Shown here: piece by piece, positions 1 to 31,228 of the stretch
Numbering within the stretch: position 1 is the first letter of the stretch
Layout: every line of letters begins with the position of its first letter
DNA from: a virus
IMG/VR virus record: IMGVR_UViG_3300044972_000314
Coordinates: 1 to 31,228 of that record
Length of the DNA stretch: 31,228 nucleotides
Strand: one strand, 5' to 3'
Notes under the pieces: model-generated
Told to the model about the DNA's origin: nothing
Databases searched by the model: none
What the model saw: the letters and a program-made list of their open reading frames with translations, nothing else
Made by a program: the position numbers and the translations under genes

Positions 1-3000
1 TAAGTATCACCTCCAAAAAATATTGGTGTTCTAGGAATTACAAATCTAGTTTTACTAACAGAATTACATATAACAGGAGTTATTGATTGTATGTTAGATC
101 CAGTAAGTTTTTGTTCACAATTAGAAATTGTAATTTGTTTAATTGAATCTAACTGTCCATATTGGTTTCTTACTCTACCTTTAAGAGCTCCATAGTGACT
201 AGCAATAGGTAAACTAAAAGGATCACTTATATCATTTGCTTTAAAACTTGGAGAAGAAACACCTTTTGTTTGTATTAATGTACCTAATGTAACTAATGAT
301 TCATCAATATTTAAAAGTTTAGGACCTACATTTTGATTAGCACCATTTTTAACTCTTAATGTAACTGTAGCAGGTCTTTTTAAATTATTAATACTGTAAG
401 ATCTATAAATACCATTATTATCAAGATACTTACTCATTTGTTGAATATTATCTCTTAAATAAAAAGCATCTTCAATAGTAAATCTTTTAATATCATTATT
501 ACCTACAGGTTGCATCTGTGAATAAAAACCATAAGCTTTCATCTGAAGAGCAAATGGTTTGTAAGATGTAACAGCATACATTATTTTAAGTGCTATGTCT
601 ACACCTTGAGAAAAGTATGTTGCAATATTTTGACCCAATGCTAGTACTCTAAGAGGTCCTGGTAAATAATTTGTTTTAGCAATTTCTGTTTGTAATTCAG
701 GAGCTGTATACACTGCTCCTTTTTGTGATAAGTTAGTAGTAGCTGATGCCTGATATATACCACCTAATACATCAACTAAACCAGCAGTAGCTAAATCAGC
801 TAAGGCACCTGTTGCTGCATTATAACCAGTGATTAATGCTTGTGTAGAATTAATATTAGCAATTACTGAATTTTTACTTACATCTGTATATTCATCTTCT
901 TTTGTACTTATATCACCTCCTTTTAAAGGTGAACCTACAATATTAGTATGAGTAACATTAACATTAGAAATAGTAGCAGTACCTGTACCATTTATACTTT
1001 CTTGTCCACTTGAGCCACCCTTTATATCACCACCACCAATTTCTTTTCCTGTTATATCAGGACCTACTAAACTTTGAAATGCAGCACCTGTCTGTACAGT
1101 AGTTCTTTTACCTACACCTGATATAATTGCTTCAGCAAGACCAAATATTATCATTACAAAAACTGTAGCATCAGATAGCAATTTAAATTTAGGATGATCA
1201 GATGGTGTAACAAATTGTTGATTTGATAAACCTTGTATATGACCATACAGTTTAAACTCAGGAGTAGATAAGAACGGAGTTCTAAACATAGTATCCGGTG
1301 AGTGAAAGCTTATTACATCTGAAGGTACACTAGCTTTAAGCCCAGCTTTAATAAATGGATCGGACTCTCCTTGAACATTACCCCCTAAAGTAGAACTTAA
1401 AGGAGTGATTGTATTAAACGGGTAATTAGCATAAAGACCTGTGTAATTGTTATTACCGGCAATAGCATAAGTTCTATAATTATTAACCATCCCTTTAGCA
1501 ACAATAGTTTTGTTACCCTCTCTAGATCCTCTAAGTATTTCATAACCTACTATTCCTGGTATATCATTACCATCATTATCTTTTGGTAGCTGTATATTTG
1601 TAAAAAATACACCCATCAATCTTATAAAATAATCATTACCCACAGCAGTTTGCGGTGTAGGATTACTTCTAAATCTAATTACATCTGTAGTTGGGCTATT
1701 ATTAATAAAGTCTTCAGGAAATTTATGATGTCTGATACGCTTACCACATAAATCAAAAGAAGCATCTGCAGCTCCTGTCCAACACAAACTACTTGGATTC
1801 CATAAATCAGGTCTATTATCTGGATAACTCTCTGTTGATTCCCAGTATCCCATGTCACCTGTTGCTATAACAGTCCCCCCATCATCAGTCTTAGTACCAA
1901 TATAACTATTGTTATTATCAGCTGAAGCTGTGTTATATATCTCAAATACTTTTTCATTTGTGGTTAAAGTATTTGTATCTCCATTTAATGTAGATGTTTC
2001 TAAGAATGATGTACCTGTTGTAGGAACGGTAAATTGTCTTGGTGCTCTTCCCGGAATATGGTATGAAGATGTTTTGTCTCCTGTGTTGTAAACCCATCTA
2101 ATAAAAAATGAATATACTTCATCCCTCATGTAATTTGTTTTGTTACCACCTTTCATATAATACTCAGCAGGATATTCTACAGAAGCCCACTTAGTTGTAA
2201 TCATATTAGCCAAAGGCTGGTAATTAAAATCAAATTTAGATTTAGGACCTACTCTTAGCAAGTAAGTATTTAATTCTGCAATCTGATCACTAGTTTCAAA
2301 CACTGGAGTTTTTAATGGTAATTGCTCTAATGGAATTGAAATGTTAGAAGGATCAATTTGATCAAATGATATTGCTGAAGTATTTGTTGAATAAACACCC
2401 ATTCTTTTAGCAACAGTTTGTTGATTAGTACAACTTACTATTACTAACTCAAACTCATCAAAGTTTATTCTGTCTGCTTCAATCTCTAAATCTAAAGAAC
2501 CTTCAAGATCATCAGGAGAATATATAAACTGGTAGTTACTTTGTGAAAAGTAATCTGTAACTTTCTGACCATTTATTAAATAAGCAATTACTACAAAGTA
2601 AGTACCATTAGCCAATGTACCACCTGTTTGTCCTAACTTTAATCTAAGACACGGTGTAGTCATTAGTCTTGCTAATCTTATTTTTTCACAATCAAGAGTG
2701 TTAACATTTTCACATATGTTACAATCATTTATAATCTTACAAGTTTCATTCCACTGTACACCTGGCCAAAGAATTCTTGTACTACTGTTTAGTAATAAAT
2801 AGTAATTAGCATTAACTCCTGTTGCACCACCAAAAATATAATCATCTAATGATGGCCAAGTTTTAGAGTTTCCAATATTTAAAAATCTATCAGGATTTAA
2901 ACCATCAGCCCAATATATTTGCCAAGTACAATCTTCTCTTTCTCTAGAAGTACCTGATATCAAATATCTCTTATCAAACTTTAAACATGGATCAATTACA

Positions 3001-3353
3001 ATTGGTCTGTAAACACAGTTCTCTTCTTCAAATAATCCTATTTCAGAATTAACAGGCTGCCCTAATGAATTATGTCCTGCTGTAAGTATTACCCATTTAT
3101 CTGAGTATAAGTATATTGCCCCTATTACATATTTTTCTGTAACATTTGGAGGAAAGAATTTACCTGATTCAAAACAAATATAATTAGAAGATTCATTAGA
3201 TAATGAACCCACTCTACCTGTCTTAGAATTGTTGACCATGTTTACTGCATGCGTCCACATTCCTTCAGTTACATAAGAAGGATCAGAATCTTTGTTCAGA
3301 CCCTTTATGAAACTGTCAGTAATATTCTGAGAAGTATCTTGCATGTTTGACAT
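1..3353 (-). CDS. Giant tail-tip ('muzzle'-like) structural protein, C-terminus missing
   Basis: Open frame of at least 1117 codons from an ATG at 3353 running off the left edge, so only the N-terminal part is present. The N-terminus (DSFIKGLNKDSDPSYVTEGM, residues about 13-32) and a later IYWADGLNPDRFLNI segment (about 146-160) are of the type seen in very large tail-tip proteins of crAss-like and other Bacteroidota phages, where the N-terminal part is probably a beta-propeller-like fold. One strongly hydrophobic stretch (VFVMIIFGLAEAIISGVG, near residues 725-742) could be a buried or membrane-active segment. It starts 1 nt after the stop of the ring-like gene to its right and is the last gene of the visible late operon. 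The 'muzzle' role is inferred from size, position and motif resemblance. A large tail spike or tape-measure-like protein is the alternative. Confidence 0.6.
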   Translation of the reverse strand, partial: MSNMQDTSQNITDSFIKGLNKDSDPSYVTEGMWTHAVNMVNNSKTGRVGSLSNESSNYICFESGKFFPPNVTEKYVIGAIYLYSDKWVILTAGHNSLGQPVNSEIGLFEEENCVYRPIVIDPCLKFDKRYLISGTSREREDCTWQIYWADGLNPDRFLNIGNSKTWPSLDDYIFGGATGVNANYYLLLNSSTRILWPGVQWNETCKIINDCNICENVNTLDCEKIRLARLMTTPCLRLKLGQTGGTLANGTYFVVIAYLINGQKVTDYFSQSNYQFIYSPDDLEGSLDLEIEADRINFDEFELVIVSCTNQQTVAKRMGVYSTNTSAISFDQIDPSNISIPLEQLPLKTPVFETSDQIAELNTYLLRVGPKSKFDFNYQPLANMITTKWASVEYPAEYYMKGGNKTNYMRDEVYSFFIRWVYNTGDKTSSYHIPGRAPRQFTVPTTGTSFLETSTLNGDTNTLTTNEKVFEIYNTASADNNNSYIGTKTDDGGTVIATGDMGYWESTESYPDNRPDLWNPSSLCWTGAADASFDLCGKRIRHHKFPEDFINNSPTTDVIRFRSNPTPQTAVGNDYFIRLMGVFFTNIQLPKDNDGNDIPGIVGYEILRGSREGNKTIVAKGMVNNYRTYAIAGNNNYTGLYANYPFNTITPLSSTLGGNVQGESDPFIKAGLKASVPSDVISFHSPDTMFRTPFLSTPEFKLYGHIQGLSNQQFVTPSDHPKFKLLSDATVFVMIIFGLAEAIISGVGKRTTVQTGAAFQSLVGPDITGKEIGGGDIKGGSSGQESINGTGTATISNVNVTHTNIVGSPLKGGDISTKEDEYTDVSKNSVIANINSTQALITGYNAATGALADLATAGLVDVLGGIYQASATTNLSQKGAVYTAPELQTEIAKTNYLPGPLRVLALGQNIATYFSQGVDIALKIMYAVTSYKPFALQMKAYGFYSQMQPVGNNDIKRFTIEDAFYLRDNIQQMSKYLDNNGIYRSYSINNLKRPATVTLRVKNGANQNVGPKLLNIDESLVTLGTLIQTKGVSSPSFKANDISDPFSLPIASHYGALKGRVRNQYGQLDSIKQITISNCEQKLTGSNIQSITPVICNSVSKTRFVIPRTPIFFGGDT

Positions 3354-3354
3354 A

Positions 3355-4410
3355 TTATATCACTTTAGTATTATAGTTTAATCTTGCGTAATTTCCATAG
3401 GTTGGAGCTTTGAACATATCATAGTATTTAGAATACTGTGCTCTTCTGTTAGTCCACCATAGTTGCTCCATCTCTTTGAAGTTTGGAGTATTTATAAAGT
3501 TCAATGCATTTACTCTAGCATCTTTTAATTCTGGTAAAATAATCTGTAATCTCTGTGCTACATTTTCACCATTAAGTGCTAAGTTTTCAATTATTCTTTT
3601 CTTAAATGCATACTCATAGTAATCATTAAGTCTTGGATGATCAGGAACCATAATGTTTCCATCATTATCAATAAGCTCTCCTTGATAGTTTACATACACA
3701 TGTCCATCTTGGAATGTAGTAAATAAGAAACCATCTTTAAGCCAACCTTGATCTGGTCCATTGTAATACAAGTTAGGACATTCACAATCTATGTTCTGAC
3801 TTGCTTTCATTCTAAGTTGCACAAGTGATTTGTATGTTCTTGTTGCTCCAGATTTTACAACCTGAATAAGTTCATACTGCTCACCTTTACAATTCATGAA
3901 TACTCTTGGAGCAATACAAGTATCACCATAAGGATTATTTGGATCATACTCTGTTGGTATAACATTAGTAGGTTCTGTGTGTCCTAAACATCCTGCTGTT
4001 TGATTACATGGATTAGAGTTACATGTTCTACAATTTACTGTAGGAACAGCGCAGGTGTCTATTGTTGACGGGGCTTCTTGGTATTTTACAGGATTCCAAG
4101 GAACTTCTTGTATATTAGTTCCACCAACCATACCATCATAACCAACATGCTCTACTCTATCATAGCATATAAGACCATAGTTCCATACATAGAAATCATC
4201 CGGTAGTTTTACTTTACCGTGACAAACATCTAATATAACTTCCTTAGTTTGATTAAGTCTCAGACCTAAGTCATAGTTAATTTTTCTAGCAAGTTTAATT
4301 AACTGCTGTGGATCTATCATGTTCTCCAATGCAAAAGTTGGTAGATCAATAAGAACATCTTCCATCAACTGATCAAAGGTTCTATATTTTATTGTGTAAT
4401 TGAAGTCCAT
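3355..4410 (-). CDS. Head-tail connector / tail ring-like protein (351 aa)
   Basis: Begins with an N-terminal helical part followed by KLPDDFYVWNYGL (residues 68-80). This resembles the 'LPxDF' segment found in adaptor and ring proteins of podovirus-like phages. A Cys cluster follows (C120, C127, C130, C135, C141), which could bind metal or form a loop, then a beta-rich middle and a helical C-terminus with aromatic residues. It overlaps the stop of the preceding gene by 1 nt (TAATG) and is followed after 1 nt by the giant tail-tip gene. That places it where crAss-like phages carry their tail ring proteins. The virion role rests on context plus the motif; which ring it would form cannot be told. 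Confidence 0.55.
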   Translation of the reverse strand: MDFNYTIKYRTFDQLMEDVLIDLPTFALENMIDPQQLIKLARKINYDLGLRLNQTKEVILDVCHGKVKLPDDFYVWNYGLICYDRVEHVGYDGMVGGTNIQEVPWNPVKYQEAPSTIDTCAVPTVNCRTCNSNPCNQTAGCLGHTEPTNVIPTEYDPNNPYGDTCIAPRVFMNCKGEQYELIQVVKSGATRTYKSLVQLRMKASQNIDCECPNLYYNGPDQGWLKDGFLFTTFQDGHVYVNYQGELIDNDGNIMVPDHPRLNDYYEYAFKKRIIENLALNGENVAQRLQIILPELKDARVNALNFINTPNFKEMEQLWWTNRRAQYSKYYDMFKAPTYGNYARLNYNTKVI

Positions 4411-5081
4411 TATCTTAAAATATTTTGACCATCATCTGGTCCGTCAGTAGAAATTTGTAATGACATTGATAATTCTTTAACAACAAACTGTTCAATCTCA
4501 GAAAATAAATACTCTGGGAATGGTAATCCAAGATCTTGTTTAAGTTTACACTGATCTTCTGGATCACATAAGAAATCTCCTTTGTCTCCTTGGAATAAAG
4601 CCTCTACTCTTACTGCATCCCAAATCAAATTAGGAAAATATAAATAGCCATTTAAGAACCAAAAATATTTTCTTTTATTGTATTTGAATGTAGTAGATTT
4701 AGTTATAGAAACCCAAGTACCAGGATTTGTTCTAAAGATAATTTCTGAACCATCTATTGAAGATACAGTGCGTATAACAGGTCCAAACATTCCAGAAAGT
4801 ATATCTGGAATTTTTTCTTTAGTTCTTTTAAAATAGCAACCTGAATATACACCAGTACATCCAGCTTCTATCTTATCAACATCAATTAATTCCACATAAG
4901 GTAATACAGAAAATATATTACTTATCTGCATCAATCTATATTGATTGTCTTCTCTCTTGAGAAGAGCTTGTCCATATTTTACAATAGAGTAGTAAATCAC
5001 ACGGTCAGTCAAGAAGGCATCTTCTTTAACGGCCTTTAGTGTATTCCTAACTCTTGATATTGCTTCTCCTACTGTAGTCAT
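4410..5081 (-). CDS. Tail ring / connector-like protein (223 aa)
   Basis: The N-terminal region carries a helix with FLTDRVIYYSIVKYGQALL then KRED (residues 23-45). This resembles the conserved N-terminal helix of connector or ring proteins in crAss-like phages (a pattern like 'sDRhIwsll.KyaslLikRe'). The middle is beta-rich, including an aromatic patch near KYFWFLNGYLYFPN, and the C-terminus is helical. It starts on an ATGA overlap with the preceding 193-aa gene and ends on a TAATG overlap with the 351-aa gene, so the three are probably translationally coupled and made in matched amounts. Assignment is from motif resemblance and gene order. Confidence 0.55.
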   Translation of the reverse strand: MTTVGEAISRVRNTLKAVKEDAFLTDRVIYYSIVKYGQALLKREDNQYRLMQISNIFSVLPYVELIDVDKIEAGCTGVYSGCYFKRTKEKIPDILSGMFGPVIRTVSSIDGSEIIFRTNPGTWVSITKSTTFKYNKRKYFWFLNGYLYFPNLIWDAVRVEALFQGDKGDFLCDPEDQCKLKQDLGLPFPEYLFSEIEQFVVKELSMSLQISTDGPDDGQNILR

Positions 5082-5659
5082 AAGTCAAATTCATTATAAG
5101 TCTCTAGTTTTTTTAGAGTCTCTCTTTTATTTATTTTTTCATACTGCAACTTCAGATATACTTCTTTAATTGCTTTTGTATTTTGTACTACTAAATACAT
5201 ATTCCAATTTTCAGGATATGATTTAGAGACAGCTCTTTTAAAATCTCTACATGCTGTGAAACTCCAAAACTCTCTATTTTTTATTTTGTGTTTTGGTGCA
5301 TAGTTTGTAAAAAATATTTTAGCAAGCTTTCCGTCTGTTGCAAAATTGTTATTGGATACTTCTACACCATATTGTTTTGATTTGGCAAAGTCAACATTTT
5401 TCTTCTTACTGTTTTGACATGTACCAATAAAAAGCCAACCTATTTGTTCTGGTAATTGTACTCCATCTCTATTATCAATTACCATTGTATACAATGCTTT
5501 GTTAAATGCTTTAGCAATGTCTTTTAAAGCTTTATTATCATAAGCATTATACTTAGGATATTTCTTTTTAAAGCTATCAAAGAACTCTTTATTCAAAAGT
5601 GTAAGTACTTCAGGTCTATACCTTGGTGCTGATAAATCAGGTTTCTTAAACTCTCTCAT
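5078..5659 (-). CDS. Conserved phage structural-module protein of unknown function (193 aa)
   Basis: Basic protein with an N-terminal segment of prolines and lysines, a helical part with a Y-P-K-Y-N motif, then LPEQIGWLFIG (residues 69-79), then a beta/alpha domain containing KIFFTNY and NREFWSF. I recognise this as a layout common next to tail ring genes in Bacteroidota phages, but I know no assigned function. It is the first gene after the terminator at 5.71 kb and has its own candidate promoter (TAnnTTTG at 5689-5696), so it likely opens a separate ring/tail-tip transcript. It overlaps the next gene by 4 nt (ATGA). Confidence 0.5.
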   Translation of the reverse strand: MREFKKPDLSAPRYRPEVLTLLNKEFFDSFKKKYPKYNAYDNKALKDIAKAFNKALYTMVIDNRDGVQLPEQIGWLFIGTCQNSKKKNVDFAKSKQYGVEVSNNNFATDGKLAKIFFTNYAPKHKIKNREFWSFTACRDFKRAVSKSYPENWNMYLVVQNTKAIKEVYLKLQYEKINKRETLKKLETYNEFDL

Positions 5660-5688
5660 AATAATATAGTAAAAATTAGTTAGTTTAA

Positions 5689-5717
5689 CAAATATAGATA
5701 TAAAACAAAACCCCTAC
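5689..5717 (-). promoter_or_regulatory. Candidate Bacteroidota-type promoter
   Basis: On the minus strand, TATATTTG (5689-5696) matches the Bacteroidota -7 consensus TAnnTTTG exactly. Twenty bases upstream is CTTG, close to the -33 TTTG element, lying in the loop and arm of the upstream terminator. It sits about 30 nt before the 193-aa gene. Short AT-rich motifs occur by chance, so this is only a candidate, but it is the best-placed one in the window. Confidence 0.45.
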
Positions 5718-5729
5718 AAGTGCAGGGGT
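5701..5729 (-). terminator. Rho-independent terminator
   Basis: Minus-strand hairpin ACCCCT / AGGGGT (arms 5724-5729 and 5710-5715) with an 8-nt loop, followed by TTTGTTTT. The GC-rich arm stands out in AT-rich DNA. It lies downstream of the 189-aa gene ending at 5767 and probably ends the fibre-module transcript. Confidence 0.75.
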
Positions 5730-5766
5730 ATGTCTAGTTGAAGATAAACCAACAAACTGCAACTAA

Positions 5767-6336
5767 TTAGACCGGAGGAGTAAATACAGGAAAAGACATC
5801 TTCATACTCATGTAATGAAACTCTTTTAGTTTTTGTAAAAATACTCCAAGTTTTGTTCTATATTCTTTATACAATGCTTTTGATGGTACTTGAGCATTTG
5901 TATAATCTACAACTAATGTATAAGGTATGACTTGACCAGATGGATAATACAGTTTTCTTATTTCATTATAAGTTACTGTACCAGATAATTTATTAGGATC
6001 ACCAGGAGCATACAATGAATTCCAAAATCTTAATACAACATCACCAAATACTTCATCAAAATATGTTATAACACCATTTGGTCCTTGTACTTTGTCAATA
6101 AGTTTTCCATAATTTAATTGACTAATACAATCAGTACAAAAATTATTATTTTGATCAAAATATTTACTTTTAAACATAGTTAATAAATATTCTTCTAAAG
6201 CTTTTTTATAAGAATCTCTTGATGCTCTGTATGTTGAATACATATCATCTACACCAAGATTATTAACATCAGGTGAGTAACCTACACATGTATTACCAAT
6301 AGTTTTTAAATCATTTTTATACTCAAATGGATCCAT
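5767..6336 (-). CDS. Hypothetical protein at end of fibre operon (189 aa)
   Basis: I do not recognise a family. The N-terminal third is largely helical (residues about 35-60, with many Lys, Tyr and Leu), followed by two cysteines (C67 and C70) in a CTDC arrangement. A mixed middle then leads to a second helical stretch near the C-terminus (KLGVFLQKLKEFHYMSM). There is no signal peptide or membrane helix. It follows the 547-aa SprB-like protein after 5 nt and precedes a strong terminator, so it is the last gene of the fibre module. A role as a fibre-attachment adaptor or chaperone is possible but only inferred from its place. Confidence 0.5.
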   Translation of the reverse strand: MDPFEYKNDLKTIGNTCVGYSPDVNNLGVDDMYSTYRASRDSYKKALEEYLLTMFKSKYFDQNNNFCTDCISQLNYGKLIDKVQGPNGVITYFDEVFGDVVLRFWNSLYAPGDPNKLSGTVTYNEIRKLYYPSGQVIPYTLVVDYTNAQVPSKALYKEYRTKLGVFLQKLKEFHYMSMKMSFPVFTPPV

Positions 6337-6341
6337 ACTAA

Positions 6342-7985
6342 TTAAATTAATTCATATTTATATCTATGTAAAGGTAACGTATCAGCAGCTAATAAAAATG
6401 CTTGTTGCGCTATGACTAGTTCATTAAAAGCTTTTAACTGAGCATCTCTTCTTGCTCTTTTAAAGATTAGAATAGTGGTCTCTATTGCCATCCCTAAAAC
6501 AGAACTAAATTGATTCAATGTAGGATCCCAAGCATAAAAATTACCATCTTGATCACATTCAAAATATTCACCTGGTTTACCAGTAGTTGGTATTTGAGAA
6601 ATTAAAGTTACATCAGGTAATTTTACCATATGATCTTTTACAGTTGGTAATCTATCTACTATTCTATCACCATTTAAAGAAAGAAACTGTACGTTACTCC
6701 AAGTCCAAAAAGTATATTCTGGACAACCAAAATCAATATTAACTGTAGTTAATCTTCCTTTATTAACTATTGTTTGATCAGCATAACCATTAGGATCCCA
6801 TGTAGTGTAGTCTAAAGGTAAATTAGATGCACATACTTGTTCAGGATCACTTGAGTCTTGTTCTGCTACAACTATACAAGTTGTACCTATATAGAAATCA
6901 ACTCTTAAATCTCTATAATCATTAACAAAATCTTCAGTTACAAGACATCCAAAACTTTTTAACTCAGAACAAGTAATTGTTGTATCATCTCTATCAAGAA
7001 AATTTATATCAGGGATAGGAAAATCCGTGAATTGTAAATTACCTCCTAAATATTCTGTGTACACACCTTCTGGTTCTTGTGTTTGAACATAACAATCACA
7101 AGAGAAATCATAATAAACAGATTTTTTACATCCTTTGGAATCTGTTACATCTAACCTAACAACAGTAGATTTTATTACTTCTCTTTGATCACATATTGTT
7201 GGAGCGTAAGTAATTACATCTTGTGCTGTTAAAGTAGATACCCATTTTCTTACACATAGATCTACAGAAGCTTGAGCTGGTAATGTAAAAGGATAAGTTC
7301 CACCATCACATGCTGTATAAGTATATGTAACATTTGGTGTTCCAAGAGCTCTGTTGTTTTTTAGATTTAAAAATTTATCTATTGCATCATTTGGTCCTAA
7401 AGGTGTAATCCATTGCTTTACACAAATAGGTGAAGGAATTGTTTCATTAGGATCTAATGTAAGTGTTATTAATTCATCATCACAATTTCTATACTGATAA
7501 GTTGTTACAGTTACATTAAAATTTGTTAAAACTACATAATCACAAGTAGTTGGATAATTTGCTAAAATAGAATTAGCTCCAATACCTTCTAAGTCTAGAG
7601 TATTAAGATTAGTTACACCTAATACATCATGTCCTACAAATGGTCCTTGTGCTATTGACCAATTATATGTATAAGGTCCTGTTCCATTTGTTACTGCTGC
7701 TGTAAGAGAAGGATAGCTACCCTCAACTGGTGTAATTTCAACTGACATAGCACAATTCTCACAAGCTGATGCAAAAAGGTTCTGAAGAGCTACTTCTACA
7801 TTATCATTTTGTGATATAAGTTTATACTCCTGGCACAATAACAAATCTTGGCCAGAGTATGCAATACATGCAGCATCAATTATTTCAGAACATTTTGTAT
7901 TCTGAATACATTGCTGTGTAACACATGGTTGTGATGGTGTAAATAAATTCCCTCTACAACTTTTACATTTTTGAATGTTGCTCAT
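6342..7985 (-). CDS. Fibre-like virion protein with split SprB/PKD-like module and inserted repeats (547 aa)
   Basis: The N-terminus has a CxxC pair and a module with C40, C51, C75 and C78 shared with the neighbouring genes. Residues about 79-110 contain NGTGPYTYNWS, the hallmark of SprB/PKD-like beta-sandwich repeats of Bacteroidota. The closing strand of that fold (VRLDVTDSKGCKKSVYYDF) comes only at 276-294. Between them lie two related units of about 57 residues (163-219 and 220-265), each with Y-x-Y...C-D...TL-P...C-V-x-x-W. The C-terminus (about 498-535) is helical. It lies 6 nt after a sister SprB-like gene and 5 nt before the 189-aa gene. Likely a surface-exposed fibre or decoration protein that binds the host surface or capsule; the exact location on the virion is unknown. 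Confidence 0.6.
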   Translation of the reverse strand: MSNIQKCKSCRGNLFTPSQPCVTQQCIQNTKCSEIIDAACIAYSGQDLLLCQEYKLISQNDNVEVALQNLFASACENCAMSVEITPVEGSYPSLTAAVTNGTGPYTYNWSIAQGPFVGHDVLGVTNLNTLDLEGIGANSILANYPTTCDYVVLTNFNVTVTTYQYRNCDDELITLTLDPNETIPSPICVKQWITPLGPNDAIDKFLNLKNNRALGTPNVTYTYTACDGGTYPFTLPAQASVDLCVRKWVSTLTAQDVITYAPTICDQREVIKSTVVRLDVTDSKGCKKSVYYDFSCDCYVQTQEPEGVYTEYLGGNLQFTDFPIPDINFLDRDDTTITCSELKSFGCLVTEDFVNDYRDLRVDFYIGTTCIVVAEQDSSDPEQVCASNLPLDYTTWDPNGYADQTIVNKGRLTTVNIDFGCPEYTFWTWSNVQFLSLNGDRIVDRLPTVKDHMVKLPDVTLISQIPTTGKPGEYFECDQDGNFYAWDPTLNQFSSVLGMAIETTILIFKRARRDAQLKAFNELVIAQQAFLLAADTLPLHRYKYELI

Positions 7986-7991
7986 AATATA

Positions 7992-8558
7992 TTATGTTAA
8001 GGTTACAGAATTAGCAATTGTATAATAAGCATCTGCTGTACATCCATTAGCATCTGTAACTTTAAGTTTAATTAATGTTTTATAAATAGCATTTGCAGAT
8101 ATACCTTGAAAATAGTTATCTGTTTTAAGTGCTAAAAGTAATGTGGGATCTGTAAGAACACCACCGTTATTTTCTTCATGACCTAAGTACTCTGAATTTT
8201 GACTTTCAGACCATAAATAAGTATAAGGACCTGTACCACCTGTAACTGTAGATTCTAATAACAAATCATTTGTAGAAGACACATTAATAACAGCTTTTAT
8301 ATCACATCTCTTACTACATAAAAATTCTACTATGTTAGATAGTATTTGTGATAAGGGATTGTTAGCAAATATAACACTCTTGGTACCACACTTAATATCA
8401 GCTGTAGTATATTCAAAGCAATCAGCATTGAACATTTCTTTATCACTACATTTATTAGGTGTAGGACATGTTGTATCAAAAGGTCTAACTGTTTCACAGT
8501 TACACTTTTCAAAGTTACACACACTACATTTATTACACTTATTACAACTACTTTCCAT
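7992..8558 (-). CDS. Cys-rich virion protein with one SprB/PKD-like domain (188 aa)
   Basis: The N-terminus is a dense Cys knot of CxxC type (C5, C8, C11, C14, C19, C21), which may bind zinc. It is followed by the shared N-terminal module (C47, C57, C81, C85). Residues 87-181 form one compact SprB/PKD-like domain, with GGTGPYTYLWS at 107-117 and VTDANGCTADAYYTI at 167-181. SprB repeats are known from the gliding adhesin SprB and many Bacteroidota surface proteins, so a phage copy suggests a protein facing the host surface. Spacing is 15 nt from the 194-aa gene upstream and 6 nt to the 547-aa gene downstream. Likely fibre or decoration protein. Confidence 0.6.
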   Translation of the reverse strand: MESSCNKCNKCSVCNFEKCNCETVRPFDTTCPTPNKCSDKEMFNADCFEYTTADIKCGTKSVIFANNPLSQILSNIVEFLCSKRCDIKAVINVSSTNDLLLESTVTGGTGPYTYLWSESQNSEYLGHEENNGGVLTDPTLLLALKTDNYFQGISANAIYKTLIKLKVTDANGCTADAYYTIANSVTLT

Positions 8559-8573
8559 TTTCTTATTTAATTA

Positions 8574-9158
8574 TTATGGTAGACCATTACAATCTGCTTC
8601 ATCAATTACCACAGTATAGTAAAAATCATGACTACAACCAAACGGGTCCACTAATTCTATTCTTACAGTACCAGCATATTTATTTGAATAACCAACATAA
8701 AATTTATTAGGTACACAAGATATAGGAAGAGTAAAACCTAAAGCACTATTGTATACAGGAACGTAACAATTATTAGGACCATACGCTGAATATGTTTGAC
8801 AATTTTCAAGTGTAATACCTGTAAAAGGTCCTTGAACTATTGATGGTTTAATTGTATAAGATTGTGTACCTCCTGTAATTGTAAAAGTTAATTCTGATGT
8901 TCCAGCATTAAAAATAAACTGTACATCTAACTCACAATTAGTTTTATTACAAATCTTATCTACAAGTGTTGTTAACACAGTAGGTAATGATTCTCCTGAT
9001 TCCACAAGTACCTGACCATTACAAAGTATTGGATCTCCTGTATAGTTAACACAATCAAGATCAAATATCTGTTCACAGTCTGGCGCAGGCGGACAGTTTC
9101 CACCATACTCACAAGGAGTAGGTGGAATTGGTGTAATATTTTTACAATCTTTTTTCAT
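8574..9158 (-). CDS. Virion protein with divergent SprB/PKD-like domain (194 aa)
   Basis: ATG at 9158 is chosen; a TTG directly before it would add one residue. A Pro-rich, Cys-containing N-terminus (residues 1-30) leads into the shared module DLDCVNYTGDPILC (33-46), then ESLPTVLTTLVDKIC (56-70). Residues about 75-187 look like an SprB/PKD domain: TGGTQSYTIKPS aligns with the GGTGPYTYxW motif and VRIELVDPFGCSHDFYYTV with the closing strand. It shares IVQGPFTG with the 547-aa protein (IAQGPFVG), supporting paralogy. It lies between the C1q-tip fibre and the 188-aa sister gene. Likely a host-facing fibre or decoration protein; the motif is weaker here than in its neighbours. Confidence 0.55.
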   Translation of the reverse strand: MKKDCKNITPIPPTPCEYGGNCPPAPDCEQIFDLDCVNYTGDPILCNGQVLVESGESLPTVLTTLVDKICNKTNCELDVQFIFNAGTSELTFTITGGTQSYTIKPSIVQGPFTGITLENCQTYSAYGPNNCYVPVYNSALGFTLPISCVPNKFYVGYSNKYAGTVRIELVDPFGCSHDFYYTVVIDEADCNGLP

Positions 9159-9169
9159 CAAGCAGTAAT

Positions 9170-11032
9170 TTATATACCAGTTATTGAATTGTAACCATCT
9201 TTTATTCTAACAATTGAAAATCCTATATTATCTGAACCCGCATAACCGTTTCCATTATAAGCTCTATCAGAATAATTCAAAGTATTTAAAAAGATATCCG
9301 GATTACTAGTACCTACAAATACTAATTTACTACAGGATAAGTCAATTTGTCTTGTAACACCTGGTACAACAGTATGTGTATGTCCTATGTACAAGTCTGT
9401 AGCATTAGAACATAAACCAATACCAAATGATCCAGGATTATTTGTCCAAATTGTTTCACCATCACTACTAGCTCTTAAATGAGCATGTGCTGTAACTAAA
9501 TATGTACCAGGGGTATTAAATTTAAAATATCCAGTTAAAACATTAAAAGTACCAAATGTACAACCGTAAGTATCAAATTGAGATTGTGGTACAAACCAGT
9601 TAGTAGCAGTTTTATTTATACTATAAGTTTTACCATCAACAGCACTTGTTGTTGTAATACTGTTAGGTTTGATCACTGTAACATTAGATGCTGGAAAACT
9701 AAAATAAGTACCTGCAGATGCTAATTGAGAAGGCAATGTCATCCAACTACCACCAAAATCAGAACTAATTCTCCATTGACATGCAAACATATCAAGACCA
9801 TATCTATTATATACTGAGTATGTTATATCACCTGCCCCTGGACCTGCAGTAGGTGTTACTATGGTAGTATTAAATTCTGTTGATGAAGCATTTACAATAG
9901 CTTCTTTTGCATTTACAGTATATGTTGTATCACCTGCACCAGGTCCTGCTGCAGATGTAACAGTAACATTATCACCTGCTGCTACAATTGTTTCTTTTCC
10001 AGCAACAGTATAAGTTGTAACATTGGAAACCGTAGTTGGAGTTACTGTGATATTATCTCCAGCAGCTACAATAGGTAAATTAGCAGATACAGTTACAGTA
10101 TCTTTATTACCACATGCTGTAGCAGTAGTAGCTGTTGCAACATTTACACTTGTATTACCTGCAACAACTTCGTATGTCTTATGAGCTCTTCTAATATCAG
10201 AAACTGCAATCCATAAGTTTTTAAAACTATCACTTAAATTTAAAGGGGTTGCCGTCCAAGAAGTATATTCTGTTTGTAATGGAGTACCACAATTTGCAAG
10301 TGATGGTGAAGCTCCTGTAGTACCAATATAATTACCAACAGTTGTGCTTTGAAATTGATATGCTGAAGTAACATTACCTGGTTGCCCTAAAGAAGACAAC
10401 AATGCACAGTAACCATGATTATCATCATTTACTAAAGCTTGAAGTACAACATCTAACTTGTATGAATTACTTGCTATAACATTAGCATCATCTAATGTAC
10501 AATCTACTAAAATAGATGGTAATACATATGGTTCTGGATCTGGTTTATTTTCTAATATAGTTACTCTCTTATCTATATTAGTAATGTTGTTGTTTATAGT
10601 ATCAATCTGATCAACTAAACTACAAACCTTCTCCCCAATCATCTGAACATAGTCCAACAATAGCATTGTAGTTTGTGTTCCTGATTTAAAACAATCTGCT
10701 ATAGGAACAATACAGTTAGTAGGACACGGGTCAGTTATTGCTGCAGGTCCAGTTGAACCAGTTCCAGCATTACATATCTTGTTAATTAATAACTGTATTA
10801 ATTCACTAAATGTATCTGGAGGATTAGTTCCAACCTTTAAACATGTAAGATCTAAATTGCTTAGATCTAACTGATTCATTATTGTACATAATTCAGTAGC
10901 TAACTTATACACTACTGTGGATATACTATCTCCTGTACATAAATCAATACAATCTATGTTTGGTCCTTGCCAGATAACACAGTTACTTGATACTGGAGAA
11001 CATGGAGAATTATCTAAATTTAATGGTTTCAT
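9170..11032 (-). CDS. Tail or head fibre with repeats and C1q/TNF-like tip (620 aa)
   Basis: Residues about 10-60 and 100-145 are two Cys-bearing N-terminal modules. A short coiled coil (about 138-163) follows, then a beta-rich shaft with near-repeats of about 30 residues (320-407; IVAAGDNITVTP, IVAAGDNVTVTS) that typify trimeric phage fibres. The C-terminal 140 residues look like a C1q/TNF-like jelly roll: GTFNVLTGYFKFNTPGTYLV near 494-513, HTHTVVPG, and a final IGFSIVRI strand. C1q-like tips in phage fibres usually make the contact with the receptor. The gene starts 38 nt after the Cys-rich repeat gene. A receptor-binding fibre is the best call; whether it sits on the tail or the head is open. 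Confidence 0.7.
   Translation of the reverse strand: MKPLNLDNSPCSPVSSNCVIWQGPNIDCIDLCTGDSISTVVYKLATELCTIMNQLDLSNLDLTCLKVGTNPPDTFSELIQLLINKICNAGTGSTGPAAITDPCPTNCIVPIADCFKSGTQTTMLLLDYVQMIGEKVCSLVDQIDTINNNITNIDKRVTILENKPDPEPYVLPSILVDCTLDDANVIASNSYKLDVVLQALVNDDNHGYCALLSSLGQPGNVTSAYQFQSTTVGNYIGTTGASPSLANCGTPLQTEYTSWTATPLNLSDSFKNLWIAVSDIRRAHKTYEVVAGNTSVNVATATTATACGNKDTVTVSANLPIVAAGDNITVTPTTVSNVTTYTVAGKETIVAAGDNVTVTSAAGPGAGDTTYTVNAKEAIVNASSTEFNTTIVTPTAGPGAGDITYSVYNRYGLDMFACQWRISSDFGGSWMTLPSQLASAGTYFSFPASNVTVIKPNSITTTSAVDGKTYSINKTATNWFVPQSQFDTYGCTFGTFNVLTGYFKFNTPGTYLVTAHAHLRASSDGETIWTNNPGSFGIGLCSNATDLYIGHTHTVVPGVTRQIDLSCSKLVFVGTSNPDIFLNTLNYSDRAYNGNGYAGSDNIGFSIVRIKDGYNSITGI
9812..10075 (-). repeat. 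Tandem fibre-shaft repeats inside the 620-aa fibre gene
   Basis: Three near-repeats of about 30 codons (protein residues 320-407). Two share IVAAGDN(I/V)TVT and all share a D/N-x-T-Y-(T/S)-V ending; the second and third share AGPGAGD. They suggest shaft extension by duplication. Confidence 0.65.
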
Positions 11033-11070
11033 AATTAATACTGGTTAATATAATATACAAAATAATATTG

Positions 11071-12660
11071 TTAATTACAATATGGGTTACTACAACAGTC
11101 AGTTGAAATAGTACATTCAATAGACTTATCTCTTAATGCTGCTAAATCAATTAGCTCTTTTCTTATTAAATATATCTCATCTTCTTCCGGACAGCAATTA
11201 GAAATACCATATCTTTCACTAAGAACTCTATGGTATAATATTTCAGCAGCCTTACAAGAAATAGATTCATATTTATCTGGAGTACATGCAGGAACAGTAT
11301 AACCTGGTTCTACTAATCTACCTATTCTTTGTACTGGACAAACCCAAGGATTATCATTAAACAAAGTTGGGCCAGAACTAACAGGTTGTTCATAAATGTT
11401 AATACATGGTCCGTATTGTATAACAATATCTGTTGCAGGATTAATTGGACTAACCCATCCTGCACTACAAAATTTATCACTTGTTTCATTTGGTTCAAGT
11501 GTAAACTCAGGTTCAATAATTTCTCCTGTATTATCATAAATATAATACTGGTATGTTTTTGCTACTTCAGAATCATTTGTTACTCTAATACATTGAACTT
11601 CTGCTTTTGGTTTACAAGCAATGCATGTTTCAAATTCAGCATTTATTTTAACTTCTACACTTTCTTGTCCTGTAATTAATTGATGTGGTTCAACTTGCCA
11701 ACATACTGAATTATTTACAAGATTGATTATTTTACCAACATAGTCTGTCATGTTAGTATATGTGATGATTGGAGCAACAGAACCTTCACAGTCTGTAAGA
11801 ATCCAATAATCTCTTAAACATATCTCACAAGTACTAAAAGTATCTACAACATTTATAGTTTCTGATGTAGGAGGTTTGATGTTTATTTGTTCAATACTCC
11901 AACATCCGCCACATTCTGAATCTGTAATTGTTTTTCCAACATACTGGGATAAGTCTTGCTCAGAAAATTTTACGTCACCTGTCTCACAGTTAGTAGCTCT
12001 ATAAGCAATTACAGGAACACAATCAATACACTCATTATATGTCTTATCTACAATAACAGAAATAGCACAATCACAATCTTCTATTGATTCAGCTTTATCT
12101 ATAGACCAACAACCTTCTTGACCAACAAGACTTACAATTTTATTTTGAGCCCATAATGTTTCTAATGCAGAAGACTTAGACTGAATAACATTTAATGGAT
12201 CAGTACAACTTGTTAATAAATAACAACTTGGTTGACTAATACAAGGTTGTCCTTCAATACATTCTCCATTAAAAACTATAGCTGGTGTTGTACCACCACT
12301 TGTAGAAACTTGTGGTATAATCTTAGTACAAATATTTGCTGGACCTGCTGCTGAAACTAATTCATCATTTGTATCAACATAAGTGATAGCCCCTGATGTC
12401 ACATAATAACAATATGATGTAACTGCTGTTGGTTCTCCAATAATAGTTCCTTCATCTATTGGATCTGGACAAGTAGTAGGATCAGGATTCAATACTACAT
12501 AATAAGTACCTGAACCAAATGTACCATTTACTATAACATCTATATTGTAAAATTTATTAGTATCAACAGTATCAAATGTACTCCAATATAAAAGTTCTTG
12601 TAATTGAGCATCATTATCTCTTACCGGATATAATATGTAACATTTAGGTTTTGCTACCAT
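11071..12660 (-). CDS. Cys-rich tandem-repeat virion protein (529 aa)
   Basis: Three consecutive units of about 65 residues (146-214, 219-282, 285-349) share Y/C-x-L-T-x-C at the start, a (L/Y)VGK-type strand, a central CW(S/Q)(I/V) and a closing C-x-x-C. A further unit at 365-405 (TYQYYIYDN...C...GWVSP) matches the inserted units of the 547-aa SprB-like protein. The C-terminus (465-529) is helical, then ends in a Cys-rich tail (DCCSNPYCN). The very high cysteine content suggests metal or disulfide stabilisation once outside the cell. Similar Cys-repeat proteins occur near fibre genes of aquatic Bacteroidota phages. Probably part of the tail or fibre assembly; it lies between a small Cys protein and the C1q-tip fibre. 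Confidence 0.55.
   Translation of the reverse strand: MVAKPKCYILYPVRDNDAQLQELLYWSTFDTVDTNKFYNIDVIVNGTFGSGTYYVVLNPDPTTCPDPIDEGTIIGEPTAVTSYCYYVTSGAITYVDTNDELVSAAGPANICTKIIPQVSTSGGTTPAIVFNGECIEGQPCISQPSCYLLTSCTDPLNVIQSKSSALETLWAQNKIVSLVGQEGCWSIDKAESIEDCDCAISVIVDKTYNECIDCVPVIAYRATNCETGDVKFSEQDLSQYVGKTITDSECGGCWSIEQINIKPPTSETINVVDTFSTCEICLRDYWILTDCEGSVAPIITYTNMTDYVGKIINLVNNSVCWQVEPHQLITGQESVEVKINAEFETCIACKPKAEVQCIRVTNDSEVAKTYQYYIYDNTGEIIEPEFTLEPNETSDKFCSAGWVSPINPATDIVIQYGPCINIYEQPVSSGPTLFNDNPWVCPVQRIGRLVEPGYTVPACTPDKYESISCKAAEILYHRVLSERYGISNCCPEEDEIYLIRKELIDLAALRDKSIECTISTDCCSNPYCN
11614..12225 (-). repeat. Three tandem Cys-rich units in the 529-aa protein
   Basis: The units cover residues 146-214, 219-282 and 285-349. 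Shared positions: an opening T-x-C, a VG(K/Q) step, CWS or CWQ in the centre and C-x-x-C (CIDC, CEIC, CIAC) at the end. DNA identity is low, so the duplication looks old. Confidence 0.7.
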
Positions 12661-12665
12661 GAGTT

Positions 12666-12896
12666 TTATTTTTTAATTGTGTTCACATATCTGTTTGCAC
12701 CCCATACATTTTTTTGTACAGTTAAAGTTGGTGCACCTGATGTAACAGTTATATTTGTAGTTGTAGTTGTTGCAGGTTTAGAAGCTAAACCTTTTTCATA
12801 AAATGCAATACAGCTTGAACAACAAGCTTTACCATCTCTAGCAGTTTTTCTTTGGCATCCGCAAGATAATCTTGCATTACAATTTGAACATGTCAT
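12666..12896 (-). CDS. Small Cys-rich protein, putative zinc binding (76 aa)
   Basis: The first 30 residues hold eight cysteines (C3, C6, C12, C14, C25, C26, C29 and their spacing C-x-x-C, C-G-C, C-C-x-x-C), like a treble-clef or zinc-knuckle peptide. The rest has a Thr run (TTTTTTNITVTS) and a beta-like end. There is no signal peptide or membrane helix. It sits 22 nt after the 189-aa gene and 5 nt before the 529-aa Cys-repeat protein, so it probably helps assembly of that module or is a minor virion protein. I cannot name a family. Confidence 0.5.
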   Translation of the reverse strand: MTCSNCNARLSCGCQRKTARDGKACCSSCIAFYEKGLASKPATTTTTNITVTSGAPTLTVQKNVWGANRYVNTIKK

Positions 12897-12918
12897 AATA
12901 GTTAGTTTTTAAATTAGG

Positions 12919-13488
12919 TTAACAATTTTTACATTCAAATTTATTCAAAAGTTTTAAAGCATAGTTATATAATGTCATACCTTTTTGAGATTCATGACAA
13001 AATTCTACTTTAGACTTTGCAGCTTCAAGATACATTTTAATTAATCTAAGTCTTTCTAACTTTTCTTTAATCTTAGCAGGAGGATCACAAGCAGCAAGTT
13101 CTATACCACATAGAATTTTTTCATATTTGTTTAATGCTTTTGAAATTCTTAAATGATTGTACTGTACAAATACTTGATCATTAGGTGAAACACTATAAGT
13201 AATATTATATACACCATCTGGTATATCATAATATTTTGTTCCACAATTTTCTTTTTGTAAACCTAAATCACAACCTGTAATATTTGTATGACCTAGTTCT
13301 ACAAAGTCTTGTGTTTTTGTAGAATCAATTTCTACTGCATGAGCAAATCCTGGTGCCGCAATTTGCAATTTAGGACATAGTATTGGAATACTTGGATTAC
13401 TTGTTTGATATACACTTGTATCAAAGATTTTCATCACACAAGTATTCATAACAGTTGGAACTTCTAAACTTAATACATGATTTGCCAT
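12919..13488 (-). CDS. Conserved structural-module protein (189 aa)
   Basis: The N-terminal half is beta-rich and ends in DIPDGVYNITYSVSPND. The C-terminal half is helical with conserved-looking Cys, His and Gly (KVEFCHESQKGMTLYNYALK near residues 160-179) and a final CKNC. This two-part layout is one I associate with Bacteroidota phage late modules, but no function is known to me. It starts within 10 nt of a strong terminator hairpin, so it can only be made by read-through or from a start site overlapping that hairpin. Probably a virion adaptor or tail component. Confidence 0.5.
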   Translation of the reverse strand: MANHVLSLEVPTVMNTCVMKIFDTSVYQTSNPSIPILCPKLQIAAPGFAHAVEIDSTKTQDFVELGHTNITGCDLGLQKENCGTKYYDIPDGVYNITYSVSPNDQVFVQYNHLRISKALNKYEKILCGIELAACDPPAKIKEKLERLRLIKMYLEAAKSKVEFCHESQKGMTLYNYALKLLNKFECKNC

Positions 13489-13495
13489 ATGTTAT

Positions 13496-13540
13496 AAAAA
13501 TAAAAAAGGAGAGAAGAGTTTGAAACTCTCACTCTCCTTT
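13496..13540 (-). terminator. Strong rho-independent terminator just before a start codon
   Basis: Minus-strand arms AAAGGAGAG (13532-13540) and CTCTCCTTT (13505-13513) with an inner GAGTT/AACTC pairing, followed by TTTTTATTTTT. It lies after the 527-aa gene (stop 13565) and ends about 8 nt before the ATG at 13488. Confidence 0.8.
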
Positions 13541-13564
13541 AAAGTTATTAATTTTACTATAAAA

Positions 13565-15148
13565 TTAAGATGGAATTTGTATAACTGGTATACAGTTAGT
13601 ACCACAGTCAAACTCTTCTAAACCACCACAGTTATTACCACATGCATTTAACCAGCTAGTTACAAAGTTAGTCAATAATTGACCTTGACCTGCAGCAGGA
13701 GTAACAGTACTAGCAACAATAATTTCTAATAAGTATTGATCATTATCAAAAGTACTAGATGCATTATTGAAACGTGGAACATGATGTTGGATATAGAATC
13801 TATTGTAAGATGCAGATCTATCAATAACATTCAACATTTGGTTTCCTTGAGTAATCTCACGGATACGGAAATCAGAATGGAAGAAATTTTGTCTGTATCT
13901 TTCTGAAAGAATTACATCTCTAAGAACTGTTTCACCTAAACCATTTGCTTGTCTTCCTTGACACTCAGTAACTACACACAATCCGTTGAATGCACATGGA
14001 TCACCATTTAAATCAACTTCAGATGCATATAATCTTACTGGCTCTTTTTCATAGAAGTCAGAAACTTGGAAAGTACAATCACCAAATTTAGTATCTACAT
14101 AAGCACCAAATAATGTGATACCTGCAAATGCACCCACTGTATGTCCTGGAGAAACATATTTATCCCAAGTACCACCGATTGTATAACCAGTTGGAGGAGT
14201 TAATACAGATGTATCAGTTCCTGGTTTGTACCATAATTGGTTATTCTCATCAGAAACTACTGGGTAAATAAATGGAGAAATCAATGGAGAATCAACAATT
14301 TGTTTAGCCCACTCAATATATACTAAAGTACCATCTACAGCAGTTGGAACAATAGTTCCTGCTGGACAACATCCTGTGTAAGCAGTTAATGTCAAGTAAG
14401 CATTGTGATTTAAGAATCTTAATGCAGGAGAACCTTTAACATCCAAACGTAAGTTATAAGTTTCACCACATAAGAAATCTTTTTTACAAGATGCATTAGC
14501 TCCTACTGTACTAACAGATAACTGAACTTGAGTAATACCAGAACCATTGTCAAGTAATTCACCAACAACAGATGTTAAAGTATCACCAGAAACATATCCT
14601 GTACCACCATTAACAATTTCTACTACTGTTGCAATATTACCAACAACAGTTACTTTAGCAATAAATCCAGAACCTGAACCACCTGTAAAAGAAACGTTAT
14701 TATATACACCATCAACAATATTTGCACCAGTATTACTAATAGTCAATGTTAAAACTTGATCATCAGTATATGGAGTAAATCCAACATGGATAACATTTTG
14801 AGAAGCTGGACAAGCTGGAGCAAAATAAAATTTGCTTACATACTTAGGATTAATTTCTTTAGACTTGTTAGACTCTAAATAACCACCATGGAAAGGACCA
14901 ATTTTATCTTTTTCAAATAATGATCCTGAAGCCAAAATTAATGGACAACATCCTGTAGAACCAGGAGCAAATGTAGTTGGTTGAACTTTCCAATCTTTAG
15001 GATTAACAAAAGCATACTGACCAGCAGCTAAAATGTTTCCTGTTGTACCTAACACACCTTGATTTAATTGTGTGTACCCTTGCGAACCAGGGTTTGCAGC
15101 ATTCACACCTACAAAGGATTTTTGAAACGCATGATTAAAATAACTCAT
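13565..15148 (-). CDS. Major beta-rich virion structural protein, possible tail/sheath or head component (527 aa)
   Basis: Long beta-rich protein with paired cysteines (GCC at about 67-69 and 263-265), an N-terminal region including KIGPFHGGYLESNKSKEINP, and a C-terminal region with GETVLRDVILSERYRQNFF and HHVPRFNN. I recall similar proteins in uncultured aquatic phages, annotated only as structural. Residues about 130-217 look like an extra beta domain (GGSGSGF...VNGGTGYVSGD), a motif common in phage fibres, inserted just before CKKDFLCGETYNLRL. A strong terminator follows the gene and the leader (AACTAAAACAAAACAAAA) is A-rich, both fitting high expression. It is not the major capsid protein, which is better matched by the 539-aa gene at 20271-21890. 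Tail tube or decoration protein remain possible. Confidence 0.55.
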   Translation of the reverse strand: MSYFNHAFQKSFVGVNAANPGSQGYTQLNQGVLGTTGNILAAGQYAFVNPKDWKVQPTTFAPGSTGCCPLILASGSLFEKDKIGPFHGGYLESNKSKEINPKYVSKFYFAPACPASQNVIHVGFTPYTDDQVLTLTISNTGANIVDGVYNNVSFTGGSGSGFIAKVTVVGNIATVVEIVNGGTGYVSGDTLTSVVGELLDNGSGITQVQLSVSTVGANASCKKDFLCGETYNLRLDVKGSPALRFLNHNAYLTLTAYTGCCPAGTIVPTAVDGTLVYIEWAKQIVDSPLISPFIYPVVSDENNQLWYKPGTDTSVLTPPTGYTIGGTWDKYVSPGHTVGAFAGITLFGAYVDTKFGDCTFQVSDFYEKEPVRLYASEVDLNGDPCAFNGLCVVTECQGRQANGLGETVLRDVILSERYRQNFFHSDFRIREITQGNQMLNVIDRSASYNRFYIQHHVPRFNNASSTFDNDQYLLEIIVASTVTPAAGQGQLLTNFVTSWLNACGNNCGGLEEFDCGTNCIPVIQIPS

Positions 15149-15214
15149 TTTTGTTTTGTTTTAGTTAATAAATAAATACTATATAATATAGTGAAAGATT
15201 TTTTAAATTCAAAA

Positions 15215-15667
15215 TTATTTTAAGAAAAGTAATTTATATTTTGCAGAATTCATTGTAGACTTGATTGTATCAAGATCATTTACTATTTCTGAGTAAGGCA
15301 TTTTGTCTTGCAACTTACATACCATATCACACATATCTTTTAAATAATCAATACCATCAGCAACAGTATCTAGCTTTCTAGGAGCAGCTTCAGCATAGGC
15401 TAATAGTTTTTCACTAGCACCTTGGAATCCTTCTGCTAAATCATCAGCATGTCCAGGTAATGCATCATACAAATCATTAAGAGCTTTGTGTGCAGCATAG
15501 GATCCAGTACCAGTTACTTTCAAATGTAACTTATGGAAACTAGTTGCAGCATTCATTAATTCACTTACACAAGCTGCAGTAAGTGATTCTACATTACCAT
15601 TAGCAGGAGCTGTAGCATAATTGCTACTTCCTTTTGTAGCTTCTGGTCTTTTTAACATTCTTTGCAT
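15215..15667 (-). CDS. Dps/ferritin-like helical protein, DUF5856 type (150 aa)
   Basis: Almost wholly helical. SFHKLHLKVTGTGSYAAHKA (residues 43-62) followed by DLYDALPGHADDLAEGFQG (65-83) follows the Dps pattern H..HW.v.G...H..l..lYd....D.iAE. H45, H48, H60, D76 and E79 align with typical ferroxidase ligands. This fits DUF5856, a phage family related to ferritin-like four-helix bundles. It lies between the connector-like gene (2 nt away) and the 527-aa structural gene, so it is expressed with virion proteins and may be packaged. A DNA-protecting or iron/peroxide role follows from the family; activity in this copy is inference. Assignment is by eye. Confidence 0.6.
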   Translation of the reverse strand: MQRMLKRPEATKGSSNYATAPANGNVESLTAACVSELMNAATSFHKLHLKVTGTGSYAAHKALNDLYDALPGHADDLAEGFQGASEKLLAYAEAAPRKLDTVADGIDYLKDMCDMVCKLQDKMPYSEIVNDLDTIKSTMNSAKYKLLFLK

Positions 15668-15669
15668 GG

Positions 15670-16368
15670 TTAGTTATTTTTTTCTGATGACTGAGAACCT
15701 CTACTGTATTGATTTGTAGATTCAATATCTCCAGCAATAATTGCTACAGCATCATCTATTATTAATTCAATGATATCATCTTTAAACTCACATGTTACAT
15801 CAACAGCTGTGATAGCATTTGTATATGGATCTGAGCAGTCTAAAAATTCTACTCTTCTCGGTTGTCTATAATATATCAATGATAATGCTCCTATAGTAAA
15901 ATCACCATTAGTGTAAACATTAACATTGTTATTACTTAGAGTAGCAAATGTTTCTCCCCACTCAAAGCTTGGTTGTTTTGCTTTATCTCTTAGGAGTTCA
16001 GATACATTTGATTCTTCTGTAAGATAAATCATCATTCTCCGGTTATCACAACAGCCTTTTTCTCCAGTAAAATCTACACGCTTCCATGCTAAATAATCAG
16101 TAGGTAGTGCAGCAGAATAAAAAATTTGTTTGTTAGCAGGAGTCAATTGAACTGTAGTAAGTAAAACTTGTAAGTCATCCTTTCTTCTATTAGTTTGTTC
16201 ATCACCTTCTTTAACAAGGTTCAATCCATGAAGCTGTCTTCTTACCCATTCAACTTGAGCTTTATTAAATGCCTCAACTATTTGCCAACATTGAATGTTG
16301 TCATAGTCTTGGCTATCTAACTTGTTCAGCCTTTGTTTTACTTTTATTTCAATAGTACTGTTTAACAT
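15670..16368 (-). CDS. Head-tail connector/adaptor-like protein (232 aa)
   Basis: The N-terminus is helical with VEAFNKAQVEWVRRQL, then a beta segment with ALPTDYLAWKRV (87-98), a CC pair (106-107), and a helical end FKDDIIELIIDDAVAIIAG (195-213). The 'helix - LPxDYL - beta - C-terminal helix' layout is that of phage head-completion or gp4-like adaptor proteins, which bind the portal ring. It lies between the small-protein block and the Dps-like gene. The family is judged by pattern only. Confidence 0.55.
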   Translation of the reverse strand: MLNSTIEIKVKQRLNKLDSQDYDNIQCWQIVEAFNKAQVEWVRRQLHGLNLVKEGDEQTNRRKDDLQVLLTTVQLTPANKQIFYSAALPTDYLAWKRVDFTGEKGCCDNRRMMIYLTEESNVSELLRDKAKQPSFEWGETFATLSNNNVNVYTNGDFTIGALSLIYYRQPRRVEFLDCSDPYTNAITAVDVTCEFKDDIIELIIDDAVAIIAGDIESTNQYSRGSQSSEKNN

Positions 16369-16374
16369 AATTAA

Positions 16375-16716
16375 TTAGTCTTTGGCTGTTCTTTTTTTTC
16401 TGTTTGCTAATGCCGTAGCACCAATAATTGCAGTACCCACAGCAACACCTTTAGCAAGTTTACCATATGGAAAACCAGTTGTATCTTTTACTTGAGGTTT
16501 ATTTGATGTAGTATTTTTGTTTGTATTTGAATCAAACCAATTTGATTTAGTTTTTTTAGTAGCTTTAGCAGCTTTTTCAGCTTTAGCTACTTTTGATGCA
16601 GCTGCAGTTTCCTGATAACCTTTTTTAGCAGCTTTAGCACCAGTAATCATTGCTCTTACAACAGGTTTAATAACTTTACCCATCATAGCTTTTGGAAGTT
16701 CTTTTTTCTTTGCCAT
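16375..16716 (-). CDS. Small Lys/Ala-rich protein with C-terminal hydrophobic segment (113 aa)
   Basis: Begins MAKKKELPKAMMGKVIKP; the PKAxxGKxxK motif recurs in the 131-aa protein at 17661. A long Lys/Ala helix (about 25-60), very basic, is followed by a short polar linker. A hydrophobic stretch (LAKGVAVGTAIIGATALANR, about 87-106) then leads to a basic end. This layout suits a DNA-binding internal virion protein or a membrane-active peptide delivered with the genome. The gene follows the 48-aa gene after 2 nt and precedes the connector-like gene. No family recognised. Confidence 0.5.
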   Translation of the reverse strand: MAKKKELPKAMMGKVIKPVVRAMITGAKAAKKGYQETAAASKVAKAEKAAKATKKTKSNWFDSNTNKNTTSNKPQVKDTTGFPYGKLAKGVAVGTAIIGATALANRKKRTAKD

Positions 16717-16718
16717 AA

Positions 16719-16865
16719 TTATTTCTTTTTAGCCATTGCTTTAAATGTCTTTGCCAAAGCTTTTCTTTTTGGTGTACAAGTAGGTTTAGACATTGGAGTG
16801 CAGTAACCCTTATGCTTAGGGTTAACTGCTTTTTGTATCCAATTCTTATCTTTCTTCTCAGCCAT
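16719..16865 (-). CDS. Very small basic protein (48 aa)
   Basis: Open frame from ATG at 16865 to TAA at 16719, read as MAEKKDKNWIQKAVNPKHKG and onward, ending KALAKTFKAMAKKK. Strongly basic, with two Cys (C22, C30) and several Pro. It fits exactly in the gap between its neighbours (2 nt on each side) and shares their MA(K/E)KK start and KKK end, so it is very likely a real gene. Function unknown. The coding DNA contains an imperfect inverted repeat (16801-16828). Confidence 0.55.
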   Translation of the reverse strand: MAEKKDKNWIQKAVNPKHKGYCTPMSKPTCTPKRKALAKTFKAMAKKK

Positions 16866-16867
16866 TA

Positions 16868-17263
16868 CTAGCACTTCTTCTTAGTAGCACCACCCATTTT
16901 TTTCTTGCTCATTTTTGCACCAGCAATTCTATCTGCTGCAGTAGCTTTAGGATTTTTATCTACACCAGCTTTAACAGATAGCATACCAAATGCAGAACCA
17001 CCTTTTTTAAAGCTTGGTCTTTCAGATACACATCCACCTGTAGCAGATCTAACTGTACCTGGAGGGCAAGAATGTTTAACAGCAGTTAGTTTAGAACCAC
17101 CTTTCTTCATTGTGTCAATTCCTTGTTTGTTAGGTCCTGTTGGTCCTGTTTGAGGAATACCATATATCTGTCCTTTTGGTGTAGCAGATCCTACAGTTGT
17201 TTTCATTGTAGAACCACCTTTTTGCATTTTCTTAGCTCCACCACATTGCATACACTTTGCCAT
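16868..17263 (-). CDS. Small basic Gly/Lys-rich protein with KGGS repeats (131 aa)
   Basis: The N-terminus has C4, C7 (CMQCGG). Three K-K/Q-G-G-S motifs (about residues 15-18, 53-57, 86-90) are spaced by about 35 residues. A CPPGTVRSATGGC loop (71-83) and a helical AGVDKNPKATAADRIAGAKM stretch (98-117) follow, and the protein ends KKKC. The KGGS repeats suggest a flexible, positively charged chain. I associate such short proteins with late modules of Bacteroidota phages, but no function is established. It lies 2 nt from both neighbours. An internal, DNA-binding virion protein is plausible, but inferred. Confidence 0.5.
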   Translation of the reverse strand: MAKCMQCGGAKKMQKGGSTMKTTVGSATPKGQIYGIPQTGPTGPNKQGIDTMKKGGSKLTAVKHSCPPGTVRSATGGCVSERPSFKKGGSAFGMLSVKAGVDKNPKATAADRIAGAKMSKKKMGGATKKKC

Positions 17264-17265
17264 AA

Positions 17266-17661
17266 CTATTTCTTTTTAGTTTTAATTGCACCACCTTTTT
17301 TTCTATATAAGTCTTCAACATCTTTTAGATATTGCTCCTTCTTAGTTAATTTTTTAGGATTAGTTCTTTGTTGAATTGCTTTTGTTAAATCTTTCTTAGC
17401 TCGCATTTCATCAACAGTTGCATTTCCTAACCTACCAGAACCTCTATGAATATCTTTACCTTCAGTAAGTGCTTTTTTTTGACTTGGTGATAAACCTGGT
17501 ACACCAGGTTTAGATATACCAATTTGCCTAATTTTACCAACTTTTTTTGCATCACTTACTTTATCAACCGCTTTAAACATATCAGCAGCTTTATCTATAG
17601 CTTTTACAATTTTACCTAATTGAGCTTTAGGCATTGCTTTTTTAGTAATTGCTTTTTTCAT
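17266..17661 (-). CDS. Small basic helical protein (131 aa)
   Basis: Starts MKKAITKKAMPKAQLGKIVK; its PKAxxGKxVK motif is shared with the 113-aa protein. Helices with many Lys, Ala and Asp follow (KAIDKAADMFKAVDKVSDAK), then a Gly/Pro turn-rich middle (ISKPGVPGLSPSQ). A second helix leads to the end KKGGAIKTKKK, which carries the KKGG motif of the next gene. Probably paralogous, in part, to its neighbours. It starts 12 nt after the HNH gene stop. Function unknown. Confidence 0.5.
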   Translation of the reverse strand: MKKAITKKAMPKAQLGKIVKAIDKAADMFKAVDKVSDAKKVGKIRQIGISKPGVPGLSPSQKKALTEGKDIHRGSGRLGNATVDEMRAKKDLTKAIQQRTNPKKLTKKEQYLKDVEDLYRKKGGAIKTKKK

Positions 17662-17672
17662 TTTATATAAAA

Positions 17673-17690
17673 TTTAACATTTCCATTTTT
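17673..17690. repeat. 3'-end copy of the KWKC tail (direct repeat, HNH side)
   Basis: Plus-strand TTTAACATTTCCATTTTT, in the HNH gene's last codons and stop. It matches 18080-18097 (TTTAACACTTCCACTTTC) except at three positions, two of them at synonymous third codon positions. Confidence 0.55.
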
Positions 17691-18093
17691 TCAAATACAA
17701 TTCTGCTTCAGAAACATCATTACTATAAGATAACAAATAAATCCTTGCAAATTCTAAAAGTTGCGGATCATCTTTAAAATGACCTAGACCTCTATTACAA
17801 TGATTACATAGCATACCTCTTATAATATTTGTTTTGTGACAATGATCAACAACTAAGTTTTCTTCTGAACCACAAATTACACATTCTTTTACAGTTTCAA
17901 TAATATCTTTTAAAGCTTCATCAGAAATCATATTTCTATAATGACCTCTTCTTGTTTCACTTTTATAGTTTGCTCTACAAGATTTACACCAACTATCAAA
18001 TCCTGATTTAGTTTTATTATGTAAAGGAAAGTATTCAACAGATAAAGGTTTATTTACTTTACATTTTGTACATATTTTATTTAACACTTCCAC
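17674..18093 (-). CDS. HNH endonuclease, endonuclease VII type (homing-type insertion)
   Basis: Two zinc-binding pairs (C8-C11, C36-C39) lead into the catalytic core CVICGSEENLVVDHCHKT (71-88), then IRGMLCNHCNRGLGHF (91-106). D83-H84, H86 and N100 fit the ββα-metal fold of endonuclease VII-like HNH enzymes (Pfam Endonuclease_7). Such lone genes in phage late operons are usually homing endonucleases that cut a related phage lacking them. The start is GTG at 18093 (or GTG at 18087); no ATG lies near the N-terminus. It overlaps the end of the DUF6321-like gene by 13 nt and ends in KKWKC, nearly the same as the end of that gene (RKWKC), suggesting insertion at its 3' end. Confidence 0.8.
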   Translation of the reverse strand: MEVLNKICTKCKVNKPLSVEYFPLHNKTKSGFDSWCKSCRANYKSETRRGHYRNMISDEALKDIIETVKECVICGSEENLVVDHCHKTNIIRGMLCNHCNRGLGHFKDDPQLLEFARIYLLSYSNDVSEAELYLKKWKC

Positions 18094-18097
18094 TTTC
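18080..18097. repeat. 3'-end copy of the KWKC tail (direct repeat, DUF6321 side)
   Basis: Plus-strand TTTAACACTTCCACTTTC, covering the last codons and stop of the DUF6321-like gene. It pairs with 17673-17690; the HNH gene lies between the two copies. Confidence 0.55.
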
Positions 18098-18326
18098 TAA
18101 GTGCCTTATTTATTCTACTATTCGGATCATTAGCTGTTTTAGCTGATGTATTCTTTTTTTTGTGACCTTCCATCCTTGCACAAAAGCTTTTCTTTCTTGG
18201 TCCACCTTCAGGTTGTGGAGCTTTGATATCATGACCTGCTGCTTTAAGAGAAGCTCTTCCCTTTGCATTAAGTCCGCCAGACGGTGACTTACCTTCTTTT
18301 CTTTGCCATGCTGGTGACTTTGCCAT
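18081..18326 (-). CDS. DUF6321-like small basic protein (81 aa)
   Basis: AWQRKEGKSPSGGLNAKGRA (residues 6-25), KSFCARM (46-52) and the end ALRKWKC match the pattern I know for DUF6321, a small basic protein in phages and viruses of aquatic bacteria. Function is unknown; the basic charge suggests nucleic-acid contact. Both ends are typical, so the protein seems complete despite the HNH gene inserted at its 3' end. It lies 2 nt after the 50-aa gene. The conserved C-terminal Lys-Trp-x-Cys is notable as a possible metal or partner site. Confidence 0.75.
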   Translation of the reverse strand: MAKSPAWQRKEGKSPSGGLNAKGRASLKAAGHDIKAPQPEGGPRKKSFCARMEGHKKKNTSAKTANDPNSRINKALRKWKC

Positions 18327-18328
18327 GA

Positions 18329-18481
18329 TTACTTCTTTTTTGTTGTTGCTTTAATCTTTTTCTCTTGTTTCAACATTGCTGCTGTAGGTTTCTTTCCAGA
18401 ACCTTTAGCATCACGGATGTTATCCCAGAGACCTCTCTGGGAAACACTACCGTCTTTTCTTTTTAGCATTTGCTTTGCCAT
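18329..18481 (-). CDS. Very small basic protein (50 aa)
   Basis: Open frame from ATG at 18481 to TAA at 18329: MAKQMLKRKDGSVSQRGLWD and onward, with GSGKKPTAAMLKQEKKI and a KKK end. The SQRGLWDNI and SGKKPT...MLKQEKKI patterns recur, as I recall, in small proteins beside DUF6321 genes in other phages, which supports it as real. It exactly fills the gap between the 73-aa and 81-aa genes. Very basic; probably a small DNA-contacting virion or assembly protein. The coding DNA holds a perfect 8-bp inverted repeat (18423-18442). Confidence 0.6.
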   Translation of the reverse strand: MAKQMLKRKDGSVSQRGLWDNIRDAKGSGKKPTAAMLKQEKKIKATTKKK

Positions 18482-18702
18482 TATTTTCTTTTCAAAGTTC
18501 TAACTGGTTTAGCAGTTCCTCCAACAACACCTCCTAGAGCTTTAATTTGCTCTTGTGCTAATGACTTAACTTTAGTCATCATTGAAGGGTTTTTTCTAAT
18601 TTCATCAGCCCTCCTTAAAGTAGACAAAGCAGATTCAATTTCCCACTTATCCATTTCTTTGGAAGGTGTAACTTTTAATGCTGATACTTTTTTTGCTGCC
18701 AT
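18481..18702 (-). CDS. Small basic helical protein (73 aa)
   Basis: A helical region with KEMDKWEIESALSTLRRADE (about 15-34) and KVKSLAQEQIKALGG is preceded and followed by basic tails. The MAAKK start and RTLKRK end match the style of its neighbours. Its stop overlaps the next start by one base, so translation is probably coupled. The KWEIESALSTLRRADEI pattern is amphipathic and could bind DNA or a capsid partner. No named family. Confidence 0.5.
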   Translation of the reverse strand: MAAKKVSALKVTPSKEMDKWEIESALSTLRRADEIRKNPSMMTKVKSLAQEQIKALGGVVGGTAKPVRTLKRK

Positions 18703-18707
18703 GACTA

Positions 18708-18950
18708 TTATCTTTTAAAGATTGTTTGAATAAATCTTGTACCTGCAACTTTAACTTTATCAATCAATGAAGAATCTTCAATAGTTTGAGCAGGTTCAGT
18801 AATTACTTCTTTTTCAACAAACAACTCTGGTTGTTCAGTAGGTGTAATTGTTTCTTGTTCAATTACAGGAGCGGTTGCTTCAACAACTACTTCAGTTTCA
18901 GGATTTACTTTCTTTCTTGAAACTCTAGGTTTTTTTACTTTCTCTTCCAT
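18708..18950 (-). CDS. Small protein with acidic/Pro-Thr linker and basic ends (80 aa)
   Basis: A basic N-terminus (KKPRVSRKK) leads to an acidic, low-complexity middle rich in Glu, Val, Pro and Thr (residues 15-60), then a short amphipathic helix (LIDKVKVAGTRFIQTIFKR). This bipolar layout differs from its purely basic neighbours and looks intrinsically disordered, like a tether. It starts about 20 nt after a terminator-like hairpin. Function unknown. Confidence 0.45.
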   Translation of the reverse strand: MEEKVKKPRVSRKKVNPETEVVVEATAPVIEQETITPTEQPELFVEKEVITEPAQTIEDSSLIDKVKVAGTRFIQTIFKR

Positions 18951-18961
18951 AATATATTAAT

Positions 18962-18996
18962 TTAAAATAAGCACCTCCTTATTTAGAAGGAGATGC
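18962..18996 (-). terminator. Terminator-like hairpin overlapping a stop codon
   Basis: Minus-strand arms GCATCTCCTT (18987-18996) and AAGGAGGTGC (18971-18980), 10 pairs with one G-T wobble and a 6-nt loop, then TTATTTTAAATT. It overlaps the stop of the 59-aa gene and lies about 20 nt before the next ATG. The U-tract is weak, so it may be an attenuator or RNA-stabilising hairpin. Confidence 0.55.
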
Positions 18997-19158
18997 TGTT
19001 TTTGGTGCTTTACTAATTCCACCTACTTTACCTTTAGCTACTTTTTGTGCAGATGCTTTAGGATTAACTCCTGATTTAACACCTTTAGATCCAGCAACTT
19101 TAGAAGCTGTAACTTTTGCATTTGGGTTATTCATTTTCCCAGTTGTGTAATTTGCCAT
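18979..19158 (-). CDS. Very small Lys/Ala-rich protein (59 aa)
   Basis: The ATG at 19158 (MANYTTGK) is preferred. A longer frame from 19203 would overlap the preceding gene by 32 nt and adds a sequence unlike its neighbours, whereas 19158 leaves a normal 13-nt gap with an A-rich leader. Composition: Lys, Ala, Ser, Gly and Val in degenerate KVAxSKxxKSG-type repeats, resembling histone-tail or condensin-like peptides. The gene ends inside a hairpin. Probably a DNA-contacting virion peptide. Confidence 0.5.
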   Translation of the reverse strand: MANYTTGKMNNPNAKVTASKVAGSKGVKSGVNPKASAQKVAKGKVGGISKAPKTASPSK

Positions 19159-19171
19159 TTTATTTTTTAAA

Positions 19172-20188
19172 TTAAGAGTTCCAATACTTTTCACAAGCAG
19201 CATTCAAGTCTTTTAAGATGTCCTCATTTAAAGGGTTCTTCAAGTGCTCAACTACATCAGACACATTCCTTCCTAACAAAGCGTTAGTTTTTGTGTGATA
19301 GATATAACCATCTGCCTTACTAACAATATACTTAAAAAATACGGAATCTCTAACAATTGATTTAATTTTTAGTGTTTCCATATCCATATTTGCTGTCTCC
19401 ATAAAGGTTTTAGCAGCTCTTTCTTTGTTTGTCTCACCAGCTAAACCAGCAATGTAATTATCCATGTTTTCATAGATGACATCATTTGGTGTAGACTTTC
19501 TATATTGTGTACTATTGATATCTACAACTTTTGCAATGTAGAATAACTTAGTACTGTTTTTGTCAAATAATTTTTGTAATTCAGATAGAGCCTTGTTACG
19601 TAATTTTTTGTACTCAGTTCTAACCATTACAGTTTCTTCTTCTTTATCTAAGTAAAACTTAGGAGCAACAGCTTTAGCTCTTGCATCTTCTAAACTTTTT
19701 GAAATCAGTGAGAATCCACCAGCTTCAATAGCATAAAGTTTAATTCTATCATATGGGTCTTTAGGATCCAAGAATAATGGTTCATTCCCACATGATACAG
19801 AAATTTTATTCCAAAATTCTGAGTTGTTTGGTTTTAACAACACAACCTTATTCCAGAATTCTTTATCATCAATCTCAATAACATTTGCAGCTAACTCTTG
19901 CTCTAATTCTGCAACTGCTAATCTTATCTCTCTTACTCTAGCTTCTTTTTCTTCTGTAGGAAGTAGTTTGATTTCCGGAGCAAACTCATTTAATCCAGTA
20001 ACATATCTTACAACACCATTGTTGTCTAAACAAGCTAATTGCTCATTGTGTGTTACTCCATCAAATAAACTCATTCCGTAATCTTCTAAACCCATGTTAG
20101 AAGCAGAACTGTCAAAGTACGGTCTTACAGCAATAGCTGTTTTTTTAATAGAACCTTTTCCGGTTTCTACCATTGTGAAATTTTCCAT
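19172..20188 (-). CDS. Conserved-type late protein downstream of capsid gene (338 aa)
   Basis: The ATG at 20188 is chosen; an upstream TTG at 20224 would lie in the U-tract of the terminator. The 16-nt leader AAACCAAAACCAACAA before 20188 also precedes the scaffold gene. The protein is mixed alpha/beta with a Glu-rich coiled-coil helix (EEKEARVREIRLAVAELEQE, about 79-98), a repeated EFWNK (twice within 20 residues, about 111-130), and a C-terminal helical end. I do not know the family. Position directly after the major capsid gene suggests a capsid-associated or internal protein; function is unproven. Confidence 0.5.
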   Translation of the reverse strand: MENFTMVETGKGSIKKTAIAVRPYFDSSASNMGLEDYGMSLFDGVTHNEQLACLDNNGVVRYVTGLNEFAPEIKLLPTEEKEARVREIRLAVAELEQELAANVIEIDDKEFWNKVVLLKPNNSEFWNKISVSCGNEPLFLDPKDPYDRIKLYAIEAGGFSLISKSLEDARAKAVAPKFYLDKEEETVMVRTEYKKLRNKALSELQKLFDKNSTKLFYIAKVVDINSTQYRKSTPNDVIYENMDNYIAGLAGETNKERAAKTFMETANMDMETLKIKSIVRDSVFFKYIVSKADGYIYHTKTNALLGRNVSDVVEHLKNPLNEDILKDLNAACEKYWNS

Positions 20189-20192
20189 TGTT

Positions 20193-20208
20193 TTGTTGGT
20201 TTTGGTTT
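20193..20208 (-). promoter_or_regulatory. Shared leader element before the 338-aa gene
   Basis: Minus-strand AAACCAAAACCAACAA, identical over 16 nt to the one before the scaffold gene (23194-23209), ending 4 nt before the ATG. No Shine-Dalgarno is present; an A/C-rich unstructured leader could aid translation. Confidence 0.45.
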
Positions 20209-20221
20209 TTGTAAAATTAAG

Positions 20222-20258
20222 CAAAAAAATAGGTAGAGGAAACTAGTCCTCTACCTAT
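20222..20258 (-). terminator. Strong terminator after the major capsid gene
   Basis: Minus-strand arms ATAGGTAGAGGA (20247-20258) and TCCTCTACCTAT (20229-20240), 12 perfect pairs, 6-nt loop, then TTTTTTT. It ends 34 nt before the next ATG, leaving no room for a separate promoter after it. Confidence 0.85.
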
Positions 20259-20270
20259 CATAGGTATTTT

Positions 20271-21890
20271 TTAGAATGATCCACCAGTGATTGGGTTTCT
20301 CATAACAATTTTCAATACTTTAGTTGGATCTTTAACCCAAATAGCAGGCATTGTTTGAGACATCATTACACGGTATCCATTGAACTGACCTGAAGATTGG
20401 AACCCTTGAGTTCTTCCCATGTAATCCATAGTACCATTTTGGTACCACCATTTCAATTGGTTATCCCAAGATAATTTCAACAAGTAAATGTTGTCATTAG
20501 TATTATCTGTGATATCAAAGATAATGAATGAGTAAGAAGATAATGGGAAACCATCAATGATTGGGTTCTCAATATCATTAGTATGAACGTTGTCAAATGC
20601 TGGGTTCAATACAAACTTAACATTTGCCAAGAATGGGATCACATATGAAGTGTATGCAAATCCAAAGTTCAAGTCCATACCTTTACCAGTGATAGCACCG
20701 ATATCAGCAGCCTGGATCAATAAACCTGAAGATACTGCTTCACGTTTGATAGCCTCATTAACCATTCTCATACCACCCATACCAGTTTGTACAACCAATG
20801 AGCGTTTTGGATCTGGACCTTGGAATTCAACCTTACCATTGAAGAAGTTGTAGATCTCTCCACGGAATAAATCCAATGTAAAGTTGTTTTTGTTGTAGAT
20901 TCTTTTGAAAGAGTTATCTAACTGTTTCCAAAGACCCACTGACAATCTTAAATCATCTGGACCATCTTGTTTAACTCTACCACCTTGTCCCCACATTAAG
21001 TATGTCTCAATATCTTGAGCAATCTTAGATAAGTGAGCAGATTCCATTGTAGTCAAGAAAGTTCTAGATAAATCACCATTGTCAAAAGCTTTTTTAACTT
21101 TGTCTTTACCTAATTTCTTAACCATATCATCTAGGTTAGCAATTGATGGATCATTTAAGTTAGTATCAAATGTTCTCCAGATCTCAGTTACAGGAACTGT
21201 ACCATCTGCATTCATACCACCTTTGATCATCAAGTCTGCTCTAGAAGAGATAGAATAATGAACATGAGCTTCAGCACCTCCTACAAAGTTGTAGAATTCA
21301 CGGAAACCAGCTCTAGTTTGGATGTCAGAGAATCTCTCACCATACTCACCACGAGCAGAACCTTTACGGAAAACTTTAGTACCATTTGATAAGTACTTGT
21401 CATCTAAATACTTGAAGTTATCATTGTTTACTAACTGTACAGTATAGATAAATCCATCACCTACAGGTAAGATATCTTCAGCAGTAACATAAAGTTCAAC
21501 ACCGTTGTATTTGTCATATGTGAAGATATCACCATGTCCAAACTCACGTCTGTTTAATTTTACTCTGAAAGTTGATCCCTCAATACCTTTGAAGTTATTG
21601 TTTGGTTCAATGTCTTCAACAATGTATGGAAGATCAATAGATACAGGAGTCTGCCATCTATACTCACCTCTTGCATTGTCTACCATGATTACATTCTTTC
21701 CACCGAAAGAAGACATCTGGTACAAAGGCATTTCTACTTTTTGAGCCATAGCCCATAAGTCAACCGGACCTAAATCCATTGGTTGAGCATCTTTCAACAT
21801 GTTTACTAAGTGGTAAGAATCCACATGTGAACTAGCATTGTATGCAGTGTCACGCAGGAATATACCATTGTTTAAAACTGGAGTTGCCAT
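20271..21890 (-). CDS. Major capsid protein, HK97-type (539 aa)
   Basis: Size, position after portal and scaffold candidate, and sequence layout fit a Bacteroidota-phage major capsid protein. The N-terminal arm (residues 1-50) is rich in polar turns. The middle has a long helix-rich part with ESAHLSKIAQDIETYLMWGQ and GMGGMRMVNEAIKREAV, as expected for the spine helix and P-domain. The C-terminus ends in beta strands (GYRVMMSQTMPAIWVKDPTK, then a short tail). A strong terminator follows. The start is set by ATG after an A-rich leader (AATAAATAAAATAAATAA). Highly expressed virion protein; assembly with scaffold and portal is expected from its family. HK97 fold is inferred by pattern, not by a search. 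Confidence 0.8.
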   Translation of the reverse strand: MATPVLNNGIFLRDTAYNASSHVDSYHLVNMLKDAQPMDLGPVDLWAMAQKVEMPLYQMSSFGGKNVIMVDNARGEYRWQTPVSIDLPYIVEDIEPNNNFKGIEGSTFRVKLNRREFGHGDIFTYDKYNGVELYVTAEDILPVGDGFIYTVQLVNNDNFKYLDDKYLSNGTKVFRKGSARGEYGERFSDIQTRAGFREFYNFVGGAEAHVHYSISSRADLMIKGGMNADGTVPVTEIWRTFDTNLNDPSIANLDDMVKKLGKDKVKKAFDNGDLSRTFLTTMESAHLSKIAQDIETYLMWGQGGRVKQDGPDDLRLSVGLWKQLDNSFKRIYNKNNFTLDLFRGEIYNFFNGKVEFQGPDPKRSLVVQTGMGGMRMVNEAIKREAVSSGLLIQAADIGAITGKGMDLNFGFAYTSYVIPFLANVKFVLNPAFDNVHTNDIENPIIDGFPLSSYSFIIFDITDNTNDNIYLLKLSWDNQLKWWYQNGTMDYMGRTQGFQSSGQFNGYRVMMSQTMPAIWVKDPTKVLKIVMRNPITGGSF

Positions 21891-21917
21891 TTATTTATTT
21901 TATTTATTAGTTACTAA

Positions 21918-23192
21918 TTAAAATGTACGTCTGAAAATGTTAGTATTCTGACGCTGTATTGTTTTTTGTGGTTTAGAAGATTGTCTATCTTCACCAGCAC
22001 CTGTGTTAGTTGAAGAACTAGATAATTTTCTAGACTCTTCAGTTTTCAAGCTTCTTACTGTTTTTTCTACAGCAGCTTTAGAACCTTGTTCTTTTACTCT
22101 GTTTCTGTATCCTTCTGGATCTTGCAGTAACCAAAGTGCTTCAGCAATTAACCCATGGTTAGGCTCAACAAACTGATACTTCTCTAACAAGTGTCCTAAC
22201 AAGTTTGTATTCTTACCTGATATAGATGGGTAGTTAGGTTGAACTAATCCAGAATAAAGTAAGCTTTGTACTTTCTTATCCAATTTAAGTCCTCCAAGTT
22301 CACCAGCTGCAAGTGTATTATATACACTGTCAGTATAAGCTTTAGCTTGTTTTTGTTGTTGTTGCTTTTTGTGCTCTTGTTCTGCCAATTGTCTTGCAAC
22401 AATTTCTTCTTGCATTCTATCTAACTTAGGCTTAAACTGATTAGCTTTTTGCTCAAGCTTATTCATGTCAGCCCAATCTTGGATTTCTGATTCAATTTCT
22501 TCAGCAGTTCCAAAGTTAGTAGCCCAAAGATATTGTCTAGCAATTTCTTCTTGGTCAACCTCATTAGAAGGATCTAAATCAATGATTTCTTCTACATGAG
22601 CAAGAGTTCTAAAAAGACCCTTTAAATCTTGTCCACCATCCGCTACATATTTAGCAGCAATTTGAAGTTCTTCTGGAAGAGCATTAAAGAATTCTTTAGG
22701 AACATTTTCTTTTATAGAATTCTCTCTTTCTTGAAAGTTAGCTTCAAATAATTCTCTAAAATCTTTAGTGCTATACTCTTCTAAAGGTTTGTCATCATCA
22801 AAAGGAATTAGAGTACCTTCCTCAATCATTTTTTGTGCTAAATCATAAAGACCTTCTTTATCTACTTTAGGTCTTCCTTTTGTTCCAGCAGTTTCTTCTT
22901 GAGAAATTAAACTGTCTAACTCAGCAATAGTTTCTTCAACTTCTGCTTTGTCTTCTGCTGCCTGTGCTTTTTCTTGCGGGGTAGCAATTGGGTTGTCAAG
23001 GAACGTAGTGTCAATGTTTTCTTTGGAGAACATGGTCTTAGGCTTACTTTCTTCAGCTGTCTTACCATCTTCTGGTGTCATGATGTTTGCTGCACCAGGA
23101 TTACCAAATAATTCATCAATGTTTACATCAACTTGTTCTACCGTTGTAGAATCTTGAATTTGATCTTCAAGATTAGTTGCATCTTTACTCAT
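21918..23192 (-). CDS. Scaffolding-like protein (424 aa)
   Basis: Acidic N-terminal third with Glu/Asp-rich stretches, then several long amphipathic helices, including a Gln-rich coiled coil with EEIVARQLAEQEHKKQQQQK, and a Lys/Ser/Thr-rich disordered end (NTGAGEDRQSSKPQKTIQRQ). Such an acidic, coiled-coil, disordered layout between portal and major capsid genes is typical of internal scaffolds in tailed phages. It has the 16-nt shared leader. A tail-assembly or decoration protein is a less likely alternative. The scaffold role is inferred from position and composition. Confidence 0.6.
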   Translation of the reverse strand: MSKDATNLEDQIQDSTTVEQVDVNIDELFGNPGAANIMTPEDGKTAEESKPKTMFSKENIDTTFLDNPIATPQEKAQAAEDKAEVEETIAELDSLISQEETAGTKGRPKVDKEGLYDLAQKMIEEGTLIPFDDDKPLEEYSTKDFRELFEANFQERENSIKENVPKEFFNALPEELQIAAKYVADGGQDLKGLFRTLAHVEEIIDLDPSNEVDQEEIARQYLWATNFGTAEEIESEIQDWADMNKLEQKANQFKPKLDRMQEEIVARQLAEQEHKKQQQQKQAKAYTDSVYNTLAAGELGGLKLDKKVQSLLYSGLVQPNYPSISGKNTNLLGHLLEKYQFVEPNHGLIAEALWLLQDPEGYRNRVKEQGSKAAVEKTVRSLKTEESRKLSSSSTNTGAGEDRQSSKPQKTIQRQNTNIFRRTF

Positions 23193-23193
23193 G

Positions 23194-23209
23194 TTGTTGG
23201 TTTTGGTTT
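23194..23209 (-). promoter_or_regulatory. Shared leader element before the scaffold gene
   Basis: Minus-strand AAACCAAAACCAACAA, the same 16 nt as 20193-20208, ending 1 nt before the scaffold ATG. Confidence 0.45.
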
Positions 23210-23282
23210 ATAATTTAATATAATAAATAAACTTGATAAATTTAAAAGTCAAAAAAACATTTTCTGCATTATATAGCTAAGA

Positions 23283-26012
23283 CTAGTCTTTTCTATCAAA
23301 TTTATTTTTATTTTCTCTAGCAATTTCTAATTGTTTGTTAGCAATTTCTTTTTGAGCTTGTATCTTTTCTCTTTCAATCTGAGCTTTAGTAGAATCATTA
23401 TTCATCCTGTTAGTTTCTTTTTCTCTCTGAAGATTCATTTGATCTTGAAACTGTTCAGAATTTTTGATATCCTTCATAGCATCTAAGTAGTCAGATTGTT
23501 GATTTTCATTTAAATCTACCATAGATCCCATACCAGCAGCTCTAATTTCAGCAACAAGAATATCTCTTTGTCTATTCTTCTCATCTCTCATCTCTTGAGC
23601 ATCAATCTCCATTTTCTTTTGTTTTTCTTGAGACTCAATTTGTTGCTGTTGCATTTGTTGTTGTTGCTGTTGTTCTTCTTGTTTTTGTTTTTGTTGTTTT
23701 TCTTCAGCAGCTTTAAGAGTATTATTAACTTCAGATATTGTATCTGCTTGCACAAGTTTTCCTAAATCATAAATAGTAGCACCTGTAGTATTATTTGTCA
23801 TAGCCATTTGTTTCAATTGCTCTAACACAGCTCTATGATTTGCTGTTGTACTACAGAATATATTAAGATCTCTCATCAATAAGTCAGTTCCATTTATTTG
23901 GAAGTTTACATTCTCATCATTGGTTGTCATGTAGGAAAGCCTTGCTGACGGTTTTGTTGAGTGATAGTACTGAGCAAGATCAGTTCTCATTGTATGAACC
24001 CGTGGCATTAGATAATCACAGTGTTGAATAAAGAATACTTCTGTTTGTGCATAAGATGCTGATGCAGCTTGCTCAACTCCAGTAGCAGTCATTTGTGACA
24101 ACTGTTGACCCATTCTTTGTGGATTAATACCAATCACATCATAAGCTTGTTGCTTAAAGTGTTCTGCTAATTTAATCCTTGACATTAACCTGTTTGTTTG
24201 TTCAAGGTCTAATTTTTGGAAGTGTTGGAAACTTAGTGGGTTTTCTGTATTGGTAATAGATGTGTCTAATGGTAACATCTGGAAATTTTTCATAGCAACA
24301 TAAGCTTTTGCTAAGTTATTTTTCCCCCAGTCTTCACCCGCGGAATGTCTTGGTAATGCATTTTGATCAAGTAATATCACAGTACCTAACTCATCAACTA
24401 GTATATCAGCTATTTGGTTATTTACTATGTTATACCCAATCTGGTATGGCTTCATTAAGTCTAACAAAGATGTTGACTTAGTATTTCTATCTGAGAACAC
24501 AGCTCCTTCTACAGGAAGCTTACATCCATATAAACTACTGTCACCTTTAAATTGGAACTTTAAAGGACCAATATGGTTCTTATCTATACCAATGTAGATT
24601 GGAGAAAAACCACCAGGATTGTTCATACCCCAGAATGAAGGAATATTAGGACCAATTTTTACACCACCCCAAACTTCATTGATCCAGATCCAGTCAATAT
24701 GTTCTCCATATACAAGATTCTCTTTAGTTTTATTCTTAAACAATCTTGTATCATAAATTGGATTATCAGTTACTTTATAATCTTCAGTAATGATTTCATT
24801 AATAACTTCACCATTATCTTTTATTTTAGTTAAGTGACCAACTTTTCTCTGAGACTTCCAATAACAACTTGTAACTCTTAACAAATATGCTGTACCTTGA
24901 TCATAGTAATCTTCACCTTCAGAAAGGATTTGATTAACTATATCACCACCATCATATACAGAACCAGCCATCATTGTAGTGTACTGTCTGTATGCTAATG
25001 AAGGCATGTTAGTATTCCATTCATGAGACTTGGTAGCATCATAGAAAGTACCATCATTTTGACCACCTATTGCATAACCTGCAGATCTGATTGGATAAAT
25101 AGCTTCTAATGCTTCATGTTGTTCTTCTGTAAGCAAGTAACCATACTTATCAATTACATCCGCTACAGTCATCATATCTACTTTACCTACCCAGTTACCT
25201 TGAGATATATATCTTGCATCCGGAGACTTGTGATAAAAAGTTACAGGAGGATTCCATAATTCTACTTCATAATCATCTTCCATCATTCTAAAGTGCCAGA
25301 ACTCTCTATCTGTAATAAGCATATCTCTAAACCCTCTATCTTCAAGCTCCTCCATGCGGAATCTTTCAACATCCACTTTATGTTGGTGAGAAGCCCACTG
25401 TTCTACCATTGATCTATAATCCTTCTTAAAGAAGTTTTCTATTTCTGGTAATGATTTAAGACTTTCTGGATTTAATTGTTGTTGTGCTTCTGGTGATTCA
25501 GGATCTAAGCCTTGTTCCATTAATGCAGCTTGAATTTTAACTCTTGCATTTTCCATTAATGTATCTTCTACCATCTTTCTCTTTTGCTCCATCATCTCAT
25601 TGTATGAGAATTCATCCACAGCTCTGTAAGTAAGTTTAGTAGACCTTTTAGCAAATTCTGCTACAAGAACATTAATAACATTTGGAATGATTGGATAAAA
25701 CTTTAATTCTAAAGCTGACCAGTCTTCTCTAGTTAATACATCAACAATTTCTTTCATTTCATTGTTTTCTTCAACTATGTAATCTGACTTGTCTATAATA
25801 CCTTTAGCAAGCTTATAGTTTTTCATCAGCCTCCGTGCATTTCTGCGGATTTGTTTTAACCCATTCCACTCTAACCAGTCAAGATTCCAAGCTGCCCACT
25901 CTTCATCTTTTTCCTTTTTAGGAACAAATTGCAAAGGTTGGGTAATACTACCCATTCTATTATGAGATGCCTTTGCTCCTTTTTTTAACTGTAATGCGTT
26001 ATATACTTGCAT
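23283..26012 (-). CDS. Portal protein (909 aa)
   Basis: Large protein directly after TerL. The N-terminal half has the helical layout and aromatic-rich segments of a dodecameric portal (LMKNYKLAKGIIDKSDY near 62-78; DREFWHFRMMEDDYEVELWN near 240). The middle has ISTxxPxx-like loops and helices with LMSRIKLAEHFKQQAYDVIG (about 611-630). The C-terminal 140 residues are a Gln/Glu/Lys-rich coiled coil with a long Gln run (about 768-795), an unusual extension that probably projects into the capsid. Position 1 nt after TerL and upstream of scaffold and capsid supports the call. The portal forms the DNA entry ring for packaging. Confidence 0.85.
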   Translation of the reverse strand: MQVYNALQLKKGAKASHNRMGSITQPLQFVPKKEKDEEWAAWNLDWLEWNGLKQIRRNARRLMKNYKLAKGIIDKSDYIVEENNEMKEIVDVLTREDWSALELKFYPIIPNVINVLVAEFAKRSTKLTYRAVDEFSYNEMMEQKRKMVEDTLMENARVKIQAALMEQGLDPESPEAQQQLNPESLKSLPEIENFFKKDYRSMVEQWASHQHKVDVERFRMEELEDRGFRDMLITDREFWHFRMMEDDYEVELWNPPVTFYHKSPDARYISQGNWVGKVDMMTVADVIDKYGYLLTEEQHEALEAIYPIRSAGYAIGGQNDGTFYDATKSHEWNTNMPSLAYRQYTTMMAGSVYDGGDIVNQILSEGEDYYDQGTAYLLRVTSCYWKSQRKVGHLTKIKDNGEVINEIITEDYKVTDNPIYDTRLFKNKTKENLVYGEHIDWIWINEVWGGVKIGPNIPSFWGMNNPGGFSPIYIGIDKNHIGPLKFQFKGDSSLYGCKLPVEGAVFSDRNTKSTSLLDLMKPYQIGYNIVNNQIADILVDELGTVILLDQNALPRHSAGEDWGKNNLAKAYVAMKNFQMLPLDTSITNTENPLSFQHFQKLDLEQTNRLMSRIKLAEHFKQQAYDVIGINPQRMGQQLSQMTATGVEQAASASYAQTEVFFIQHCDYLMPRVHTMRTDLAQYYHSTKPSARLSYMTTNDENVNFQINGTDLLMRDLNIFCSTTANHRAVLEQLKQMAMTNNTTGATIYDLGKLVQADTISEVNNTLKAAEEKQQKQKQEEQQQQQQMQQQQIESQEKQKKMEIDAQEMRDEKNRQRDILVAEIRAAGMGSMVDLNENQQSDYLDAMKDIKNSEQFQDQMNLQREKETNRMNNDSTKAQIEREKIQAQKEIANKQLEIARENKNKFDRKD

Positions 26013-26013
26013 G

Positions 26014-28221
26014 TTATTTTATATTTTTAAAAGGAGATCTGCTTATTTTACCTCCTAAGTGGTTACCAGTCTTCCCCATATGACGGAAAGGACTACTATT
26101 TAATTTATACAAATTTTTTGAATTATCCAAGTTTTTGGCTGCTTCATCCTTGATTACCCGCTTGGTAAACCCTCTATTAGACTGCTGAATTTTCATAAAA
26201 GCAACTAAAGCACAAAATGCTACAAGTCTATCCACGTTGACACCATCAGAATAAGCAAACATTTCTTTGATAAGCATAATATCCGGTATTCTTTCAATAC
26301 CATATTTTGTTCTTACTACAGTGCCATCAGGCTTTAATTCCTGATCCAATTCTTCTTTGGTATACTCAATAGCATAACTTAATAAATGTGACTTGAACAA
26401 AGTACCTGTATTCTTCCAACCATACTCCTGGAATACATTGTTATTGGATCCTAAATCCTTTAAAAACATAATCTGGCTTTTAGGTACAAGATACTTCTGC
26501 TTCTTTCTAGATATCATGTATTGGATAAACAATGAAATGTTATTCTCTATTATTGTCCATGCATTATACATCTCAATAATGTGCTCTAACATTCTATGTG
26601 TTTTGTTTATATCATCATACCTACCACACCAAGCTGCTACAATTTTATCTGGTTCAATATATGTTTCTGTTTCAATACCTGTAACTTTAGTAACTTCAAC
26701 AGGAGCTTTCATTACATAGATAGAACATAATGATTCTGATGTTGTTGTTTTACCTTCCGCTACGGGGTCAATAGATGCATAGTACATTCCAAATGTAGGA
26801 TTTTCTATTGGTCTCTCCCATACTACAAGTACACCAGTTTTATCTTCTGTTTTCTTTGATACAGGAAATTCACTAATAGGTCTTCTGTTAGAATGTTCTA
26901 ACCTCATTTTACCATCAGCATCTGTCAATATATCTAGATACTCTGGTCCGTATTCTTTATCTTCTATTCTTCTTTGTTGTGCTGTAAGAAGGTGTGTGGG
27001 AAACTTAGATACCGTTCTATGGTCAAATGCTTCCTTGATATTTCTTGGGTGCTGAGAAATCCTTAACTGGTATGTCTCAGGATCTAATTCTTTTTTCCAT
27101 GCTTCAAACTGATCATCTAAAGCTTGTAGTGCTTCTTCTACTTTTGAGTTTCCAAAGTTATCAATATATGGAGGCATAGACCACTGTTCAGGTATAAATA
27201 AACCTGACACACCTATAGTACCTTTATCATCTATCAGATCTGTTTCTACTACGTAGATATCATTAGCTACTGGGTCAGATATCATTTTTCTCAATGGTTC
27301 ACATTGTGACAAATCCCCCACAGATCCCGCTGCAATAAACATACCTGTTGTAATTAAACCTGATCTCATTGCAGGTCTCATATACTCATATGTTTGATCC
27401 ATCTTAGGAGCAATCCCGGCCTCCTCATGAAAGAAGTATTTTACCGGACCCCCTACACCATTTGTTGGATCTTTCTCAAATGACATACCTTGGATAGTAC
27501 CTTTAAGACCAACTTCTGTTTTTCTATCACCTCTTCTTACCTCAATTTTCTGTTGCCACATCATAACCTTGTCTGGAGACATAGGTCTATACCATGCTGT
27601 ATGCTCATTAAGGAAAGCTGCATATTCTTGTAAAAATTTCCAAGAACCTTTTTCATTTATGTAGTCTTTAAGACTGGCACCAATTTTTAAAGTAACCCCT
27701 TCTTCAAACCATTGTTGATTAACAAGCTTTGCCATGTGATAATAAGAAGAGGCTATCTGTCTTTTTTTAAGAATTGCAACATGTTTATAATTTAGTTCCG
27801 CTAGTATCTCATATAGTGCCATATGATACTGTGCATCCCTGATATCAGCAAAACCAAACTTTTGAATCTCTTTATTAAAGATAGGTAAGAAATTTAACCA
27901 CATGTAGTAATCTCTGGTCATATACCAGGCCTTACCATTTTCTTTAATTAAAAGTCCTCTTCTACATTTTGCTTTTTGGTCATCCCAATATTTAATAAAA
28001 TCTTTTGATTTAAAAGGTGCTGTACAGTAAACCTTATCTTTATTAAATTTAGTTGATTCTTGTGTAAATAACTTTGTACTAGTATCATCAAACTCATACT
28101 TACCAGGTTCTCTAAAAACATTGCTCAATAAATAATTATAGAACTCTTCTCTAGAATTAAAGTCAGTAGTGGTCCATGTACCGTTATCCCATGTTGGTAT
28201 GTCTTGATATATCTCTCTCAT
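26014..28221 (-). CDS. terL: Terminase large subunit (TerL), with a divergent Walker A
   Basis: 735 aa, typical length. ATPase: Walker A-like LKKRQIASSY (151-160) lacks the usual G-K-S/T; Walker B is KYFFHEEAG (261-269, with E266-E267); coupling motif MFIAAGSVGD (294-303). RNase H-like nuclease: D485 (ASIDPVAEG), E559 (TIIENN) and D664 (VNVDRLVAF) form the acidic triad. TerL packages the genome into the procapsid through the portal, cutting concatemers. It starts 2 nt after the 171-aa gene and ends 1 nt before the portal gene. The altered P-loop may still bind ATP through other lysine or arginine residues (K152, K153, R154), so loss of function is not implied. Confidence 0.92.
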   Translation of the reverse strand: MREIYQDIPTWDNGTWTTTDFNSREEFYNYLLSNVFREPGKYEFDDTSTKLFTQESTKFNKDKVYCTAPFKSKDFIKYWDDQKAKCRRGLLIKENGKAWYMTRDYYMWLNFLPIFNKEIQKFGFADIRDAQYHMALYEILAELNYKHVAILKKRQIASSYYHMAKLVNQQWFEEGVTLKIGASLKDYINEKGSWKFLQEYAAFLNEHTAWYRPMSPDKVMMWQQKIEVRRGDRKTEVGLKGTIQGMSFEKDPTNGVGGPVKYFFHEEAGIAPKMDQTYEYMRPAMRSGLITTGMFIAAGSVGDLSQCEPLRKMISDPVANDIYVVETDLIDDKGTIGVSGLFIPEQWSMPPYIDNFGNSKVEEALQALDDQFEAWKKELDPETYQLRISQHPRNIKEAFDHRTVSKFPTHLLTAQQRRIEDKEYGPEYLDILTDADGKMRLEHSNRRPISEFPVSKKTEDKTGVLVVWERPIENPTFGMYYASIDPVAEGKTTTSESLCSIYVMKAPVEVTKVTGIETETYIEPDKIVAAWCGRYDDINKTHRMLEHIIEMYNAWTIIENNISLFIQYMISRKKQKYLVPKSQIMFLKDLGSNNNVFQEYGWKNTGTLFKSHLLSYAIEYTKEELDQELKPDGTVVRTKYGIERIPDIMLIKEMFAYSDGVNVDRLVAFCALVAFMKIQQSNRGFTKRVIKDEAAKNLDNSKNLYKLNSSPFRHMGKTGNHLGGKISRSPFKNIK

Positions 28222-28223
28222 AA

Positions 28224-28739
28224 TTATTGATCATAACCTAAACCAATTCCTCCACGCACTTTGCTGGATTGTTCATCTTGTAAGTCTTTATACACTCCTT
28301 TAAATGATGCTCTAATCTGATCAAAGTTTTTTGCAGCTGCAATAAGAGAGTTTATGTTACCGTCTCTTCCTGCAGTGATCTGTGTATTCTCCATATACCT
28401 AGCTAATCTATCTAACATAGATGACATACCTTTGTATGCTCTAGATGTTGGAGTTTCATACATTCTTTGACAGAATAATAAAGCAATTCTTATGTCTTCA
28501 TCCTCTGTAGAAAACTCTGCTTCTATCTCAGTTAAAATTACACTTTCTTTATCAATCTCTGGTGTATTAAAAAATGGATTCATATCCGGGTTTGGACATG
28601 TCATATAAAACAGATATTGATAAATTTTAAGATGATCATCTGGATAGTTATCCATGATATCTTTTAGTGCTTTTAAAGTATAGCAGTGCTCAGTTGGAAT
28701 TACAGCACCATTCTGAACATCAAATAATCTTACAATCAT
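28224..28739 (-). CDS. Unknown protein before TerL, possible small terminase (171 aa)
   Basis: A mostly helical protein with an N-terminal Tyr-rich segment and a region PTSRAYKGMSSMLDRLARYM (about 103-122). No clear helix-turn-helix is visible. It overlaps the nuclease gene by ATGA and ends 2 nt before TerL, the usual place for a small terminase in other phages. A packaging or recombination accessory role is a guess from place only. Confidence 0.4.
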   Translation of the reverse strand: MIVRLFDVQNGAVIPTEHCYTLKALKDIMDNYPDDHLKIYQYLFYMTCPNPDMNPFFNTPEIDKESVILTEIEAEFSTEDEDIRIALLFCQRMYETPTSRAYKGMSSMLDRLARYMENTQITAGRDGNINSLIAAAKNFDQIRASFKGVYKDLQDEQSSKVRGGIGLGYDQ

Positions 28740-29575
28740 TTCTTTTTAATTTTAATACCATTCTCTTTTACATAATGCATCAAAGCAGTTACCTCATCTA
28801 TTAGATATGGTACGGCCATAGGAATAACTTCTTTTACTACTGGTTCTCCGGTATGATCTCTTTTAACTACTGGGTATCCATATTCATCCTCAGATTCTAC
28901 TTCAAATGTAACATGGTGAATAAATATCCTTCCCGGTTTTAATTTAGGATTGTGTTTAAGAATCATATACATATACACACTTAGCTGTATTGCATAATGA
29001 TTAAAATTACAGTCATCTAAACTATCTATTGGAAACATCATCTTATCTGAAGCACCTTCCCAATTTACAAAAGATTCTGTTTTAATCTCCTTGTTAGTTT
29101 TATAATCTATGATATTTACTTTACCATTTACTACCTCAACTAAATCTGATTGACCACAGATACCTGCAGATTTAAGAAAGACCATGTGCTCAGGATAAAT
29201 ACCTTCTTCAAGTTTTTGTGACGGAGCCATCTTTATACCACTTTCTGTTAAAGGTACAGGAGCAACAACAGGAACAGTCTTACCTTCTCTTTCTATAGAA
29301 GCAAGCGCACATAAATCATCTTCTCTTTGATTATGATAATATGTACCAAGTGTTACAGCTCTGTCAGCTTCAGCTTCCCAAATCCCTTGAATCTTTTTAG
29401 GTTCAATACCAAACCACTTAGATCTTTTATTTTTACTTACTTTTTCTGCAATCTTTTTTGCATCAAAAGGTTTTTTAAAATGGGATACTAAAGTAGTAAC
29501 TGAAATCCAATCAATCTTTTCTTCAGCCTCTAAGCTTTTGTAACTATGGTCTTTTGCATTAAAGTATATACTCAT
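28736..29575 (-). CDS. PD-(D/E)XK nuclease, RecB/Cas4 type (279 aa)
   Basis: Motifs in order: GTYYH (77-81, the RecB-like G-x-x-x-H), E129 in GIYPEHMVF, GQSDLVE (141-147, D144), IIDYKT (155-160, D157 and K159), and HYAIQLSVYMYM (193-204, Q197 with Y201 as the typical helix). This is a single-domain exonuclease of the RecB/Cas4-like PD-(D/E)XK class; no helicase part or clear four-Cys iron-sulfur cluster is seen. Such genes beside TerL may process DNA ends during recombination-dependent replication or packaging. It overlaps the next gene by 4 nt. The upstream neighbour is a Cys-rich small protein. Confidence 0.85.
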   Translation of the reverse strand: MSIYFNAKDHSYKSLEAEEKIDWISVTTLVSHFKKPFDAKKIAEKVSKNKRSKWFGIEPKKIQGIWEAEADRAVTLGTYYHNQREDDLCALASIEREGKTVPVVAPVPLTESGIKMAPSQKLEEGIYPEHMVFLKSAGICGQSDLVEVVNGKVNIIDYKTNKEIKTESFVNWEGASDKMMFPIDSLDDCNFNHYAIQLSVYMYMILKHNPKLKPGRIFIHHVTFEVESEDEYGYPVVKRDHTGEPVVKEVIPMAVPYLIDEVTALMHYVKENGIKIKKK

Positions 29576-29576
29576 A

Positions 29577-29879
29577 TTATTTAAGTTTATCTAGATTATC
29601 TTCATCTTCTTCTGATATTAAAGCTTTCCATCTAAAATCAGGACAGCTTGATGATAATGATCTAGTTTTAAAAGAAAGTGAACAACCACATAAATTACAA
29701 CAAGGTTGTGTACCAGGCATAACACATGATTTACCTTCTTCATCCTTTCTTACACAGGCATTACATTTTGCCATTCTTGCCGCTGCTATCTCTTCAACAA
29801 ACTGATCTCTAATAATAGAATTTTTAATTCCCTCCATTATCTCTTTCCGGTGTTTCCAGATGTTTTGAAATGTACTCAT
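29577..29879 (-). CDS. Cys-rich small protein, putative zinc ribbon (100 aa)
   Basis: The N-terminus is helical. Cysteines at C39, C42, C52, C60, C61, C64, C66 and C79 form CNAC...C...CCNLCGC...C, a two-site zinc pattern. The tail is acidic (EEDEDNLDKLK). The gene overlaps the HU/IHF-like gene by 56 nt when started at 29879; an internal Met (29837) would cut this to 14 nt, so the true start is uncertain. Position beside HU/IHF-like and nuclease genes suggests a DNA- or RNA-contacting accessory role. Confidence 0.5.
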   Translation of the reverse strand: MSTFQNIWKHRKEIMEGIKNSIIRDQFVEEIAAARMAKCNACVRKDEEGKSCVMPGTQPCCNLCGCSLSFKTRSLSSSCPDFRWKALISEEDEDNLDKLK

Positions 29880-30234
29880 GTTTAATAGTTTTAATATTAT
29901 TCTTTTTTTCTTCTTCTTTTAAAATGATGATGTGTAATTCTTTTAACAATACAAGTTTATTTTCCAACCTTTTTTTGTTAAAGTAAGCATTAAATGTAGA
30001 AGTGTCATGACCCTGTAGTTTTTTTTCTGCATCACTTATACCTTTTCTTACAGTATGAGGTTTGCATACAAACTGGCCCAATCCATCTACACTGATTCTA
30101 GGATGTACAAGATTAGATAACTTCTGTCTCAAATCCTTGTACATAAACTCTACAAGATCCTCAATCAAATGCTCACTGATACTTAACTCTTCTGAAAGAG
30201 TTTTATACAAGCTGTGTGTTTTCTTCGGATTCAT
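29824..30234 (-). CDS. HU/IHF-like DNA-binding protein (136 aa)
   Basis: HU/IHF pattern: helical YKTLSEELSISEHLIEDLVE (10-29), a second helix through FMYKDLRQKL, then HPRISVDGLGQFVCKPHTVR (43-62), like the G-F-G-x-F turn after the helical pair. A charged C-terminal helix (K/E-rich) is added, making it longer than classic HU (about 90 aa). The canonical 'RNP' arm is not clear, so DNA bending may be altered. IHF-like proteins are a known feature of crAss-like phages, where they may condense or bend virion DNA. The gene overlaps its neighbours on both sides (32 and 56 nt), implying translational coupling. Confidence 0.65.
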   Translation of the reverse strand: MNPKKTHSLYKTLSEELSISEHLIEDLVEFMYKDLRQKLSNLVHPRISVDGLGQFVCKPHTVRKGISDAEKKLQGHDTSTFNAYFNKKRLENKLVLLKELHIIILKEEEKKNNIKTIKHEYISKHLETPERDNGGN

Positions 30235-30592
30235 AACCTAATAATTTATAGTCAAGTAATATTGTTCCTGCTGTTTGAATCTTTAATGCTGGGTTAAGCA
30301 TTACTTGTTTTTTATTATTTGGATCTTTAACTACTAATCCATTCTTTTCAGCTTTATTGATGCAGTTTCTTACAGTCTGTGGAGATTTAAAAATCCAATC
30401 CTCTTCAGAAGATGCATCATAACAAAAATGAGTTAACTCTACTGGTTGGTTAAAACTTAATAATGTTAAACAATTTAGATCAGATTCACTCATTACTACA
30501 CGGTTGATGTAGCAATGAGTTAGTATCTGAAACTTAACCACATCCCATTTAGGCATCTTCACCTTTTTTTGAACTTGGTTAACTGTAGCCAT
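30203..30592 (-). CDS. Winged-helix-like DNA-binding protein (129 aa)
   Basis: An N-terminal helical part (about 14-50), a helix with SPQTVRNCINKAEKNGLVV (70-88) as a recognition helix, and a beta wing (KDPNNKKQVMLNPAL, 89-103) give the layout of a winged helix. The protein may act as regulator of the late operon or bind DNA for packaging; it cannot be told which. It lies 2 nt after the first gene of the unit and overlaps the HU/IHF-like gene by 32 nt. Confidence 0.5.
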   Translation of the reverse strand: MATVNQVQKKVKMPKWDVVKFQILTHCYINRVVMSESDLNCLTLLSFNQPVELTHFCYDASSEEDWIFKSPQTVRNCINKAEKNGLVVKDPNNKKQVMLNPALKIQTAGTILLDYKLLGYESEENTQLV

Positions 30593-30594
30593 TA

Positions 30595-30891
30595 TTATGA
30601 TTTTTTAAGTTTTCTTTCTGCTGTAGGAGTAGGTTGTTCCGCAGTTTCTTTTTCTTCTTCATCCCCATGGTCAGCAGTATCTTGCTCTTGTTGTGCTGCC
30701 ATAATGTTAGCCCACTGAATTTGTAATGTAGCTCTCTTAAATCTTGATTCCTCAATCTCAGTTAATAACTTCTCATACTTTGCTTGAGATTCCAAATAAG
30801 GAAGTGACTCATCATAGAACTGCTTCATTTCATCCTTTCTTGCAGCTAACTCTTCTTGAGTTAATTCTCTTTCTTCAGTTACATTTTCCAT
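30595..30891 (-). CDS. Acidic coiled-coil protein, first gene of the late unit (98 aa)
   Basis: The ATG at 30891 is chosen; a TTG 33 nt upstream would add 11 residues but lies in the leader next to the promoter candidate. Very charged helices (TEERELTQEELAARKDEMKQ, residues 5-24; SRFKRATLQIQWANIMAAQQ, about 49-68) suggest a coiled coil, then an acidic, Thr/Pro-rich linker and a basic end. No family recognised. As first gene after a terminator and candidate promoter it may be a regulator or structural cofactor. Confidence 0.45.
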   Translation of the reverse strand: MENVTEERELTQEELAARKDEMKQFYDESLPYLESQAKYEKLLTEIEESRFKRATLQIQWANIMAAQQEQDTADHGDEEEKETAEQPTPTAERKLKKS

Positions 30892-30913
30892 TTTTATATA
30901 TTTTAAGTTTAAA

Positions 30914-30921
30914 CAAAAATA
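30914..30921 (-). promoter_or_regulatory. Candidate -7 promoter element for the late unit
   Basis: Minus-strand TATTTTTG matches the Bacteroidota TAnnTTTG box. A -33 TTTG at the usual distance is not clear (ATTT only). It lies between an upstream terminator and the first late gene, where a promoter is expected. Confidence 0.3.
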
Positions 30922-30950
30922 CAAATAAAGTTTAAATCTTAAATATTTAA

Positions 30951-30983
30951 AATAAAAAATCCAGATGTTTAATACACCTGGAT
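30951..30983 (-). terminator. Rho-independent terminator ending the upstream unit
   Basis: Minus-strand arms ATCCAGGTGT (30974-30983) and ACATCTGGAT (30959-30968), 10 pairs with one G-T wobble, 5-nt loop, then TTTTTTATT. It lies after the 52-aa gene and before the late unit. Confidence 0.75.
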
Positions 30984-31012
30984 CATAGTAATTTAAATTA
31001 TAGCAATGAGTA

Positions 31013-31171
31013 TTATCTATTTTTCAATGTAAAATTTAAAATAGTTAATGCATAAAATTCTCTGTTAATATCAACCTCAATACCAAATATATCTAAGCTA
31101 GATATTCTAAGTTTAAGTATTAACTTATCCCATTGTTTGTTTGGAGACTTCCAATTGTTTCTTACTTTCAT
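31013..31171 (-). CDS. Small hypothetical protein (52 aa)
   Basis: Open frame from ATG at 31171 to TAA at 31013: MKVRNNWKSPNKQWDKLILK and onward, ending NFTLKNR. A basic N-terminus and hydrophobic strands (LRISSLDIFGIEVDI) suggest a small alpha/beta protein. A run of 53 codons without a stop in this AT-rich DNA is modest evidence, but the A-rich leader and the terminator right after it support a real gene. Function unknown. Confidence 0.4.
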   Translation of the reverse strand: MKVRNNWKSPNKQWDKLILKLRISSLDIFGIEVDINREFYALTILNFTLKNR

Positions 31172-31200
31172 ACTTTAAAACAGTTTAATTAATTTAATTT

Positions 31201-31228
31201 TTAGTGTGTTTCTTCTACTGTTGTAGGT
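31201..31228 (-). CDS. Possible 3' end of an upstream gene (partial)
   Basis: On the minus strand the last bases read P-T-T-V-E-E-T-H then TAA at 31201-31203, before the leader of the 52-aa gene. Too short to be sure; two other frames also stop nearby. Confidence 0.2.

Follow-up and report, generated by a model that had tools for sequence, protein, structure and literature searches.

A tail shared by adjacent genes

Two adjacent genes of a crAss-like phage (major capsid PF23898) end in nearly the same codons, which raises the question of how the second gene came by the tail of the first. The DNA analysed, referred to as the window, is the whole 31,228-base record, and the region fetched from it is identical to a 120,766-bp contig (L082/L165; L numbers denote the loci compared). 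The DUF6321 gene ends in AGA AAG TGG AAG TGT TAA (RKWKC-stop) and the HNH gene behind it in AAA AAA TGG AAA TGT TAA (KKWKC-stop), both where the original prediction had placed them (Table 1). That prediction took the repeat for the trace of a homing endonuclease that inserted at the 3' end of DUF6321 and kept the host gene complete by duplicating its end. The GTG start of the HNH gene inside the DUF6321 tail, to which it also drew attention, is present (frame +1) but is not special to HNH. Many unrelated next genes start there in HNH-less phages, and the start position was therefore rejected as proof of insertion. In L003, L011, L017, L018, L020, L021, L034 and L040, different next genes begin at one point in the DUF6321 tail (TGGAANTGYTAA, frame +1 reading M-E-L/M-L). 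With so many different genes starting there, the tail also functions as a start site. An analogous overlap exists in L124/L130, where the gene after HNH begins within the HNH tail at offset −13, the same start offset that next genes have inside the DUF6321 tails of HNH-less phages.

Table 1 Position and reading of the features at the DUF6321–HNH locus of the window
Feature	Position	Strand	Description
DUF6321 gene	18081..18326	minus	81 aa; PF19846 E=1e-16; gene that received the insertion; recoded tail of type A
Upstream tail copy RKWKC-stop	18081..18098	minus	Imported with the cassette; contains the GTG start of the HNH gene
Recoded junction H55-K-K-K-N59 (CAC..AAT)	18150..18164	minus	M-K-K-K-L in HNH-less GM alleles; candidate cleavage region
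HNH gene	17674..18093	minus	PF02945 Endonuclease_7 E=1.6e-15; 139 aa; GTG start
Downstream tail copy KKWKC-stop	17674..17691	minus	Remnant of the native DUF6321 3' end; serves as the HNH C-terminus
Right junction	17654..17695	minus	Matches the DUF6321 tail and spacer of HNH-less relatives
Approximate foreign segment	17696..18249	minus	Rest of DUF6321 and HNH body; replaces 173 bp of L162
Gene 16868..17263	16868..17263	minus	Next gene after DUF6321 in close relatives that lack HNH; 93% in L162
Gene 17266..17661	17266..17661	minus	Extra Lys-rich gene between HNH and 16868-17263; missing from empty-site relatives

The HNH protein has an Endo VII motif

The HNH protein has an Endo VII motif of the DHHRN type, with an N-terminal C4 finger and an intact DH-H-R-N catalytic set, and matches phrog_2633 (1e-28). 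The Pfam PF02945 match spans residues 59-120 of 139, behind the finger. The DHHRN family of Endo VII-motif homing endonucleases was defined with F-CphI (PMC6083498), and the defining residues given there are present in the window protein. The catalytic and zinc set (CX2-4C, D-H-x-H, R, CX2C, N) is complete in all 59 distinct relatives, which share 55% identity or more. Endo VII-like proteins also include resolvases (PMC6083498). A Holliday-junction resolvase of the Endo VII kind, which should resemble T4 Endo VII along its whole length and have an N-terminal catalytic motif, does not fit: the motif lies in the C-terminal half, and the nearest solved structure by PDB sequence match is Hpy99I (E=4e-9), not T4 Endo VII. 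With the motif in its C-terminal part, the protein resembles the endonuclease clade and not the resolvase clade. No relative turned up in a scan of GTDB genomes.

Occupied and empty sites

HNH-less near relatives of the window were obtained by a scan with the neighbouring ring protein. One of them, L162, is 97.6% identical to the window along 6 kb of downstream sequence and 90.7% identical along 2.2 kb on the opposite side, and its ring protein is 100% identical to that of the window. In L162, DUF6321 is followed directly by the 16868-17263 gene, with no HNH gene between them. The L162 DUF6321 tail and spacer (TTAAGAAAATGGAATTGTTAAAACTTATATAATATG) align to the right junction of the window (85.7%, E=3e-7), that is, to the HNH tail and the spacer behind HNH (TTGAAAAAATGGAAATGTTAAATTTTATATAAAATG). 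The same match is seen in five relatives, L164, L167, L168, L175 and L237 (E from 7e-8, in L167, to 3e-4). The spacers behind HNH and behind DUF6321 were each scored against 50 distinct empty sites, and the HNH-side spacer is the better match at 39/50 sites for the window, 48/50 for L083 and 49/50 for L197; it is also better in L084, L085 and L190, within 39 to 49 of 50, and its advantage is not clear in L086 (28/50) and L087 (19/50). The alignment to empty relatives and the spacer test together identify the HNH tail as the former 3' end of DUF6321.

Beyond about codon 26, the window DUF6321 represents an allele other than the one in its near-identical relatives (42% amino acid identity to L162). 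About 555 bp of foreign DNA have thus replaced 173 bp, with the edges of the foreign segment set at the limits of blastn homology to L162. Judged by these alignments, the upstream RKWKC tail came with the imported DUF6321 segment, and the downstream tail is the native end of the recipient. A simple local duplication of the tail was rejected, as the two tails belong to different alleles. The second tail is therefore a trace of insertion, as had been predicted, but it is not the duplicated tail of the host gene; instead, the cassette brings its own C-terminal segment.

Occupied and empty alleles at one site, as expected of a homing gene, are found both between the window and L162 and the other HNH-less relatives and in a second phage group, where a small membrane-protein gene ('WN') stands after HNH in 17 carriers and directly after DUF6321 in 29 non-carriers. 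The arrangement forecast for HNH-less relatives, DUF6321 followed by the 17266-17661 gene, was not found among them, and the 16868-17263 gene occupies that place instead. The 17266-17661 gene is thus a further difference between the window and L162, and the homing model leaves it unaccounted for.

Several observations concern this gene and its surroundings. A 46% homologue of it lies at another place in L188; in L204, the gene behind DUF6321 matches it only in the first 26 residues. Small Lys-rich genes succeed one another over positions 15215-19203 of the window, in an order that varies among relatives; for example, the 18329 gene lies after DUF6321 in L002 and before it in the window. In L162-L241, a TATATA-rich spacer ending in ATG stands behind most DUF6321 genes of this crAss-like group and may be a start or promoter signal.

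Relics of the tail in relatives

The tail was scored in the 59 distinct relatives by a strict pattern (W-[K/N-like]-C-stop). A DUF6321-like tail ends the HNH gene in frame in 17/59, is out of frame and no more than 40 nt from the HNH stop in 4/59, and lies further on in another 4/59. Among other gene ends in the same loci, 1/6650 has the pattern, and this lone match is the C-terminus of DUF6321 itself, in cyanophage S-SRM01. For the window alone, where the repeat is five residues, a coincidence of a few Lys, Trp and Cys codons in an A+T-rich genome could have sufficed, as the original prediction allowed. The 17/59 frequency against 1/6650 control ends, together with the homology to the empty site (blastn E 3e-7), rejects this possibility, whose probability is negligible.

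In the eight relatives besides the 17, the relic behind HNH is out of frame or longer, up to 29 codons. Long type A relics are present in L087, L092/095, L146/148/149 and L154. In L092, L095, L146/148/149 and L154, the whole old C-terminus, with the sequence SGM-KKKLTSAKTA(N/K)DPNSRINKSLR(K/A)W(K/N)C-stop, lies out of the HNH frame or past a short spacer. The relic of L087 is about 270 nt further on, and that of L158-160 forms an in-frame fusion with HNH. In L093/094, L096, L097 and L098, the last codons alone remain, out of frame. The intact upstream DUF6321 of L092, L095, L146, L154 and L158 has another module (type B), and the upstream endings in L092, L095, L146/148/149 and L154 are unrelated to the relic (SGM-PGPMKDEKG..TRKALSLKAWNC-stop or a KKPNG variant).

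These relics bear on the proposal, also raised at the outset, that KWxC is a selected C-terminal tag, functional in both proteins through zinc or partner binding and either convergent or maintained at the protein level. The tail is near-universal in DUF6321, and the 17/59 HNH proteins that have it in frame outnumber the out-of-frame cases, as a tag would predict. A tag does not account for the same tail lying out of frame past the HNH stop in L093, L096, L097 and L098, for the frameshifted remnant in L086, for the many HNH relatives that have no tail, for a likeness that does not end at the stop but extends to the spacer found in empty relatives, or for full-length relics. The out-of-frame and long relics largely refute this proposal, and we consider it very improbable.

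In the remaining 34/59 relatives, the strict pattern detects no relic, so that the repeat is absent around an intact insertion, an outcome that the original prediction had listed as contrary to it. Because graded states of decay are visible, this absence is read as decay. L086 (KKEMLN; the tail minus two bases) and L190 (EKWN-stop) both score as 'none' by the strict pattern and look like further decayed tails. Decay must be assumed in the 34 relatives and is not proven case by case. Among short relics, in-frame ones are commoner than out-of-frame ones, an excess that requires selection or shared ancestry.

Linkage, C-terminal modules and the junction codon

All 59 distinct HNH relatives lie directly behind DUF6321 except one that is cut off at a contig edge, and with the same exception this holds throughout the relatives of at least 59% identity; adjacency to DUF6321 was not selected for by the query. 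The linkage extends to loci in which DUF6321 is frameshifted (L099) or ends in KKWGVKC (L107, L132).

The starts of the long relics all fall no further than about 10 bp from the Met codon of SG-M-KKKLTS, the point at which the alternative modules diverge. At this same place, the intact upstream DUF6321 of carriers has another module or is recoded (M to H/L); in the window, the GH codon is CAC at 18164-18162. Among distinct alleles from collections not chosen for HNH, GM alleles have HNH in 0/65 cases and GH alleles in 19/36 (Fisher 5e-11), counts in which alleles of related phages are non-independent samples. An earlier, smaller sample gave GM in 67/70 non-carriers versus 0/10 carriers. A direct scan for GH rejected the idea that GH alleles are exclusive to carriers, as about half (17/36) are without HNH; these alleles may be losses of HNH. 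Carrier alleles are thus changed at the presumed target, as a homing gene should leave them, with the exception of three distinct carriers of the L107/L132 type that keep GM (GMKEKLT), and the change is taken to confer putative resistance.

In L162-L241, three unrelated DUF6321 C-terminal modules (A, B and C) interchange among close relatives, including those without HNH. Module exchange today therefore does not require HNH. On the HNH tree, the C-terminal type changes 11 times versus 20.1 times when shuffled (0/200 as low), and well-supported branches force at least 4 changes for recoded type A. This clustering is consistent with a replacement end that moves together with the nuclease but is exchanged now and then. 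A partial Mantel test of HNH against the C-terminus given the N-terminus yields a modest correlation (r=0.25, p=0.0002); since the Mantel correlations alone are weak to moderate, they are not the main evidence.

Free exchange of modules among HNH-less close relatives could also mean that DUF6321 3' modules recombine in the ordinary way at two short conserved motifs, FCARM.G and KWxC-stop, and that the Endo VII gene rides along or is a resolvase or operon partner; resolvases do occur among Endo VII-like proteins (PMC6083498). Under such exchange, the confinement of the HNH clade to the DUF6321 site across widely different phages and its near absence from GM alleles would be unexpected, and duplicated relics need insertion rather than simple exchange. 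The size of the protein and the placement of its motif, in the C-terminal half behind an N-terminal finger, fit the endonuclease clade of PMC6083498. We regard this explanation as unlikely, although less so than a selected tag.

Proposed mechanism

The reading that we favour, with a probability of about 0.8, is that HNH is a homing endonuclease whose target is the native 3' end of DUF6321 and which supplies a resistant end in its place. A free-standing Endo VII-motif (DHHRN) homing endonuclease would have a single home, the 3' end of DUF6321 genes in phages, and would cut native DUF6321 near the S-G-M-K-K-K-L-T codons, a cleavage position suggested by where the relics start. Repair from a carrier phage, the presumed direction of transfer, would install the cassette, consisting of a non-cleavable DUF6321 C-terminus and then the HNH gene. 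The replacement C-terminus would be another module or a recoded one and would overlap the HNH start, and the old C-terminus of the recipient would be stranded behind HNH as a relic. Long at first, this relic would decay to its last codons, and the residual KWxC-stop would either serve as the C-terminus and stop of HNH, as in the window, or sit out of frame. Translational coupling of neighbouring genes is probably why the start overlap persists and why the relic is still reused in frame. The core of the original prediction, a homing-type insertion at the DUF6321 3' end that leaves the host gene complete, is supported by the pairs of empty and occupied sites, the relics and the linkage, with nuclease activity and gain by homing as its putative steps. 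The cassette resembles a selfish element of a natural 'cut and repair' kind that landed repeatedly in the end of DUF6321, across many unrelated phages.

If this reading is correct, phages carry a widespread selfish nuclease that spares its host gene by means of a resistant replacement end, and nuclease-driven replacement can reshape coding sequence. It would explain the gene-end repeats and the C-terminal variety of the phage gene DUF6321, and it predicts where the enzyme cuts and which alleles resist it (GM versus GH/GL/B/C). A broader version, to which we give somewhat less than even odds, is that one nuclease clade drove resistant modules (A-recoded, B and C) through unrelated phages as a natural home-and-rescue drive. 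The C-terminal diversity of DUF6321 would then be largely a record of past sweeps, and the HNH-less GH and B/C alleles would be resistant survivors.

In synthetic home-and-rescue and cleave-and-rescue drives, the nuclease is directed at the coding end of a gene, for which the cassette contains a recoded, resistant rescue end. The phage element differs from them in being natural and phage-borne and in having a protein-guided nuclease, with a putative drive activity. It would be a natural counterpart of these engineered drives and of a rare arrangement in fungal mitochondria.

Comparison with known systems

In fungal mitochondria, mobile endonuclease ORFs (mORFs) with foreign C-termini are known from Allomyces macrogynus atp6 and from Glomus sp. 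atp6, atp9, cox2 and nad3 (PMC3630166), and they are the best architectural match. In both systems, an endonuclease gene is inserted in the 3' part of a gene, whose native C-terminus gives way to a diverged, in-phase one brought by the insertion; the relic of the native C-terminus lies behind the endonuclease, and empty relatives match this relic better than the new end. Among the phages, the layout with the new end upstream and the relic downstream is seen in L092, L095, L146, L154 and L158, and in the window with a short relic. The fungal mORFs have a LAGLIDADG or GIY-YIG nuclease, whereas the phage element has an Endo VII/DHHRN motif and is therefore not a member of the fungal mORF lineage. 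Unlike the fungal elements, it occupies one site across many phage groups, has three C-terminal modules and a recoded codon, and often reuses the relic as the stop of the nuclease itself.

F-CphI of cyanophage S-PM2 is likewise a small free-standing phage endonuclease with the Endo VII motif in its C-terminal half (PMC6083498). It adjoins psbA and cuts the intron insertion site in that gene (PMC6083498), whereas HNH adjoins DUF6321; protection is conferred by the intron in the case of F-CphI and apparently by the replaced or recoded C-terminus in the case of HNH. The T4-like mob/seg HNH and GIY-YIG homing endonucleases (PMC2988022) share with the phage HNH an intron-less, intergenic location and co-conversion of flanking DNA. 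For T4-type free-standing enzymes, the distance to the cleavage site is usually hundreds to thousands of bp (PMC2988022), whereas the presumed target of HNH is less than 100 bp from the HNH start and inside the gene whose end is rebuilt. In the open-access literature, we found no account of DUF6321 or of this arrangement in phages.

Variants of the nuclease gene

Related genes vary in form and number. In L190 (3417-3989) and L197 (3228-3803), HNH has an extra N-terminal zinc-finger-like module of about 55 aa, and these versions follow a type C DUF6321 without overlapping its tail. L092 has three different Endo VII-motif genes in about 3 kb (155-655, 1895-2407 and 3001-3423). In the cultured cyanophage S-SRM01 (L322; MW015081.1, 124181-128564), a 609-aa protein (114-1943) combines DUF5661 with a C-terminal DUF6321, and an Endo VII-motif gene (1992-2402), 46% identical to the window HNH, lies 48 nt after it.
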